A stretch of 64,000 bases of DNA, from assembly GCF_000739655.1 (NCBI RefSeq), contig NZ_BATR01000162.1, positions 62,001-126,000 of the forward strand. The letters run 5' to 3'. Shown here one piece after another: positions 1 to 64,000 of this stretch (position 1 is its first letter; every line of letters starts with the position of its first letter). The notes beneath the pieces were generated by a model. The model was not told the DNA's origin, did not search any database, and saw only the letters and a program-made list of their open reading frames with translations. The position numbers and the translations under genes are program-made. This DNA comes from Verrucomicrobium sp. BvORR106 (GTDB taxonomy: Bacteria > Verrucomicrobiota > Verrucomicrobiia > Verrucomicrobiales > Verrucomicrobiaceae).

Positions 1-1
1 C

Positions 2-652
2 GTCAGTGGCACGGGCACCGTGAACGGCTCCCTGGTAATTTCCAGCAACCGCGGCAGCGCCAACTCCTCCGGTGTCCTCAAGCCGGGCGGGGCTGGCACC
101 GATCTGGTGGCCAATGCAGGCGAGCTCAACGGCACGCTCACGATCAACGGGAACCTGACCCTTGACGGCGCAGCCACCGCTACCACCCGGGCAGTCTTCA
201 GCGTCACCACGGCCACGGTCAACGACTCTGCTGGCATCCTCGCGGCCACGACCAGCAACACGCTCACGAACTACCTGGTGAGCAATGAAGTGACATGGAA
301 TAGTGCCACTCCGGGAAACCACGATGTCCTCGTGGTCAACGGCACCGTGGACTTCCACTACAATGGTCAGATTGAAGTCATCAATTGGAACCCGGTACTG
401 GGCGATGTCGTCGATCTCATGGACTGGAGCACCGTTCTCATGAATGACTTCCGCCACGGTGGTGACCTTCTCACCAACGCCCGGGTGGGAGGTGCTGTCG
501 GAGACCTTATCCTGCCCACCCTTGCGTCCGGTCTCACCTACGACATGACGCTTTTCTACACCAGCGGCATCGTGGTAGTCGCCCCTGAGCCAGGCCGGTT
601 CATCCTGCTGGCCTTTGGCCTCAGTCTCCTGATGTTCCGCCGCAAACGTTAA
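2..652 (+). CDS. C-terminal part of an autotransporter-associated repeat / PEP-CTERM-like surface protein (5' truncated)
   Basis: The reading frame is open from base 2 of the window, so the gene begins upstream; the GTG at 20 is only an internal codon. The visible 216 residues are rich in Gly, Thr, Asn and Ser, with SGTGTVNGS-type beta-strand repeats like the end of autotransporter-associated repeat proteins. The end carries a PEP motif (APEPGRF), a hydrophobic stretch (ILLAFGLSLLMF) and a basic tail RRKR, which is the layout of a PEP-CTERM sorting signal. The protein is therefore probably exported and processed at the cell envelope. The substrate or binding role cannot be told from this fragment. 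It resembles the 1171-residue protein at 22505-26020, which has the same type of tail. Confidence 0.8.
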   Translation, partial: VSGTGTVNGSLVISSNRGSANSSGVLKPGGAGTDLVANAGELNGTLTINGNLTLDGAATATTRAVFSVTTATVNDSAGILAATTSNTLTNYLVSNEVTWNSATPGNHDVLVVNGTVDFHYNGQIEVINWNPVLGDVVDLMDWSTVLMNDFRHGGDLLTNARVGGAVGDLILPTLASGLTYDMTLFYTSGIVVVAPEPGRFILLAFGLSLLMFRRKR

Positions 653-701
653 TTGCGACAGGCCGGAACCAGGCATCTCCGTTCACGAGGATCTCGAGCA
701 A

Positions 702-724
702 CGCCCCCACCCCGGTGGGGCGGG
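702..724. terminator. GC-rich hairpin without T-tract
   Basis: CCCACC pairs with GGTGGG around a CC loop, and flanking C/G runs extend the stem with a one-base bulge. It lies 50 bases after the stop of the first gene. There is no T run, so this is only a possible terminator. Confidence 0.3.
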
Positions 725-797
725 TGTTGAGGCCATGCTGCGCCCCATCGTCCTCGCATGGGCAGCGATAACATGCATTCTGAAAAAATGACATTTA

Positions 798-826
798 TTG
801 ACACCTTTATGAGTACACCTTATTCG
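798..826 (+). promoter_or_regulatory. Possible sigma-70 promoter of the 875 gene
   Basis: A perfect -35 box TTGACA (798-803) is followed after 17 bases by TATTCG (821-826), which matches only the first three positions of TATAAT. The expected transcription start lies about 40 bases before the ATG at 875. Confidence 0.4.
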
Positions 827-874
827 TCGCGATCACCTGCCCGGTGATAACATCGCACTAAAACCCTTCCTTCC

Positions 875-1555
875 ATGTATCTCCCCACGCCTGTCCGGCT
901 ATTGCTGGCAGGTGCCGTGCTGTATGCCGGCACCTACATCGCCCTTCGTGTCACCAGCCATGTCGTGATCTACGACGGCCGCGTCCTCCTCGGCTCCTGG
1001 ACGGCTGGCCCGTCATTGCTGGATCCCAGCGTCTCAGACCAGTACTTTCATGTTTCCAACTTTAGCGGTGGCCTCTTTGCGCCCCTGGCTGCGGTTGACG
1101 GAGCCATCAACAGCTCGCCCCCCTTCAATGACAAGGCCGGCATCACCCCGTTGCGCGGTAAGCTTTCCAAAAAAGAAGCTGAGCGTCAACTTCCTGACAA
1201 ACCGGACGGTTGGTCTGTGGTAGGTGGATGGTATGAGCACCAGGAGAAAGACCGCCATGAGAGTTACCACGTGATTCTGAAGACATCCACGGATCCCGTA
1301 GCTTCTGACAGTCAACTGAACGACCTCGCCTACAAGCTTTCCAAAGGCACCCCTCCCGGAGGTGCTCCTGAGGTGCAGAAAATCCCCCATCCACAGACCA
1401 TCGACATCCACACTTTCAGCACGGAATCCAACGTGTTCCGCGGTGCCGGACACGAGGGTCAATGGGCGGAGATCGTGGTCGATGACGGCCAACTTCTGGC
1501 GCTCGTCAGCTGGGGTCGCAGCGTTCCTGCCGAGGGGGAAGCCGCAGCGCAATAG
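875..1555 (+). CDS. Hypothetical membrane-anchored protein
   Basis: I do not recognise a family. The 226-residue product starts with a hydrophobic segment at about residues 7-25 (VRLLLAGAVLYAGTYIALRV), which acts as an uncleaved anchor or signal peptide. The remainder is polar and has no Cys pairs or known catalytic motif, so the bulk is probably outside the cytoplasmic membrane. The ATG at 875 follows a TTGACA promoter candidate, and a strong hairpin terminator follows the stop, so the gene seems to be transcribed alone. Overlapping frames on both strands are shadows. Confidence 0.6.
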   Translation: MYLPTPVRLLLAGAVLYAGTYIALRVTSHVVIYDGRVLLGSWTAGPSLLDPSVSDQYFHVSNFSGGLFAPLAAVDGAINSSPPFNDKAGITPLRGKLSKKEAERQLPDKPDGWSVVGGWYEHQEKDRHESYHVILKTSTDPVASDSQLNDLAYKLSKGTPPGGAPEVQKIPHPQTIDIHTFSTESNVFRGAGHEGQWAEIVVDDGQLLALVSWGRSVPAEGEAAAQ

Positions 1556-1596
1556 TATCGGCATCACGCCTACTTACTGCCTTTTCCATCCATCTT

Positions 1597-1643
1597 GGGG
1601 ATGTCGCGTCCAGCACAAAGCTGGCACCCGACATCCCCTTTTT
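1597..1643 (+). terminator. Rho-independent terminator
   Basis: GGGGATGTCG (1597-1606) pairs perfectly with CGACATCCCC (1629-1638) and is followed by TTTTT. It sits about 40 bases after the stop at 1555. Confidence 0.8.
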
Positions 1644-1743
1644 CTTGTTGCTCATGATTTGAGGCCAGGTTTTGACACGCTTTTTACAAACGCTTTGCAC
1701 AGCGTTGACTCAGGGAGCCGGACCTTATGCCACACTTGGCCTC

Positions 1744-2586
1744 ATGAGATACAAATTCCTGCACCCGTCTTCCTTCACCTGCAGCCGCAGCCTGGCCTTC
1801 TTGGCCGCACTGCTCGCCCTCCCCGCGTTGTCATACGCTCAAGACGCCGTCGATCCCTATAAGAAATCTCCAGCCCAGGCGACGAAACCTGAAACACCGC
1901 CTGCTCAAGCCGTCTCCACAAACCAGCTCTTCACCACCGTTGAGTGGATCGAGATGGAGACCAAGGACGCCCTTGCCCTCATCCGCCGGGGACTGTCCCC
2001 CAACAGCGCCGAACTCATCGCCGCCATTCGCAAGAGCGAGCAGGACGGCACCGCCAAGGTGCTGGACACGGTCTCTTGCGCCACCCGGAGCGGTCAGCGG
2101 TGCGCCGTTGAATCCGTCCGGGAACACATCTACCCGACCGAGTACAAGGAAAATACCGAAAAGGGCCTCTCCACACTGGACCTCTCCGGAGTGCAGTCCA
2201 AGGATCCACGCTTCTCCCTGGTGCAGGAGCCAGCCACCACCCTCAACCCCAAAGCCTTTGAGATGCGCCCCGTCGGTGCCCGGATGGAGATCGAACCCGT
2301 GCTCAGCGAAGACGGTCAGGTGGTCGATGTCAACGTAGCCCCGGAGCTTGTCCGCTACGCCGGAAAGGTGGAATACGGCAGCGCCAACATCAACAACAAA
2401 TTGGTTCCCCTCACAGAGCAGCCCGTCTTCGTCAGCAACAAGATCACCACCGCGGTGACCTTGCACTCCGGCCAGACCGCGCTGATCGGCGTGAGCAGCC
2501 CCATCAAGGACGACGGCACCACCGACGAGACGAAAAAAGTGCTCCTCCTCATCCAAGTAGTCGCCTTTTCACAAGCGACCCCCTAA
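1744..2586 (+). CDS. Exported small secretin-like domain protein
   Basis: The start is set at the ATG at 1744 because it gives a clean signal peptide (about residues 1-37, hydrophobic LAFLAALLALPALSYA, then QDA); the frame is open further upstream to 1672. The mature part is about 245 residues. Its C-terminal half resembles the beta-domain of type II/III secretins: an 'EPVLSEDGQVVDVNVAPE' stretch, a 'V...YG' element, then 'VFVSNKITTAVTLHSGQTALIGV', which parallels the conserved secretin pattern of a strand followed by a GQT..GG-type turn. A full secretin is much longer and has N0-N3 domains, which are absent here, so this is a stand-alone relative and not a complete channel. A histidine kinase starts 12 bases after its stop, and the two are probably co-transcribed. 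Confidence 0.65.
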   Translation: MRYKFLHPSSFTCSRSLAFLAALLALPALSYAQDAVDPYKKSPAQATKPETPPAQAVSTNQLFTTVEWIEMETKDALALIRRGLSPNSAELIAAIRKSEQDGTAKVLDTVSCATRSGQRCAVESVREHIYPTEYKENTEKGLSTLDLSGVQSKDPRFSLVQEPATTLNPKAFEMRPVGARMEIEPVLSEDGQVVDVNVAPELVRYAGKVEYGSANINNKLVPLTEQPVFVSNKITTAVTLHSGQTALIGVSSPIKDDGTTDETKKVLLLIQVVAFSQATP

Positions 2587-2598
2587 GCTGTCCTGGCG

Positions 2599-4182
2599 GT
2601 GAAAAGGCTCACCTCCATCCCCTCGTCTGCCACTCCCGCCCTCACCCTCGCCGGTCTGCTCATCGCAGCCGCACTGGTCCTGGGGGCGGGTTTCTGGATT
2701 GCCAGGAAAGAAGTACCGGTGAGGGTTCCTGTGGACCGGCAGGAACTGCGCCAGCTCATCGAAGACCTCGGCATGGAGGTCAATCGGCTCGATGCGCTGT
2801 ATCTTCAACACCTCAGCAACATCGCCCGGGATACAGGATTCACCTCCACTGAGGATCTGATCCGCCACTGCCAGCAGATCGAGGGGATCAAACTCTACAG
2901 CCTGCTCACCGGCCCTCTCCCGGAGAATGCCCTGCACTACGAGGTCGCGACCTCATCAGAGCCCAACGTTCAGCCACTCGGCCCGTTGCGAGTGCAGGCC
3001 ATGGCCCGATCGGTCACCGGCCTCGCCAGCAGTCGCGTTTTCTCCTCCACAGCAGGAGATGCTCCCCGCCAGGGCTGGGAGGGCGTGCGAAGCTCAACCG
3101 AAGCCGTATATTGGGAGTACAAGGGCCCCCACATGGGCATTGCCTTCACCCTGGATGTCAAGGCGATCAAGGACTCCACGGAGGCCCACATGAGGAAGTG
3201 GCTTGCGCCCCGGCTCCGCTATTTCATGAACCACGGAGCCACCCTCCGGATTGAATCGCCCTGGCAGACGGCCCTTACCTCCCCTTCGGAACTCGCCGAG
3301 GTCGAAGACCAGATGCCCGACATCGCTGCGCCCATCCCTGGACGTTGGGGCCACTGGCAGGTCATGGCTTGGGATCGCATCACCCCGAGCACCCATCTGG
3401 ACGGCGGCATCCTCGCCGGTGCCGGTGTGATGGCAGGAAGCCTTGCCCTCCTGGGCATCATGGTCACCCGCAGTCAGAAGCAGGCTCATCAGCTGGCCAC
3501 GCAACGCGTCAGCTTCGTCAATCGGGTGTCCCACGAGCTGGCCACCCCGCTGACCAACATGCTGCTCAACCTGGACCTTGCCCGGGAGTGCCTCTCCCGT
3601 GATCCCGCTGCTGCAGATCGCCGGCTCGATCTGGTGGAAGAGGAAACCCGCAGGCTGTCCCGCCTCACTGACAATGTGCTCACCTTCAGCCAGGCCAGCC
3701 GGGGCAGGCTGCCGTATCACCCCACGCCCGCAGCCCCGGACGACCTCGTCCGTGGCACCCTTGACCAGTTTGCCCCGACCCTGACGCGGGCTGGTCTGAC
3801 GGTTCAGGCAGCCTACGATGCCTCCCGCTCGGTTCTGATCGATGCAGACGCCCTGGTCCAGATCATCTCCAACCTGGTATCCAACGTGGAGAAGTACGCC
3901 GCCAGCGGTGGGTTCGTGGAAATCTCCACCCACTGGGAGCCAGACTCCCTCAGGGTGACCGTCCGGGATCATGGCCCCGGCATCCCCGCGTCTGCCGCTG
4001 ATCGCATTTTCCAGCCCTTCGAGCGTCTTGCGCACCACACCAGTGAGGGCACCAGCGGCACGGGTCTCGGTCTTGCCATTGCCCGGGAGCTGGCCCACAC
4101 CATGGGCGGCACCCTGCACCTGGCCCAGTCCGGCTCAGGAGCGGAGTTTACCCTCACCCTGCCAGCCGCGGCCGTCGCCTAG
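2599..4182 (+). CDS. Sensor histidine kinase
   Basis: A 527-residue membrane histidine kinase using a GTG start. One transmembrane helix lies at about residues 13-36, a roughly 230-residue periplasmic sensor region follows, and a second helix is at about 269-292. The cytoplasmic part has the HisKA H-box (FVNRVSHELATPLTN) with His312 as the phospho-acceptor. The ATPase domain has the N box (IISNLVSNVEKYA), G1 (VRDHGPGIP), F box (FQPFERL) and G2 (GTSGTGLGLAIA). It is expected to autophosphorylate and pass phosphate to the OmpR-type regulator encoded 19 bases downstream. The ligand is unknown. The secretin-like gene just upstream suggests an envelope signal, which is inference. Confidence 0.92.
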   Translation: MKRLTSIPSSATPALTLAGLLIAAALVLGAGFWIARKEVPVRVPVDRQELRQLIEDLGMEVNRLDALYLQHLSNIARDTGFTSTEDLIRHCQQIEGIKLYSLLTGPLPENALHYEVATSSEPNVQPLGPLRVQAMARSVTGLASSRVFSSTAGDAPRQGWEGVRSSTEAVYWEYKGPHMGIAFTLDVKAIKDSTEAHMRKWLAPRLRYFMNHGATLRIESPWQTALTSPSELAEVEDQMPDIAAPIPGRWGHWQVMAWDRITPSTHLDGGILAGAGVMAGSLALLGIMVTRSQKQAHQLATQRVSFVNRVSHELATPLTNMLLNLDLARECLSRDPAAADRRLDLVEEETRRLSRLTDNVLTFSQASRGRLPYHPTPAAPDDLVRGTLDQFAPTLTRAGLTVQAAYDASRSVLIDADALVQIISNLVSNVEKYAASGGFVEISTHWEPDSLRVTVRDHGPGIPASAADRIFQPFERLAHHTSEGTSGTGLGLAIARELAHTMGGTLHLAQSGSGAEFTLTLPAAAVA

Positions 4183-4201
4183 CTCCTCGAACCCCATTCC
4201 T

Positions 4202-4969
4202 ATGTCCTTCACCGTCCTGATTGCCGAAGATGATGCCATCATGCGGGACACTTTGTGCGCCTGTGTTCTGGCAGAGGGCTACCATCCCGTACCCGCCCGT
4301 CACGGACGAGAGGCTCTGGATCTCTGGCGTTGTCATCAACCTCATCTGCTGTGCCTGGACATCATGATGCCTGAGATGGACGGCTACGAAGTGTGCCGCC
4401 AGATCCGTCGGCAGGATCCTACCGTGCCCATCCTGTTCCTCTCCGCCAAGAAGGAGGAGATCGACGTCATTGTGGGATTGGAACTCGGCGCAGACGACTT
4501 CATCCGGAAGCCCTTCACCCGCGGGGAGGTCATGGCCCGGATCCGCGCCGCCCTCCGTCGTTCGGCCACCGCTCAAAAGAATTCCCCCACCTCCTTCCAG
4601 ATGCACGACCTGGAAGTCTGGCCAGACGAGCTCCGGGCTTCCCGGGACGGCCAGTCCATCGATCTCACGCCAAGAGAAGCCGCCATCCTCGGCCTCCTGC
4701 ATCAGGAGAAAGGCCGCCCCGTTCACCGGGATACCTTCCTGGACCGCTGCTGGGGTCAGGATTATTTCCCGGATTCCCGCACCCTGGACCAGCACATCGT
4801 CACCCTGCGCAAGAAGGTGGAGGCCGACCCGGCCAATCCACAGATCATCGAAACCGTCCGCGGCATCGGCTACCGGTTCCGACCGGCCCGCGACTCGCGG
4901 GAGACTCAAGACGAGAAGACGCAAGACTCAAGACCTGAGCTCTCGCACAACAAGTCGCCCCACGCGTAG
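4202..4969 (+). CDS. OmpR/PhoB-family response regulator
   Basis: The ATG at 4202 begins a canonical receiver (MSFTVLIAEDDA), so the longer open frame upstream is ignored. The receiver has the acidic pair in AEDD, phospho-acceptor Asp53 in LDIMMPEMDGYE, and a conserved FLSAKKEE / IRKPF switch region. The C-terminal winged helix carries LTPREAAIL and the ETVRGIGYRF signature at which this family normally ends. About 28 further polar residues follow, and the TAG stop lies inside a dispersed repeat (4964-5074). The tail may therefore come from repeat insertion. The partner is the kinase just upstream. Confidence 0.93.
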   Translation: MSFTVLIAEDDAIMRDTLCACVLAEGYHPVPARHGREALDLWRCHQPHLLCLDIMMPEMDGYEVCRQIRRQDPTVPILFLSAKKEEIDVIVGLELGADDFIRKPFTRGEVMARIRAALRRSATAQKNSPTSFQMHDLEVWPDELRASRDGQSIDLTPREAAILGLLHQEKGRPVHRDTFLDRCWGQDYFPDSRTLDQHIVTLRKKVEADPANPQIIETVRGIGYRFRPARDSRETQDEKTQDSRPELSHNKSPHA

Positions 4970-5074
4970 TCCGGTTGTCCCAACCGGCTCACGCACCAAG
5001 CGTTCCTTGATCCCCTCCCCACTCCGCCCACCCCACAGACCGCGGGACCGGAGACCCCGCCTCCTTTACTCCGG
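4964..5074. repeat. Dispersed intergenic repeat, copy 1
   Basis: About 110 bases, closely matching 20021-20130. Both copies start GCGTAGTCCGGTTGT, contain the palindrome CCGGTTG-N-CC-CAACCGG followed by CTCACGC, and end CGCCTCCTTTACTCCG. The TAG near the start is used as the stop codon of the response regulator. Confidence 0.8.
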
Positions 5075-5309
5075 GTCCACCCTACCCGCCCCCCTTGCCA
5101 ATTGTCGCACCCTGCAACACCTGCCACAGGCGGAACATCCCCTCCCCTGTGTCCCGGGAAACACCACCTTCACAAGGCGCACAATTTCAACATCTTAACC
5201 CAACTCCGATCATGGCACGGGGGCTGCAACTGCGCGGGCCTGCCTGACGTCGTCATCTCACCTATGAAGCGACTCCAACGTCCCTCACTTGCTCACCAGC
5301 TCTCCCACC
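4970..5309. other. 340-base intergenic region before the ABC importer operon
   Basis: It holds most of the dispersed repeat (to 5074), a C-rich stretch with no convincing gene, and a sigma-54-type promoter at 5213-5228. Open frames across it are short and lack start signals. Confidence 0.6.
5213..5228 (+). promoter_or_regulatory. Putative sigma-54 promoter of the BMP-type ABC importer operon
   Basis: TGGCACGGGGGCTGCA matches the -24/-12 consensus TGGCACG-N4-TTGCW at all fixed positions but one, with GG and GC exactly 12 bases apart. The predicted transcription start near 5240 leaves a leader of about 70 bases before the ATG at 5310. The site points towards the operon and lies in non-coding DNA. 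Confidence 0.65.
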
Positions 5310-6422
5310 ATGAGACGACTCCTGCCCCGATTCCCCCACCACACCGCCGCCGCCCTTGCCCTCTTCGCCACCGCTGCTCCCTCCTTTGCCGAGACGGTCA
5401 TGGGCTTCATCTACGTCGGCCCCAAGGACGACTACGGCTACAATCAAGCCCATGCTGAAGGCGGTGCCGGCGTCGGCAAGGTGCCAGGCGTGAAGGTCGT
5501 GGAGGAGGCCAGCGTGCCCGAGACCAACGCCGTTCAGGAAACCATGCTCAACATGGTGAACATCGATGGTGCCTCCGTGTTGTTTCCCACATCCTTCGGC
5601 TATTTCGATCCTCACATCCTCAAGGTGGCGAAGGAGGCGCCCGAGGTGCAGTTCCTCCACTGTGGCGGCCTCTACGATGAAAAGAAGCACCCCAAGAATG
5701 TCGGCAGCTACTTCGGCTGGATCTATGAGGCCCAGTACGTGAACGGCATCGTCGCCGGTCACGCCTCCAAGTCGGGCAAGCTCGGCTTCATTGCCGCCAA
5801 ACCCATCCCGCAGGTGCTCCTGAACATCAACGCCTTCGCTCTGGGAGCCAGGAAGGCCAACCCCAAAGCCACGGTCAAAGTCGTCTTCACCGGTGACTGG
5901 GCCATGCCCGTCAAGGAGGCAGAGGCCGCCAACAGCCTGATCGACCAGGGCATCGATGTCCTCACCTGCCATGTGGACAGCCCGAAGGTTATCACCCAGA
6001 CCTCCGAGCGCCGCGGGGCCTACGTCTGCGGCTACCATGCCAATGCTGCCGCTCTTGCGCCCAAGGGCTACCTCACCGGTGCCGAGTGGGACTGGAGCAG
6101 CGTGTACTCGAAGTACGCCAAGATGATCCAGGACGGCAAATCCCTCATGAACGGCGGCATCCCCCATCTTATCCGTGGAGGTTTCAAAGAAGGCTTCATC
6201 AAGATGTCCCCCTATGGCCCCGCCGTGTCTGACGCCGCCAAGGCAGACGCCGATGCGGCCAAAGCAGCTTTCATGGCTGGCACGCTCGAGGTCTTTACCG
6301 GCGAACTCAAGGACAACGAGGGCAACGTCAAGGTCCCTGCAGGCGGTGCCCTGAAGCGGGACGATCCCGCCATCGAATCCATGAGCTGGCTGGTGGAAGG
6401 CGTGCTGGGCAGCACCAAGTAA
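5310..6422 (+). CDS. BMP-family ABC transporter substrate-binding protein
   Basis: The protein is a periplasmic solute-binding protein of the basic membrane protein (BmpA/Med) family, which binds nucleosides or related purines in characterised relatives. The ATG at 5310 gives a signal peptide MRRLLPRF...AAPSFA followed by the mature start ETVMGFIYVGP. The family pattern is visible: a GYNQAHAEG helix after the first strand, then VPETNAVQE, a LHCGGLYD strand, and SYFGWIYEAQYVNGIVAGH. Unlike many relatives it has no lipobox Cys, so it is a soluble periplasmic protein. At 370 residues it is of normal length. It heads a four-gene operon with two permeases and a double ATPase, behind a sigma-54-type promoter. 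The exact substrate is inferred from family and from purine-catabolic genes elsewhere in the window. Confidence 0.9.
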   Translation: MRRLLPRFPHHTAAALALFATAAPSFAETVMGFIYVGPKDDYGYNQAHAEGGAGVGKVPGVKVVEEASVPETNAVQETMLNMVNIDGASVLFPTSFGYFDPHILKVAKEAPEVQFLHCGGLYDEKKHPKNVGSYFGWIYEAQYVNGIVAGHASKSGKLGFIAAKPIPQVLLNINAFALGARKANPKATVKVVFTGDWAMPVKEAEAANSLIDQGIDVLTCHVDSPKVITQTSERRGAYVCGYHANAAALAPKGYLTGAEWDWSSVYSKYAKMIQDGKSLMNGGIPHLIRGGFKEGFIKMSPYGPAVSDAAKADADAAKAAFMAGTLEVFTGELKDNEGNVKVPAGGALKRDDPAIESMSWLVEGVLGSTK

Positions 6423-6446
6423 GTCGGCCCATAGCCTTCCCCATCG

Positions 6447-7574
6447 ATGGCTGAACTCTCCGCCACCTCCTCTGGCCAGCCTGGATCTCCCGGGCTGGCC
6501 GCTCCTACCCCCGGTCCCCGGCTGAAACGCGCCTGGGGTCCGGCATTTGAGGCCATCCTCGTTCCCCTAGGGGCCATCCTCCTTGCGCTCGTCCTCTTTG
6601 GCCTCTTCTGCAAAGCCCAAGGCCAGGATCCCTTCAAGGTGTACGCCAGCATCTACAAGGCCTCCTTTGGCAGCTGGTTCGCCTTTCAGAACACACTCAT
6701 GCGCACCGCGCCGCTGATGCTCACGGCCCTGTGCACGGCCCTGCCCGCACGACTGGGCATGATCGTCATTGGCAATGAAGGCGCCCTCGTCATGGGCGGC
6801 ATCGGCGCCGTCATCGCCGGTCTGGCCGTCCCGGCCTGGCCTCCCCATCTGGCGCTCGGCCTCATGGCCCTTTCCGGCATGATCTGGGGTGGCCTCTGGA
6901 TCTCCCTCTCTGCCGGACTCCGCCAGTATCGCGGGGTGAACGAGACCATCAGCAGCCTGCTGCTCAACTACATCTCCATCGCGATCCTCAACCACCTGGT
7001 GAACGGGCCCATGAAGGACCCGTCCAGCCTGAACAAGCCTTCCAGCTTCCCGATTGCAGAAGAGATCATGCTGGGTCGCATCACCTTTGGGGACTTCACC
7101 ATGCGCGTCCACTGGGGTCTCGGTTATGGCCTCGTGGCCTGCGTGATCCTGTGGTTCCTCATGCAGCGCACCACCTTCGGCTACCAGGCGCGGTTCATAG
7201 GAGCCAACCCCAAGGCGGCGCGTCTTGGCGGTCTGCCCGTCAATCGCACCACGCTCATCACCTGTTTCCTGGCGGGTGGCTGCGCAGGAGTGGCCGGCAT
7301 GGTGGAGGTGGCCGCCGTTCATGGCCGGGCCAATGAATCCCTGGCCGCAGGCTTCGGCTACGCCGGCATCCTGGTCGCCTTCGTCGCCCGCTTTCATCCC
7401 CTGGCCATTGTTCCAGTCTCCCTGCTGCTCGGGGGCATCCTCGCCAGTTCCGGCATCCTGCAGCGGGCTCACAAGCTGCCAGACTCCACCTCCCTGGTCT
7501 TCCAGGGGCTCGTGTTCCTGGTCATCCTGTTCAGCGACTCGCTCTACGGCCGGTTCAAGATCTTCAAACCCTGA
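6447..7574 (+). CDS. ABC transporter permease, BMP/nucleoside type (subunit 1)
   Basis: A 375-residue integral membrane protein of the branched-chain/nucleoside permease class (YufP/NupP-like). A basic cytoplasmic N-terminus precedes a first helix at about residues 32-55, with roughly eight to ten helices in all. The cytoplasmic coupling segment is recognisable as 'TTFGYQARFIGANPKAARLGGLPV', followed by LITCFLAGGCAGVAGM and a final PDSTSLVFQGLVFLVILFSDSLYGRF. It lies 24 bases after the binding-protein gene and 18 bases before the second permease, so it forms the translocation pore with that partner. Confidence 0.9.
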   Translation: MAELSATSSGQPGSPGLAAPTPGPRLKRAWGPAFEAILVPLGAILLALVLFGLFCKAQGQDPFKVYASIYKASFGSWFAFQNTLMRTAPLMLTALCTALPARLGMIVIGNEGALVMGGIGAVIAGLAVPAWPPHLALGLMALSGMIWGGLWISLSAGLRQYRGVNETISSLLLNYISIAILNHLVNGPMKDPSSLNKPSSFPIAEEIMLGRITFGDFTMRVHWGLGYGLVACVILWFLMQRTTFGYQARFIGANPKAARLGGLPVNRTTLITCFLAGGCAGVAGMVEVAAVHGRANESLAAGFGYAGILVAFVARFHPLAIVPVSLLLGGILASSGILQRAHKLPDSTSLVFQGLVFLVILFSDSLYGRFKIFKP

Positions 7575-7592
7575 TTTCCTAAAACCCACCTC

Positions 7593-8507
7593 ATGGAATC
7601 ATTCTGGCTTGTCACACTGGCCATCCTGGCCGGAGCCGTGCGGGGCGGCACGCCCTTTCTCTTCGTCAGTCTGGGGGAATGCCTCACGGAAAAGAGCGGC
7701 AAGATCAACCTCGGCCAGGAGGGCTCCCTCCTCGCCGGGGCCATGACGGCCTACGCCGTCTCCCACCACTCCGGCTCACCCTGGTACGGTGTGCTGGCCG
7801 CCATGGGCACGGGCATGGCGCTGGGCCTGCTCTTCGCATGGCTGGCGCAGTTGCCTCGAACCAATGACATCGCTGTCGGCATCGCCCTCATGCTCTTTGG
7901 CAGCGGCATCGCCTTCTTCTTTGGCAAACCCTACATCCAGCCCAGCGCCCCCCTTCTGCCCGGCATCCCGCTCGGAGCATGGAGCAGCTCGTCCCAGATC
8001 CAGGCTGCCCTCCGCATCTGCCCGCTCTTCTTTCTGGGGCTGCTCACCGCCTTCTTCCTCGCGTGGTTCCTCCGCAGCACCCGCTGGGGCTTGCAGATCC
8101 GTGCCGCAGGCGACCAGCCATCTGCCGCCCGGGCCCTCGGCATTTCCTTGAAGTCGGTCCGCACCTGGGCAGCGATGGCGGGCAGCGGCCTGGCGGCAGT
8201 AGGCGGCTCGTACCTCTCCCTCTACTACCCCGGCGCCTGGACCGAGGCCATCTCTGGTGGGCAGGGGCTCATGGCCGTCGCCCTCGTCATCTTCGCCCGC
8301 TGGGACCCCAAGATGTGCCTCGTGGCATCACTGCTCTTCGGCGGTGCCCAGTCAGTTGGGCCAGCCCTCCAGGCAGCCGGCATCCAGACCGGTTATTACC
8401 TTTGGAACGCCTCCCCCTACGTCCTCACCCTCATCGTCATGATCATCACCTGCTCCACCAAGAAGTCACTGGCTGGTGCCCCGGGCGCTCTCGCCACGGG
8501 TGAATAA
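7593..8507 (+). CDS. ABC transporter permease, BMP/nucleoside type (subunit 2)
   Basis: A 304-residue YufQ/NupQ-like permease with about eight hydrophobic helices. Family marks include 'ATLREATPLLF'-like opening (AGAVRGGTPFLFVSLGE), the 'SGKINLGQEGSLLAGAM' segment near residues 30-50, and the coupling helix 'RSTRWGLQIRAAGDQPSAARALGI'. It partners the permease encoded 18 bases upstream. The ATPase gene starts 18 bases downstream. No part is missing compared with the family. Confidence 0.9.
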   Translation: MESFWLVTLAILAGAVRGGTPFLFVSLGECLTEKSGKINLGQEGSLLAGAMTAYAVSHHSGSPWYGVLAAMGTGMALGLLFAWLAQLPRTNDIAVGIALMLFGSGIAFFFGKPYIQPSAPLLPGIPLGAWSSSSQIQAALRICPLFFLGLLTAFFLAWFLRSTRWGLQIRAAGDQPSAARALGISLKSVRTWAAMAGSGLAAVGGSYLSLYYPGAWTEAISGGQGLMAVALVIFARWDPKMCLVASLLFGGAQSVGPALQAAGIQTGYYLWNASPYVLTLIVMIITCSTKKSLAGAPGALATGE

Positions 8508-8525
8508 TCTTTCCCCGCTCCTGTC

Positions 8526-10112
8526 ATGACTCTCATCCCACCGGAAAATCTGGAGAGGTTCACCCAGGCCCCCGCCTCGCTAGAGCTCTACCGCATCACC
8601 AAAAAGTTCGGCGACTTCACCGCCGCCGATGAGATCTCCCTCACCGTGCCACCAGGCACCGTGCACGCCCTGCTGGGCGAGAATGGCGCGGGCAAGAGCA
8701 CTCTGGTGAAGTGCGTCATGGGCTTCCACCCGGCCACCTCCGGCGAGATCATGGTAGGCGGGCATGTGCAGGAGATTCAGCACCCTTCGGATGCGAGGAA
8801 ATACGGCATCGGCATGGTGTACCAGCACTTCACCCTCGTGCCCAGCATGACCGTCACGGAGAACCTCGTCCTCTCCCGACCGGACGTGCCCGCCGCCGTG
8901 AACTGGAAGCAGGAAACCGCCCGGCTCGAGGAGTTCATGGCCACAGAGGCCCCCTTCAAGGTGCCGCTTCACAAACGCGCCTCTGAACTCGCCGCCGGGG
9001 AGAAGCAGAAGACAGAGATCCTCAAGCAACTCTACCTCAAGAGCCGCATCCTCATCCTGGATGAACCCACCTCCGTCCTCACTCCCGCTGAAGCCACAGA
9101 GGTGCTCGCCCTGCTGCGGCAGATGACCGTGGCGGGTAAGCTGAGCATCATCATCATCACCCACAAATTCCGCGAGGTCTTCTCCTTTGCGGACGACGTC
9201 ACCGTGCTCCGCCGGGGCAAGCTGGCTGGCCAGGGCAAGGTCAAAGAACTGGATCGTGACACCCTGGCAGCCATGATGATGGGCGGAGCCTCCGAAGCCA
9301 AGCGCGCCCCTTCCGCACCTCCGGCGACAGGCCCAAAGCCCACTGCTCCCGCATCCACCCGCCGCACCGCCCTCCGCGTCAAGCAGCTCTCGGTTCTAGG
9401 TGACAACGGCATCACCGCTGTGAAGGATGTCTCCTTTGAACTCGCCGCCGGGGAAGTGCTGGGCATAGCCGGTGTCGCAGGGAACGGTCAACGGGAGCTC
9501 ATGGAGGTGCTCGGCGGTCAGCGTCCCGCCGCCTCAGGCACCCTGGAGGCCCACGATCAGCCCTACCGCGGCACCCGTCGGGACATCCTCACCCATCAAT
9601 TCCACACCCTGCCGGAGGAGCCGCTTCGCAATGCCTGCGCCCCCATGCTCAGCGTCGCGGAAAACATCGCTCTCCGCACTTTTGACCAGCCGCCCCAGGC
9701 CCGCTGGAAGTGGTTGCTCAACTTCCGCGCCATTCGCAAATCAGCCCTTCCCCTCATCGAGGCCTATTCCATCAAGACTCGCGGGCCAGACACGCCCATT
9801 CGCGATCTCTCAGGCGGCAACGTCCAGCGCGCCATCCTCGCCCGGGAACTCTCCACCCGCCCTATCAAGATCCTCGTCGTCTCCGAGCCCTGCTTCGGCC
9901 TCGACTTCGCCGCGACCGACTTCGTGCACCAGAAGATCACCGAAGCCCGCGACCGCGGCGTGGCCGTCCTCGTCGTCAGCTCCGATCTCGACGAACTCCT
10001 CAAAATCACCGACCGCCTCCTCGTCATGAGCGGCGGCACCATCACCTACGAGACCCCCACCGCCACCGCCGACGTGGCTGTCATCGGCAGCCACATGGCC
10101 GGGCATGGCTGA
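8526..10112 (+). CDS. ABC transporter ATP-binding protein with two nucleotide-binding domains
   Basis: A 528-residue fused ATPase that powers the BMP-type importer (YufO/NupO-like). Domain 1 (about residues 18-250) has Walker A GENGAGKST, Q-loop VYQHFTLVPSMTV, signature LAAGEKQKTEIL and Walker B ILILDEPTSVLTP. A Pro/Ala-rich linker (APSAPPATGPKPTAPAS) joins domain 2 (about 280-520), whose Walker A is the degenerate GVAGNGQREL typical of the second half of sugar/nucleoside ATPases, with signature LSGGNVQRAILAREL and VVSEPCFGLD. It is the last gene of the four-gene operon; the next gene is on the opposite strand 45 bases away. Confidence 0.93.
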   Translation: MTLIPPENLERFTQAPASLELYRITKKFGDFTAADEISLTVPPGTVHALLGENGAGKSTLVKCVMGFHPATSGEIMVGGHVQEIQHPSDARKYGIGMVYQHFTLVPSMTVTENLVLSRPDVPAAVNWKQETARLEEFMATEAPFKVPLHKRASELAAGEKQKTEILKQLYLKSRILILDEPTSVLTPAEATEVLALLRQMTVAGKLSIIIITHKFREVFSFADDVTVLRRGKLAGQGKVKELDRDTLAAMMMGGASEAKRAPSAPPATGPKPTAPASTRRTALRVKQLSVLGDNGITAVKDVSFELAAGEVLGIAGVAGNGQRELMEVLGGQRPAASGTLEAHDQPYRGTRRDILTHQFHTLPEEPLRNACAPMLSVAENIALRTFDQPPQARWKWLLNFRAIRKSALPLIEAYSIKTRGPDTPIRDLSGGNVQRAILARELSTRPIKILVVSEPCFGLDFAATDFVHQKITEARDRGVAVLVVSSDLDELLKITDRLLVMSGGTITYETPTATADVAVIGSHMAGHG

Positions 10113-10157
10113 CCCACCCCCTCCACTGAAAACTGAAAACTTGAAACTGAACTCTCC

Positions 10158-11006
10158 CTACGGCTTCACCGTCCCCGCCTCCGGCTTCGGCACCTCCGGC
10201 TCGAACTCCAACAATTTCTGATGGGTGGAGAGCGCCTTCCGGGCTTGCGCGAAGAACTCACTCAGATCCTCGGTCTTCTTCTCCTTCACCGCGATGTTCA
10301 GGTCGTGCAGGGCCTTCGTGAAGTTCAGGTCCACGGCCCCCATTTGCTTCTGGGCCGCCTTGTACGCGGTGTTGAACTTGGCGCTTGCTTCCTGAAACCC
10401 GCGTCGCTCCCCTTCCGTGCGGTAGAACTCCCGCTCCTGCTCGCGGAACTCCCGGCTGAACATCCGCTTCCAGAAAGCGTTCTTCATGTCCGGCGTTTCC
10501 ACGCTGGCACTGGCCCGCTTCGAGAGATAGGCCTCCAGTTCCGTAAACTCCTGGAACGGCTTTTGATACTGCTTCTGCAGATACCCCAGCCCAGTGGCGA
10601 TGACCGCCAGACGCTGATTCTCGGCCTTGGAGACTTCCTGCCCCGCCTTCACCTTCTGTTCCAGCGCGTTGATGTAATCCAGCGTCTTTTTGCTCCCGTC
10701 CAGGATGTCGCCGAACTGCTCAAAGGCACCGCTCATCCGCTGGCGCTCTTCCTTGCGCAGATTATCCAGCTTGCCTTCCCAGTCTGCGTTGATCGCCAGG
10801 ATGGCTTCATCATGCTCCTTGGTGCGCGCCTCCAGCTCCGTCCGATGCCGTTCTGCCTGAGCCTTCAGCTCGCTGAATTTGATCTCCTCGGCCTGCTCCA
10901 GGGCGTCTTGCGCCTTCCAGAGCTTCTCCTTGGTCTGCCACACCCAGGCGCCCATGCCTGCCACGGCTACGACCATGACCATAAATAGCGCTCGAAACTG
11001 ATTCAT
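10158..11006 (-). CDS. Hypothetical membrane-anchored coiled-coil protein
   Basis: A 282-residue protein with one N-terminal transmembrane segment (about residues 5-22, FRALFMVMVVAVAGMGAWVW) followed by long charged helices rich in Glu, Lys, Gln and Ala (WKAQDALEQAEEIKFSELKAQ and many similar), which predict a coiled coil across most of the length. No Cys and no enzymatic motif is visible. The C-terminus is a Pro/Glu tail (EFEPEVPKPEAGTVKP). It may be a structural or scaffolding protein on the inner membrane. It is a single-gene unit that converges with the ABC operon. Confidence 0.6.
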   Translation of the reverse strand: MNQFRALFMVMVVAVAGMGAWVWQTKEKLWKAQDALEQAEEIKFSELKAQAERHRTELEARTKEHDEAILAINADWEGKLDNLRKEERQRMSGAFEQFGDILDGSKKTLDYINALEQKVKAGQEVSKAENQRLAVIATGLGYLQKQYQKPFQEFTELEAYLSKRASASVETPDMKNAFWKRMFSREFREQEREFYRTEGERRGFQEASAKFNTAYKAAQKQMGAVDLNFTKALHDLNIAVKEKKTEDLSEFFAQARKALSTHQKLLEFEPEVPKPEAGTVKP

Positions 11007-11099
11007 GCGAAAACCTCAATCACCCGCCCCCACACGCAAGGCAAATGTTTCAGCATGAGGTGTCTTTGTCGATGCAAGAACCCGCCCGGGCCTCACGTG

Positions 11100-12485
11100 A
11101 TGGCCTTCATGAACACGCCGTCCACCACCACTTCACGTCGCCGGTTCCTCCAGTCCAGCGCGGCCGCCGTCACCACTTTGGGCTTCCCGACCATCGTCCC
11201 ATCCAGCGTCTTCGGGCAGAACGCACCGTCCAACCGCATCACCATGGCCGTCATCGGCTGGGGCATGATGGGCCCCAGCAATGCCAAAAGCTTCCTCAAC
11301 GAAACCGATTGCCAGATCGTAGCCGCGTGTGATCTCGACAAGGGCCGTCTGGGGGACGCCCTGAAGACCATCAACGAGGCCTACAAAAACACTGACTGCA
11401 AACCTTACCATGACTACCGGGAAGTGATGGCCCGGAAGGATATCGATACGGTGATGCTGGCCGTCCCCGACCACTGGCACGCCCTCACCGCCGTGGAAGC
11501 CGCCAAGAACGGCAAGGACATCTACGGTGAAAAGCCCCTCGCCCGGACCATTCACGAGCAACAGGCCATTGTGAAAGCCGTGCAGGCCAACAACCGCATC
11601 TGGCAGACCGGCTCCTGGCAACGGTCCCGCGATGACTTCCGCATCGCCGCCGAGGTGGTCCGCAACGGCCTGATCGGCAAGATCACCAGTGTGGAGGTGG
11701 GCTTGCCCTCTGGACACAACGACTTTGCCAAAACCGGGGACAAAACGCAGGTCACCCCGCCTCCCGCCGACCTGGACTATGAAATGTGGATCGGCCCCGC
11801 CCAGATGGAGCCCTACATTGAGGCCCGCGTGCACAAGAACTGGCGCTGGAACTACAACATCGGCGGCGGCCAGCTGCTCGACTGGATCGGCCACCACTGC
11901 GACATCGCCCACTGGGGCATGGATTGCGACAACACTGGCCCCAACGAGGTGATCCCGATCGGGGCCGACTTCCCGCCCAGAGATGCCGTGTGGAACACCG
12001 CCACCAAGTACCGTGCCGAGGCCAAGTACGCCAATGGCATCACCATGACCATCGCCGGCGGCCACCCCGACATCCGCAGCGGTACCAAGTGGATCGGCAC
12101 CGACGGCTGGGTCTGGGTGGACCGCAGCGGGTACGACTCCTCCAAAGACGAACTGCGCCGGAAGATCCAAAAACGCGACAAAGACGGCAAGGTGGTGGAC
12201 GCCTTCACCTCCCCCAAGCTGGGAGACGATATCATCAAGAGCCCCCTCTACCGTTCCCCAGGGCATCACCGGAACTTCCTGGACTGCGTGAAGTCACGCC
12301 AGCCCACCATCACCCCGGTCACCACCGCGCACCACAGCGCCATCCCCGGGCATCTCGCCCTCATCGCCCTCATGGAGAACCGTTCCCTGAAGTGGGATCC
12401 CGCCGCAGAACAGCTCCTCAACGACCCCGCCGCTGCGAAACTTCTTGGCCGTGAGTATCGCACCCCCTGGAAATTTCCCTCCTGA
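11100..12485 (+). CDS. Gfo/Idh/MocA-family oxidoreductase with TAT signal
   Basis: An NAD(P)-dependent oxidoreductase of the GFO_IDH_MocA group, typical of the multiple sugar-acting paralogues in this phylum. The start at 11100 (or 11109, MNTPSTTT) is preferred over 11055 because it places the twin-arginine motif SRRRFLQSSAAA near the N-terminus, so the folded enzyme is probably exported. After the signal, the Rossmann part reads ITMAVIGWGMMGP, and the sugar-binding EKP motif appears as IYGEKPLART. A 'RVHKNWRWNYNIGGGQLLDWIGHHCDIAHWG' block (quoted in part by family) contains the conserved catalytic-site His residues. Substrate unknown. It is a single-gene unit. Confidence 0.88.
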   Translation: MAFMNTPSTTTSRRRFLQSSAAAVTTLGFPTIVPSSVFGQNAPSNRITMAVIGWGMMGPSNAKSFLNETDCQIVAACDLDKGRLGDALKTINEAYKNTDCKPYHDYREVMARKDIDTVMLAVPDHWHALTAVEAAKNGKDIYGEKPLARTIHEQQAIVKAVQANNRIWQTGSWQRSRDDFRIAAEVVRNGLIGKITSVEVGLPSGHNDFAKTGDKTQVTPPPADLDYEMWIGPAQMEPYIEARVHKNWRWNYNIGGGQLLDWIGHHCDIAHWGMDCDNTGPNEVIPIGADFPPRDAVWNTATKYRAEAKYANGITMTIAGGHPDIRSGTKWIGTDGWVWVDRSGYDSSKDELRRKIQKRDKDGKVVDAFTSPKLGDDIIKSPLYRSPGHHRNFLDCVKSRQPTITPVTTAHHSAIPGHLALIALMENRSLKWDPAAEQLLNDPAAAKLLGREYRTPWKFPS

Positions 12486-12556
12486 ATTTCCATAATGGAG
12501 GCAACCTGACACGGATTCGCTCCGTACAAATCTCGTTGATGATAGAAAACAAACAA

Positions 12557-12585
12557 TTGCGTCCAGAATAAGAAAAACTTATACT
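12557..12585 (+). promoter_or_regulatory. Sigma-70 promoter candidate of the DUF4062-like gene
   Basis: TTGCGT (12557-12562) and TATACT (12580-12585) are separated by 17 bases. They lie in an AT-rich patch unusual for this genome, about 38 bases before the ATG at 12623. Confidence 0.55.
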
Positions 12586-12622
12586 TGCCACGGATGATAT
12601 AACCCTTTAGTTTTATCCCGGT

Positions 12623-13171
12623 ATGACCCCCTCACCGGTCATCTATCTTTCCGCACCCACGCGGGATCTGGACAGCACCCGCCGACAAGTGGCGGAGTTG
12701 CTGGCCAAGCGTGGGTGTCGGGTGCTCCAGCCCCCCACCACCGGCCCCCAGGCCGCGGATGCGGAAGAGCTGAGGCGGCAGATCCAGTCGGCCGACATGG
12801 TCATCCAGATCATTGGCTACCGGAGCACCCCCTTCCTTCGGGGGCTGCCCCCTGCCCGGGAGATGACCTACCTGCACACGCTGGAGGGAGACCTCGCCGC
12901 CAAGCTGAACAAGCCCGTCCATCCCATTTTCCTCACCGAGGAGTTCCCCACCGACCCTGTGGACGGTGAAGAAGACGATCCTGAGCTGAGCGAACGCCAC
13001 CGCTACTGGCGGGAGTTCATGCGGTCCGATCATCTCCTCTACATTCCCGCCAACAAGTCCGAGCTGAGCAGCCACATCCAGCGCCTGCATTTGGGCCCGT
13101 TCAATGCCAGTGCCGTAGCCTCTGCCTACGGGGTCAAATCGGAGTCGCCGTCTTTGAGCTTTCACTCCTGA
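12623..13171 (+). CDS. Small TIR/DUF4062-like protein
   Basis: The 182-residue product begins VIYLSAPTRDLDSTRRQVAE, close to the DUF4062 / TIR-like opening 'VFVSSTxxDLxxERxxV'. It continues with a 'GCRVLQPP' strand and 'EELRRQIQSADMVIQIIGYRSTPF', which parallels the SxADxxIxIxGxRYG strand of that fold. In most relatives this domain is fused to an ATPase or TPR array; here it stands alone and ends about 60 residues after the fold. Such domains occur in signalling and anti-phage proteins, so a defence or stress role is possible but not shown. It has its own promoter candidate and a small palindrome after its stop. Confidence 0.6.
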   Translation: MTPSPVIYLSAPTRDLDSTRRQVAELLAKRGCRVLQPPTTGPQAADAEELRRQIQSADMVIQIIGYRSTPFLRGLPPAREMTYLHTLEGDLAAKLNKPVHPIFLTEEFPTDPVDGEEDDPELSERHRYWREFMRSDHLLYIPANKSELSSHIQRLHLGPFNASAVASAYGVKSESPSLSFHS

Positions 13172-13616
13172 AGAGACTGAGTCTCTGAGGCGTTCAGGCG
13201 TGTGGATAACTAACCAACCGCGCGCGTTTTGCGGTGGCCGCCAAGGAACCACCTGTAGATGCCCGCTTCAGTTCGAAGTTGATCCCCAGCGGGGATCTCT
13301 AACACAGCCCAACGGTGGACGAGCCCTAAGCGAGTCAACGTTGGGTACCTCCGCAGAAGTTGATCAGGTGGGAAGGCCGACGATATGCGCTTTCCCCCCA
13401 CCGCCATCAACACCTCCACGTCAGGCGAATGCGATGTCATGTACTTGCCTGACGTTCCCGGCAAGATGCCGCGAACAGCACGCAAGATGCGTGCGCTCCC
13501 CTGACTTCTCCGGCACATGTCATTTTGAGGAATCACCAGACCGCATTTCACCACCCAAGATTCCTTGGCAGAACCGATCTACCGCGCGCCTGCTCCTGCG
13601 GCTTGCCCCGCAGTCT
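13172..13616. other. 445-base intergenic tract with palindromes
   Basis: A palindrome AGAGACT-G-AGTCTCT lies at 13172-13186, directly after the upstream stop, and may act as a weak terminator. A two-hairpin repeat element occupies 13281-13346. I see no gene in the rest; open frames are short, overlap on both strands and lack ribosome-binding sites. Confidence 0.6.
13281..13346. repeat. Two-hairpin intergenic repeat element
   Basis: GATCCCC-AGC-GGGGATC (13281-13297) is followed by CTAACACAG and a second stem, CCCAACG (13308-13314) with CGTTGGG (13339-13345). The architecture is shared with the elements at 32737 and in 36144-36867. Confidence 0.6.
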
Positions 13617-14462
13617 TCACATCACCTCCACCACCAGCGCCGTGATATTGTCACGGCCAGATTCCGCCAGCGCTGTCTCCACCAACCGCTGCGCCATCGG
13701 CACATCTTGTAACTTGGCCGGAGGATCGAGCACCAACTCCTTGATCGCCCGGTCCCACAACCCATCCGTGAGACCATCGGTGCAGAAGAGGAACCTGTCC
13801 CCAGGCTGGCAGCTCACCGCCCCCACCTGAGGGTCCAGCAACTGGTGCCCAGCCCCCAGTGCTTGCTGCAGCACATTCCGGCGGGGGTGCGTCCTGGCCT
13901 CCCGCTCATTGATCTTCCCTTGCCGACGCAGCCATCCCACATGCGAATGGTCGTGGCTCACTTGCGTCATCTCCCCGTCTTTCGGGAAGTAGTAAATCCG
14001 GCTGTCCCCCAGGTGGCCGAAGTACATCCAGCCCGGAGTAAACCACCCCAGACTCAGCGTCGCCCCCATGCCAGAGCACTCATCATACACCCGGCCCATG
14101 CGGGTGAGCTCCGCATGAATGCTGTCGAACAACAGGCTCAAGATGTCCGCAAATCCTGGCACCAGACGCTGGGCGGAAAACTTGAAACTGCGAGGCAACA
14201 GGCGGGTGATTTTCTCAACGGCAATCCTGCTGGCAAACTCCCCGGAATTGGCCCCGCCCATGCCATCACTCACCGCAAAGATGAAGTCGGATTCCTTGAG
14301 CGTGGATTCACCGATCTTCCCCAGATAGCGCACCTCATGCGCATCGAAGGTGAGGGCCAGAAAGGTGTCCTCGTTGTTCGCACGCACCCGTCCCCGGTGC
14401 GTCATGCCAGACCAACGAATGTGTTGTGGGGTGATTTCGGATTCGGGAGCGGATTCTATCAT
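13617..14462 (-). CDS. PP2C-type serine/threonine protein phosphatase
   Basis: A 281-residue metal-dependent phosphatase of the bacterial PP2C (Stp/PrpC) class. The family motifs are in order: MTHRGRVRANNEDTFLAL near residue 19, FAVSDGMGGANSGEFAS near residue 62 with the metal-binding Asp of DGMGG, GMGATLSLGWF, HLGDSRIYYF, and the last metal motif GRDNITALVVEV. The C-terminal FCTDGLTDGLWD is also intact, so it should be active. It dephosphorylates Ser/Thr proteins. Its start codon overlaps the stop of the small kinase gene by four bases (ATGA), which strongly suggests a coupled writer/eraser pair. Confidence 0.93.
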   Translation of the reverse strand: MIESAPESEITPQHIRWSGMTHRGRVRANNEDTFLALTFDAHEVRYLGKIGESTLKESDFIFAVSDGMGGANSGEFASRIAVEKITRLLPRSFKFSAQRLVPGFADILSLLFDSIHAELTRMGRVYDECSGMGATLSLGWFTPGWMYFGHLGDSRIYYFPKDGEMTQVSHDHSHVGWLRRQGKINEREARTHPRRNVLQQALGAGHQLLDPQVGAVSCQPGDRFLFCTDGLTDGLWDRAIKELVLDPPAKLQDVPMAQRLVETALAESGRDNITALVVEVM

Positions 14463-14881
14463 GAAGACTGAGGAAGCGCGGGAGCAGAAGCTGAAGCTGA
14501 GGGCTCCTCATCTAGCAAGGTGGCGAACTCAAAGTCAATCACACAAAAACGCCCGTCAGAGGCGCGGTACGTGATGTTGCGCAGGAAGGCATCCTCATGA
14601 CGCACGCCGAACTGCTCCAGCTCGGCAAAGACCTCCTTCATCCTCCCCTCAGACATGTGCTCCACCCGGGCTCCACAGTTCGTGGTCACCATCCGCAGAG
14701 CTTCAGGCTCCGCCTCCAGCACCCGGGGGACAAAGTCACACCCCCGCTCTTCCAGGTACCTCAGCACCCTGACCTCGTTTTCGAACCGTTCCTTCGCCAG
14801 ATGCCCGCGAAATACCTTGTGAACCCGCCCGTCATACCCGATGCGAACACTAGCCCTGGCGGTGTCTTTGACTTCGTGCAT
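14459..14881 (-). CDS. Minimal BUD32/RIO-like protein kinase
   Basis: Only 140 residues, yet kinase landmarks are visible: VHKVFRG (candidate ATP-binding Lys near residue 22), an alpha-C-like RFENEVRVLRYLE, and a catalytic loop GVRHEDAFLRNITY with H-x-D and downstream Asn, followed by FCVIDFEFA, equivalent to the DFG region. This matches atypical lipopolysaccharide/BUD32-type kinases and not Hanks-type receptors, and there is no transmembrane segment. It is roughly half the usual length. Translation is coupled to the PP2C phosphatase that follows through an ATGA overlap. The alternative is a pseudo-kinase that only binds nucleotide, because the Gly-rich loop is not clear. Confidence 0.65.
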   Translation of the reverse strand: MHEVKDTARASVRIGYDGRVHKVFRGHLAKERFENEVRVLRYLEERGCDFVPRVLEAEPEALRMVTTNCGARVEHMSEGRMKEVFAELEQFGVRHEDAFLRNITYRASDGRFCVIDFEFATLLDEEPSASASAPALPQSS

Positions 14882-14987
14882 TGGCGCTCACCATTCCACT
14901 TTGGCATGGCGCTCGCAAGACGCAGTTGTGAAGATGTCTTCATCGGCGGCATAAAAGGTGCCTTTTGTATCTACTTTTGATTGCACA

Positions 14988-15003
14988 TGGCACGGGATAT
15001 GCT
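14988..15003 (+). promoter_or_regulatory. Putative sigma-54 promoter of glnII
   Basis: TGGCACGGGATATGCT fits the -24/-12 consensus TGGCACG-N4-TTGCW with one mismatch and the required 12-base spacing from GG to GC. It is oriented towards the glutamine synthetase gene, leaving a leader of about 85 bases. Confidence 0.7.
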
Positions 15004-15100
15004 TCATCAAAGTGCGATATCCACGGGAGCCGTTACAGGAATTCCTGCGGGAATTTGCCCTCAAGGCACAACCAACCCTAACACCCTAAGCATAAAATCC

Positions 15101-16117
15101 ATGGCCAAGTACAAACTGGAATATATCTGGCTCGACGGTTACACGCCCGTACCGAATCTTCGCGGCAAGACTCAGATCAAAGAATACGCCAGCTTTCCAA
15201 AACTTGAGGAACTCCCAAACTGGGGTTTCGACGGCAGCTCCACCCAGCAGGCTGAAGGCAAGAGCTCTGACTGCGTGCTCAAGCCCGTCGCCGTGTATCC
15301 CGACACGACCCGTAAGAACGGCGTGCTGGTGATGTGCGAAGTCATGATGCCCGATGGTGTGACTCCTCACCCGACCAACCACCGCGCCACCATTCTCGAC
15401 GACGCTGGCACCTGGTTCGGCTTTGAGCAGGAATATTTCCTCTACCAGGACGGCCGCCCTCTCGGATTCCCAGAGGAAGGCTTCCCCGCTCCTCAAGGCC
15501 CTTACTATACGGGCGTGGGCTTCAAGAACGTGGGCGATGTGGCCCGCCAGATCGTGGAAGAGCACCTCGACCTCTGCCTTGACGCTGGCATCAACCACGA
15601 AGGCATCAACGCCGAAGTGGCCAAGGGCCAATGGGAATTCCAGATCTTCGGCAAGGGCTCCAAGAAAGCCGCTGACGACGTTTGGGCTGCCCGCTACATC
15701 CTGAACCGCCTCTGTGAGAAGTATTGCGTGGACGTTGAGTACCACTGCAAGCCGATCAAGGGCGACTGGAACGGCTCCGGCATGCACGCCAACTTCTCCA
15801 CCGAGTACATGCGCTCCGTGGGCGGCAAGGAGTACTTTGAAGGCCTCATGGGCGCCTTCCAGAAGCACATGGACGAGCATATCGCCGTGTACGGTCCGGA
15901 CAACCACCTCCGCCTCACCGGCCTGCATGAAACGCAGTCCATCGACAAGTTCACCTACGGTCTGGCTGACCGCGGCGCGTCCATCCGTATCCCGCACAGC
16001 TTCATCAATAGCGGCTACAAGGGCTACCTCGAAGACCGCCGTCCGAACTCCCAGGGTGACCCCTACCAGATCGCTTCCCGCATTCTGAAGACGATCTCCA
16101 CCGTGCCGACTCCTTAA
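15101..16117 (+). CDS. glnII: Glutamine synthetase, type II (eukaryotic-like)
   Basis: Makes glutamine from glutamate, ammonia and ATP in the cytoplasm. The ATG at 15101 gives MAKYKLEYIWLDGYTP, the standard start of bacterial GSII, so the longer open frame from 14981 is rejected. At 338 residues it has GSII length, not the 450-470 of GSI. Motifs include WGFDGSSTQQAEG, the metal and glutamate site EQEYFL, AEVAKGQWEFQI, NGSGMHANFS, and the ATP site RGASIRIP. It lacks the GSI adenylylation tyrosine segment. It is a single-gene unit between a sigma-54-type promoter and a strong terminator, which implies nitrogen control. Confidence 0.96.
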   Translation: MAKYKLEYIWLDGYTPVPNLRGKTQIKEYASFPKLEELPNWGFDGSSTQQAEGKSSDCVLKPVAVYPDTTRKNGVLVMCEVMMPDGVTPHPTNHRATILDDAGTWFGFEQEYFLYQDGRPLGFPEEGFPAPQGPYYTGVGFKNVGDVARQIVEEHLDLCLDAGINHEGINAEVAKGQWEFQIFGKGSKKAADDVWAARYILNRLCEKYCVDVEYHCKPIKGDWNGSGMHANFSTEYMRSVGGKEYFEGLMGAFQKHMDEHIAVYGPDNHLRLTGLHETQSIDKFTYGLADRGASIRIPHSFINSGYKGYLEDRRPNSQGDPYQIASRILKTISTVPTP

Positions 16118-16142
16118 TCGGATCGCCACTTGGTTCTCCTTC

Positions 16143-16179
16143 AGCGGCGTCTCCCTTCACCGGGTGACGCCGCTTTTTT
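16143..16179 (+). terminator. Rho-independent terminator of glnII
   Basis: AGCGGCGTC (16143-16151) pairs perfectly with GACGCCGCT (16166-16174) and runs into six T residues, 26 bases after the glnII stop. Confidence 0.9.
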
Positions 16180-16270
16180 GTGGATGCGCAGAGGCCGCTC
16201 CGGGCATACTCCAGAGTTTCGAAAATTCACTTGGCCGCCGCTCCGAATCTTCGCCATCTTCCCTCCTACC

Positions 16271-16945
16271 ATGGACACCCCCGCCCCATCCTCGTTCTGG
16301 GCCACCTTCCCCGCGCTGAACGTCCTGCCTCAGTTCCGGAACGCCTTCACCCTGCGTCACCCCGAGATTGAAGTGACCGTGGACCGCGAGGAAGCCCTCC
16401 GTCGGCTCACCACCTGGCATCACGAGGTCGTGACTGAGCTCGGCTTCCCCGTCGCCAAATTCGCGACCGCCAACCAGGTCCATGGCAATAAGGTCGCGGT
16501 CGTCTCCGCCGCCAGCCCTGAAGCCGTGCCGAATACGGATGGGCTGGTCTGCAACACCCCTGGCATCGTTCTGGGCATCTATGTGGCTGACTGCGGGGCT
16601 GTCTATTTTGCTGACCCCGTCTCAGGTGCCTTTGGCATCGTCCATTCCGGGCGCAAGGGCACAGAGCTCAACATCACAGGAGAAGCCATCGCCACCATGC
16701 AGCGGGAGTTCGGCACAAAACCGGAGAACGTGATCGTGCAGCTTTCTCCCTGCATCCGGCCACCCGTCTATGAGGTGGACTTCGCCGCCGATATCCGCCA
16801 GCAGGCCATCGCCGCCGGCGTGCGTCCGGAGAACGTGCATGATGATGGCGTCTGCACCTCCTCGGATCCCACACTCTATTATAGCTACCGGGTGGAGAAG
16901 GGCAAAACGGGGCGAATGCTCGCCTTGCTGGGACGCACAGCCTAG
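16271..16945 (+). CDS. Laccase-domain (YfiH/LACC1-family) protein, putative purine nucleoside phosphorylase
   Basis: A 224-residue member of the multicopper-oxidase-like YfiH family. Relatives act as zinc-dependent purine nucleoside phosphorylases/adenosine deaminases, or in cell-wall muropeptide quality control (PgeF). The three metal-ligand motifs are visible: NQVHGNKV, VADCGAVYF and VHSGRKG, and the 'GPCI..PCYEV' motif appears as SPCIRPPVYEVDF. The ATG at 16271 gives MDTPAPSSFW; the frame open from 16130 runs back through the glnII terminator and is rejected. The usual WRG after the His is SGRKG here, a small deviation. The gene sits between glnII and a hydrolase on the same strand. Confidence 0.85.
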   Translation: MDTPAPSSFWATFPALNVLPQFRNAFTLRHPEIEVTVDREEALRRLTTWHHEVVTELGFPVAKFATANQVHGNKVAVVSAASPEAVPNTDGLVCNTPGIVLGIYVADCGAVYFADPVSGAFGIVHSGRKGTELNITGEAIATMQREFGTKPENVIVQLSPCIRPPVYEVDFAADIRQQAIAAGVRPENVHDDGVCTSSDPTLYYSYRVEKGKTGRMLALLGRTA

Positions 16946-16986
16946 CGCAGGAGAGCCCCATCAGCCCCCTCTTCTCCCAGCACCGT

Positions 16987-17880
16987 ATGTTCCGTCGTTG
17001 GCTCCGCCGCATTGTCAGTGTCGTTGTCCTCGCCTCGATTGCCGCGGCGGGATTCCTGCTGTGGATCGGCAGAGACTTGTCCGCACCCGCTCCGTCCAAG
17101 ATCGGCCCGCCACCTGCCAGCTATCCCGCGAAATCCGTCACTCTCCCGGGCGTAGGAAAGGCCCCCGTGGCTGGCTGGCTTCTGCGCGCCCCGGGCACCT
17201 CGGCGGCGCGCGGCGCGGTACTCCTCATGCATGGCATCCGCTCAGACCGGCAGAGCATGGTCGGCCGGGCTCGTTTCCTGTCCACACTGGGGTATCATAC
17301 CCTCTGCATTGACCTCCAGGCCCACGGCGAGAGTGCGGGCGAGCACATCACCATGGGGCACTTCGAATCTCAAAACGCCGCTGCCGCCGTCGCCTGGCTC
17401 CAGCGGGAGTTCCCTGGCACGCCCGTCGCAGTCATCGGCAGCTCCCTCGGTGGAGTCGCCGCACTGCTGGCCCGCTACGAACACCCTCCCCAGGCCATCG
17501 TGGTGGAGGCAGTCTTCGCCAATGTCCCCACGGCCGTGGCGAACCGGCTGGAGATGCGCTTCGGCTCCTGGGCCCGTCCGTTGCATCCCCTGCTCACCCT
17601 CCAGGCGGAATGGCTGCTGGGCCTGAACTTGGCAGAACTCAGCCCCGTGGCCGCCGCCCAGCGGGTGCCCTGCCCGCTGCTGGTCATCCACGGTGCCCGG
17701 GATCTGCATGCGAAAATCGGGGAAGGTCGTGCCATCTATGACCTGGCCCCTGGCCCCAAGGAGTTCTGGGAAATTCCCGGTGCCGCGCATGTAAACTTGC
17801 ACCGCTTCGCCACTTCCGAGTATGAATCGCGGGTGGCAACTTTCTTATCCGCCAGCCTGCCGCCGATCACCGCTCCATGA
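16987..17880 (+). CDS. Membrane-anchored alpha/beta hydrolase
   Basis: A 297-residue serine hydrolase. Residues 8-27 form a hydrophobic anchor (RIVSVVVLASIAAAGFLLWI). The alpha/beta fold starts near VLLMHGIRSDRQSM, which holds the oxyanion HG. The nucleophile elbow is GSSLGG with Ser153, the acid is in VIHGARDLHA and the catalytic His in IPGAAHVNL, so the triad is complete. A substrate cannot be named; the family includes esterases and peptidases (BEM46/ABHD-like). Its stop overlaps the start of the GNAT gene by four bases, so the two are translationally coupled. Confidence 0.87.
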   Translation: MFRRWLRRIVSVVVLASIAAAGFLLWIGRDLSAPAPSKIGPPPASYPAKSVTLPGVGKAPVAGWLLRAPGTSAARGAVLLMHGIRSDRQSMVGRARFLSTLGYHTLCIDLQAHGESAGEHITMGHFESQNAAAAVAWLQREFPGTPVAVIGSSLGGVAALLARYEHPPQAIVVEAVFANVPTAVANRLEMRFGSWARPLHPLLTLQAEWLLGLNLAELSPVAAAQRVPCPLLVIHGARDLHAKIGEGRAIYDLAPGPKEFWEIPGAAHVNLHRFATSEYESRVATFLSASLPPITAP

Positions 17881-18365
17881 ATGCCACCTCCCCGTCCAGT
17901 GCCGCGCCATCAGCCTTGATCAGCATAGAGCCCGAGCTGAGCTCAGATGAGGCGCAGGAGCTCTTCAACCAACTGGCGATCTCAGGCGAAAAACACTCCC
18001 CCCCGAGGAATTACCGTCCGCTCAATCTCGTCATGCGCGATGAGACGGGCGTCATCCGGGGCGGGCTCCTGGGCTCCATTGCCTGGGACTGGCTGCAGAT
18101 TGATCTTTTGTGGGTCGAGGAAACCTTCCGCGGGCAGGGCTTCGGCCGGGAGCTGCTGGAACTCGCAGAAGCCTGTGCGCTGAACGAGCGCTGCCGCCAC
18201 GCCCGGATCGACTCCTTCGACTTTGGGGCCATCCCGCTTTACGAGAAACTTGGGTACGTGATCTACGGCTCCCTGGAAGGTTTCCCGGCCGGGCACACGC
18301 AGTACTTTTTGCGCAAGACTCTAAGGCCCCCAGCCTCCCCGTCGGATGTCACCAAGGTCGTCTGA
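17877..18365 (+). CDS. GNAT-family N-acetyltransferase
   Basis: A 162-residue acetyltransferase. The central part IDLLWVEETFRGQGFGRELLELAE contains the acetyl-CoA pyrophosphate loop (RGQGFG, the Q/RxxGxG/A motif A) near residue 85. 'RIDSFDFGAIPLYEKLGYVIYGSLEGFPAGH' (in part) has the conserved FYEKLGF-like motif B. The length is normal for a single-domain GNAT. The acceptor substrate is unknown. It overlaps the upstream hydrolase by ATGA, and an L,D-transpeptidase gene follows after 40 bases. Confidence 0.88.
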   Translation: MNATSPSSAAPSALISIEPELSSDEAQELFNQLAISGEKHSPPRNYRPLNLVMRDETGVIRGGLLGSIAWDWLQIDLLWVEETFRGQGFGRELLELAEACALNERCRHARIDSFDFGAIPLYEKLGYVIYGSLEGFPAGHTQYFLRKTLRPPASPSDVTKVV

Positions 18366-18405
18366 GTCAGCCTGCCTTCCCACCTGCCAGCTGCCCCTTT
18401 CCCCC

Positions 18406-19050
18406 ATGAAACTCCCCTCCCTTCGCACCGTCATCCTGTGCAGCGCATCGGCCCTGCTGCTGGCCACTGGCACCAGCTGCAGCACGTACTCCGGCAGCAC
18501 CTCCCCCCCGGGGCAATCCGCATTCTTGTACGGGAAGAAGAAGCTTCAGGACGTCCGGAAACTGCCCGCCAAACTCATGGCCATGATGCGGCGTGACGGT
18601 TCCTTCTGGGACGCGGACGACATGACCGGCGCCCCCTCCATCCGCATCGATCTGGGCGAGCAAATGGTTTATTTCTATAAAGGGGGCGAACTCGCTGGCG
18701 GCTCCCCCATTTCGTCCGGCAGAGAAGGGTACTCCACCCGCCCCGGCCGCTATCGCATCATTGAAAAGGACATCGACCACAAGTCCTCCATCTACGGCGA
18801 CTACGAAGACTATGACGGCAACGTCATCGTGCAGAACGTGGACAACCGCAAACACCCGCGTCCAGCAGGCACCCGCTTCGAAGGAGCCAAGATGAACTAC
18901 TTCATGCGCATCTACGGCGGCGTCGGCATGCATCAGGGGTACCTCCCCGGCTACGCCGCCTCCCACGGCTGCATCCGCCTGCCCGGCCGCATGGCAGAGA
19001 AGTTCTATGAAGCAACTCCCATGGGCACCCCGGTGACCATCGTGCCGTAG
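18406..19050 (+). CDS. L,D-transpeptidase (YkuD-fold) lipoprotein
   Basis: Likely a peptidoglycan-modifying enzyme that forms L,D-crosslinks or attaches envelope proteins. The ATG at 18406 gives a 214-residue product with a lipoprotein-type signal (ALLLATGTSCS, lipobox Cys near residue 25), so it is anchored in the periplasm. The YkuD catalytic motif H-x(n)-SHGCIRLP is intact with His187 and Cys189, and an upstream GVGMHQG provides the first His. The strands IRIDLGEQMVYFYKGGEL are typical of the YkuD N-terminal edge. An upstream open frame from 18346 is rejected, since it would bury the signal peptide. Confidence 0.9.
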   Translation: MKLPSLRTVILCSASALLLATGTSCSTYSGSTSPPGQSAFLYGKKKLQDVRKLPAKLMAMMRRDGSFWDADDMTGAPSIRIDLGEQMVYFYKGGELAGGSPISSGREGYSTRPGRYRIIEKDIDHKSSIYGDYEDYDGNVIVQNVDNRKHPRPAGTRFEGAKMNYFMRIYGGVGMHQGYLPGYAASHGCIRLPGRMAEKFYEATPMGTPVTIVP

Positions 19051-19101
19051 CACGGCAGAGCGGAGCAGGTTCGATCCTTTAACAATAGACCTCCCAAAGC
19101 C

Positions 19102-19983
19102 ATGCAGCCAGATGTCCGGGTCGTCGACAACCAGACCTTCCTCCTGGGTCTGGACAACCTCTACCGCGAGCGCATGAAAGCCCATGAGAGCGGCGAACTG
19201 CTGCTTCACGCGCGCCAGGTGGCTGCAGAGCTGCAAGTCCCGGCGGCTGCGGGTCCAGTCGAAGGCTACTACACAGAAAGCTATGCGCTCACAGAGTACT
19301 TTCTGCTCATGCGAGCGCTCCAGCAGGTGCCGGGCGTTCGAAGCGGTGAAGTACGCAGCCGCAGCGCCTTGGATCGGTTGCTGCAAGTCACCTCGGCTCC
19401 TCTCTACGGCACCCCGAAGCCGAACAATTGCCTCCTGCCAGCCTGCCAGGACCCTCTTACTCTGGCATTGGAACGAACCCCCGTCTGGACCATTGAGAAA
19501 ATCGTGCACCTGGCCCACGAGCAGGCCAGCCACTCGGATGATTTTTCCCTCGTAGCCCTGGCAGCCCTGTCCAGTGATGCGGTTGCATTGACTGCGCTTC
19601 GTGAATCGGTCGTCCTCTATGCTGTCGTGGCTGTCGCGAGCGCAGCCCCATCTGCCCCCGTCTATGAATGGAAGGTGGACGAGGAAATCACCCGCAGAGC
19701 CACCCAGTTTGTTGAAACCTTCAACACGATCTTCAACGAAGACATCCCTGCCCCCGGCCCCCAAAACGCCGCCACGTACTACAACTCGGCGGATTTTTGG
19801 AAGGTTATTGGCCGTTGCGTCCGCATTGGATTCGATCCTACCGTCAACCCACCCCGGAACTACCACTGGGGCATCGTACACAACCCCCAAGGCAACCTCG
19901 AAGTACAGGACTTTTGGGATGACGAAGTCTGGACCACCGACCGGTTCAAGAGGAAGTTCTTCCCCGACTACGTCTCGGAGTGA
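19102..19983 (+). CDS. Conserved hypothetical protein
   Basis: I do not recognise this 293-residue protein. It has no signal peptide or transmembrane helix. The first 200 residues look largely helical (YRERMKAHESGELLLHARQVAAELQ). The C-terminal 90 residues contain aromatic and Asn-rich segments (NAATYYNSADFWKVIGRCVRIGFDP, quoted in part) that look like a compact beta domain. Codon use matches the neighbours and the frame is uninterrupted, so it is a real gene. It lies 51 bases after the L,D-transpeptidase gene and just before a dispersed repeat copy. Confidence 0.6.
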   Translation: MQPDVRVVDNQTFLLGLDNLYRERMKAHESGELLLHARQVAAELQVPAAAGPVEGYYTESYALTEYFLLMRALQQVPGVRSGEVRSRSALDRLLQVTSAPLYGTPKPNNCLLPACQDPLTLALERTPVWTIEKIVHLAHEQASHSDDFSLVALAALSSDAVALTALRESVVLYAVVAVASAAPSAPVYEWKVDEEITRRATQFVETFNTIFNEDIPAPGPQNAATYYNSADFWKVIGRCVRIGFDPTVNPPRNYHWGIVHNPQGNLEVQDFWDDEVWTTDRFKRKFFPDYVSE

Positions 19984-20020
19984 CGTGATCGAACTGGCAT
20001 CTCCCGCCGCGTCGCTTCTG

Positions 20021-20130
20021 GCGTAGTCCGGTTGTGCCAACCGGCTCACGCCCCAAACGTCACTCGATCCCCTCTCCGCTCCGCTTACCCGCAATACCGC
20101 GGGGCCGGAGCCCCCGCCTCCTTTACTCCG
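20021..20130. repeat. Dispersed intergenic repeat, copy 2
   Basis: Second copy of the element at 4964-5074 in the same orientation, again just downstream of a plus-strand gene. It keeps GCGTAGTCCGGTTGT, the CCGGTTG/CAACCGG palindrome and the CCCCGCCTCCTTTACTCCG end, with about 85% identity by eye. Confidence 0.8.
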
Positions 20131-20293
20131 CGGCCAAGTCACCTCCCCACCTGTTTCCAGGTACGGGAGGCGAGGGTTCCCTCCCCAAACCGCCCCTCAT
20201 CTCCAGGCCCCAAAATCCCCTCACCCAAAACTTTTTGTTTTTTTACCGTTAAAAAACTTCCGGCCGCGGAGATCACTCCATGTCCCCTTTCTT

Positions 20294-20827
20294 ATGCTAC
20301 CAGGTGAAACAGAGCGACATGGCCGATTCCTGCGAGTGTTTACCGCGCATGAGATGGCCATCCGCGCTTATGTCCGGCGGTTGGTCCCCTCCCGTGCCGA
20401 TGCCGATGATGTGATGCAGGAAGTGGCGGTGGTCCTCTGGGAGAAGTTCCCCACGTTCCGGGAGAACAGCGACTTCCGCGCCTGGGCATTCGGCATTGCC
20501 CGCTACGAGGTGCTCTCCTGGCGCCGGGATAAAGGGCGGGACCGTCTCGTGCTGGACGACGATGTTCTGGAACGTCTGGCCGAGGAAACGGCTCAAGAAG
20601 AACCCCGCCTGCAACTGCAACGCCAGGCCCTGGAAGGATGCCTGGCGAAAATGAACGCCGGCCAGCGGGACCTTCTCATGCTGGCCTATGAAGAGGGCGT
20701 CTCCATCCAGACCGTGGCCCAACAGAGCGGGCGCACGGTGGCGGGCTTCTATCAATGGCTCCATCGCGTGCGACGCCTGCTGCTGGAGTGCATTCAACGC
20801 GGACCCATGGGGAGGGTCTGGCCATGA
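20294..20827 (+). CDS. ECF-like RNA polymerase sigma factor (planctomycete/verrucomicrobial type)
   Basis: A 177-residue sigma-70 family protein. Region 2 reads [20 protein letters not shown], then VVLWEKF, then [18 protein letters not shown], with the DDVMQEV helix contacting core polymerase. Region 4 is [20 protein letters not shown]...[15 protein letters not shown], a helix-turn-helix for the -35 element. No anti-sigma of the zinc type is next door; instead a FecR-domain membrane protein overlaps its stop by ATGA. In this phylum such pairs head clusters with large repeat proteins, as here. It likely controls the downstream cassette, which is inference. Confidence 0.9.
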
Positions 20828-22455
20828 ACCGCCCCAACGATCCCTGGGATGCCCTGGTGGGCCGCTACCTCGCCGGGCAGCTCAACGCTGATGACCGTCG
20901 CTTGCTCAATGAGCGTCTCCGCCAGGACCCGGCCGCACGCCGGGACTTCGCGGCGATGCTGAATCTGGACTCCGCCCTGGCCGTGGCGGCAGCCGGAACC
21001 CGCGAGGAAAGGCGGGCCCGGGCGATCAGAAACAAACGCCTCACCTGGATTGGCACCGCCATCGCCACCGCTCTGATCTTGTTCTCAGCCGTAGGTTGGT
21101 GGATGACCCAGGATGGTCGCGCCCCCTTCGCCACCGTGATCACCTCTCAGGGGACGGAATGGAGCGGCCCCAGCGAGGTACGAGGAAAGTTGCAAAACGT
21201 CCAGTCTGGGGCCGTGGGCTTCCAGACCGCCACGGGCAATCGCGTCATCGTGGAAGGTCCCGCCACATTCCGCTTCACCTCGGCGCAGGAGCTGCGTCTC
21301 GATCACGGGCGGGTCCTGGCCATGGTTTCCCCCGAGGGAAAGGGTTTCACCGTCGTGACCCCCGCAGGCAAGATCGTTGACTATGGCACGGAGTTTGGCG
21401 TGGATGTGGATGCCGACGGCACCGCCGAGGTGCAGGTGTACTTGGGCGAGGTGGTGGTCACACCCAGGAGCCAGGGCAGTCACCGCAATCTCACCAAGGG
21501 CGAGGCCCTCACCATGCCGGGCGATGGCTCCCCGCCCGGGGCCGTGACCGGAGGTCGCCGCCAGTTCTTCACCCAGCCGGAGACGGTGCAGCAGCTGCGC
21601 AACACCATGGACCAGCAAGTCCCGGTGACAGCCTCTCCTGATCAACCCAGCCCCCGCACGGCTCATGGAGACTTCTGCAATCTGGGCAACGGGGCCGGCC
21701 TGCCCGGGGTCGTCTATGACTTCAAGCAGAATCCTCAGAAGCAGGACATCCCTTTTGACTCCGGGCGTTATTTCCAAAAGGTGAAGGCGCTGGGTGCGGC
21801 AGGCTTCCCCACCGGGGAGGTGGAGGGTTATTTCCGTGTGCCTCCACTGCAGCGCCGCTTTGCCTACCTGGCCATGCCTGTGGAGGAGGCGGATCTTGCC
21901 CCCTGGACCCTCGGTGCCGAGCAGTCCATGCAGCCCACCGGCTGGATCGCCCACTACAGCGGCGTGGTCACGCCCCCCACCAGCGGGGAGTGGCGGTTCG
22001 TCGGCTACTTTGACGATGCCCTGGCGGTCTACATCAACGGGCAACCGGTACTGGACGGCTCTCGCGATGAGATGATCAATGCTGGTGAGCCCCACCCCGA
22101 TGCCACGCTCCGCCAGCCTTTTGGCAACGGCACGATGCTCAATGGCAAGGCCTATGCGGGCAAGTGGGTGGCCATGAACGGCCCCACGCGGATTGACATT
22201 GTCGTGGGTGAACGGGTCGGCAGCCAGATGGGCGGCCTCCTCATGGTGGAGAACCGGCGCACGGCCTACAACGTGCGCGCCGACGGATCCCCCATCCTGC
22301 CGCCCTTCGTGACCCGCCGCCTCAGCACCGAGGACCGCGCCCACATCAAGGCCTTTTCCGAGTCCCGCGACGGCTACCAGCTCGAGTGGCAGAACCTCCC
22401 CGTTTTCAGACTGGACGACAGCACTCCCGCCCCCGCTTCAAGTTCGTCCCAATAA
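20824..22455 (+). CDS. FecR-domain transmembrane regulator with PA14-like domain
   Basis: The ATG at 20824 overlaps the sigma-factor stop (ATGA). The 543-residue product has a cytoplasmic N-terminus like a FecR/anti-sigma region ([21 protein letters not shown]...[12 protein letters not shown]), one transmembrane helix at about residues 78-95 ([20 protein letters not shown]), then a periplasmic FecR domain ([22 protein letters not shown]). The C-terminal region holds a PA14-like carbohydrate-binding fold ([19 protein letters not shown]...[16 protein letters not shown]). It should sense an extracytoplasmic ligand and control the sigma factor. The passenger gene follows after 49 bases. Confidence 0.85.
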
Positions 22456-22504
22456 CTGCCGCGCTCACTCCGCGGCTCTTCTTCCTTTTGGCTTCCTCAC
22501 CTCC

Positions 22505-25500
22505 ATGGCTCTCCCCATTTTCGCAGCCAGCTCCCCATCCTTTTCGGCCCGGTTCCGCACGCATGCCCTGGCCCTGGCCGCAGGTCTAGGGACCCTGCTT
22601 GCCTCCGGGCTGGCACTGCCTGCCGCGACGGTACTGAAGAACGGCACCGCGAACATCACCCAGACGGCGACCGATTGGGTGGATGGCGGCAATGCCCCCA
22701 CCGCTCCCACATCAGCAGATGTCGGGCAGTTCGGGAACGGCGTCCCCACCACTCTCACGCTGGCAGAGAATGTCTCGCTGCTGGGCTTGAATTTCGCCGC
22801 GGTCACCACCCCCTCTACCTTCATCATCAATGATGGCGGGAGCAAGGTCCTCACCCTCGGGGCCAGCGGCATCGTCGTGGAAGCCGGTTCCCATAGTGTT
22901 ACCCTGAACCATGCAGTCGCCCTGGACGCGAACCAGAGCTGGACGGTGGGTGCCGGACGGGCCCTGGTGGTCAACGGAGTCATCAGCGGGAACTTTAACC
23001 TGACGCTCTCCAGCGCCGCTGGCGACTACGCGGCAGGCTTCCGGTTCACGGGTACAACAGCCAATACCTACACCGGCACCACCACCCTCTCCGCCGGCGC
23101 CCTCATCCTGGCCAAGTCGGCCGGAGTCAACGCCATCGCGGGCAACATCTCCGCCACCGCGCACGGAGCCAACATCATCCTGGCCAATGACGAACAGATC
23201 GCCAACACGGCCATCGTGACCCTTTCCAATGGGGCCAAACTCATCCTGGAAGGACGCACCGAGACCATTGGCGGCCTCCAGGCCACCGGCAGCACCACAC
23301 TCGTGCAGGCCACGGAGTCCGGTACCAACCGCCCCTCCACCCTCATTCTCGATGTGGCCGGGTCGGATTCCTACCACTTCAACGGCGGAATCGTGCGCAA
23401 TGGTGGGACCACCAGCGCCCTCTCAATCGAAAAGAAAGGCACGGGCACGCAGATCCTGGAGGGAGCGCTCATGCACACCGGCACCACCACCATCAGCGGC
23501 GGCACCCTCGTCATCCGTACCAATGGAGCGGTGTACTACAACAACACCCGGGCCATCACCCACTGGGCCAGCGCCATCGTCAACAACGCCACGCTGAACC
23601 TCCAGCACACCAACACGAGCGCGACCGCAGAAACGCTCAGCGTCGCCATCAGCGGCAGCGGGAACGTGATCAAGTCCGGCGCAGGCACGATCCATCTGGG
23701 CAACACCGGCTCCAGCTACGCGGGCATCACCTCCCTTGAGGGCGGCATCCTCGGCGTCGCGAAGTTCGCTGACTACGGTGCCACCAGCAGCCTGGGGAAT
23801 CGCGCAGCGGACGCCGTAGGCGATGTCGGCATCGTCTTCCGCGGCGGCACCCTGCAGTACGTCGGAGCCACGGCCCAGACCACCAACCGAGCCCTGCGCA
23901 TCGGCACCGCCGGCGGCAGCATCGACGCCTCAGGTTCAGCCATCGACGCCACGGTGAAGTTCACCGCCATCAGCTCCCCGGATCTGTTTGAAGGGGTCGG
24001 CGCCCGCACCTTCACCCTGACCGGCAGCAATGCTGGCCGGAACGAATTCAATCTTCAGCTCACCGATCAGGACGTCAACAAGACCAGCCTCACCAAGGCA
24101 GGCTCTGGCACCTGGTACATCACCAACACAAACAACACCTACACCGGCACCACCATTCTTCAGAGCGGCATTCTGAATGTGGCCTCCCTTGCCGACTACG
24201 GCGTGGCCAGCAGCCTGGGCATCAGGCAGTCTGCTGAAGGCCCCACTGGCACGGACCGGATCGGCCTCTTGTTCAGAGGGGGTACGCTCCAGTACACCGG
24301 CAGCACGGCCCAGAGCACCAATCGGGGTCTCCGGATCAGCACCACCGGCGGAGCCTTCATTGACGCCTCCGGCTCCACCCTGGAGGCCACCCTCAGCTTC
24401 ACTGCCGCGAATTCGCCGGACCTCTATGAGAACCCCGGGGCCCGCCAGCTCACGCTGACCGGCAGCAATCAAGGAAACAACACCTTCAGCCTCCAGCTCA
24501 CCGACCAGAACGCCTCCACCGGAAAGACCACGCTCAACAAGACCGGCGTCGGCACCTGGATCCTGAGCAATGTCACCGGCACCACCTCTGAGAGCACTTA
24601 CACGGGCGACACCAACATCCTGCAGGGCATCCTGGCCACCCGTGGCTTTGGCATTGGCAACGGCAGCCTGGTCAATCTGGCGAACGAAGCGTCAGCGACC
24701 CTCCGCCTGGATGCCAGTGAAACCATCGGCGCACTCGGCGGTGGCGGCACCACCGGGGGCAAGGTGGATCTGCAAACCTTCACCCTTACCCTCGGCAGCG
24801 GCAACCGCGACGGCACCTTCGCAGGGCTGATTGTTGGCACAGGCGCCACCAAGGCGGATGACCTCATCAAGACCGGCACCGGCATCCAGTATCTCACTGG
24901 CACGACCAGCACCTATGGCGGCTTCACCGTCCTCGCTCAGGGCATCTTGAATGTCGCCAAGATCGGCAACCTCGGTGAGAACAGCAGCATCGGCAATCGC
25001 GCCGCGGACAACGCCGCCAGCGACGTGGGACTCATCTTCCGGGGCGGCACCCTGCAATACACGGGCAGCACCGCCCAGACCACCGATCGCGCCATCCGCG
25101 TGAGCACTACCGGAGGTGCGTTCATCGATGCCTCCGGCTCCAACATCGACGCCACCCTCTCCTTCACCCGCACCAGTTCCCCTGACTTCTTTGAAGCCGG
25201 CGGCGCCCGCCAGGTCACCTTCACCGGCACGAACCAAGGAAACAACACCTTCAACATGGCCATCACCGAGACGGGCGGCACCACGACCGTGAACAAGACC
25301 GGCGCCGGCACCTGGAAGCTGGGCGGCACCAGCACCTACACGGGTGATACCAACGTGAATGCTGGCGCACTGTTGCTCACCGGAGCACTGGCCAATTCCA
25401 AGGTCACGGTGGCCAGCGGAGCCACCCTCGGCGGCACCGGCACGGCTGCGGGCCAGATCATTATCAATGGCACCCTGTCACCGGGGAATGATGCCAAGAC

Positions 25501-26020
25501 CAATGGCTACGGGATGGGCACCATCACCTTCACCAACACGGTCAACTTTGCCCAGGGCAGCAGCTATTTCGTCCAGCTCGGCACTCATGTCGGCGGCGGC
25601 GTGGGCGCCTCAGACCGCATGGCTGCGGGCAGCGGGCTGACCTTGGGTTCAGAGGTCAACCTTTCGGGCGTGTTTCAAGGCACCTTCGATGACCGGGAAG
25701 ACAACACCCGCTACTGGATCGGCAACAACGGCGGCACGTGGACCATCAACGGAACCTTCGCCAACAGCGAGGTCTGGGACTGGACCGGCATCCTCTACAC
25801 CGCCCAGGAGGCCCCATTCCACCAGGGCTACAAGGTGACTGTGGACGGCGTGGATTTCGCCCTCTTCTACGACGCAAATTTCGGCAGCGACTCGCTCTAT
25901 GGGGGCAATGACATCGTGCTCATTGCCACCGTACCTGAGCCGCTCATGGGCACCCTTTTGCTCGCTGCGCTCGGCAGCATCGCTTTGCAACGGCGACGTC
26001 GCACCCGCGCCGCCGCCTGA
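22505..26020 (+). CDS. Giant autotransporter-associated beta-strand repeat protein with PEP-CTERM-like tail
   Basis: An 1171-residue surface or secreted passenger. A signal peptide (about residues 15-40, LALAAGLGTLLASGLALPAA) precedes a beta-helix-like body with many GGTL, TYTGTT and GSGTW.. repeats of the autotransporter-associated type (ATKAGSGTWYITNTNNTYTG pattern). A larger unit of about 140-150 residues is present three times. The C-terminus is VPEPLMGTLLLAALGSIAL followed by RRRRTR, a PEP-CTERM-like sorting tail in place of an autotransporter barrel. It probably acts as an adhesin or matrix protein. It lies between the FecR gene and the Verru_Chthon cassette, which suggests the cassette serves its export. 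Confidence 0.85.
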   Translation: MALPIFAASSPSFSARFRTHALALAAGLGTLLASGLALPAATVLKNGTANITQTATDWVDGGNAPTAPTSADVGQFGNGVPTTLTLAENVSLLGLNFAAVTTPSTFIINDGGSKVLTLGASGIVVEAGSHSVTLNHAVALDANQSWTVGAGRALVVNGVISGNFNLTLSSAAGDYAAGFRFTGTTANTYTGTTTLSAGALILAKSAGVNAIAGNISATAHGANIILANDEQIANTAIVTLSNGAKLILEGRTETIGGLQATGSTTLVQATESGTNRPSTLILDVAGSDSYHFNGGIVRNGGTTSALSIEKKGTGTQILEGALMHTGTTTISGGTLVIRTNGAVYYNNTRAITHWASAIVNNATLNLQHTNTSATAETLSVAISGSGNVIKSGAGTIHLGNTGSSYAGITSLEGGILGVAKFADYGATSSLGNRAADAVGDVGIVFRGGTLQYVGATAQTTNRALRIGTAGGSIDASGSAIDATVKFTAISSPDLFEGVGARTFTLTGSNAGRNEFNLQLTDQDVNKTSLTKAGSGTWYITNTNNTYTGTTILQSGILNVASLADYGVASSLGIRQSAEGPTGTDRIGLLFRGGTLQYTGSTAQSTNRGLRISTTGGAFIDASGSTLEATLSFTAANSPDLYENPGARQLTLTGSNQGNNTFSLQLTDQNASTGKTTLNKTGVGTWILSNVTGTTSESTYTGDTNILQGILATRGFGIGNGSLVNLANEASATLRLDASETIGALGGGGTTGGKVDLQTFTLTLGSGNRDGTFAGLIVGTGATKADDLIKTGTGIQYLTGTTSTYGGFTVLAQGILNVAKIGNLGENSSIGNRAADNAASDVGLIFRGGTLQYTGSTAQTTDRAIRVSTTGGAFIDASGSNIDATLSFTRTSSPDFFEAGGARQVTFTGTNQGNNTFNMAITETGGTTTVNKTGAGTWKLGGTSTYTGDTNVNAGALLLTGALANSKVTVASGATLGGTGTAAGQIIINGTLSPGNDAKTNGYGMGTITFTNTVNFAQGSSYFVQLGTHVGGGVGASDRMAAGSGLTLGSEVNLSGVFQGTFDDREDNTRYWIGNNGGTWTINGTFANSEVWDWTGILYTAQEAPFHQGYKVTVDGVDFALFYDANFGSDSLYGGNDIVLIATVPEPLMGTLLLAALGSIALQRRRRTRAAA
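23741..25360 (+). repeat. Three long internal repeats in the passenger gene
   Basis: Units begin near 23741, 24164 and 24938 and are similar at both DNA and protein level. Each contains LGNRAAD-like, GVIFRGGTLQY, GSTAQTTNRA, IDASGS and GTWxI elements. Units 1 and 2 are adjacent; a non-repeat stretch of about 340 bases separates 2 and 3. Confidence 0.75.
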
Positions 26021-26245
26021 TCGGACAGATTATTTCATCATACCTACATCGTTCATCCCCCGGTTCATCGGGCGGGTGGTGACCGGCACGGCCGGCCCGC
26101 TCCCTCATGCACTGATGGCTGAAGCACAAGCGGCACACTTTTGAGATTTAAGTCTTGAATCGAGTTTCGATTCGTCATTACATCGTACACACCATGTTTC
26201 ATTTCTATGAACCTGGAGCAGTCCATCTCTACCACAGGTAGCATT

Positions 26246-29200
26246 ATGCGGGCGCAGCGCAGAACCTCGTCAGGCATGGCCTTGATCTCCGTGCTCTGCG
26301 TTCTGGCGCTGCTCATGGTGCTCGTGCTTGCCGTGCTCTCCATGAGCCGCACGGAAACTCGCGCTTCATCATCCTATGCCCGCATCACGGATGTGCGCAC
26401 CCTCGCGGACCTCCCCGTCAATGTGGTGATGGGACAGATCCGGCAGGCAACATCGGGCTTGGGTGATGGCAAGTCCTGGACTTCCCAGCCTGGGATGATC
26501 CGGGTCTTCGGCACGGAATCAGGCCCCTTGAACCGCGCCCGCCTTCTCCAGGCCTATCGGCTCTATTCCTCGGATACCATGGTGGCCGGGGCCACCTTTG
26601 ACTCCACCACCGAGGCCGCCAGTCTGAACGGGTGGGAGACAAAGAAAGCCCACTTCACCGATCTCAACGAGCCCGTGGTCACCCCACTGCCCTCCGGCAC
26701 CCAGACCATTCTCAGGAAGACGTTTCCCATCATGGACGTGAGCGTCTTTGATTCCAATGCCGATGGGGTCGCAGATCTTGTGGGCAGCACTGACGGCCGG
26801 ATTGACGGTGCCCGCATCCTCTCCGCCCTGCCCGGCACGGATGCATCTCACCCGCTGCCCATGCCCGTCCGCTGGATGTATGTGTGCGAAGACGGTCGGT
26901 TGATCGTGCCCACCGGCGAGCAGAATGGCGAGGCACTCTTTGATACCTCGATTGTCACCGCAGACAATCCGATCACTGGTCGCATCGCCTTCTGGACGGA
27001 TGACGAGTCCTGCAAGGTCAATATCAACACCGCCAGTGAGGGCGTCCCCTGGGAGGTGCCCGTGGGCACCTCCTGGCAGGATCAGAACTGGGCCAAGTTC
27101 ATGCCCGGCCAGAATGAGTTTCAACGCTTCCCCGGCCATCCGGCCATGACCTGCCTCAGCACCGTCATGAAGAGCTTTGACCCCGCCTTCACCCGCCTCA
27201 CGCAGCAGATGAGCTCAGCCTACACCGCAGGCACGGGCGAGGGCAGCTATGCTGATCCAGATTATTTCAAGAACCTGTACCAGATGCTGCCCCGCACGAA
27301 CTGGGGCAACGCCGGCCAGAGCTCCCAGGCAGGGACCGCGGCCGTCAATGTGAACACCGGACTGCCCGTGAAAGCTGAGCGCATCTTCGCCTCCGTGGAT
27401 GAGTTCTTTTATGCCTCGAACCTGAGCGGCTCCGGCCAGCGTCTGCCCAACGACTCCGCCAGCCGGGTGGATGGCAATGAGATCCGCATGGCCCGCGCCT
27501 TCCTCACCGCCCACAGCCGCGCTCCAGAGACCAACCTCTTCAACCGGCCCCGCATCTGCCTCTGGCCTCTCTTCGCGGATACCAACACCCGCAATACCAA
27601 AGATCGCCTCATTGCCTTCGCCGCCACCTCCTCCGGCCAGACCGCCGCCTGGTACCGCGCCCAGAAGTGGGTTTCAGACTCCAACCCCGGCTCATCGCAG
27701 AGTCCGGATGCGGACTTCAATCTGCAGCACAACCAGCAACTCTTTGCCTACCTCCAGTCCCTTACCTCCAAGCCGGTGCCGGGCTTCGGGGCCGACACCT
27801 TTGTCACCAAGTACGGGGAGCTGAACCGCAACCAGATCCTCCTGGAGATGTTCGACCTGCAACGTTGGGGGGTGAACTCCTGGTACGCAGAACGCGACAG
27901 CGGTGGGGCGATCGATTTCACCAAGAGCTATGCCTACGTGCCGCCTCGCGCCTACGTGAGACCCTCCGGTGGCTGGGTGGGTGAAAGTTCCGCCCTGCCC
28001 ACGAAGATCCGCTCCGTACCAGACGGCGGTCCCGTGCCCCCAGACGGGCTCAAGGCCTTCGGCCGCTGGCCCACCGTGGTAGAGGTGGCCGTGGTCTTCA
28101 TGCCGACAGAGATCCGCGCGAAGAACAACACCGTCTTGCGCGACAGCTTTGACGCCATCGAGCTGAACAAGGCCAAGTTCGAAGGCGTGACGAATCTCTA
28201 CCCCGACAGCGGGGACCCTGGCCAGAAGTGGGCAGACCGAACCCTCAAGATGCGGCCCTACCTCATCATCCAGCCCTTCACACCGGTGGTGGGCATGCCT
28301 CCTTACAGCGCGAACATCCGCTACCGCATTGAGGGGCTGGAGACCTGGAAAGTCAACGGCAGTACCCCGATGTTCGCTGACATCGGATCACTGAACACCG
28401 TCCGCACGGAGCGCTCCAACGGTAGCACGGATGAAAACGCGCACATGACCTCCTACACCGGTCTTCAGGCGATCATCATGGACAAGCCTCCGCGGGAGTT
28501 TGTGGGCTCGCCCAATGAGAATAGCTGCTATCCCTTCATTGGCCGGGAGATTTCTGTAGATCCCGAGCAGGGCACCTTCACCTTTCCCGGAAACCCCGGC
28601 GAAAACGGCGCCAACCAGGAAATCACCATCAAGATTTACTCCGGGTATGGACCAGCGCCAGGTCCCAATGAAACCCCCATTCAGACGATCAAAATGCGCT
28701 TCCCCACCGTGAAGCTGCGCACTCCCCGGCTGTATCTTGGCGAATGGAAGGACACCCCTCTCATGGGGCTGCAGCGCCGCATCGACCAAGGCAGCTTCCA
28801 GTCTGAAGTGACCCGCCCGGGCGACGTTATTCGCTCGGTCGTGGTGAACGCCAGCCCCAGCTCACCCAGCGGCGGAGACTACCGTATCATCACGTCGAAG
28901 GCGATGGTGACCGCCGACCATTTCACACCGCATCATCATTATTTCTATGATGCCAACGGTACCAAGGGCGACTTCATGTATGAGGCGCAAAGCCTGCGCC
29001 TGGCCTCCAAGACCCACACCGGCCACTACGGCCACCCCAACATCACGCCTCCGGGATATTTTGACAGCATCGCCGACGGAGCCCAGCACTCCTGGCAGGC
29101 TGCCGGGTGGGAATGGACCGGCTCCTCCCCCAACCTCTCCAGCACCAAGCCGTATGGCCTGTTGAGGAACGTGTTCTACTGGCAGGACTGCCAGCCGGCC

Positions 29201-30400
29201 GGTCCGCCCAGGCTCAACGGAGCGTACAACGCCTCCGGCAATCCCGGTGACTGGGACAACGGCATCGGCCGGGTGGAGGACGGTGCCTACATCAACAAGC
29301 CCGACGAGGGCGGCTATGATGGCAGCGCCAACAAGTACTTCGAGCGCGGAGGATTCTCCGAAGACAGTGGCAAGGCCTACTCGCCGAACCGGCAGATCGC
29401 CTCCGCCGTCGCCTTCGGCTCCCTGCCTAGTGGTGTGCTTGGCGATGCCACCACCGCGGTCTCCCGCCCGTGGCAGACACTCCTCTTCTGCCCCAATCCC
29501 CATTCCCGCAGCACCCTGGCGCTTCAGCAGCCTGGCGCAGCAGATCACTTCGGGTTCACCCTGCCCCGAGACCACCTGTTGCTGGACGCCTTCTGGATGC
29601 CCATCGTAGAGCCCTACGCCATCAGCGAGCCCTTCTCCACCGCAGGCAAGGTGAACATGAATCACCAGATGCTGCCCTTCACCCATCTGCAAAGGGCCAC
29701 CGCGCTGCATGCCGCCCTCCGCAGCGTGCGGGTACGGGCCCTGCCGGCCGCCCTGGCCTGGGTGGGCAACAGCGACCGGACCAACTACCGCGACATCACC
29801 AACGGCGTGGAGGAATGCTACAAGTCGTCCGGTCACTGGATGAAGTTCGAGACCAGCTACGACGTGAATGTGGCGGAGACGCTCAAGGCCTTCAACAACC
29901 GGTTCAACACCCAGAAGGACGTGTTCCGCTCCGCTTCAGAAATCTGCGAAGTTTTCCTCGTGCCCCAGATGATCCCCGGCCGCACCTACAGCACCGCCGC
30001 GGGCGGCAAGCCCTCCCGGAATCCGCAGTACGAGGAAATGACTGACTGGTGGAACGGTGCCCTGAACTCCCAGAAGGATGGCATGGAGCTCACCGGGGAC
30101 AACACACGTGAGTCCCCGTACAACCAGCTCTACCCGCGTCTCACCACGCGGTCGAACGTCTTCCAGGTGCACTACCGCGTGCAGGCACTGCGCAAGTCCC
30201 GCTCCACCAACGCCAGCCGGTGGGACGAGACGCGGGACATGATCTCCAGTGACTACCGCGGCTCCGCCATCTTGGAGCGTTACCTCGATCCCAACATCAC
30301 CGGACTGCCCAACTTCATCACCAACCCCGGCAACTCCTCAGGCGCTCTGGACGACCACTACCGCTTCCGCGTCATCCAGCGCAAGCAGTTTGCCCCATGA
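26246..30400 (+). CDS. Verru_Chthon cassette protein A (GspK-like pseudopilin N-terminus)
   Basis: A protein of about 1384 residues, the first and largest of the four-gene Verru_Chthon cassette. The ATG at 26246 is preferred over 26207 because it leaves a short basic class III leader, MRAQRRTSSG, directly before MALISVLCVLALLMVLVLAV. This N-terminus matches GspK of type II secretion, which begins G/MALI and, unlike other pseudopilins, lacks Glu at +5 (here Ser). A very large extracytoplasmic domain with many aromatic, Asn and Gly residues follows. Function unknown in the family; a pilus-tip or export-adapter role is inferred. Proteins B, C and D follow after 54, 14 and 44 bases. Confidence 0.9.
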   Translation: MRAQRRTSSGMALISVLCVLALLMVLVLAVLSMSRTETRASSSYARITDVRTLADLPVNVVMGQIRQATSGLGDGKSWTSQPGMIRVFGTESGPLNRARLLQAYRLYSSDTMVAGATFDSTTEAASLNGWETKKAHFTDLNEPVVTPLPSGTQTILRKTFPIMDVSVFDSNADGVADLVGSTDGRIDGARILSALPGTDASHPLPMPVRWMYVCEDGRLIVPTGEQNGEALFDTSIVTADNPITGRIAFWTDDESCKVNINTASEGVPWEVPVGTSWQDQNWAKFMPGQNEFQRFPGHPAMTCLSTVMKSFDPAFTRLTQQMSSAYTAGTGEGSYADPDYFKNLYQMLPRTNWGNAGQSSQAGTAAVNVNTGLPVKAERIFASVDEFFYASNLSGSGQRLPNDSASRVDGNEIRMARAFLTAHSRAPETNLFNRPRICLWPLFADTNTRNTKDRLIAFAATSSGQTAAWYRAQKWVSDSNPGSSQSPDADFNLQHNQQLFAYLQSLTSKPVPGFGADTFVTKYGELNRNQILLEMFDLQRWGVNSWYAERDSGGAIDFTKSYAYVPPRAYVRPSGGWVGESSALPTKIRSVPDGGPVPPDGLKAFGRWPTVVEVAVVFMPTEIRAKNNTVLRDSFDAIELNKAKFEGVTNLYPDSGDPGQKWADRTLKMRPYLIIQPFTPVVGMPPYSANIRYRIEGLETWKVNGSTPMFADIGSLNTVRTERSNGSTDENAHMTSYTGLQAIIMDKPPREFVGSPNENSCYPFIGREISVDPEQGTFTFPGNPGENGANQEITIKIYSGYGPAPGPNETPIQTIKMRFPTVKLRTPRLYLGEWKDTPLMGLQRRIDQGSFQSEVTRPGDVIRSVVVNASPSSPSGGDYRIITSKAMVTADHFTPHHHYFYDANGTKGDFMYEAQSLRLASKTHTGHYGHPNITPPGYFDSIADGAQHSWQAAGWEWTGSSPNLSSTKPYGLLRNVFYWQDCQPAGPPRLNGAYNASGNPGDWDNGIGRVEDGAYINKPDEGGYDGSANKYFERGGFSEDSGKAYSPNRQIASAVAFGSLPSGVLGDATTAVSRPWQTLLFCPNPHSRSTLALQQPGAADHFGFTLPRDHLLLDAFWMPIVEPYAISEPFSTAGKVNMNHQMLPFTHLQRATALHAALRSVRVRALPAALAWVGNSDRTNYRDITNGVEECYKSSGHWMKFETSYDVNVAETLKAFNNRFNTQKDVFRSASEICEVFLVPQMIPGRTYSTAAGGKPSRNPQYEEMTDWWNGALNSQKDGMELTGDNTRESPYNQLYPRLTTRSNVFQVHYRVQALRKSRSTNASRWDETRDMISSDYRGSAILERYLDPNITGLPNFITNPGNSSGALDDHYRFRVIQRKQFAP

Positions 30401-30454
30401 TTCTCTGTTCCTTCTTCATGTACCCCCACCCTCATTTGAGCACCGCCATTCCCC

Positions 30455-30952
30455 ATGAAACCTGTCTTCTCCGACATGCGAGCCCGTCTGTGCCGGGACC
30501 GCTGTTCCTACGCCTTCTCACTTGTTGAAGTCACTCTCGCGGTGGCCGTCACAGCCACCGTGGCCATGACGCTCCTGGGCCTCCTTCCGGCGGGTCTGGA
30601 CGGCATGCGCCAGTCTGCCAATACTGCCGCCCACGCCCGCATCCTGCAGACACTCGCCGGGCAGGCCCAGATGAACACCTGGCAGGAGATCACCAGCTCC
30701 GGCTACTCCAGCCGCACTTACGCCTTCGACTACCAAGGGGGCGAACTGGAAGGCCTGGAAAGCGCGCAGGTCACCTATCTCGCCAGGGGCCGGGTGCAGG
30801 ATGCCCCCCCGCTGCCCGGCAGCACGGCCACGAATCCCCGGTTGCGGCTCCTCCGCATTGAGATCGTCACCGGCTCCAGTGCCGCAGACTTTGGCACCCC
30901 GCGGTGCAACACCTACGCCACGCAGATCGCCCAGATGGATGACACCCCCTAA
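30455..30952 (+). CDS. Verru_Chthon cassette protein B (GspI-like pseudopilin)
   Basis: A 165-residue prepilin-like protein. The leader ends CSYA, and processing is expected before FSLVEVTLAVAVTATVAMTLLGLLP, which has Phe at +1 and Glu at +5. A shorter start at residue 8 (30476) is also possible. The globular part is small, about 120 residues, as in minor pseudopilin GspI. It needs a prepilin peptidase encoded elsewhere. It sits between cassette proteins A and C in one operon. Confidence 0.87.
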   Translation: MKPVFSDMRARLCRDRCSYAFSLVEVTLAVAVTATVAMTLLGLLPAGLDGMRQSANTAAHARILQTLAGQAQMNTWQEITSSGYSSRTYAFDYQGGELEGLESAQVTYLARGRVQDAPPLPGSTATNPRLRLLRIEIVTGSSAADFGTPRCNTYATQIAQMDDTP

Positions 30953-30966
30953 CCCAAGTTGCTTCC

Positions 30967-32049
30967 ATGAACCGTCGCCTGCACGCCCCCGCCTTTACCT
31001 TGCTGGAGATGCTCGTCTCCATGACGATCACCTCCATCCTGCTCACGCTCATGGTGCAGATCATGGGCACCACCCAGCAGACTTGGCAGCGCACTAAGTC
31101 CCAGGCCGAGGCCTTCCGGAGTGCGCGAGAAGCCTTTGAGAGCATCTCCCGCCAGCTCTCCCAGGCCACCCTGAACAACTACTGGGACTACAACGATCCC
31201 AACCAGCCCACCTACTATCAGCGCCAGTCAGAGCTGCACTACGTCTCCGGTCCTGCCTCCTCGCTGCTCACCTCCATGGCCAATCCCACGATCGGCCACA
31301 GCGTATTCTTCCAAGCCCCGCTGGGGGTGGATCATCTGGACCCTGCCACCCAACCCGGTGCCGGACTGGACCAGGCCCTCAACGCCTGGGGCTACTATGT
31401 GGAGTACAACTCCGACCTCCCCACCCGACCCGGCTTCATGACCGAAGCCTCCCCCACCCACCCGGAGAAAAAGCGCTTCCGGCTCATGGAGTTCCGCCTG
31501 CCCTCAGAGAACTTTGACCTCTTCAAGCTCCCCAGCACCGCCACCGCAGGTACCCGGCCGGCGCTCCATGCCGCCACCACGGCCTCAGGCCTCTACTCCT
31601 GGTTCCGCACCCCGTTGCAAACCCGGTCGGAACCGCTCGCGGAAAACATCCTGGCCCTCATCATCCGCCCCACCTTCCCCGGACAATCCACCCAGCCGGA
31701 TGACTACCTCTACGACACCCGCAGCTGCCAGCTCACCAGCGGCAACATCTCCGATGCGGATGCCGCACGCCGTCACCAACTGCCTCCGGCCATCCGCATC
31801 GTGCTCGTGGCCCTGGATGAAAGCTCCTGGCTCCGGGCTGAGCATGACGAAGCCCTCTCCACCGAGTTGGTGAACCTCGTCAACAATGAGCTCTTCACCC
31901 GCCCGGCCAGGCTTGAAGATGATCTCATCGAACTCTCCGCCACCCTGACCAGCATGAATCTCCAGCATCGCGTCTTCAACACCACCGTCTCCATCCGGGC
32001 GGCCAAATGGCACACCGAGAAGCAGAAGAACCCCACGACCACGCCATAG
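30967..32049 (+). CDS. Verru_Chthon cassette protein C (GspJ-like pseudopilin)
   Basis: A 360-residue protein with the nine-residue leader MNRRLHAPA, then the prepilin helix FTLLEMLVSMTITSILLTLM with Glu at +5. An amphipathic continuation (WQRTKSQAEAFRSAREAFESI) is typical of GspJ, whose long N-terminal helix is followed by a beta domain. It is larger than GspJ of classical systems (about 200 residues). It follows protein B by 14 bases. Probably inserted in the inner membrane, then assembled with proteins A, B and D; that assembly is inference from the T2SS parallel. Confidence 0.87.
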   Translation: MNRRLHAPAFTLLEMLVSMTITSILLTLMVQIMGTTQQTWQRTKSQAEAFRSAREAFESISRQLSQATLNNYWDYNDPNQPTYYQRQSELHYVSGPASSLLTSMANPTIGHSVFFQAPLGVDHLDPATQPGAGLDQALNAWGYYVEYNSDLPTRPGFMTEASPTHPEKKRFRLMEFRLPSENFDLFKLPSTATAGTRPALHAATTASGLYSWFRTPLQTRSEPLAENILALIIRPTFPGQSTQPDDYLYDTRSCQLTSGNISDADAARRHQLPPAIRIVLVALDESSWLRAEHDEALSTELVNLVNNELFTRPARLEDDLIELSATLTSMNLQHRVFNTTVSIRAAKWHTEKQKNPTTTP

Positions 32050-32093
32050 CCCGCCGCCGTCGAGTCACGCAATTTCATTTTCTGTTTGTTTCC

Positions 32094-32678
32094 ATGAACT
32101 CATCACCTCCTGCCCTCCGTTCCTCCGTTCGCGGATTCACCCTGGTGGAGCTGATCGTGGTGATCGCCGTGGCCAGTGTCATCATGAGCCTCTCCATCGG
32201 CGGGCTCAATCAGTCCCTCCAGTCCCAGCGGCTCAGCGCCTCCGCCACCCGTCTTGCCGGTGAGCACGGGGCCGCCACCCTCCAGGCCGTGCGGGAGAAT
32301 CGCAGCCTTGAGGTCCGCCTGCTTCGACGCACGCTCGACATCAGCCCGGCCAATCGGCTGCGAGGTGTGCAGATCTTTGCCGTGGAGCCCACCACCGGTG
32401 AGGCCAGGCCCGTGGGTGAGCCCATCTTTCTGGATCCCGGAGTGGTAGTGCTGGAAAACGAAGTGCACTCCACCCTGCTCAAGCACAAGTCCACCACCAT
32501 CCCGGATGGCTACTACACGCTAAAGGCTTCCGGCACCACGGATCTGGACAAAGGCGCCACCGACCGCTGGTGCATCACTCTCGCATTGGAAGAGGAAATA
32601 AAGGACGAGTCCTCACCACCCCCCAACCACCGCGTCCTGGTCATCAATCCCCACACCGCCGCTGTTCAGCTGTACTAA
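32094..32678 (+). CDS. Verru_Chthon cassette protein D (GspH/GspG-like pseudopilin)
   Basis: The ATG at 32094 gives a 194-residue product with leader MNSSPPALRSSVRG and the classic prepilin cut site before FTLVELIVVIAVASVIMSLS. The consensus Gly at -1, Phe at +1 and Glu at +5 are all present, the best pilin signature of the four. The rest is a small beta-rich domain ending in PHTAAVQLY. The longer open frame from 32007 overlaps protein C and is rejected. It is the last gene of the cassette; a repeat element and an oppositely oriented gene follow. Confidence 0.88.
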   Translation: MNSSPPALRSSVRGFTLVELIVVIAVASVIMSLSIGGLNQSLQSQRLSASATRLAGEHGAATLQAVRENRSLEVRLLRRTLDISPANRLRGVQIFAVEPTTGEARPVGEPIFLDPGVVVLENEVHSTLLKHKSTTIPDGYYTLKASGTTDLDKGATDRWCITLALEEEIKDESSPPPNHRVLVINPHTAAVQLY

Positions 32679-32736
32679 CGCCTGAAGGACTCTGGGAGTC
32701 CAACTGATGGGCGAAGCCCCAGGATACGGGCATTCC

Positions 32737-32823
32737 ATGCCGAACGCATCCCAGACGGTAGCCTGGGGTTGAGCGTAGCGATACCCCAGGAAAATCGTCA
32801 ACAAACAGCACCCTGAAGGGGTG
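32737..32823. repeat. Two-hairpin repeat element plus CACCC palindrome
   Basis: ATGC-CGAAC-GCAT (32737-32749) is followed by GCCTGGGG (32761-32768) pairing with CCCCAGG (32784-32790) across GAGCGTAGCGA. A separate palindrome CACCCTGAAGGGGTG lies at 32809-32823 and recurs at 36887-36901. Confidence 0.7.
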
Positions 32824-32867
32824 CCAGAACACATCGCTATCGTCCCTTACCCTGCGCACCGAGTGGC

Positions 32868-32906
32868 AAAAAAAGGGGCGGGTGTGCACACACACACGCC
32901 CGCCCC
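32868..32906 (-). terminator. Rho-independent terminator of fabG
   Basis: Read on the minus strand, GGGGCGGG and CCCGCCCC (32899-32906 with 32875-32882) enclose a GT-repeat loop and run into seven T residues (32868-32874). It is 45 bases past the fabG stop. Confidence 0.85.
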
Positions 32907-32950
32907 ACAAAAACTGAATGACTGATTTACCGATTTACTGAATCACCGGA

Positions 32951-33697
32951 CTACATCACCATGCCGCCATCCACGGCCAGCGTCTGGCCAGTGATGTAGC
33001 GCGCTTCGTCGCTCGCGAGGAAAGCGGCGGCGTTGGCAATGTCCACAGCCTCACCAAAGCTGGCGAGCGGAATCTGCTTCAGCACGCCTTCCTTCTGCGC
33101 GTCGTTCAGCTCATTGGTCATATCCGTGACGATGAACCCGGGAGCGATGGCGTTGACGGTGACCGCACGACCGGCGAACTCACGTGCCAGCGACTTGCTG
33201 AAGCCAATGAGGCCCGCCTTGCTCGCAGCGTAGTTGCACTGGCCGGCATTGCCGATCAGGCCGATGACGCTGGCCACGTTGATGATGCGGCCCGTCTTGG
33301 ATTTCAGGATGGAGCGCTGGAAAGCTTTCACCAGGTTGAAGGCTCCTTTGAGGTTCGTATTGAGCACCACGTCCCAATCTTCGTCGCTCATCCGCAGAGC
33401 CAGGCCATCGCGCGTGACTCCGGCGTTGTTCACCAGGATGTCCACGGCGCCCAGATCGGCCAGCACCTGCTTGCCCAGCGCCAGCACTGCGGCCGCGTCG
33501 GCCACATCCACAGCGTAGGCCTTGGCAGCCCCCGGGTAAGCGGCATTGATGGCATCAGCAGCCCCTTGGGAACTGTTTTCCGTGCGGCTCACGATGGCCA
33601 CTTTCGCGCCTTCTGCGGCAAAACGTTCTGCGATGGCGCGACCGATCCCACGGCCGGCACCGGTGACTACTGCGACTCGATTGAGGAGCTTGCTCAT
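32951..33697 (-). CDS. fabG: 3-oxoacyl-[acyl-carrier-protein] reductase
   Basis: NADPH-dependent reduction of 3-oxoacyl-ACP in fatty-acid elongation. The 248-residue SDR protein starts LLNRVAVVTGAGRGIGRAIAE with the nucleotide-binding TGxxxGIG. NNAG (ILVNNAGVTRDGLALRM) and the catalytic Ser in INVASVIG and Tyr/Lys in YAASKAG are present. 'GFIVTDMTNEL' and the C-terminal YITGQTLAVDGGMVM are typical of FabG and set it apart from general SDRs. It is not next to other fab genes; it is a single-gene unit with its own terminator. Confidence 0.92.
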   Translation of the reverse strand: MSKLLNRVAVVTGAGRGIGRAIAERFAAEGAKVAIVSRTENSSQGAADAINAAYPGAAKAYAVDVADAAAVLALGKQVLADLGAVDILVNNAGVTRDGLALRMSDEDWDVVLNTNLKGAFNLVKAFQRSILKSKTGRIINVASVIGLIGNAGQCNYAASKAGLIGFSKSLAREFAGRAVTVNAIAPGFIVTDMTNELNDAQKEGVLKQIPLASFGEAVDIANAAAFLASDEARYITGQTLAVDGGMVM

Positions 33698-33794
33698 TCA
33701 GGGTCATTAGCGAAGCCCGGGCGGGCTTGCAACCCAGAATGCGGCACCATTTCCTTCTTCTTGCTCTTGAAGTTGTGACGGCTACACTCGCCCC

Positions 33795-34397
33795 ATGCGG
33801 TGCCCCGTTTGTCAACAGAGCCTCCATGAAGTCTCCCCGGCGTGCCCGCATTGCAGCTTTGACCTGACCATCGCCGTCCAACACCTGGGCATGGTGCCGC
33901 GGTTGCAACCGGACGTCACGGATCTGGCAGGCGTGCTCACGCCCGGCCAGACCGCGCTCCTTCAGGAGATGATCCGCGGGAAGGAACGACGCTTCCCGCA
34001 GCTCCAATTTTCCTGCGTCACCCTTCAGATTCCGCCGCAAGTCCCCCTCCGCGCCTACACCTTCTGGCTCCTCAACCGCGGCAGCCTGATCAGCGCCATG
34101 GAAAAAGGGGGCGACTGTCGCATCATCCTTTTCGCCCTGGAGATGAACCAGATGCAACTGTGCTGCATGCTCGGGTACGGCTTGGAACCCTTTGTGAATC
34201 AGGCCACCCTGGAGCAAATCGTGCAATCGGCACAACCTCTGCTAGCCAAAGGAGATGCCGCCGGTGCCTTTCAGGCGTGCTTGGAGCAAGCCGACCTGCA
34301 CCTGGCGGCCATCAGCCGCGCCATCCCCACCATCTACGGCCTCCACGAGGAAAAAGTCGCTGCCCCATTGAGCGCGGAGGCCGAGTTTGCCTACTAA
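33795..34397 (+). CDS. TPM-domain protein with N-terminal zinc ribbon
   Basis: A 200-residue protein. A zinc ribbon is formed by Cys3, Cys6, Cys17 and Cys20 (CPVC...CPHC). Residues from about 35 resemble the TPM (TLP18.3/Psb32/MOLO-1) fold: DLAGVLTPGQTALLQEMI, then a VTLQ strand and a 'GYGLEPFVNQA' stretch matching the GYGLEG motif. There is no signal peptide or C-terminal membrane helix, unlike classical TPM proteins, so it appears cytoplasmic. The TPM role in bacteria is poorly known (membrane/redox quality control). It lies 17 bases before the DUF1460 gene. Confidence 0.75.
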   Translation: MRCPVCQQSLHEVSPACPHCSFDLTIAVQHLGMVPRLQPDVTDLAGVLTPGQTALLQEMIRGKERRFPQLQFSCVTLQIPPQVPLRAYTFWLLNRGSLISAMEKGGDCRIILFALEMNQMQLCCMLGYGLEPFVNQATLEQIVQSAQPLLAKGDAAGAFQACLEQADLHLAAISRAIPTIYGLHEEKVAAPLSAEAEFAY

Positions 34398-34414
34398 GTA
34401 GCCAGCCTCGCCCT

Positions 34415-35446
34415 ATGGCCTCACGTCCCCCTTTCCACCAGTCCGCCGTTTCCCGCAGCCGCCTCGTCCAGACCGCGTTAGGCGCGTTTGCCGCCTTTTT
34501 CCTGGGCATGATCGGCCAGTATCAGGCCGAAGCCCGGGAGCAACTGCCCCAGTCCGTCACCTTCAAAGGCGAGGAGAAGTTTCAGGCCCTTGTGGCCAGA
34601 GCCCTCCGGGAGAACTGGCGCGCTCTGCCCGTCGGTGAACGGGTGGCCCAGTTTGGCCTCGCCCTCCGCGGCACTCCCTACGTGGGCTACACGCTGGAGA
34701 TCGACAACAAGATCGAATCCGCCTCCTGCAACTTCAATGGTCTGGACTGCTGGACCTACTTCGAGACCGCCCTCGGCCTGGCCCGGATGATCGAGACCCG
34801 CAAACCCGCCTACACTCCCAGCGATCTCCTGGCGGAGATCGAGTGGACCCGCTACCGCGGGGGCGTCTGCACAGGCTTCTATCTGGAACGCATCCACTAC
34901 CTCGCCGAGTGGTGGTATGACAACGAAGCCCGAGGCAACGTCTTGAATGTCACCTCCGATGTCGGCCCCACGGTGCCCATGGTGGGCAGGAAGTGCCAGG
35001 AGATGACCGTGCTCTGGAAGGGCTACCGCTACCTGAAAAACGACCCCTCCATGCTCCCGGAAATGGGCCGCATTGAGCGGAGGGAAAGCGCCCTCCCCTT
35101 CAACTACATCCCGAAGAGCAAGGTGGCCGCCATGGAGAAGAACCTCCAAAATGGAGACATCATCGGCATCGTCACCAACCAGACTGGCGGCCACTGCTCC
35201 CATGTGGGCATGGCTTACCGCACGAAAGACGGGGTTTTGCACTTCATGCACGCCTCCAAGAACCACAAAGCCGTGGTGCTGGATGACTCCCTTTCCACCT
35301 ATCTGAACCGCTTCAAGTTCCACTCCGGCATCATCGTGGCCCGCGCCCTGCCCCGGACGGCCACGATCATTGACCCCACTCACTACGCCGACCGCATCCA
35401 ATACATCACCGGCATGCCCCCGCTGGTGGTCGCCAGAAAGGGGTAA
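34415..35446 (+). CDS. DUF1460 (NlpC/P60-like amidase) exported protein
   Basis: The ATG at 34415 gives 343 residues with a signal peptide (basic SRSRL, hydrophobic VQTALGAFAAFFLGMIG, cut near YQAEA). The body matches DUF1460, relatives of N-acetylmuramoyl-L-alanine amidases with the NlpC/P60 fold. The Cys motif is SASCNFNGLDCWTYFETALG and a His lies in TGGHCSHVGMA. It therefore probably cleaves peptidoglycan or a similar amide in the periplasm. The longer open frame from 34160 overlaps the TPM gene and is rejected. Confidence 0.85.
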   Translation: MASRPPFHQSAVSRSRLVQTALGAFAAFFLGMIGQYQAEAREQLPQSVTFKGEEKFQALVARALRENWRALPVGERVAQFGLALRGTPYVGYTLEIDNKIESASCNFNGLDCWTYFETALGLARMIETRKPAYTPSDLLAEIEWTRYRGGVCTGFYLERIHYLAEWWYDNEARGNVLNVTSDVGPTVPMVGRKCQEMTVLWKGYRYLKNDPSMLPEMGRIERRESALPFNYIPKSKVAAMEKNLQNGDIIGIVTNQTGGHCSHVGMAYRTKDGVLHFMHASKNHKAVVLDDSLSTYLNRFKFHSGIIVARALPRTATIIDPTHYADRIQYITGMPPLVVARKG

Positions 35447-35455
35447 GCAGCGTCA

Positions 35456-35625
35456 CCAAAAGCCTGAGCCCCCCACCCCAAGGAGCGGCGGTTTGTGCTT
35501 GCACAACCGCCGATGGGAAGCGGAGCGATTGACCGCCAAACCCCGACTGCCGTGTAATGCCACATCGCCGTTGACTGGCTTGGGATCAGTTCCGCTCCGG
35601 CCAACTCCGGCGGTTGTGCAAGCAC
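35456..35625. repeat. Long repeat element, copy 1
   Basis: Close match of 35648-35829, starting near CCAAAAGCCTGAGCC. It includes CCAAGGAGCGGCGGTTTGTG, TGAAGCGGAGCGATTGACCG-like core, GACTGCCGTGT, CTCCGGCC and CGGCGGTTGTGCAAGCAC. It lacks the right-hand inverted arm present in copy 2. Confidence 0.8.
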
Positions 35626-35647
35626 GACAGTCAACCTCTCGCCATCG

Positions 35648-35829
35648 CCAAAGGCCTGGGCACCCCCAAGGAGCGGCGGTTTGTGCCTGCACAACCGTCG
35701 ATGAGAAGCGGAGCGATTGACCGCCAAACACCGACTGCCGTGTGAGGCCCATTGCTGCTTGCAGACTTGGGATCGATTCCCCTCCGGCCAGCCCCGGCGG
35801 TTGTGCAAGCACAAACCGCCGCTCCTTGG
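35648..35829. repeat. Long repeat element, copy 2, with 21-base inverted repeats
   Basis: The segment 35666-35829 is bounded by perfect 21-base inverted arms (35666-35686 and 35809-35829), beginning CCAAGGAGCGG and ending CCGCTCCTTGG. A core of about 120 bases lies between them. It looks like a non-autonomous palindromic element (MITE-like); no transposase is nearby. Confidence 0.8.
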
Positions 35830-36018
35830 ACAGCAAGAACGAGCACGCCTTGACCACGGCCACGTACGAATTGCAGCAGCCCAATCCTCCCTGTTGTCGA
35901 TGTTCACAACATGGAAATCACAAGGGCCACCAAAGCGGCGTCGAGCCGCACGCACTCCAAGACACTGTCGTGACGCGCAGCGTGCCAGTCGAAAACGGCA
36001 CGTTCCAGATACTCGCAA

Positions 36019-36060
36019 GCACAAGCACAAGCACATGCACATGCACATGCACATGCACAT
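36019..36060. repeat. Hexanucleotide tandem array
   Basis: Seven head-to-tail hexamers: two GCACAA then five GCACAT. It lies in non-coding DNA. Confidence 0.9.
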
Positions 36061-36143
36061 GCTCAATCTCCTTCACATGCCATGTTCTTTGCCATGCTCA
36101 CGCTCAGGGGTACGGAACGCCATCAACCTCCCACCAAGCGCTC

Positions 36144-36208
36144 CACGCCAACGGCGTGATACAAAACAGCCCGGGGTCAGACCGCTAAGCGGTCGCCACC
36201 CCGGGTAT
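36144..36208. repeat. Two-hairpin repeat element
   Basis: CACGCC-AAC-GGCGTG (36144-36158), then ATACAAAACAG, then CCCGGGGT (36170-36177) with ACCCCGGG (36198-36205). The loop itself contains ACCGCTAAGCGGT. A further palindrome GAACTCC-AAC-GGAGTTC follows at 36225-36241. Confidence 0.7.
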
Positions 36209-36369
36209 CGATAGAGTAGCACTGGAACTCCAACGGAGTTCAACAAACCGTCCAAGCCACCTGGAGACGAAATTCCCATGCCCTACGGTCCTCATCCCAC
36301 AATGCGGCCACGCCACGGTCTCTGAACCTCGCTTCAAACTTCTGGCCCCCCTCCCGATACGAACGTTGC

Positions 36370-36431
36370 ATGCCGAAGGCATCCCAGAAGGCAGCCAGGG
36401 GCCGGGCGAGTTTCACGAGCCCTGCCCCTGG
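36370..36431. repeat. Two-hairpin repeat element
   Basis: ATGCC-GAA-GGCAT (36370-36382) followed by CCAGGGG (36395-36401) pairing with CCCCTGG (36425-36431) across a GGGCGAG...CGAGCCC loop. Confidence 0.7.
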
Positions 36432-36518
36432 AATCTCGCACGCAAACCATTGCCCGCCTCATCGGGAAGTTGAGGCGTTGATTTTTACGATCTAATCGTA
36501 CCCCTGACCGGGCTTCCC

Positions 36519-36582
36519 GATGCCGGAGGCATCAAAGCCCTTAGCCGGAGGTTGAGGGAGCGTAGCGACTGACACCTCCGGA
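36519..36582. repeat. Two-hairpin repeat element
   Basis: GATGCC-GGA-GGCATC (36519-36533), then CCGGAGGT (36545-36552) with ACCTCCGG (36574-36581). The loop has GAGCGTAGCGA, as in the 32737 element. Confidence 0.7.
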
Positions 36583-36734
36583 AGATCCAAATGAGTTTTG
36601 CATCCCGGAGTGGATGCCAGCGAGGTCCCTTTGCCTGCACAGTTTCAGCATCGACGCCCTCGCCCCTCTTCAGGTGCGATGACTTGTCCACCTTTCCTGT
36701 TGAGTTCTGGAGCCCCTCCCGACTCGATCAGCAC

Positions 36735-36775
36735 ATGCCGAAGGCATCTCAGACGGTAGTCAGAGGCCGGGCGAG
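36735..36775. repeat. Partial two-hairpin element
   Basis: ATGCC-GAA-GGCAT (36735-36747) is present, followed by the CAGACGGTAG linker, but the second stem is degenerate. Confidence 0.6.
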
Positions 36776-36805
36776 TTTCCTCATTCTCCCGCCGGGCGGT
36801 CAACC

Positions 36806-36901
36806 ATGCCGAAGGCATCCCAGATGGTAGCCAGGGGCCGGGCGAGTTTCACGAGCCCGTCCCCTGTAATCTCGCACAAACGATTGCACCCTGAAGGGGT
36901 G
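36806..36901. repeat. Two-hairpin repeat element plus CACCC palindrome
   Basis: ATGCC-GAA-GGCAT (36806-36818), then CCAGGGG (36831-36837) with CCCCTG (36861-36866). CACCCTGAAGGGGTG at 36887-36901 is identical to 32809-32823. Confidence 0.7.
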
Positions 36902-36956
36902 CCAGAAGTAGCCACCAGCCTAGCGACTAAAGGTCTCCCAGTCCCAGAGCCTACCC

Positions 36957-37331
36957 CTACTTCGCCTCCTGGTCCTTGTACTCAAACTTCTTGAGATCCT
37001 CCAGCGAGACAAACTCCAGCGCCGACATGTGGGTGGCTTCCAGTACCACATCCGGTGCCCATCCCGCCTCCAGCGCCTCTTTCCAGCGGGTAATGCAGAG
37101 GCACCACTTGTCCCCGTTCTTCAGGCCGTTGAATCCCCACTCTGGCACGGGGGTCAGCAAGTCATTCCCACAGGCTTTCGAGAACAGGAGAAAATCATCC
37201 GTCATCACCGCACAGACGGTGTGCAGACCGCGGTCTTCCGATCCAGTGCGACAGTAGCCGTCCCGGTAAAAGCCGGTCAGGGGCTTCTTGCAGCAACACT
37301 TCAGTTCAGTACCCAGAACGTTGGTTGGCAT
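36957..37331 (-). CDS. DUF2237-family protein
   Basis: A 124-residue protein matching the small conserved family DUF2237. It starts NVLGTELKCCCKKPLTGFYR, and has DRGLHTVCAVMTDDFLLFSK, GNDLLTPVPEWGFNGLKNGD, WCLCITRWKEALEAG and APDVVLEATH, all in family order. It is rich in conserved Cys (Cys12-14, Cys27, Cys40, Cys54, and the pair in WCLC), which suggests metal or redox chemistry, but the function is unknown. No signal peptide. It is a single-gene unit whose promoter side faces the gyrA terminator. Confidence 0.85.
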   Translation of the reverse strand: MPTNVLGTELKCCCKKPLTGFYRDGYCRTGSEDRGLHTVCAVMTDDFLLFSKACGNDLLTPVPEWGFNGLKNGDKWCLCITRWKEALEAGWAPDVVLEATHMSALEFVSLEDLKKFEYKDQEAK

Positions 37332-37469
37332 GGCAGCAGAAAATTAGAGGTGCGAAAGGTTCGAAACCAGTCTCCCACCGTTAAGCGGGAGATACACGGG
37401 CAATATACCATCGCATGCCCGCCAGGAAAAGGATGCTCAACTTCAAGTTGATTCGACAAGTCCCCAAAG

Positions 37470-37514
37470 TTTAAACGCCTTCCCTCATCCGGCAGAACCG
37501 GCGAAGGAAGGCGT
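37470..37514 (-). terminator. Terminator-like hairpin after gyrA
   Basis: ACGCCTTCC (37475-37483) pairs with GGAAGGCGT (37506-37514), with an inner CCGG/CCGG pair. On the minus strand it is followed by TTTAAACTTT, a short T-rich tract, 36 bases past the gyrA stop. Confidence 0.6.
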
Positions 37515-37549
37515 CTCTGAATTCAAGCTGCCGTTAAAGGCCGTGTGGG

Positions 37550-40225
37550 CTAGGAAGCCTCGGCGTCATCACCGCTGGCTTCACCCTCACTCTGGGCCGT
37601 TTCCGGAGCAGACGCACCCGCGTCAGAAGCCTCAGCCCCCTCGGCGGCAGGAGTTCCCGACTCACCACCCAAGATCTCACCTTCGACTTTTTCTTCGTCG
37701 TCAGGGATGACCTTGGCCACGTCCTGGATGGTTTCGCCTTCGTTCAGGTTCATGAGCTTCACGCCCTGAGCATTGCGCCCCGTCTGGCGGATGTCCGCCA
37801 CCCGGATGCGCACGCTCTGGCCGCTGCTGGTCATGAGCATGAGTTCATCCTCTTCATGCACCGCCATGGCCGCCACCACGTTGCCGGTCTTCTCCGTCAC
37901 GTTCATGGTGGTCACGCCCTTGGCGCCACGATTGGTCTTGCGATATTCCTCGAACGGCGTGCGTTTGCCCAAGCCCTTCTCAGACACCACCAGAAGCTGC
38001 GCGGTCTGATCCACAGCGGTCAGGGAGACGACATGGTCAGTCTCGCCAGGACGAATGCCCATCACCCCGGCGGCCGCGCGGCCCATGGGACGGATGTCCG
38101 TTTCCTCACACTTCACACACATGCCCTCACTGGTGACGAGGCAGATCTCACTGGAGCCATTGGTGAGGATGACCTGGATCAGGTCATTTCCTTCATCCAA
38201 CTTCACCGCAATAATTCCGTCTTTGCGGATGTTCTTGAAGTCGGCCAGCTCGGTCTTCTTCACCGTGCCATCCTTGGTCGCGAACAGGACAAAGCGATCA
38301 GAGCGCCACACGCCCTCTTCATGTTCGCTGTCCACCTCAAGACGGAGCACCGCAGCGATCTTCTCCTCAGCCCGGAGGTTGAGCAGGTTCTTGATGCTGC
38401 GCCCCTTGCCGGTGCGCGCCATTTCAGGAACCTGATAAACACGCTCCACGTACACACGCCCCGTGTTGGTGAAGAACATCAAATAGTCATGCGCGCTCGC
38501 GGCAAAGAGGTGCTCCACAAAGTCGGCCGCATCATCTTCACCGGCCGCCTCCCGCGTCTCCATGCCTTTCAGGCCCTTGCCCCCGCGTGCCTGCGTGCGG
38601 AATTCACTGGCCAGCGTGCGCTTGACGAAGCCACGGTGCGTGATGGTGACGATGTTGCGCTCGTTGGCGATGAGGTCCTCAATGTTAATCTCGCCCTCTG
38701 CGGCTTCGATCTTGGTGAGACGCTCGGTGCCATACTTGGTGCGGATGTTGCCCAGTTCATCCTTGATGATGGTGAGCACGCGGCTCTCCTTCGCCAGGAT
38801 GTCCATCAGGTCCGTGATGGTGTTGAGCAGGGCCTCGTAGTCAGCCTGAAGCTTCGTCCGCTCCAGGGCAGTCAGTTGATAGAGACGCAGGTCGAGGATG
38901 TGCTTCACCTGGAGGTCCGTGAAGACATACCGGCCGCTACGAATGCTCGGCTGGGAGCGGATCAGGATGCCCAGAGCCTGAGCGGCCTCCAGGGTGAAGG
39001 TATAGGCCTTGATCCGGCTTTCCGCCTCGTCACGACTCGAAGCCGTGCGGATCATCTTGATGAAGTCATCAAGCTGGCTCAGCGCCAGCAGGAGCGCTTC
39101 CAGCTTCTCTGCATCGATCTCCGCCTGCTTGAGCAGGTACTTCGTGCGTCGGATGATCACCTCGCGGCGGTGCTCGATGTAGCAACTGATCGCATCCTTC
39201 AGCGAAAGCAGGCGCGGCCGCCGGTTGTCGATCGCCAGCATGTGCACGGAGAAGGTCGTCTCCAGCGAGGTCTGCTTGTAAAGGTTGTTCAACACCACCT
39301 GGGGGCGGGCTTCCCGGCGGAGATCCACCACCACACGCGTGTTTTCATCCGACTCGTCGCGGATGGCCGTCACTTCAGGGATGATCTTCTCTGAAGCCAG
39401 CTCACCGATGCGTTTGCACAGTTCCGCGCGGTTCACACCGTACGGAATCGCGGTGATGATGATCTGGGGCTTGGTGCCCGTTTCCGATATTTCGGCGTGG
39501 CCGCGGATGCGCAGCGAGCCGTGCCCTGTCTCGAAGTAATCGCGAATGCCTGCCGTGCCCAACAGGGTACAGCCCGTGGGGAAGTCCGGGCCTCGCACGT
39601 ACTGCATCAGTCCCTGCAAGGTGATCTCAGGATTGTCGATCTGCGCGCAAATGCCATCCACGATCTCCCGGAGATTGTGCGGAGGCAGGTTCGTGGCCAT
39701 ACCCACGGCGATGCCGGTGCCGCCATTGATCAGCAGGTTCGGGAACGCTGCGGGAAACACCACCGGCTCAGTGAGACGTTCGTCATAGTTGGGGACGAAA
39801 TCCACCGTCTCCTTCTCCATGTCATCCATGAGGTGGCCGCCCAGATGGGTGAGCCGGGCCTCCGTATAACGCATGGCTGCAGGAGGGTCACCTTCCACAG
39901 AGCCGAAGTTTCCTTGCGGATGCACCAGCGGATCCCGCATGGACCAGGGCTGTGCCATGTTCACCAGCGTGGGATAGATCACCGCCTCACCGTGGGGGTG
40001 GTAGTTACCCGAGGTGTCACCGCAGATCTTCGCACACTTCATGTGCTTCTTCGGCGGATAGAGCGAGAGCTCATGCATCGCATACAAGATGCGGCGCTGG
40101 CTTGGCTTCAGTCCGTCGCGCACGTCCGGCAGGGCGCGCGAGATGATGACGGACATGGAGTAGTCGAGGAAAGAACCCTTGAGTTCCTCTTCGACATTGA
40201 TGGGCTTGATGTTGTCTTCGCTCAC
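37550..40225 (-). CDS. gyrA: DNA gyrase subunit A
   Basis: Breakage-reunion subunit of DNA gyrase, acting with GyrB on the chromosome. The 891-residue product has the catalytic Tyr120 in AAMRYTEARL, the N-terminal SFLDYSMSVIISRALPDVRDG, and the GyrA-box equivalent QARGGKG in the C-terminal wrapping domain, so it is gyrase and not topoisomerase IV. An acidic Ala/Glu/Ser tail (about 55 residues) ends the protein. In the quinolone region, HPHGEAVIYPTLV replaces the E. coli pattern: the residues aligned with Ser83 and Asp87 are Ala81 and Pro85. It follows gyrB by 83 bases on the same strand. Confidence 0.97.
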   Translation of the reverse strand: MSEDNIKPINVEEELKGSFLDYSMSVIISRALPDVRDGLKPSQRRILYAMHELSLYPPKKHMKCAKICGDTSGNYHPHGEAVIYPTLVNMAQPWSMRDPLVHPQGNFGSVEGDPPAAMRYTEARLTHLGGHLMDDMEKETVDFVPNYDERLTEPVVFPAAFPNLLINGGTGIAVGMATNLPPHNLREIVDGICAQIDNPEITLQGLMQYVRGPDFPTGCTLLGTAGIRDYFETGHGSLRIRGHAEISETGTKPQIIITAIPYGVNRAELCKRIGELASEKIIPEVTAIRDESDENTRVVVDLRREARPQVVLNNLYKQTSLETTFSVHMLAIDNRRPRLLSLKDAISCYIEHRREVIIRRTKYLLKQAEIDAEKLEALLLALSQLDDFIKMIRTASSRDEAESRIKAYTFTLEAAQALGILIRSQPSIRSGRYVFTDLQVKHILDLRLYQLTALERTKLQADYEALLNTITDLMDILAKESRVLTIIKDELGNIRTKYGTERLTKIEAAEGEINIEDLIANERNIVTITHRGFVKRTLASEFRTQARGGKGLKGMETREAAGEDDAADFVEHLFAASAHDYLMFFTNTGRVYVERVYQVPEMARTGKGRSIKNLLNLRAEEKIAAVLRLEVDSEHEEGVWRSDRFVLFATKDGTVKKTELADFKNIRKDGIIAVKLDEGNDLIQVILTNGSSEICLVTSEGMCVKCEETDIRPMGRAAAGVMGIRPGETDHVVSLTAVDQTAQLLVVSEKGLGKRTPFEEYRKTNRGAKGVTTMNVTEKTGNVVAAMAVHEEDELMLMTSSGQSVRIRVADIRQTGRNAQGVKLMNLNEGETIQDVAKVIPDDEEKVEGEILGGESGTPAAEGAEASDAGASAPETAQSEGEASGDDAEAS

Positions 40226-40308
40226 AAGAATTGGCAGTGCGATGTCGGTGCTGAGAACGCCGGTCTCACCGGCAGTTCTGCGGGGTCAGGTGGTCAGCCG
40301 GGCGTTTG

Positions 40309-42990
<2,682 letters not shown>

Positions 42991-43153
42991 TTAAGCGCCG
43001 CTAGCGGGGTAGATCAGTCTAGCGAGCGGGCACCGGAGCGCCAATTTTTTTTACGGTTTTGGGAGGGAAAACTGGTGGTTTTTCCCGGGGAAACACCCCC
43101 TGTTCCCCTTGTTTCCGCTGGTTCGTATCCAGAACACCGCTACATACCCTCCC

Positions 43154-44593
43154 ATGCACCCCGATACCGACTTCGATTTCGCCGTTTTAGGTGGCGGCAG
43201 CGCCGGTTATGCCGCCGCCCGCACCGCCGTCGCCCTGGGCCTGAAAACCGCCATCATCGATGGGGCGGAAGAACTCGGCGGCCTGTGCATCCTGCGGGGC
43301 TGCATGCCCAGCAAGACCCTCATCGAGTCCGCCAACCGCAACCTTGTCATCCGGAACGCGGCCAAATTCGGCCTGCAAGCCTCCTCCCAAGGGGTGGACA
43401 CCCGGGTCATCCGTCAGCGGAAGCGGCATCTCATCGCCGATTTCGCCGGGTACCGCCAGCAGCAGATCAACGATGGCCGGTTTACCGTCATCCGCGGGAT
43501 GGCCCAGTTTGCCGAATCCCCAGATGACGCCGTGAACCTCAAGGTCACGCTCAAGGACGGGCAGATCAGCCGCCTGACGGTCGGGACAGCTCTGATCGCC
43601 ACCGGCTCAGTCATCAACGTCCCCTCCGTACCCGGCCTCCATGAGGTGGGATTCTGGACAAGCGACACGCTCCTGGACGCCGAGGACATCCCTTCCTCGT
43701 TCGCAGTGCTGGGCGGTGGAGCCATCGCATTGGAAATGGCCCACTACCTTGAAGGAATCGGCCGCGAAGTATCCGTGATTCAACGCAGCCCCCATCTCCT
43801 CACCGGCATGGATACCGATCTCGCCGCCGTGGTGCACGGCGCCTTCGAGCAGCGCGGAATGAGCATCTTTTGCGGCACACGACTGCTTCGTATGGAAACT
43901 GCTCCAGATGGTAAAAAACGAGTGTATTTCCAGCACGCAGGAGCCGAGCAAGTATCAGAAGTCGCAGAAATTCTAGTTGCTCTTGGGAGAACACCAGCTA
44001 CTGCCCATTTGGAAGTCGGAAACCTCGGGATCGACTTGGATCGCAAGGGTCAAATTCCGGTTTCTCCGGAAATGATCACAAGCCATCCCCGCGTGTTTGC
44101 CGCTGGCGATGTCACTGGGCCCTTGGAAGTGGTGCATCTGGCAATTCAGCAAGGCGAAGTCGCAGCGAAAAATGCCGCAAGCAAGCTGAAGAATCAGCCT
44201 CCGAAACATCGTATGGATTACCGGTGCAAACTCTTTGGAGTCTTCACCCATCCACAAGTCGCAGTTGTAGGCCTTACCGAGGCTGAAGCCCGTGAAAAGC
44301 GCATCCCTTATCTCGTTGCTAGCTACCCGTTCAACGACCATGGAAAATCCATGGTGATGGATGAGATGGAAGGCTTTGTGAAGTTGTTGGGTGATCCGGA
44401 AACAGGTGAGATTTTGGGCGGTTCCGTAGTGGGTCCTGAAGCCACTGAACTCATCCATGAAATCGCCATGGCCATGCACCTTGGTGCCACTGCAGCTCAA
44501 GTTGCCACCGCACCCCACTACCATCCAACACTTAGTGAGATATGGACTTATCCCGCAGAAGAGATTGCGGAACAAATGGATGCGAAAATTTGA
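43154..44593 (+). CDS. Pyridine nucleotide-disulfide oxidoreductase (dihydrolipoamide dehydrogenase/mercuric reductase-like)
   Basis: A 479-residue FAD flavoprotein. The ATG at 43154 gives FAVLGGGSAGYAAA, the FAD dinucleotide fold. The redox disulfide lies in GGLCILRGCMPSKTL, with the Cys-x4-Cys spacing of lipoamide dehydrogenase and mercuric reductase. A second dinucleotide fold, FAVLGGGAIALEMAHYL, binds NAD(P)H; the FAD motif GDVTG (FAAGDVTGPLEV) and the C-terminal His-Glu interface (ATAPHYHPTLSEIW) are present. No 2-oxo-acid dehydrogenase genes are near, so the substrate is open (glutathione, mercury or an unknown disulfide). Base composition falls noticeably within the gene from about 43850, extending into the bactofilin gene. 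Confidence 0.85.
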   Translation: MHPDTDFDFAVLGGGSAGYAAARTAVALGLKTAIIDGAEELGGLCILRGCMPSKTLIESANRNLVIRNAAKFGLQASSQGVDTRVIRQRKRHLIADFAGYRQQQINDGRFTVIRGMAQFAESPDDAVNLKVTLKDGQISRLTVGTALIATGSVINVPSVPGLHEVGFWTSDTLLDAEDIPSSFAVLGGGAIALEMAHYLEGIGREVSVIQRSPHLLTGMDTDLAAVVHGAFEQRGMSIFCGTRLLRMETAPDGKKRVYFQHAGAEQVSEVAEILVALGRTPATAHLEVGNLGIDLDRKGQIPVSPEMITSHPRVFAAGDVTGPLEVVHLAIQQGEVAAKNAASKLKNQPPKHRMDYRCKLFGVFTHPQVAVVGLTEAEAREKRIPYLVASYPFNDHGKSMVMDEMEGFVKLLGDPETGEILGGSVVGPEATELIHEIAMAMHLGATAAQVATAPHYHPTLSEIWTYPAEEIAEQMDAKI

Positions 44594-44674
44594 CCAAAGA
44601 AATAACTCCATGGGCGTCAAAAACATCCGAGTGATTGATTGACACCGTTCCTCCAGAATGATTACTTTTTCCTA

Positions 44675-45193
44675 ATGCTGAAACAAATTATCGGACAACC
44701 CACGGAAGGCATGAAAGATGAACGGCGCAGCGAGAATTCCGCCGCTTCTCAAGCCACTTCCGGTGCAGCACAGACTCCCTCTTCCGCAAACCAATCACCA
44801 AGATCGTCAACCCAACCACTCATGACCACCAGCAAGAACGTTCTCGCCAACGACGTCGAAATCAAAGGATCCATTAAATTTTCTCACGACCTGATCATCG
44901 ACGGAAAGATTGAAGGTGAAGTCAGTTCCGATGGCGCATTGACTGTGGGCGAAAATGCGTTGATCAAAGGCGAGATCAAAACCCGCGCCGTGACCCTTTT
45001 TGGTAAAGTTGAAGGCAACATCACCGTACAAGAACGTTGTGAACTCAAGTCGAATGCCGTATTGGTGGGCGACGTGACCGCATCAACCTTGGCGATTGAA
45101 GAAGGAGCCACTTTCCTGGGCCGGTCCCAGGTGGGCAAAGGCGCTGCCGCCAAGGCAGCGAACAGCGGCGCTGGTGGCCCTCAGAAGCCCTAA
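44675..45193 (+). CDS. Bactofilin family cytoskeletal protein
   Basis: A 172-residue polymer-forming protein (DUF583/bactofilin). The ATG at 44675 (MLKQIIGQP) is used; the TTG at 44639 is less likely, and 44711 is an alternative. About 65 Ser/Thr/Pro/Gln-rich residues precede the bactofilin core, NDVEIKGSIKFSHDLIIDGKIEGEVSS (in part), with its G-x-I-x-G right-handed beta-helix repeats, through GAL TVGENALIKGEI and KVEGNITV. An unstructured Gly/Ala tail ends it. Bactofilins form filaments that organise envelope growth and cell shape. A second, zinc-ribbon bactofilin follows after 21 bases. Confidence 0.88.
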   Translation: MLKQIIGQPTEGMKDERRSENSAASQATSGAAQTPSSANQSPRSSTQPLMTTSKNVLANDVEIKGSIKFSHDLIIDGKIEGEVSSDGALTVGENALIKGEIKTRAVTLFGKVEGNITVQERCELKSNAVLVGDVTASTLAIEEGATFLGRSQVGKGAAAKAANSGAGGPQKP

Positions 45194-45214
45194 TCCACAA
45201 CCCTTTCTAAAGAC

Positions 45215-46495
45215 GTGCTTGGAAAATTTCTAGTCAGAGAACCGAAAGACGAGAAATCCGCACTCTCAAAAAATCAAATCGAAGTCACTTGCCCCATTTG
45301 CGGCGCGGCTCAGCGTGAGCCGCGTCTGGTGGTGACAACCTTCTGCAAGAAGTGCGGGGAGCACCTGCGAATCGAAAAGCAGCGCGCAATCGCCTCGTCC
45401 CAGTGCAACCCGAATCCCAGCGCAGTCTTTCCTGCGGTGATGGATGTGTCGGCCAAGGATCCCCTCCTGGCCGAGCTAAGGAAGCCAGACGCCCCCGCCA
45501 CGACGGAGACCACGCCCGCTCAACCTGAGATTCAAGCTCAAGAAGAGTTCAAGGCGCTCCTCCCCACCGAAGCCCCCTTGCAGGACGAACTGCCCCTGGG
45601 ACTCGGTGACATGATGGGCTTTAAGGAAGCCGAACCCGCAGCACCTTCGCTGTTCACCGGTGCCCAGACCCGGTCAGGGGTGCGCCCACGATCCCAGCAA
45701 CCTCAGCCTCAGGTTCCTGCGCCTCAACCGCTCGGGCTCGCTGCGCTCAAAAAGCCAGCTTACCTGCAGCGCACAGAGATTTCAGAAAAAGCCGAACGCC
45801 CGAAGCCCACTGGCGAGGTGCAGGGCCCCATTGCCCAGAGCACCTTCCAGAAAATGAAGGAGCAGGGCTACTACCGCCAGCAGTACTTCAAGGAAGTCGA
45901 GTGCGGCAAGTGTCAGCACAAGTTCAAAGTCGGCCGCTCCGCCAAATCCACCACCTGCCCCTCGTGCTCCGCCACGATCTGCATGGAGGATTTCGACATC
46001 AATCTCGACTACAGCACCCCCATCGACACTCGTGGTGACGTGCTTATCCGCCGCAACGGCGTTGTGCAAACCACCGAAATCCGCTGCCGCGACCTTCGCG
46101 TCCAGCAGGGCCAAGTGAATGCCAGCCTCTTTTGCAGCGGGGACATCACCCTCAAGACCTCAGGTCTGATCGATGGTGAAGTGCGATGCAATCGACTGGT
46201 GATCGAAAAAGGTAGCGAGGTCCAGTTCACGAGAACCATCCAGGCTGCCGAAGTGGAGATCCAAGGAAAGGTCACCGGAAACATTCAGTGCATCGGCCGG
46301 GTTCTGCTCACAGCGACAGGTAGCGTCCATGGCGACGTCACCGCGCGCTCCATCGGCATTGACCCCGGTGGCGAGCTCGACGGGTCCATGAATATTCTCC
46401 GCGTGGAGCCGAAAGTGGAACCCAGCGCCCCGCGCCAAGTCAGTGCCTCGTCACTGGTCTCAGGCTGCGGTCCAGCCCCCAAATCCACTCCTTAA
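45215..46495 (+). CDS. Zinc-ribbon/bactofilin fusion protein
   Basis: A 426-residue protein starting at GTG 45215. A first zinc ribbon (CPICGAAQREP...FCKKCG) lies at about residues 27-50. A Pro/Gln/Glu-rich linker of about 170 residues follows, then a second ribbon CGKCQHKFKVGRSAKSTTCPSC at about 230-253. The C-terminal 150 residues form a bactofilin-type beta-helix: GDVLIRRNGVVQTTEIRCRD, NASLFCSGDITLKTSGLIDGE, QFTRTIQAAEVEIQGKVTGN and VLLTATGSVHGDVTARS (each quoted in part). This combination is unusual. The gene lies 21 bases after the bactofilin gene and ends in a strong terminator, so the two form one operon. Confidence 0.8.
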   Translation: MLGKFLVREPKDEKSALSKNQIEVTCPICGAAQREPRLVVTTFCKKCGEHLRIEKQRAIASSQCNPNPSAVFPAVMDVSAKDPLLAELRKPDAPATTETTPAQPEIQAQEEFKALLPTEAPLQDELPLGLGDMMGFKEAEPAAPSLFTGAQTRSGVRPRSQQPQPQVPAPQPLGLAALKKPAYLQRTEISEKAERPKPTGEVQGPIAQSTFQKMKEQGYYRQQYFKEVECGKCQHKFKVGRSAKSTTCPSCSATICMEDFDINLDYSTPIDTRGDVLIRRNGVVQTTEIRCRDLRVQQGQVNASLFCSGDITLKTSGLIDGEVRCNRLVIEKGSEVQFTRTIQAAEVEIQGKVTGNIQCIGRVLLTATGSVHGDVTARSIGIDPGGELDGSMNILRVEPKVEPSAPRQVSASSLVSGCGPAPKSTP

Positions 46496-46503
46496 ACCGA
46501 TTT

Positions 46504-46538
46504 CGAACCCGAAGCCCCTGGCTTCGGGTTCGCTTTTT
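46504..46538 (+). terminator. Rho-independent terminator of the bactofilin operon
   Basis: A 13-base perfect stem, CGAACCCGAAGCC (46504-46516) with GGCTTCGGGTTCG (46520-46532), three-base loop, followed by TTTTT. Confidence 0.92.
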
Positions 46539-46794
46539 GGAGCCACCGACACTCACCGAGGCCCTCGGGGCCCGTTTTGGTGCTCCCCTGCAGCGGGTCC
46601 AGCGGGTTATGCCCACTTTTTTTGCAGGGCCCGGAACCCCCTTCGACCTCGCTGGGGTTTTTGAAACTAACGCTTGGGTTTCAATTCGTTACAACCCATC
46701 CACCTGCAGCCCATCGCCGCACTGCTGAGGATGCTCGCAAACCTTTAACCCGTGGTTGCAGCTTGCGAATCGGTGCGTTCGTACCATATTCAGC

Positions 46795-47736
46795 ATGGTT
46801 CAAATCGCCGCTCCAAGTATCACCGAAGAGATTCTTCGGCTGAAAAAGCAACGCAACGCCATCATCCTCGCTCACAACTATCAGAGCCGTGAGATTCAGG
46901 AACTGGCCGATTTCGTGGGCGACTCCCTTGGCCTCGCCTACAAGGCCAAGGAAACCAAGGCAGATGTGATCTGCTTTTGCGGCGTTCACTTCATGGCAGA
47001 GACCGCCAAGATTGTGAACCCAGAAAAGATCGTGGTGCTGCCCGACGCCAACGCCGGCTGCTCGCTTGAGCAGAGCTGCCCCGCCCCGCAGCTCGAGAAG
47101 TTCCTCGAAATTCACAAGGAGAAGAACTACTACGTCATCGCCTACATCAACTGCAGCGCTGGCGTCAAAGCCCTGAGCGACTGCATCTGCACCAGCGGCA
47201 ACGCGGTCAAGATTGTCGAAGCCGCCCCCAAGGATCGCCCCATCCTCTTCGTACCCGATCAGAACCTCGGTGCCTGGGTCATGGAGCAGACCGGTCGCAA
47301 GATGGACCTCTGGCAAGGAGCCTGCTACGTGCACGTGGAGTTCACCCGCGACAGCATCAACCAGATCAAGGCTGAATACCCTGACGCCAAGGTCGTCGCC
47401 CACCCGGAATGCACCTACGCCGTGCGCCTCCTTGCCGACGAAGTCTGCAGCACGGAGAAAATGGTCCACTACTGCCGTGAAAGTGAGGCCGAGAGCTTCA
47501 TCATCGTGACAGAGAGCGGCATGCTGCACCGTCTGGAGCGCGAGGTTCCCAACAAGCGCTTCATCCCCGGCCCCACCGGCCACTGCCGCTGCGCCGACTG
47601 CCGCTACATGAAGATGAACAACCTGGAGAAGCTTCACAACTGTCTCCTCAATCTTCGTCCGCAGGTGGAGATGGCCGAAGAGGTGCGCAAGCGCGCCGAG
47701 AAGCCGATCCTCCGCATGCTGGAGCTGAGCCGCTAG
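46795..47736 (+). CDS. nadA: Quinolinate synthase
   Basis: NadA condenses iminoaspartate with dihydroxyacetone phosphate to quinolinate in NAD synthesis, using an oxygen-labile [4Fe-4S] cluster. The ATG at 46795 gives a 313-residue product. Motifs in order: NAIILAHNYQSREIQELADF, DSLGLAYKAK, CFCGVHFMAETAKI, LPDANAGCSLEQSCP, HPECTYAV and GPTGHCRCADCRYM. The cluster Cys residues are in the CTSGNA, HPEC and CRCADC regions, as expected. No nadB or nadC gene is near. A single-gene unit with its own terminator. Confidence 0.95.
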   Translation: MVQIAAPSITEEILRLKKQRNAIILAHNYQSREIQELADFVGDSLGLAYKAKETKADVICFCGVHFMAETAKIVNPEKIVVLPDANAGCSLEQSCPAPQLEKFLEIHKEKNYYVIAYINCSAGVKALSDCICTSGNAVKIVEAAPKDRPILFVPDQNLGAWVMEQTGRKMDLWQGACYVHVEFTRDSINQIKAEYPDAKVVAHPECTYAVRLLADEVCSTEKMVHYCRESEAESFIIVTESGMLHRLEREVPNKRFIPGPTGHCRCADCRYMKMNNLEKLHNCLLNLRPQVEMAEEVRKRAEKPILRMLELSR

Positions 47737-47765
47737 TAGATTTTAGTTTCCGCGAACTACGCCCA

Positions 47766-47805
47766 AGGGAGACGGAGGGTTCACACACCCACGTCTCCTT
47801 TTTTG
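47766..47805 (+). terminator. Rho-independent terminator of nadA
   Basis: GGAGACG (47768-47774) pairs with CGTCTCC (47792-47798) and runs into six T residues, 30 bases after the nadA stop. Confidence 0.85.
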
Positions 47806-47831
47806 TTTTCCACCCTCTCCCTTCTGCCCGC

Positions 47832-48062
47832 ATGAGCACCTGGTTGGCCATCATCATTGCCGCACCAGTGCTCACCCTTTGGATCCTGCACCAGATCGGA
47901 TGGGACGAGCCAGTTGCCAAGGTATGGTGCGCAGCCATCGGAGTGCTGACTCTCGGCCATTGGTGCCCCAAGGCAGATCACTTGGACGACTCCGCCACCA
48001 TTGCCATCTCAGGTGCCGGCCTCGCCGTTGCCGCCCTGTTGATTGGAATTTTTGTTTCCTGA
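47832..48062 (+). CDS. Small hypothetical membrane protein
   Basis: A 76-residue product, predicted to have two or three hydrophobic segments (about residues 4-19, LAIIIAAPVLTLWILH, and 55-74, TIAISGAGLAVAALLIGIFV). Function unknown. Codon use resembles its neighbours and the ATG follows a C/T-rich leader without a clear ribosome-binding site, so confidence is moderate. It ends about 50 bases before the convergent CNNM/CBS gene. Confidence 0.5.
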   Translation: MSTWLAIIIAAPVLTLWILHQIGWDEPVAKVWCAAIGVLTLGHWCPKADHLDDSATIAISGAGLAVAALLIGIFVS

Positions 48063-48114
48063 ATCCCTCTCAGGATTGCGGCGTAGGAGGGCCACTGGCC
48101 TCCCCGCACCGCGA

Positions 48115-49563
48115 CTACTGGCGCACTTCCTCGGCCGCTTCCAGCTCCTCACGCGCCGCCTTTTCATCTTCATCTTCAGGCAGCAGTTCCACGCGCTTGA
48201 AATGAAGCTGGGCAACGCGACGGGCCTCCACCTTGGTGGCAGTCACCTCATAGTTCTCAATCCGCAGCGTCTCCCCTTGTTTGGGGAAGTGTCCGAGGAA
48301 ATGAGTCACGTAGCCACCCACGGTGGTGACCTCATCACTCTCGAGTTCAAGATCCGTCAGATCATTGAGCTCATAGAGGTTGAGCATGCCTTCCACCTCG
48401 AACTCCTCGGTATTGATACGACGGAACTCAGGCTTCACCGGAAGGTCGAACTCATCCTGAATGTCACCGACAATTTCCTCCACCACGTTATCGAGCGTAA
48501 CGATGCCGACGCCGCCGCCGTACTCGTCCACAGCCAGAGCCAGGTGCGCGTGCTTTTCCAGGAAGAACTTCAGAAGCTTGTCGATCGGCATCATCTCCGG
48601 CACGAGCAGGAGCTCGCGCTTGATGCGGCGCAGATCATTGGCGTCCTTGCCCCCTTCGTGAACGAGCTTCAGGATGTCCTTGATGTGAACAAGGCCGATG
48701 GTGTGGTCCAGGTGCCCCTCCACCAGCGGGAAGCGGGTGTGCTTGGACTCGACGGCAATCTTCAAGTTGGCCTCGAAGGGCTCATCCACATCCAGTGAGA
48801 TCACGTCCTTGCGCGGCGTCATGACATCGCGAACCGCGCGATCATTCAAGGCCAGAGCATTCAGCACGATGTGCTTTTCGGTCTCCGTTACTTCCTCGGA
48901 CCGCTGACTCTCCGCCACGATGTGCTTGAGCTCTTCTTCAGAGTGCACACGCTCCCCTTCCGCCACCGGGTCGAGCTTGAACACCGCACGGAGGATCCAG
49001 TTGGCGGTGCCATTGAGAAGGAAGATCGCGGGCTTGAGCACCACGTAGAAGAGGTGCAGCGGCCGGCTGATCAGCAGCGTGGTGGCCAGGGCCTTGCGAA
49101 TGGCCATGGACTTGGGAGTCAACTCGCCCAACACCACGTGGAGGAAGGTGATGATGGCGAAGCCTGCACCCCAACCAATGCCCCGCACCACCGCTTCATT
49201 CTCCAGGCCCACCTTGAAAAGCAGGGGCTGAAGCATGTGGGAGAGATACGGCTCGCCCAGCATCCCCAGCGCGATACTCGCCAGGGTGATGCCCAGCTGC
49301 GTAGCGGAAAGATAGGCGTCCAGATGCCGCGTCACGGACCGGGCAAACTTGGCTCCGCGATTGCCCTCGTCGATCTCCTCCTGGAGCTGGCTATCCCGGA
49401 CTTTTACGATCGCGAACTCCGCGGCCACGAAGAAGCCATTCAGGAGCACAAAGAACATGATGACCGAGATCTGCCACAACACCTGGCCCCCGGAAAGATG
49501 CCACTCCCGGACCACCGGTTCGGCGGCGCTGGCGAGGACAAGAGTAGAAAGAGAGAGAATCAT
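48115..49563 (-). CDS. CNNM/HlyC-CorC-family transmembrane protein with CBS pair
   Basis: A 482-residue protein of the CNNM/DUF21 family, implicated in Mg2+/Co2+ efflux (CorC/HlyC). N-terminal hydrophobic segments (ISVIMFFVLLNGFFVAAEFAIVKVR) form the DUF21 membrane domain with the typical helix GITLASIALGMLGEPYLSHM. The cytosolic part has a CBS pair (AVRDVMTPRKDVISLDVDEPF; VEGHLDHTIGLVHIKDIL) and a C-terminal CorC_HlyC transporter-associated domain (VKPEFRRINTEEFEVEGMLNL). Length matches the family. It converges on a small plus-strand gene. Confidence 0.93.
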   Translation of the reverse strand: MILSLSTLVLASAAEPVVREWHLSGGQVLWQISVIMFFVLLNGFFVAAEFAIVKVRDSQLQEEIDEGNRGAKFARSVTRHLDAYLSATQLGITLASIALGMLGEPYLSHMLQPLLFKVGLENEAVVRGIGWGAGFAIITFLHVVLGELTPKSMAIRKALATTLLISRPLHLFYVVLKPAIFLLNGTANWILRAVFKLDPVAEGERVHSEEELKHIVAESQRSEEVTETEKHIVLNALALNDRAVRDVMTPRKDVISLDVDEPFEANLKIAVESKHTRFPLVEGHLDHTIGLVHIKDILKLVHEGGKDANDLRRIKRELLLVPEMMPIDKLLKFFLEKHAHLALAVDEYGGGVGIVTLDNVVEEIVGDIQDEFDLPVKPEFRRINTEEFEVEGMLNLYELNDLTDLELESDEVTTVGGYVTHFLGHFPKQGETLRIENYEVTATKVEARRVAQLHFKRVELLPEDEDEKAAREELEAAEEVRQ

Positions 49564-49599
49564 GAGACGGCGCGAAGCGTTTTCCGCGCCTCAATAGTG

Positions 49600-49851
49600 T
49601 CAAAGTTTTTCGTAAGATCCATCACAACGCTTCTCCAGGATGGTAAATCCTGCACTTTTGGCGTCGGAAACGGACATGGGTTTAGATACCCTGGGGGTAT
49701 TTACCGAAGTGATGACTTTCCTCACTGGCGTCTTGCACAGGGGGCACTCCGTAAGAGGCGGCCGACTAATGGGACGTCGCAAATCAAACCCCTTGCTGCA
49801 GCGGGGGCAGCCGTTTTCAGGAATGACGGCGATGTAATGGTAGGTCGGCAT
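49600..49851 (-). CDS. FmdB-like zinc-ribbon protein
   Basis: An 83-residue regulatory-type zinc ribbon protein resembling FmdB: MPTYHYIAVIPENGCPRCSKGFDLRRPIS, then CPLCKTPVRKVIT with Cys at about 15, 18, 36 and 39. The spacing fits the ribbon, though the first pair is displaced compared with the common YEYxCxxC form. The FmdB class is loosely linked to gene regulation; no DNA-binding partner is visible. It lies directly after the rpsN terminator. Confidence 0.8.
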   Translation of the reverse strand: MPTYHYIAVIPENGCPRCSKGFDLRRPISRPPLTECPLCKTPVRKVITSVNTPRVSKPMSVSDAKSAGFTILEKRCDGSYEKL

Positions 49852-49885
49852 CTACAAAAACAAAGGTGCTGCGTCGCAGCACCTT
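49852..49885 (-). terminator. Rho-independent terminator of rpsN
   Basis: AAGGTGCTGC (49863-49872) pairs with GCAGCACCTT (49876-49885). On the minus strand the stem is followed by TTTGTTTTTG, just before the fmdB-like start. Confidence 0.85.
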
Positions 49886-49918
49886 CGCAAAGTCAAATTG
49901 ATGTAACCTGGACCGAAA

Positions 49919-50188
49919 TTACCAGCTGGATTTGGTCACACCGGGAATGAGCCCTGCGGAAGCCATTTCACGGAAGGTAAGACGGGACATCTGGAAGCGG
50001 CGGATGAAAGCGCGGCGACGACCGGAGACACGGCAGCGGTTCACGAGGCGAGTCGGGCTGGCATCACGGGGAAGCATGGAGAGACCCACGTAGTCACCCT
50101 TAGCCTTGAGTTCTTCGCGAAGTTTCGCGTACTTCTCAACCGTCTTTTGTTTGCGCTTGTTGCGTTCGATCCAGCTCGTTTTAGCCAT
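49919..50188 (-). CDS. rpsN: 30S ribosomal protein S14 (non-zinc type)
   Basis: An 89-residue small-subunit protein that binds 16S rRNA in the 30S head. The ATG at 50188 ([20 protein letters not shown]) is chosen; an upstream in-frame ATG at 50200 is less likely. The family marks [33 protein letters not shown]-like ([20 protein letters not shown]) and [18 protein letters not shown] are present. It lacks the CxxC...CxxC zinc motif of short S14, so it is the long C-minus form. It stands outside the large ribosomal operons, with its own terminator. Confidence 0.95.
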
Positions 50189-50454
50189 AGAGCTTGCCAA
50201 GATATATAAAACCCGCGGTCGCGCAACCTAAAATGAAGATTGTTTGTGCTTTCTTTCCGGCCTGCGGAGCGGGATCCGGGCATTTTCCCCTCCTCTGAGC
50301 CGACTCGCAACCTCTTTCCATTTTCCAGGCCCCGGCCTGACTCCTACAGGGGCTTTCCCAGGAGCATCGGGCTGGATCTGGAGATTCCGAAAACGATTCG
50401 TCGGAAAGACAAAAAGATCTGGCAAGCCCGCCAATCCCGGCTATGCCATGCAGC

Positions 50455-50538
50455 ATGACAATCGGAATGATCATCGCTGTTTGTTTTCTCGTCGCGGGGG
50501 CCGTCGCGTTCACATATCTGAAGAAAGGTGCAATGTAA
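50455..50538 (+). CDS. Possible 27-residue membrane peptide
   Basis: A small open frame, MTIGMIIAVCFLVAGAVAFT then YLKKGAM, ends 6 bases before the fumC start. It has one hydrophobic segment and a short basic end, like a small membrane peptide. A second in-frame ATG lies at 50443. No clear ribosome-binding site is seen. Confidence 0.3.
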   Translation: MTIGMIIAVCFLVAGAVAFTYLKKGAM

Positions 50539-50544
50539 TCAGAC

Positions 50545-51969
<1,425 letters not shown>

Positions 51970-51996
51970 TCTGCCCGTCAGCCCTGTCCCAAACTT

Positions 51997-52036
51997 AAAG
52001 GGTCAAAGTGCGCTTCCGCCACTTTGACCCTTTTTC
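51997..52036 (+). terminator. Rho-independent terminator of fumC
   Basis: A perfect 14-base stem, AAAGGGTCAAAGTG (51997-52010) with CACTTTGACCCTTT (52020-52033), runs into T residues. Confidence 0.92.
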
Positions 52037-52090
52037 GTTCTCTGAAATCTGAATACTTGAGCAACCACGCACATGCTGCTCACAGGAAAC

Positions 52091-52768
52091 TCAATCCGCA
52101 GAACGCAGGGACATGCCTGTCACCAGTTCTGAGCGGAAGGTCATCTGCCACGGGACTTTGATCCCTGCCTCACGCGCCATCGCCACCAGCTCCGGGAGCG
52201 AGTCTGCCGTCATCTTTTCCATGATCCTGCGGCGGTGAATCTTGATGGTCGCTTCCGTCGCGCCCAGTGCCTGAGCCACGGATCGATTGGACATCCCCCG
52301 GATGAGAAGTTCCATCACCTCCATCTGACGCTGCGTCAGGGAGGAGACCCGAGTGTGCGCTTCTTTCTGGATGGCCCGCTTGGTCGCGAGATTGGCCGAC
52401 CGCTTGAGGGCCAGACTCACCGCATCCATCAAAGGTTCGCGCTGCACCGGCTTGGAAAAATAGTCCACCGCCCCCATTTTCATCGCGGAGACACAGGCTT
52501 CCACTCCCGGTCTCGCCGTCACGAACACCATCTGATCGCTTCGACCTCTCTCCTTCAGATGCCGCTGCAATTCGAGACCCGTCATGTCCGGGAGATCCAC
52601 TTCCAGGATCACACAGACCGGACTCGCAGCCTGACAGCCAGAGAGAAATCCCCTGCCGCTCGAATACGTTTCCGCTTGACAGCCAGCTTCATCCAGCCAT
52701 TCCAATATCCGGAACCTTCCAGAAACATCTGGATCGACTACGCAGACCTTTGCGCTAGAGAGTTTCAT
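52091..52768 (-). CDS. FixJ/NarL-type response regulator with atypical receiver
   Basis: A 225-residue two-domain regulator. The receiver reads AKVCVVDPDVSG at its start, and the helix-turn-helix (LTQRQMEVMELLIRGMSNRSVAQALGATEATIKIHR) is of the LuxR/FixJ type. The phospho-acceptor site is CVILEVDLPDMTGLEL: where the family has Asp (LDxxMPxMxG) this protein has Glu56, and the acidic pocket is also changed (VDPD). The Lys switch residue is present (FSKPV). It may thus work without phosphorylation or be locked on. No histidine kinase gene is adjacent. It is divergent to the LysR gene. Confidence 0.87.
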   Translation of the reverse strand: MKLSSAKVCVVDPDVSGRFRILEWLDEAGCQAETYSSGRGFLSGCQAASPVCVILEVDLPDMTGLELQRHLKERGRSDQMVFVTARPGVEACVSAMKMGAVDYFSKPVQREPLMDAVSLALKRSANLATKRAIQKEAHTRVSSLTQRQMEVMELLIRGMSNRSVAQALGATEATIKIHRRRIMEKMTADSLPELVAMAREAGIKVPWQMTFRSELVTGMSLRSAD

Positions 52769-52901
52769 TTTGTCGCCTCGTCAGGTTGTTGTTTCCCGAT
52801 GAAAATCTTGGAATCGGCAACTAAATCGCCGTCGTAAGAAATTGGTGAGTAGGGAGTTGCGCTCACGTTGGCGATTGTGTTCGCAAGCAATCAATTTGTG
52901 A

Positions 52902-52931
52902 AATGCATTGTACGTATGTGTTCCATGCATT
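52902..52931. promoter_or_regulatory. Possible LysR-regulator binding site
   Basis: AATGCATT (52902-52909) and ATGCATT (52925-52931) repeat with centres about 22 bases apart, directly before the LysR-family start at 52943. The spacing and symmetry suit an autoregulatory operator, but this is weak evidence. Confidence 0.3.
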
Positions 52932-52942
52932 AACCGTATGGC

Positions 52943-53821
52943 ATGGATCTCCGTTCCCTTGGTGTCTTCGTCGAAGTGGTGCGCCGCGGCGGCTTCACGG
53001 CGGCAAGTTCCAAGGTGGCGCTTACCCAGCCTTCCATCAGCCGGGTCATCAAGCAGCTCGAGGATGACGTCGGTCAGGTCCTGATCACCCGTCAGCATCG
53101 CTCCATCGTGCTGACGGACGCGGGCAAGATCCTCTTCCGGCATGCCCAGAACCTCCTGCGGGATCACGCCGCTCTCGAGACGGAGTTGGCGGACCTCGCA
53201 GGATTGAAGCGCGGGGTGCTCACCCTGGGCATCCCTCCCCTCAGCGGCACTCTATTTGTCCCCCTGATCAAGCGCTACAAGGAGACCTATCCGGACATCG
53301 AGCTCGTCCTGTTCGAGAAAGGGTCAAAAGCGACGGAGCGCGCCCTGCTCAGTGCAGACATGCAGCTTGGCACACTGATTCTGCCGCTGGACTCCGCCCT
53401 GTACGATTCCGTCCCCTTCTTTCATGACCGCCTCGCACTGGCAGCTCCGCTCCATTCCCATTGGGCCAAGCGGGAGAGCGTGAAATTAAGAGAGCTCAAA
53501 GACGAGCCCTTCATCATCTTCCCCGAAGACTTCGCGCTCAACGACACCGTGAGGAACGCCTGCGCCGCCGCCGGATTCACTCCAGAGATCGCCGCCAGCA
53601 GCAGTCACTTCTCGCTCATCGCGGGATTGATTGACAGCGGACTCGGCATCGCCCTGCTCCCCATGTCCGTGGTGCGAGGGACCAACGCCGTCGCGGTGAT
53701 CCACCTCGAAGAGCCCGACATTCAGTGGAATATCGCAATCGCATGGTGCCGGGATTTCTATCTCTCCCACGCGGCCAAAGCCCTGGTCAATCTGGTAAAG
53801 GCTCACCCCATCGATCCCTAG
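52943..53821 (+). CDS. LysR-family transcriptional regulator
   Basis: A 292-residue LTTR. The N-terminal winged helix-turn-helix reads LGVFVEVVRRGGFTAASSKVALTQPSISRVIKQLEDDVGQ (quoted in parts by motif), followed by LTDAGKILFRHAQ. The rest is the periplasmic-binding-protein-like effector domain, in the CynR/CysB-like class, with TLGIPPLSGTLFVPLI. It precedes, on the same strand, the porin, xanthine dehydrogenase, permease and deaminase genes, so it may control this purine block; the ligand is unknown. A gap of about 210 bases separates it from the tsx-like gene. Confidence 0.88.
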   Translation: MDLRSLGVFVEVVRRGGFTAASSKVALTQPSISRVIKQLEDDVGQVLITRQHRSIVLTDAGKILFRHAQNLLRDHAALETELADLAGLKRGVLTLGIPPLSGTLFVPLIKRYKETYPDIELVLFEKGSKATERALLSADMQLGTLILPLDSALYDSVPFFHDRLALAAPLHSHWAKRESVKLRELKDEPFIIFPEDFALNDTVRNACAAAGFTPEIAASSSHFSLIAGLIDSGLGIALLPMSVVRGTNAVAVIHLEEPDIQWNIAIAWCRDFYLSHAAKALVNLVKAHPIDP

Positions 53822-53907
53822 TTCGATGCATCGCAGTTGATCTGCCATAGCCAGCACATCGAAATACCACCAAGGGAGTACGCATCTCAAGCATGTGGAC
53901 TGCGGGC

Positions 53908-53923
53908 GGGCATGTTCACTGCT
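53908..53923 (+). promoter_or_regulatory. Weak sigma-54-like promoter before the tsx-like gene
   Basis: GGGCATGTTCACTGCT keeps GG and GC at the -24/-12 spacing of 12 bases and the flanking CA and TGCT, but differs from consensus at three other positions. If real, it would place the start near 53935, so a start codon downstream of this (54033) would be needed. Confidence 0.35.
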
Positions 53924-54032
53924 GCGACTTTCTATTTTCTCCACTACTTTCCTTAAATTGATCGGTTTACTCCCGGCCGTTTTTCGCTTTCTCAAAATTG
54001 CCGATCACCTCACACCGTCAGCACTCCCTGTT

Positions 54033-54944
54033 TTGAAGTCTTGTTCCCTCTCCAACATCCGTCAGCCTCTCACCTCACTTTCCTTCGCCAGTGCCCTGGC
54101 GCTTGCCAGCCTGACTCCAGCCGATGCTCAGGCAGGTGAGCCCACTCCCACTTCGGAGAAGGCTGTAGCTACGAGCCCGGTTCAGGCCCCCAACTCGGAC
54201 AAGTTCATCAACTTTTCCACCACCAGCCTCTGGTACCTGTATGGATTCAACTGGGACAAGCCCTTTGCCTCCAGCCACGAGCGGGACCTGATCACGCTGG
54301 AACACTTTCAAGACAACGCCTGGGGGGATCTCTTCTTCTTCACCGACTTCACCAACCTCACGACGGAGGGACGAGGTCACCCTGAGACAGGGTTTGATCT
54401 CTACGGCGAAGTGAACCCTCGGCTCAGCCTGGGCAAGCTCACCGGCAAGGAGTACCGCTTTGGGCCGGTGAAGGACATCTACTTCTACTCGGGCATGCTG
54501 GAGTTCGGCACCTCCGACTCCCTGGCCAACATCAACCGGGCCTTCGGCACTCATCTCGACAAGACCCAGCTGCGCCAGCTCCACGGCATGGCCTTGGAGC
54601 TCGACCTTCCGGGTTTCGCTTACTCAAGCATCAACTTCTTCTGGCGGGATGACTTCGACATCAGCGGCAGCACCTGGCAGATCACCTATGTATGGGGCAT
54701 CCCCTTCCGCCTGGCGGGTTGTGACTTCATGTTCCGGGGCTTTGCCGACTACAACGGTGCCGAAGGGGAACTCGCAGAGTCCTTCCACACCAGTCCCCAG
54801 CTCATGATGGACCTGGGGGCCAAGCTATTTGGCAAGAAGTCCAAACTCTGGATCGGCACGGAGGTGGACATCTGGGTGAATGAATACGGAGTGAAGGGGC
54901 AACACGACGTGGTGCCGCAGGCCGTGCTGGAGTTCGAGTTCTAA
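54033..54944 (+). CDS. Tsx-like outer-membrane nucleoside channel
   Basis: An outer-membrane porin of the Tsx/OmpK channel family, which takes up nucleosides. No ATG is available in frame. The TTG at 54033 gives MKSCSLSNIRQPLTSLSFASALALASLTPADAQA, a convincing signal peptide, whereas GTG 53895 would add 46 residues before it. The mature part has strands ending in aromatic residues: FINFSTTSLWYLYGFNWDKPF, ITLEHFQDNAWGDLFFFTDFTN, FFWRDDFDISGSTWQITYVWGIPF (each in part), and a C-terminal beta-signal LEFEF. It directly precedes the xanthine dehydrogenase gene, which supports a purine-uptake role. Confidence 0.82.
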   Translation: MKSCSLSNIRQPLTSLSFASALALASLTPADAQAGEPTPTSEKAVATSPVQAPNSDKFINFSTTSLWYLYGFNWDKPFASSHERDLITLEHFQDNAWGDLFFFTDFTNLTTEGRGHPETGFDLYGEVNPRLSLGKLTGKEYRFGPVKDIYFYSGMLEFGTSDSLANINRAFGTHLDKTQLRQLHGMALELDLPGFAYSSINFFWRDDFDISGSTWQITYVWGIPFRLAGCDFMFRGFADYNGAEGELAESFHTSPQLMMDLGAKLFGKKSKLWIGTEVDIWVNEYGVKGQHDVVPQAVLEFEF

Positions 54945-54966
54945 CGATTCCCCAGCAGGCTCGTGA

Positions 54967-54987
54967 GTCGCGCAAAATCTGCGCGAC
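54967..54987. other. Hairpin between the tsx-like gene and xanthine dehydrogenase gene
   Basis: GTCGCGCA (54967-54974), five-base loop, TGCGCGAC (54980-54987), a perfect 8-base stem. No T run follows, so it may be an operator, an mRNA-stability element or a weak terminator. Confidence 0.45.
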
Positions 54988-55072
54988 ATCCCCCACAGAG
55001 TGCTGTTCTATTGTGCCAAGACTCCCCTACTGTCGCCCCCTTCCCTCAGCAGCCTTTTCCCACCGTCGGCCC

Positions 55073-57829
55073 ATGCAATTGACCATCAATGGCACTCCCG
55101 CCGAGGTGGCCCCGCGACCGGGACAGTGCCTGCGCACGCTCCTCAGAGAGCAAGGCTGGTATGGGGTGAAAAAAGGGTGCGATGCGGGTGACTGCGGTGC
55201 CTGTACGGTATGGGTGGATGACATCCCCGTGCACAGTTGTCTCTACCCGGCCTTCCGCGCAGAGGAACGGCAGGTCACGACCATCGAGGGCCTGGCATCC
55301 CACGGTGATGCGCTTCATCCCATGCAGGAGCAGTTCCTTGCGGCGCAGGGGTTCCAATGTGGTTTCTGCACCGCAGGCGCCATCATGACACCCGCCGCGA
55401 AGAGTTGCCCCAGCAGCGCCCCCATCGAGCGGGTCATGAAAGGCAATCTCTGCCGGTGTACCGGGTATCGCGCCATCCGGGACGCGATCGAAGGACGTCG
55501 GCACGTGCAGGAAGACCTGCCTGGAGCCAGTGTGGGCCGCAGCCTCGGCAGCCCGTTGGGTCCAGCTCTGGTCACAGGGCGGGCCCGCTTCACCGCTGAC
55601 GAGCCCCCGCTCCCGGGCCTGCTGTATCTCAAGGTCGTGCGTTCCCCCCACGCCCATGCCCGGGTGCTGACCATCCGGAAAGACGTTGCCCTCCAGCTGC
55701 CGGGGGTGCACAGCATCTTCACCTGGGAAGATGTGCCGCTGCACCGCCCCTTCACCAGCGCCACGCACGATGACTATCACGTGGATCCGGATGACACCCT
55801 CATGCTGGACCGGGTGATGCGCTTCGTCGGGCAACGCGTCGTCGTGGTGGCAGCGGAGTCTGAGCAGGCCGCCGCGCTCGCCTGCGACAAGATCGAGGTG
55901 GACTACGAGATCCTGCCCGCCGTGTTTGATCCCGAAGAGGCAATGCGCCCCGACGCCCCGATCCTGCATCATGGCAAAGATGCCGCTTCACGCATCTCCC
56001 ACCCGGAGCGCAATGTGCTGCGAGAGATCCATGGCGAGAACGGCAACGTGGTTGCCGGGTTCGAGGAAGCGGACGTCATCGTGGAGAACACCTATGCCAC
56101 GCACCGGCAGCCCCACGTCACCCTGGAGACACACAACAGCCTCAGCTACCTCTCTCCGGATGGGCGGCTGCATGTACGCACCAGCAGCCAAACCCCCTTC
56201 CTCACGAAGGTGAAGCTGGTGTACCTGTTCGACCTCTATCCCGAGAATCTTCATGTGTACACCGAGCGGGTGGGTGGCGGCTTTGGCAGCAAGCAGGAGG
56301 TGCTTACCGAAGACCTCTGCGTGCTGGTCACACTCAAGACCGGTCGACCGGCGCGATGGGAGTTCACCCGTGAGGAGGAATTCACCGCCACCACCACGCG
56401 GCACCCCTTCCGTGTAAAGGTGAAGCTTGGCGCACGACGCGATGGCACCCTCACCGCCATGAGCATGCGGGTGGTGAGCAACACAGGCGCCTACGGCAAC
56501 CACGGCGGCGAGGTGCTGGGCCATTCGCTCAATGAGGCCTTTGCCGTGTATCGCTGCCCCAACAAGCAGGCGGATGGCTACGCTGTTTACACGAACTGTA
56601 TCCCCGCAGGAGCCTTCCGCGGATACGGTCTCACTCAGACCGCCTATGCCATGGAGTGCGCCATGGATGAACTGGCTGGTGCTTTGGAGATGGAGCCTGC
56701 CACGCTCCGCCGGAGGAACATGATCCAGCCCGGGGACACGCTCCTGAGCATCTGGCCCCACCCTGGCGATCTGGAGATTGGCAGCTATGGCTTGGCCGAG
56801 TGCCTGGATCTGGTGGAGCAGGCTCTCAGCAGCGGGCGCGGCGAGCCCGCACCGCAAGGCCCGGAGTGGTCCACCGGTCAGGGGCTGGCCCTCGCGATGC
56901 TGGACTGTGGTCCGCCCACTGAGCATCGCTCAGAAGCCCGCATCGATCTCCTCGCTGACGGCACCTATCAAGTGTCCATCGGCTCAGCAGAATTCGGCAG
57001 CGGCACGCTCACGGTGCAGCGACAGATTGCGGCAACTGTTTTGGGGTGTCCGGTCGAATCAGTCAAAATGGTCACCTCGGACACGGACAAGACGCCTTAC
57101 GACACCGGCACCTTTGCCAGCACTGGCACGCTGGTGGGAGGCGGAGCCGTGCTCGCCGCGGCCAAGGTGCTGAAGGAACAACTCCTCCGGCTCGCCAGCC
57201 GCTACTCAGGTCAGTCGCTGGATTCCTGCCAGCTCAAGAGCGCCTCTGTTGATTGCGCGAACCATCCCCTTCCTTTGAGCGACCTCCTCATACGGGCCGA
57301 GAAGGAGGGGCATCGCCTCAGCGCGGTCCGTCGCGCTTACGCCGCACCCCGATCCGTGGCATTCAATGTCCATGGCTTCCGCGTGGCCGTGCACCGCATC
57401 ACTGGCCAAGTCCGCATTTTGCAAAGCGTGCATGCAGCAGATGCCGGGCAGGTGCTCAATCCCATGCAATGCCGCGGGCAGGTGGAGGGCGGCGTGGCCC
57501 AGGGCATCGGCTGGGTGCTCACGGAGGACATGCAGCTCACCCCGGAGGGCCGGGTGGCCAATCCCACCCTGCGACATTTCCGCATCCCGGCCATGGCAGA
57601 CCTGCCGGAGACAGAAGTCCACTTTGCGCAGACGCATGACCGCATCGGCCCCATGGGGGCCAAGCCCATGAGCGAAAGCCCGGTCAATCCCGTGGCTCCA
57701 GCCTTGGCGAATGCCATTGCCCATGCCACAGGCATCCGGTTCACCGATCTCCCGCTCACCGCACCGCGTCTGTACCCTGCGCTTGCCCAGCTTTCCCCTT
57801 TACTCGCACACGACATCGCTCACTCATGA
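55073..57829 (+). CDS. Xanthine dehydrogenase, fused [2Fe-2S] and molybdopterin subunit
   Basis: A 918-residue fusion. Residues 1-160 form the two [2Fe-2S] domains: Cys36, Cys41, Cys44 and Cys56 (KKGCDAGDCGACTVWVDD), then Cys96, Cys99, Cys127 and Cys129 (CGFCTAG; CRCTGY). Residues from about 180 on are the molybdopterin-binding part, with VGGGFGSKQEVLTED, AFRGYGLTQTAYAMECAM and the catalytic Glu868 in PMSESPVNP. There is no FAD domain; a separate FAD subunit gene is at 61389. It oxidises hypoxanthine/xanthine to urate, passing electrons via Fe-S to FAD. The start at 55073 is chosen since MQLTINGTPAE is the usual beginning. It overlaps the permease gene by ATGA. Confidence 0.9.
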   Translation: MQLTINGTPAEVAPRPGQCLRTLLREQGWYGVKKGCDAGDCGACTVWVDDIPVHSCLYPAFRAEERQVTTIEGLASHGDALHPMQEQFLAAQGFQCGFCTAGAIMTPAAKSCPSSAPIERVMKGNLCRCTGYRAIRDAIEGRRHVQEDLPGASVGRSLGSPLGPALVTGRARFTADEPPLPGLLYLKVVRSPHAHARVLTIRKDVALQLPGVHSIFTWEDVPLHRPFTSATHDDYHVDPDDTLMLDRVMRFVGQRVVVVAAESEQAAALACDKIEVDYEILPAVFDPEEAMRPDAPILHHGKDAASRISHPERNVLREIHGENGNVVAGFEEADVIVENTYATHRQPHVTLETHNSLSYLSPDGRLHVRTSSQTPFLTKVKLVYLFDLYPENLHVYTERVGGGFGSKQEVLTEDLCVLVTLKTGRPARWEFTREEEFTATTTRHPFRVKVKLGARRDGTLTAMSMRVVSNTGAYGNHGGEVLGHSLNEAFAVYRCPNKQADGYAVYTNCIPAGAFRGYGLTQTAYAMECAMDELAGALEMEPATLRRRNMIQPGDTLLSIWPHPGDLEIGSYGLAECLDLVEQALSSGRGEPAPQGPEWSTGQGLALAMLDCGPPTEHRSEARIDLLADGTYQVSIGSAEFGSGTLTVQRQIAATVLGCPVESVKMVTSDTDKTPYDTGTFASTGTLVGGGAVLAAAKVLKEQLLRLASRYSGQSLDSCQLKSASVDCANHPLPLSDLLIRAEKEGHRLSAVRRAYAAPRSVAFNVHGFRVAVHRITGQVRILQSVHAADAGQVLNPMQCRGQVEGGVAQGIGWVLTEDMQLTPEGRVANPTLRHFRIPAMADLPETEVHFAQTHDRIGPMGAKPMSESPVNPVAPALANAIAHATGIRFTDLPLTAPRLYPALAQLSPLLAHDIAHS

Positions 57830-59262
57830 CGCCTCCCCGTCCCGCCTCCTCTGGTTTCCTCGAACGCCGCTTCCAGCTCTCGCGCCATGGCACGTCGGTG
57901 AATCGTGAGGTCATCGCCGGCTGCACCACCTTTGCTGCCATGGCTTACATCCTGGTGGTGAATCCGCAGATCCTCAAAGACGCGGGCATGCCCCAGCCCG
58001 CCGTGGTCACAGCCACGGCCCTGGCCGCCGCCGGAGCCAGTCTGTTGATGGCCTTCCTGGCCAACTTCCCTCTCGCTCTCGCTCCGGGCATGGGGATCAA
58101 TGCCTTCTTCGCCTACACGGTGTGTCTGACCATGGGCGTCCCGTGGCAGAGTGCGCTGGCGCTGGTGTTCGTGAACGGGTGCATCTTCCTGCTCCTTTCC
58201 GTGACGGGGATGCGAGAACGCATCGTCAACGCCCTGCCCAACTCGCTCAAGGCGGCAGTCTGTGCCGGGGTCGGGCTATTTATAGGCTTCATCGGCCTGA
58301 AAAACGGCGGTCTGGTGGTAGGCCACCCCCACACATTTGTGACATTGGGAGACATCTCGAACCCCTCGGTGGCGCTCTTTGGCGTGGGTGTGCTGCTCAC
58401 CTGTGTGCTAGTGGCCAGGGGCACGCCGGCAGCCATCATCATTTCCATGGCGGTCATCACCCTCATCGGCTTCTTCCTGCCGGATGGCAAAGGGGGGAAC
58501 ATCACCCAGATGCCGACCAGCATTCTGTCCCTGCCTGCGTCCATCGAACCGACCTTCCTGAAGCTGGACTTCACCTTCCTCCTTAAGGAACCCGCCAAGG
58601 CCCTGCCTGTCATCATGACGCTGCTGCTCGTGGACCTCTTCGACAACATCGGCACGCTCATCGGGGTCACCAAGCGCGCCGGACTCATGGACAAGAACGG
58701 TCACGTCCCTGGCCTGCCCCGGGCACTCACGGCGGACTCCCTGGCCGCCATCCTCAGCTCCCTGCTGGGAACCTCTACCGTGGTCAGCTACATCGAAAGC
58801 GCCACCGGCGTGCAGGCAGGCGGTCGCACCGGCCTCACCTCTGTGGTCGTGGCCATTCTTTTCCTCCTGGCGCTGTTCCTCACCCCGCTCATCCTCATGA
58901 TCCCCGGCGTAGCCGTGGCCCCTGCGCTGGTGGTTGTCGGGATCCTCATGTTTGAGAGCGTGAGCGAGATCGACCTCACCCGGTTCGAGGTTTCCGCCCC
59001 TGCCATCCTCACGCTCATGGCCATGCCCATGACCTTCAGCATCAGCACAGGCATTGGCATTGGCCTTATCGCGCTCACCGTCATCTCCCTGGGCACCACG
59101 AACCGCAAGGGCAAAGCCTCCGCAGTGACTGAACTTCATCGGGAGTTCGAGGAAGATCCGCCCGCCCGCCCCCGCGATCTGACGCCCTTCACCTATGCGC
59201 TGGCCATCATCTTCCTCCTGCACTTCTTCGAGAAGTGGCTGTTCAAGGTGATGGAGAAATAG
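57826..59262 (+). CDS. NCS2-family purine permease (AzgA/GhxP-like)
   Basis: A 478-residue inner-membrane transporter with about twelve to fourteen helices. It matches the AzgA-type (guanine/hypoxanthine/adenine) branch: VNREVIAGCTTFAAMAYILVVNP, the substrate-site segment PGMGINAFFAYTVCLTMG, and LFDNIGTLIGVTKRAGLMD with the conserved DxxGT. Uracil/xanthine UraA-type permeases lack this N-terminal block. Start codon overlaps the xanthine dehydrogenase stop by four bases, so translation is coupled. Expected substrate: guanine, hypoxanthine or 8-oxoguanine, by context. Confidence 0.9.
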   Translation: MTPPRPASSGFLERRFQLSRHGTSVNREVIAGCTTFAAMAYILVVNPQILKDAGMPQPAVVTATALAAAGASLLMAFLANFPLALAPGMGINAFFAYTVCLTMGVPWQSALALVFVNGCIFLLLSVTGMRERIVNALPNSLKAAVCAGVGLFIGFIGLKNGGLVVGHPHTFVTLGDISNPSVALFGVGVLLTCVLVARGTPAAIIISMAVITLIGFFLPDGKGGNITQMPTSILSLPASIEPTFLKLDFTFLLKEPAKALPVIMTLLLVDLFDNIGTLIGVTKRAGLMDKNGHVPGLPRALTADSLAAILSSLLGTSTVVSYIESATGVQAGGRTGLTSVVVAILFLLALFLTPLILMIPGVAVAPALVVVGILMFESVSEIDLTRFEVSAPAILTLMAMPMTFSISTGIGIGLIALTVISLGTTNRKGKASAVTELHREFEEDPPARPRDLTPFTYALAIIFLLHFFEKWLFKVMEK

Positions 59263-59286
59263 TCGCTCACCTCCCTTCCTTCCTCC

Positions 59287-60675
59287 ATGCCCACGCTCCT
59301 GGCCCGCAACGCCGACGTGCTCGTCACCATGGACGGGCAGCGTCGTGAACTAAGGAATGCCGGCCTCTATGCGGTGGATGGTATCATCCAACAGGTGGGC
59401 CCCAGCGCCTCATTGCCCACCACAGCAGACGAAGTGCTGGATCTGAGCGGGCAGATCGTGCTGCCTGGATTCATCAACACGCACCACCACCTCAATCAGA
59501 CGCTCACCCGCTGTCTGCCGGCAGCGCAGGATAACAACCTCTTTCCCTGGCTCCAGGCCCAATACCGTATCTGGGCCGGAACCACGGAGGCCGCATCCCG
59601 CACCAGCACGCTCGTCGGCCTGGCGGAGCTTGCATTGTCCGGCTGCACCACGGTGTTTGACCACACCTATCTCTATCAGAGCGGCAACAACGTGGATTGC
59701 CAGATCGAAGCGGCCCGGCAACTGGGCGTGCGGTTTCATGCCAGTCGCGGTTCCATGTCGCTTGGTCAATCCCAAGGCGGCCTCCCCCCCGATGACTGCG
59801 TAGAGGACGAGGCCTTCATCCTTGCCGACAGCGAAAGGGTCATCCGCACTCATCATGATGCCAAGGCGGGCTCCATGACCCAGGTCGTTCTGGCGCCCTG
59901 CTCCCCGTTTTCCGTGAGCACGGGGCTCTTGAGAGATTCCGCGGCCCTGGCCCGCCAGCACGGGGTGAAACTCCACACCCACCTCTGCGAGACGTTGGAC
60001 GAAGAACGCTACACGCTGCAACGCTTTGCCATGCGCCCAGTGGAGTGGATGGAGACGCTCGGCTGGCTGGGTGAGGACGTTTGGTTTGCCCATGCCGTGC
60101 ACGTCAGCGACGAGGAAATCCAGCGCTTTGCCCAAACGGGTGTGGGGGCCGCTCATTGCCCCTGCTCCAACATGCGACTGGCCTCCGGCATCGCCCCCAT
60201 CAAGAAGTACCTTGCCGCTGGCGTGAAGGTGGGCCTGGGAGTGGACGGTTCCGCCAGCAATGATGCATCAAACATGCTGCTGGAGGTGCGCCAAACCATG
60301 CTACTGGCCCGGCTGGCCCTTGGGCTGCGTCCGGCCGATCTTCCGCCTCCCGCACCGCAGGATTGGATGACCGCGCGGGAAGCCCTGGAACTGGCCACCT
60401 TGGGTGGGGCAAAGGTTCTGGGCCGCCAGGACATTGGTTCCCTCGAACCCGGCAAGTGCGCAGACTTTTTCACCCTGGACCTGCACACCCTAAACTACGC
60501 GGGAGCGCTTCATGATCCCGTTGCCGCCGTGGTGTTCTGCGCTGCGCAACGAGTGCGCCACACCCTCGTTCAAGGTCGCGCCGTGGTGAAAGACGGGCAG
60601 GTCATGACGGTGGACATGCCGCAGGTGATCGAGGAGCACAACCTCCATGCCTTGAGACTGGCCAGTGCGGTGTAG
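59287..60675 (+). CDS. 8-oxoguanine deaminase (amidohydrolase family)
   Basis: Hydrolytic deaminase converting 8-oxoguanine to urate and ammonia; guanine deaminase is the alternative. The 462-residue protein has the metal motif PGFINTHHHLNQ (His66, His68), a later metal-binding LHTHLCE, HAVHVS, and the catalytic Asp in GVDGSASNDASNM. The block HASRGSMSLGQSQGGLPPD is typical of 8-oxoguanine deaminases related to Pseudomonas Pa0142. It follows the permease by 24 bases and likely is co-transcribed with the xanthine dehydrogenase gene; products of both feed to urate. Confidence 0.85.
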   Translation: MPTLLARNADVLVTMDGQRRELRNAGLYAVDGIIQQVGPSASLPTTADEVLDLSGQIVLPGFINTHHHLNQTLTRCLPAAQDNNLFPWLQAQYRIWAGTTEAASRTSTLVGLAELALSGCTTVFDHTYLYQSGNNVDCQIEAARQLGVRFHASRGSMSLGQSQGGLPPDDCVEDEAFILADSERVIRTHHDAKAGSMTQVVLAPCSPFSVSTGLLRDSAALARQHGVKLHTHLCETLDEERYTLQRFAMRPVEWMETLGWLGEDVWFAHAVHVSDEEIQRFAQTGVGAAHCPCSNMRLASGIAPIKKYLAAGVKVGLGVDGSASNDASNMLLEVRQTMLLARLALGLRPADLPPPAPQDWMTAREALELATLGGAKVLGRQDIGSLEPGKCADFFTLDLHTLNYAGALHDPVAAVVFCAAQRVRHTLVQGRAVVKDGQVMTVDMPQVIEEHNLHALRLASAV

Positions 60676-60688
60676 TTCGCTAAGGAAC

Positions 60689-61318
60689 TCAAGCCAGGCC
60701 CCCGCTTTCCGCACTGAGTTCCAAGATCCGCTCATACGCCCCGGGCACATTCATGTCATCCAGCCACCAACTGGTTTCCACTTCCAGCCCCCGCCTCGGG
60801 ATCGGCAGTCTACCTAGATAGTCCCGCATCGTTGCGTCCGCGGTCGATGCCAGACCCGCGAAGACCTCTATCGGCAACACCACCGGGTGCCCACGGCGTC
60901 CCTCACACTGGGGCTGGCAGATTTCATCGGCATAAGTTGCCGCCAGATCCACGAGCAGCTTCACCACCTCCATCGGGAACTGCGGTTGATCCACCAAGAC
61001 CACCGCCACACTCTGGAGGTCCTCGTCCCATTGCGGCCAGGCAGAGGCCGCGCGCAAGGACGACATCATGCCGTCCTCCGGGTGATCGTTCACGATCACA
61101 TCCACCCAGTTCAATCGCTTCAGCTCGTCCAGGACAGCGGCATTTGCAGGATCCACTACGACCGCAATCTGCCGGGCACCGGCCAAGTTCCACACCCTCT
61201 GATGATGGGCCAGCACCGTGCCCTCTCCCCATGGTAGCAACGCTTTGGGACGCCCCATCCTCCTGGAAGCACCGGCGGCCAGCACGAGAACCCCAAAACG
61301 ATGGCTGCAATTTTTCAC
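60689..61318 (-). CDS. Molybdenum cofactor nucleotidyltransferase (MocA-like)
   Basis: A 209-residue NTP-transferase-fold protein that probably adds CMP (or GMP) to molybdopterin. It starts VLVLAAGASRRMGRPKALLPWGEGTVL, the nucleotide-binding loop (LAAGxSxRMGxxK), with the metal Asp in VVLVDQPQFP and the conserved GRRGHPVVLP. MocA proteins serve enzymes such as xanthine dehydrogenase, and here the gene lies between the deaminase and FAD-subunit genes, but on the opposite strand, converging with the deaminase by 14 bases and diverging from the FAD gene. XdhC-like sulfuration chaperone was not found in the window. Confidence 0.85.
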   Translation of the reverse strand: MKNCSHRFGVLVLAAGASRRMGRPKALLPWGEGTVLAHHQRVWNLAGARQIAVVVDPANAAVLDELKRLNWVDVIVNDHPEDGMMSSLRAASAWPQWDEDLQSVAVVLVDQPQFPMEVVKLLVDLAATYADEICQPQCEGRRGHPVVLPIEVFAGLASTADATMRDYLGRLPIPRRGLEVETSWWLDDMNVPGAYERILELSAESGGLA

Positions 61319-61388
61319 GATCTAGCGTAGATCATTCCGGCCATTCCTCATCCCCAAATCTGACGCCGCCAAGATGGTGGCCCCGAAC

Positions 61389-62219
61389 ATGGATCTCCAC
61401 CACATCACTTCGCAACGCTCTCCCCTCTCCCCGGACGAAGTCCAGGCGTGGGAGCCGGGGTTTGCCTGGCTGGCGGGTGGAACCTGGCTCTTCTCTGAAC
61501 CCCAACCGGGACTCAACACCCTGTTGGACATGGGGAAGTTCAACTGGTCAGCTCTGCAAGCCGATGAGGGGACCGGCCTGGAGATCGCCGCGACCTGCAC
61601 CATTGCCCAGCTCCATGAGTTTGGCGGCAGCGCCTCTCTGCCCGAGTCCTGGCGGGCGACTCCGCTCATCCAGACCTGCTGCGAGGCGCTCCAGTCCTCT
61701 TTCAAAATTTGGAATGAAGCCACCGTGGGAGGCAACCTGTGCCTGGGCCTGCCCGCCGGCGGTCTCATCTCACTGGCTGCGGCGTTGGAAGGCATCTGCA
61801 TTGTCTGGCGTCGCAGCGGCGCTCCACAATCCATTCTGGCCAGCGAGTTCGTCACGGGTATTCAGCAGACGACGCTTGGTCCCGGAGACCTGCTCCGCAG
61901 CATCCATCTGCCGCACTGGGCTCTGAAGAAACAACCCGCCTGGCGTCGCTTCTCCCAGACTCAGGAAGGGCGCTCGACAGCGCTGCTCATTGGCACCCGT
62001 TGTCCGGAGACGGGCGAGGTCTTGCTCACCATCACAGCCGCCACCGTCCGCCCCATCCAGCTGCGATTCCCCTCCCTTCCTACCGTATCTGAGCTCTCCA
62101 ATCGCCTTCAGGAGTCGGTGAAATCGTCAGATTATTTCAACGATCCCCATGGCACAGCCGACCACCGGCGGCATCTCGTGCACTACTTTGCGCCGCAGAT
62201 CATTGAGGAACTGGCCTGA
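61389..62219 (+). CDS. Xanthine dehydrogenase FAD-binding subunit
   Basis: A 276-residue FAD-domain protein of the molybdopterin-dehydrogenase family (XdhB/CoxM). The ATG at 61389 (MDLHHITSQRSPLS) is preceded by GGTGG at a suitable distance; 61374 is an alternative. The FAD motifs are FAWLAGGTWLFSEPQPG (the AGGT motif) and NEATVGGNLCLGLPAGGL (the TxGGN motif). It takes electrons from the Fe-S domains of the 55073 product and passes them to NAD+. It is separated from its partner by three genes, one in reverse orientation, so transcription may be independent. Confidence 0.85.
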   Translation: MDLHHITSQRSPLSPDEVQAWEPGFAWLAGGTWLFSEPQPGLNTLLDMGKFNWSALQADEGTGLEIAATCTIAQLHEFGGSASLPESWRATPLIQTCCEALQSSFKIWNEATVGGNLCLGLPAGGLISLAAALEGICIVWRRSGAPQSILASEFVTGIQQTTLGPGDLLRSIHLPHWALKKQPAWRRFSQTQEGRSTALLIGTRCPETGEVLLTITAATVRPIQLRFPSLPTVSELSNRLQESVKSSDYFNDPHGTADHRRHLVHYFAPQIIEELA

Positions 62220-62249
62220 CTTTCGCTAGTCGTTCAGTCCCGCTTCCCC

Positions 62250-63227
62250 ATGAGTGACCCGCAAGCCCACGCCACTCTCATCTGCACCCTTCCGGCCCGC
62301 TCCGGCACCGGCATCCACCGGGCCGTCTCTGCCTGGCAAATTCGCTTCCACACCAAGGTCATCCGGTTTGAGGGGTTCATGAGCGCGGACCTCCTCCCTC
62401 CGCCCCACGCCGGCAGCCGGGATTGGAAGCTCATCGTGCGCTTCCGGTCTCCCGCTCAACTGGAGCAGTGGATGCTCTCTGCCGAGCGCGGCTGGCTCAT
62501 TGCCGAGGCGGAAGAGTTGCTGGCAGACGGGGCGGTCTTTTCTGAAAGTCTTCCCGACAAAGAGGAAACCTCGCATCCAGGCGGCGTGACCGAGATCATC
62601 CGCTCCCAAATCCGCCCCGGCATGGAGGAAGCCTACCGTCTCTGGACGCGACGCACCCAGGAGACCCAGGCACGTTTCGAGGGATTTCGCGGTGTCCATA
62701 TCATTGCTCCCACACCCGGTGACGGCTCATTTGAATGGACCACCCTTCTGCGTTTCGACTCAGAGACCAATCTGGATCGCTGGCGTCATTCGCCGGAGCG
62801 CTCCGCCCTCCTGGAGGAAGCTCGGGAGGTCATTCAGAAGACCGAGGCCACCCGCCTCAAGTCACCCTTCCCCGGCTGGACCCCAGTGGATCCCAAGACC
62901 GGAGCCGCTCCACCCCGCTGGAAGACTGGCCTGCTCGTCCTCGTCGGCCTCTATCCCCTGGTGATGATCAATCTTCGCTATGTCCGGCCGCTGTTTGCGA
63001 GTCTGGACATCACTCTGGTCACGCTGATCCTCAACATCCTGACGGTCGCCGCCACCACCTACATCACCATGCCGATCCTGGTGGCAAGATTCGGGTGGTG
63101 GTTGATGCCCGGCAAGATCGAAGGCGACCCGAGGAAATCGATCACAAATACGACCTGGCGCGGCCTGGGAATCATCATGGGTATTCTGATTGCAGAAGCC
63201 GGAATCTTTTGGGTCATTCATGCGTAA
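62250..63227 (+). CDS. Tandem ABM-domain membrane protein
   Basis: A 325-residue protein of the antibiotic biosynthesis monooxygenase superfamily (COG3224-type). Two ABM ferredoxin-like repeats are visible: the first about residues 5-95 (WQIRFHTKVIRFEGF...DWKLIVRFRSPAQLEQWMLSAER), the second about 110-200 (YRLWTRRTQETQARFEGFRGV...FEWTTLLRFDSETNLDRWRHS). Three hydrophobic helices follow (WKTGLLVLVGLYPLVMINL; TLVTLILNILTVAATTYI; GIIMGILIAEAGIFWV). Catalytic activity is unproven for the group. It lies 30 bases after the FAD-subunit gene and may be part of that unit. Confidence 0.85.
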   Translation: MSDPQAHATLICTLPARSGTGIHRAVSAWQIRFHTKVIRFEGFMSADLLPPPHAGSRDWKLIVRFRSPAQLEQWMLSAERGWLIAEAEELLADGAVFSESLPDKEETSHPGGVTEIIRSQIRPGMEEAYRLWTRRTQETQARFEGFRGVHIIAPTPGDGSFEWTTLLRFDSETNLDRWRHSPERSALLEEAREVIQKTEATRLKSPFPGWTPVDPKTGAAPPRWKTGLLVLVGLYPLVMINLRYVRPLFASLDITLVTLILNILTVAATTYITMPILVARFGWWLMPGKIEGDPRKSITNTTWRGLGIIMGILIAEAGIFWVIHA

Positions 63228-63373
63228 AGTTTCCAGTTCGGGAGACTTTGATCACTATGTCTTCGATCAAAACGCTTGCACCCCTCCCGTTCTTCATCTT
63301 TGATTTTGATGCCTATACGACGATTCCCCTCGCCTCCCTCCTATTCCGTGACCATAGAAGCCCTCATGCGACA

Positions 63374-64000
63374 ATGAAGGGGAAGAAAAAAGAACCTACC
63401 AATCCCGAAACGGTTGGCAAACAGTCCCGATCAGGAGCGCATCGCCAAAAGGCCTCCTTTTCCGACGAGAATCAGGTGAAGATAAACAGCCTTGTTTCCT
63501 TGGTTGCGGAAATCCGCCGCCTTGTCCAATCCTCTCGGCACGCTGCTTCCTCGGCAATCAACACCTTGCATGTGCTCACGAATTTCGAAATTGGTCGACG
63601 CATCGTTGAGCATGAGCAGAAAGGAGCCACAAGGGCCGAATATGGCGCTGCAGTGCTGAAAGAGCTATCCTCCCGACTCACCAGAGAGTTTGGGAAGGGG
63701 TTTTCTCGCGCCAACTTGGAGTATATGCGAAAGTTCTTTCTTCTTTGGAGAGACCGCGCACCAGCAATTTCCCAGATAGAGTCTGGGAAATCTCCCTTCG
63801 CCTTAAGTTGGTCTCACTATGTCCTGTTCCTCACCATCAAGGACGCAGACGAGCGCAGCTTCTACGAAGTCGAAGCCATCCAAGAAAATTGGTCATTGGC
63901 TGAGCTAAAACGTCAAGTGGCTTCCAGCCTCTACGAACGGCTGGCGCTAAGCCGGAAGAAAAAGGATGTGCGTCGCCTCGCCCTCCAAGGACAGACTGTC
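63374..64000 (+). CDS. DUF1016 (YhcG-type) PDDEXK nuclease-family protein, N-terminal part
   Basis: The frame is open from the ATG at 63374 to the window edge, so the gene continues beyond. The visible 209 residues have a basic start (MKGKKKEPTN) and match the DUF1016 N-terminal region: LVAEIRRLVQSSRHAASSAINTLHVLTNFEIGRRIVEHEQ, then YGAAVLKELSSRLTREFGKGFSRANLEYMRKFF and LSWSHYVLFLTIKD (each in part), close to the 'LSWSHYRxLLRV' motif. The nuclease domain would lie further on. A further in-frame ATG at 63257 is possible but lacks family support. GC is lower than the neighbours, a hint of recent transfer. Relatives are linked to Holliday-junction or toxin/defence functions. Confidence 0.8.
   Translation, partial: MKGKKKEPTNPETVGKQSRSGAHRQKASFSDENQVKINSLVSLVAEIRRLVQSSRHAASSAINTLHVLTNFEIGRRIVEHEQKGATRAEYGAAVLKELSSRLTREFGKGFSRANLEYMRKFFLLWRDRAPAISQIESGKSPFALSWSHYVLFLTIKDADERSFYEVEAIQENWSLAELKRQVASSLYERLALSRKKKDVRRLALQGQTV

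Follow-up and report, generated by a model that had tools for sequence, protein, structure and literature searches.

Verru_Chthon cassettes of Verrucomicrobium as candidate alternative tips for a type II secretion system

The stretch of DNA analyzed here (the window, 64,000 nucleotides from Verrucomicrobium sp. BvORR106) contains a run of seven genes on the forward strand, and all seven open reading frames were found at the positions given in the initial annotation. The first (20294..20827) codes for an ECF-type sigma factor of the Rhodopirellula/Verrucomicrobium family (TIGR02989, 202.8 bits, cut-off 124.55) and the second (20824..22455) for a FecR-PA14 membrane regulator (PF04773, 32.4 bits, and PF07691, 24.3 bits, both with a cut-off of 24). 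The ATGA overlap described for these two genes is present in the sequence, with ATG at 20824 and TGA at 20825-20827. The passenger gene follows at 22505..26020, and its product has a signal peptide-like N-terminus, as judged by eye, seven PATR repeats (TIGR02601, PF12951) and a PEP-CTERM-like tail at 25892..26002, composed of VPEP, a hydrophobic stretch and RRRR. The last four genes form one block and encode full-length members of Verru_Chthon A-D, 4/4 above the NCBIfam cut-offs: A at 26207..30400 (TIGR02600, 1671 bits), B at 30455..30952 (TIGR02598, 178 bits), C at 30967..32049 (TIGR02599, 440 bits) and D at 32094..32678 (TIGR02596, 218 bits). D likely starts at 32094, in a frame that is already open from 32007, and the prepilin-type N-terminal motifs claimed for A-D are present in all four. 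Genes were called as stop-to-stop open reading frames combined with profiles; Rfam and tRNA scans of the whole window gave no matches.

Protein A is an outsized GspK-like minor pseudopilin, with its extra residues mainly between two GspK motifs. The NCBIfam GspK model was matched by 17 of the 19 A paralogues (E <=0.1), and among 40 A homologues the first GspK-type motif was found in 38 and the second in 33; by eye, the same two motifs occur in both canonical GspK proteins of the genome. The motifs are 875 residues apart in A, against about 100 in GspK, and the 19 aligned paralogues are 899-1705 residues long, compared with 307 for the GspK model. Cleavage of the window's A is predicted after Gly23 and, as had been claimed, the protein lacks Glu+5 like GspK, whereas B, C and D have it. 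Glu+5 was seen in 0/25 own-genome rows of A, three of which are fragments without an N-terminus, and in 1/85 rows from elsewhere; the corresponding counts were 18/19 and 62/66 for B, 19/20 and 66/69 for C, and 20/20 and 64/64 for D. The fold was assessed on the model predicted for a smaller A homologue (locus L090), the best segment of which is 32% identical to the window's A, with residues 2-1374 matched. This model aligned with 3ci0_K, taken as GspK by chain letter and length, with Z 12.1 over 254 of 280 residues (rmsd 3.5), and the next-best structural match had Z 4.5. Foldseek alone placed 3ci0_K at rank 13 (E 1.3) and gave no significant match for this model, and a PDB sequence search with the A profile returned nothing at E <=10. 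Residues 509-757 of the model gave weak matches to beta-sandwiches (Z 4.5 at most). Since the extra residues of A lie mainly between the GspK motifs, they would, by analogy, project at the outermost tip.

For protein C, a model of the window's own protein was used. Its ten best matches (Z 9.5-10.5) comprised structures that contain GspJ, plus two entries for a Thermus type IV-like pilin, the GspJ chains being assigned from chain letter, title and length; they included 3ci0_J (Z 10.1), XcpW alone (3nje_B, Z 9.5) and the Thermus pilin (Z 10.4), and the first non-pilin match had Z 5.0. Among NCBIfam models (E <=0.1), gspJ was matched by 15/19 C paralogues, and ComGE and ComGF by 19/19. Family profiles point to a resemblance of D to GspH and, less clearly, of B to GspI/PilV: at the same threshold all 20 D paralogues matched gspH, and likewise ComGD, while the 19 B paralogues matched PilV (9), XpsI (9) and gspI (8), with PRK10557 matched by 13, more than gspI. 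PDB sequence searches with the C and B profiles returned just pilin N-termini and chance rows, and the D profile returned pilins, plus WD-40-type repeat proteins in which no stretch was matched. The first members of A-D all scored below the curated cut-offs of the gsp H/I/J/K models, mostly with the N-terminal helix covered, so A-D are not filed as gsp equivalogs. The initial proposal that the four proteins are tip pseudopilins of a type II secretion system (T2SS) is supported by fold for A, through its homologue, and for the window's C, and by profile resemblance for D and, less clearly, B.

The genome of the same strain contains 23 cassette units. The order D-B-C-A, equivalent to gspH-I-J-K, was observed in 7 of them; the window's own order had been described as the reverse of gsp H-I-J-K, which is wrong, as K-I-J-H is not that reverse. 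Distances of A-D were mutually correlated across 16 cassettes (r 0.59-0.92). A PATR/PEP-CTERM gene lies within 500 bp of 16 of the 23 units, in 15 of them co-directionally, and of the seven units without one, one is cut by a contig end and another lies 552 bp from a passenger. The initial annotation raised the question whether every cassette has a sigma/FecR pair; one was found near just 3 of the 23 units, which makes the pair a local feature. Besides these three, a weak sigma match below the cut-off (C46:168476) is located about 3 kb from a unit. The T2SS core genes are encoded elsewhere in the genome, apart from the cassette, as had been anticipated. The canonical T2SS locus (C73) carries its own G, H, I, J and K; consequently the cassettes are not that system's only tips, and basic secretion does not require a further one.

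The PEP-CTERM-like tail attributed to the passenger was weak with Pfam, at 17.7 bits against a cut-off of 20.7, and scored 22 bits with a tail profile built without this tail. On that profile all reversed decoys stayed below 12 bits, and a single one got to 10. A PEP motif, a hydrophobic stretch and a basic end are features of exosortase substrates, and the genome encodes three exosortases. Pfam at E <=1 listed just PATR and PEP-CTERM in the passenger, with neither an autotransporter barrel domain nor a PilY1 domain. At least 72 PEP tails were found in the genome (73 matches minus the weakest), a lower bound because 150 of 196 candidates were scored, and 10 of them lie within 1 kb of cassettes against 1.5 expected, by a tail profile which, like the regulator profiles, was trained on cassette-adjacent sequences and is biased toward near ones. 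With about 20 cassettes for at least 72 tails, the majority of the tagged proteins lack a dedicated set. In a second genome (G078), 13 of 24 tails lie within 10 kb of a cassette against 2.9 expected (P 0.003), this being the largest of five distances tried, and just 3 of 24 lie within 1 kb (P 0.06). The last 150 residues of the passengers showed no co-divergence with protein A (r -0.01, n=10), nor with C (r 0.07). An exosortase is present in all eight cassette genomes (own plus seven), seven of which belong to one family, versus 7 of 16 other genomes, picked non-randomly from the listed non-matching ones.

In other genera, a PATR/PEP-CTERM gene lies within 500 bp of 5 of 58 units and 53 are without; these units were drawn from the top 80 among 380 loci, short-flank loci included, so the adjacency counts are lower bounds. 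BvORR034, in which 5 of 8 units have an adjacent passenger, was kept apart from the 58. One adjacent passenger per cassette, as initially suggested, therefore describes 16 units of the own genome, but not the other seven, nor most units of other genera. Sugar-type (LacI/AraC-type) regulators, scored with profiles subject to the training bias mentioned above, are enriched beside the cassettes of other genera, and GH130, GH2 and GH16 genes occur there as well. That cassettes are often located beside surface protein or sugar-degrading genes suggests many tips for different exported cargoes. A phylum survey with TIGR02600 found at least 8 of 288 genomes above the cut-off, a lower bound since at most two candidates per genome were scored, and most other listed matches were N-terminal only. 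Long proteins in G251, G254, G231 and G045 had no B or C matches in nearby stretches, except for one C (L168), and those of L157, L158, L163, L172 and L191, read closely, lacked the NINTA motif; none of these long proteins was counted as a cassette.

The cassettes share with GspH-I-J-K of the T2SS (PulH-K, XcpU-X) a set of four prepilin-like proteins in which Glu+5 is missing only in the K role, the GspK and GspJ folds and, in 7/23 units, the H-I-J-K order. They differ in the size of the K role (899-1705 residues), in the many sets per genome, in being encoded apart from the machine and in the scores of their first members, below the gsp curated cut-offs. According to excerpts of PMC7541494, GspK and PilX have no Glu5, and GspK is the proposed substrate-meeting tip. 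The same excerpts describe three minor-pilin/PilY1 clusters in Myxococcus (PilY1/FimU-PilV-PilW-PilX), inferred to use one common machine; as in our case there is more than one set of minor pilins, each paired with a large exported protein, but the sets number three, the partner is PilY1 rather than a PATR/PEP-CTERM protein, and the A model is GspK-like. In Pseudomonas, transposon mutants of xcpU and xcpX (H and K roles) still secreted and those of xcpV and xcpW did not (excerpts of PMC6211770), and the secretion by the former two counts against a tip-complex reading. MYXO-CTERM/GlyGly-CTERM proteins also bear a C-terminal sorting tail and, as excerpted from PMC11980579, cross the outer membrane by the T2SS, whereas the tail here is PEP-CTERM-like and the T2SS route is one that we infer. 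Verruconatronum alginivorum has a pulG-like pseudopilin in a polysaccharide locus, over-expressed on alginate and with 67 homologues in the genome; it is likewise a pseudopilin of a Verrucomicrobiota polysaccharide locus, but the excerpted text describes pulG-like proteins rather than a four-gene tip set (PMC13274419). The window proteins are full-length Verru_Chthon members, whose NCBIfam names give no function, while a tip-complex role is supported here. Neither the Verru_Chthon name and model numbers nor, by the wordings tried, a giant or GspK-like pseudopilin was found in open-licence PMC papers.

We give a probability of about one half to the reading that A-D are alternative, interchangeable tips for a shared T2SS, tied to cargo or polysaccharide loci. 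The four minor pseudopilins would make up the tip of a type II-like pseudopilus, with D as GspH, B as GspI, C as GspJ and A as GspK, in about 20 sets in this genome, alongside the canonical T2SS locus and the minor pseudopilins encoded there. Each set would prime a pseudopilus on common core machinery, whose secretin, ATPase, platform and major pseudopilin are encoded elsewhere, and each tip would recruit or push out a particular cargo. In Verrucomicrobium this cargo would usually be the adjacent signal-peptide-bearing, PEP-CTERM-tagged repeat passenger, and enzymes of the adjacent polysaccharide loci may take that role in other genera; the sigma/FecR pair would act as the on-switch of the window's unit. 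What this reading predicts is that the four proteins form a complex, that they use the shared machine, that the cargo is as named and that it crosses the outer membrane.

The cassette might instead tip a pilus-like fibre for display rather than export, in which the giant protein A, alone or together with the passenger, would serve at the tip as an adhesin or to bind polysaccharide, much like PilY1 alongside FimU-PilV-PilW-PilX in type IVa pili. The unit at C140, ordered D-B-C-A-passenger, has the fimU-V-W-X-pilY1 gene layout, and the beta-sandwich matches in the large extra part of A, as well as the density of LacI/AraC-type regulators and the GH130, GH2 and GH16 genes in other genera, also fit a display role. 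The three Myxococcus clusters inferred to share one machine (excerpts of PMC7541494) are a further parallel. Even so, we consider this rather improbable, since the A-homologue model matches 254/280 GspK residues and the passenger has a C-terminal sorting tail and no PilY1 domain listed at E <=1 in Pfam.

An unlikely explanation is that the tip complex is real and its link to the passenger is co-regulation only, the passenger reaching the surface via exosortase and another route. The three exosortases, the excess of PEP tails over cassettes, the tails that do not co-diverge with A and the weak adjacency outside the genus are in agreement with it, but 16/23 own-genome units with a nearby passenger, 15 of them co-directional, and tails near units far above chance are not. 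PATR repeats bear the name of autotransporter passengers, yet a classical autotransporter beside an incidental cassette is highly improbable given the PEP-CTERM-like tail and a Pfam result (E <=1) that lists no barrel domain.

A bolder version, which we hold as possible though doubtful, is a plug-in form of secretion in which dozens of swappable tips, every one equipped with a separate regulator and a giant GspK that reads the cargo, would serve one shared T2SS with beta-helix or polysaccharide-degrading cargoes and would provide the outer-membrane route of exosortase-tagged proteins. To our knowledge, there is no proof of an outer-membrane route for PEP-CTERM surface proteins, and the present analysis links minor pseudopilins to them. 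It also offers a testable role for a named cassette of no stated function, and its many tips may be a natural system for asking how the T2SS selects its cargo.

All seven open reading frames described in the initial annotation are present on the + strand of the window (contig C48:62001-126000 of the 8.69 Mb draft genome of Verrucomicrobium sp. BvORR106), as is the ATGA overlap between the FecR start and the sigma stop at 20824-20827. The sigma factor (20294..20827; TIGR02989) and the FecR-PA14 regulator (20824..22455; PF04773 and PF07691) gave firm matches, the passenger (22505..26020) carries seven PATR stretches, and A (26207..30400), B (30455..30952), C (30967..32049) and D (32094..32678) matched Verru_Chthon A, B, C and D across the full models. 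The order sigma, FecR, passenger, A-D is kept at the corresponding locus of Verrucomicrobium sp. BvORR034, the closest named relative found, where A stands at 92%. Elsewhere in the window, a PEP-CTERM-like tail at 551-649 ends a 4861-residue open frame entering from the left, one block at 35476-35829 combines a pair of 86-nt direct repeats (93%) with perfect inverted arms of 35 nt, and a GCACAT hexamer is repeated in tandem (7.3 copies) at 36019-36062.

The structural comparison called for in the initial annotation suggests that window C resembles GspJ and that the A homologue L090 resembles GspK. The ten best solved matches of the predicted C model (mean pLDDT 90.7) scored Z 9.5-10.5 and were structures containing GspJ (EpsJ, XcpW, GspJ), the GspJ chain being assigned from chain letters, titles and lengths, together with two structures of a Thermus type IV-like pilin (Z 10.4 and 10.0); 3ci0_J gave Z 10.1, XcpW alone (3nje_B) Z 9.5 and the first non-pilin match Z 5.0. 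A was modelled from L090, a shorter homologue of 1181 residues, and not from the window protein. The best VIA-align match of this model (mean pLDDT 82.4, pTM 0.86) was GspK, 3ci0_K (Z 12.1, rmsd 3.5; 254/280 residues, covering model residues 46-1181), and the second best reached Z 4.5; Foldseek alone did not rank 3ci0_K as significant. NCBIfam profiles agree with the structural matches of A and C, with GspK matched in 17/19 A paralogues and gspJ in 15/19 C paralogues (ComGE and ComGF in 19/19). Both gspH and ComGD were matched in 20/20 D paralogues, and the 19 B paralogues matched PRK10557 (13), PilV (9), XpsI (9) and gspI (8). The GspH-like protein of a T2SS locus on contig C73 matched the Verru_Chthon D model (residues 55-161, E 7e-7) at 29.5 bits, below the model cut-off. 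A lacks Glu+5; nearly all rows of B, C and D carry it.

Profiles built in this analysis detected 23 cassette units in BvORR106, some with missing genes or contig-end cuts. Their order is A-B-C-D in nine (one with a split A), D-B-C-A in seven, B-C-D-A in two, B-A-C-D in one and C-A-D in one cut unit, and three are lone A genes; D-B-C-A is the gspH-I-J-K order, shared by the C73 T2SS locus. In 16 cassettes, the pairwise distances calculated for A to D correlate with one another (r 0.59-0.92, Mantel P 0.0002), a pattern that would be expected for jointly inherited sets. At C19:80163-97208 (L039/L040) one passenger is flanked by two A proteins, with an extra A lacking B-D upstream and a complete A-B-C-D set after it.

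Of 40 A homologues, 38 have a first motif, around N-I-N-T-A after an acidic stretch, and 33 have a second one, G-K-I-N-M-N. Matching motifs were seen by eye in both canonical GspK proteins of the genome (RLNLN and GRVDVN on C200, SRIPINY and GLIDLN on C73), spaced by about 100 residues (160 and 262 in C200, 165 and 268 in C73); in C200 they coincide with the points where Pfam T2SSK_1st (159-244) and T2SSK (264-333) begin. The motifs of window A lie at residues 272 and 1147, and therefore the bulk of its extra length sits between them. By analogy with known complexes, the region between both motifs, and with it the extra length of A, would lie at the far tip. Four other genomes (G251, G254, G231 and G045; L157-L172, L191-L207) also encode long proteins (~950-1500 residues) whose N-terminus is GspK/PilX-like (GFAL...), at 3 to 17 matches per genome. 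B or C was not found near them, with one exception, nor the NINTA motif in those read closely, and L157, L158, L172 and L191 each have a protein of ~260-350 residues downstream that looks exported.

The proposal of one adjoining passenger per cassette stood for 16/23 BvORR106 units, which have a gene for a PATR and/or PEP-CTERM protein no farther than 500 bp away (co-directional in 15), but not for seven (C117, C96, C19:30k, C111, C157, C195 and C19:80k), nor in other genera, where among 58 units drawn from the best 80 of 380 loci at least 5 have a passenger within 500 bp and at least 18 within 2.5 kb. The C195 unit is cut by a contig end, and the passenger nearest to C19:80k, at 552 bp, is shared with the lone A at C19:92k. 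In BvORR034, 5/8 units have a passenger within 500 bp; set against the other genera, the counts in these two genomes make tight passenger adjacency a trait of the genus Verrucomicrobium, with exceptions. At least 72 PEP tails were counted in BvORR106. Ten of them begin no more than 1 kb from a unit, where 1.5 were expected (Poisson P 4e-6); passengers with the tail at the far end are missing from this figure. G078, which belongs to the same class, has 13/24 tails within 10 kb of its 18 cassettes (2.9 expected by circular shift, P 0.003; one of five distances tried) and 3/24 within 1 kb (P 0.06). For V. spinosum, the number of PEP-CTERM proteins given by Haft and colleagues is 65 (PMC1569441). 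In one PATR passenger frame (L034, C200:145681-151014) the PEP-CTERM-like tail lies mid-frame and is followed by ~750 more residues in frame.

A sigma/FecR pair at every cassette was not borne out, the sigma family being near 3/23 units only (C48, C140 and C200), with a fourth, weak match ~3 kb from a C46 unit; among 79 named loci it was found in BvORR034 only. The sigma regulator is a local add-on to the cassette. Around the 58 other-genus units, 17 members of a LacI/AraC-type regulator cluster (two checked in Pfam) lie within 1.5 kb, or 11.2 per 100 kb against 0.7 to 5.1 beyond that distance, and 14/58 units have one. Several loci also have flanking-gene clusters in common, among them GH130, GH16 and GH2, an MFS transporter of sugar type and a histidine kinase, labels checked in Pfam for one or two members per cluster. 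These regulator and GH neighbours are in line with a description of another Verrucomicrobiota genome, in which a pulG-like pseudopilin is induced by alginate and has 67 homologues (PMC13274419).

BvORR106 also encodes three exosortases. T2SSE was matched 12 times in its genome, and six of these matches are strong and fall within 568-730-residue frames. On C73, E, F, G and K were found by Pfam, J and H from sub-threshold T2SSJ and gspH matches, and I was assigned only from its position and the cassette B profile, and there is also a sub-threshold GspD N0 match; C200 carries a secretin, G, K and an H-like protein. These T2SS genes outside the cassettes thus offer a machine that could be shared by them and that has its own tip.

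Precedents come from several studies. In Pseudomonas, a critical part in substrate recognition is ascribed to the XcpU-V-W-X tip complex, yet secretion is retained in xcpU and xcpX mutants (PMC6211770). One machine has been inferred for three PilY1/minor-pilin clusters of Myxococcus, PilY1 being termed an analogue of T2SS substrates (PMC7541494), and the T2SS is given as the route of MYXO-CTERM and GlyGly-CTERM proteins (PMC11980579). Co-divergence of passenger tails with A was looked for and not found. A display model would make the giant GspK, A, an adhesin, which we regard as the less likely reading. From these precedents we infer, as the preferred reading, that each Verru_Chthon set would act as an alternative tip on a shared T2SS, and cargo-specific export may be a further step.
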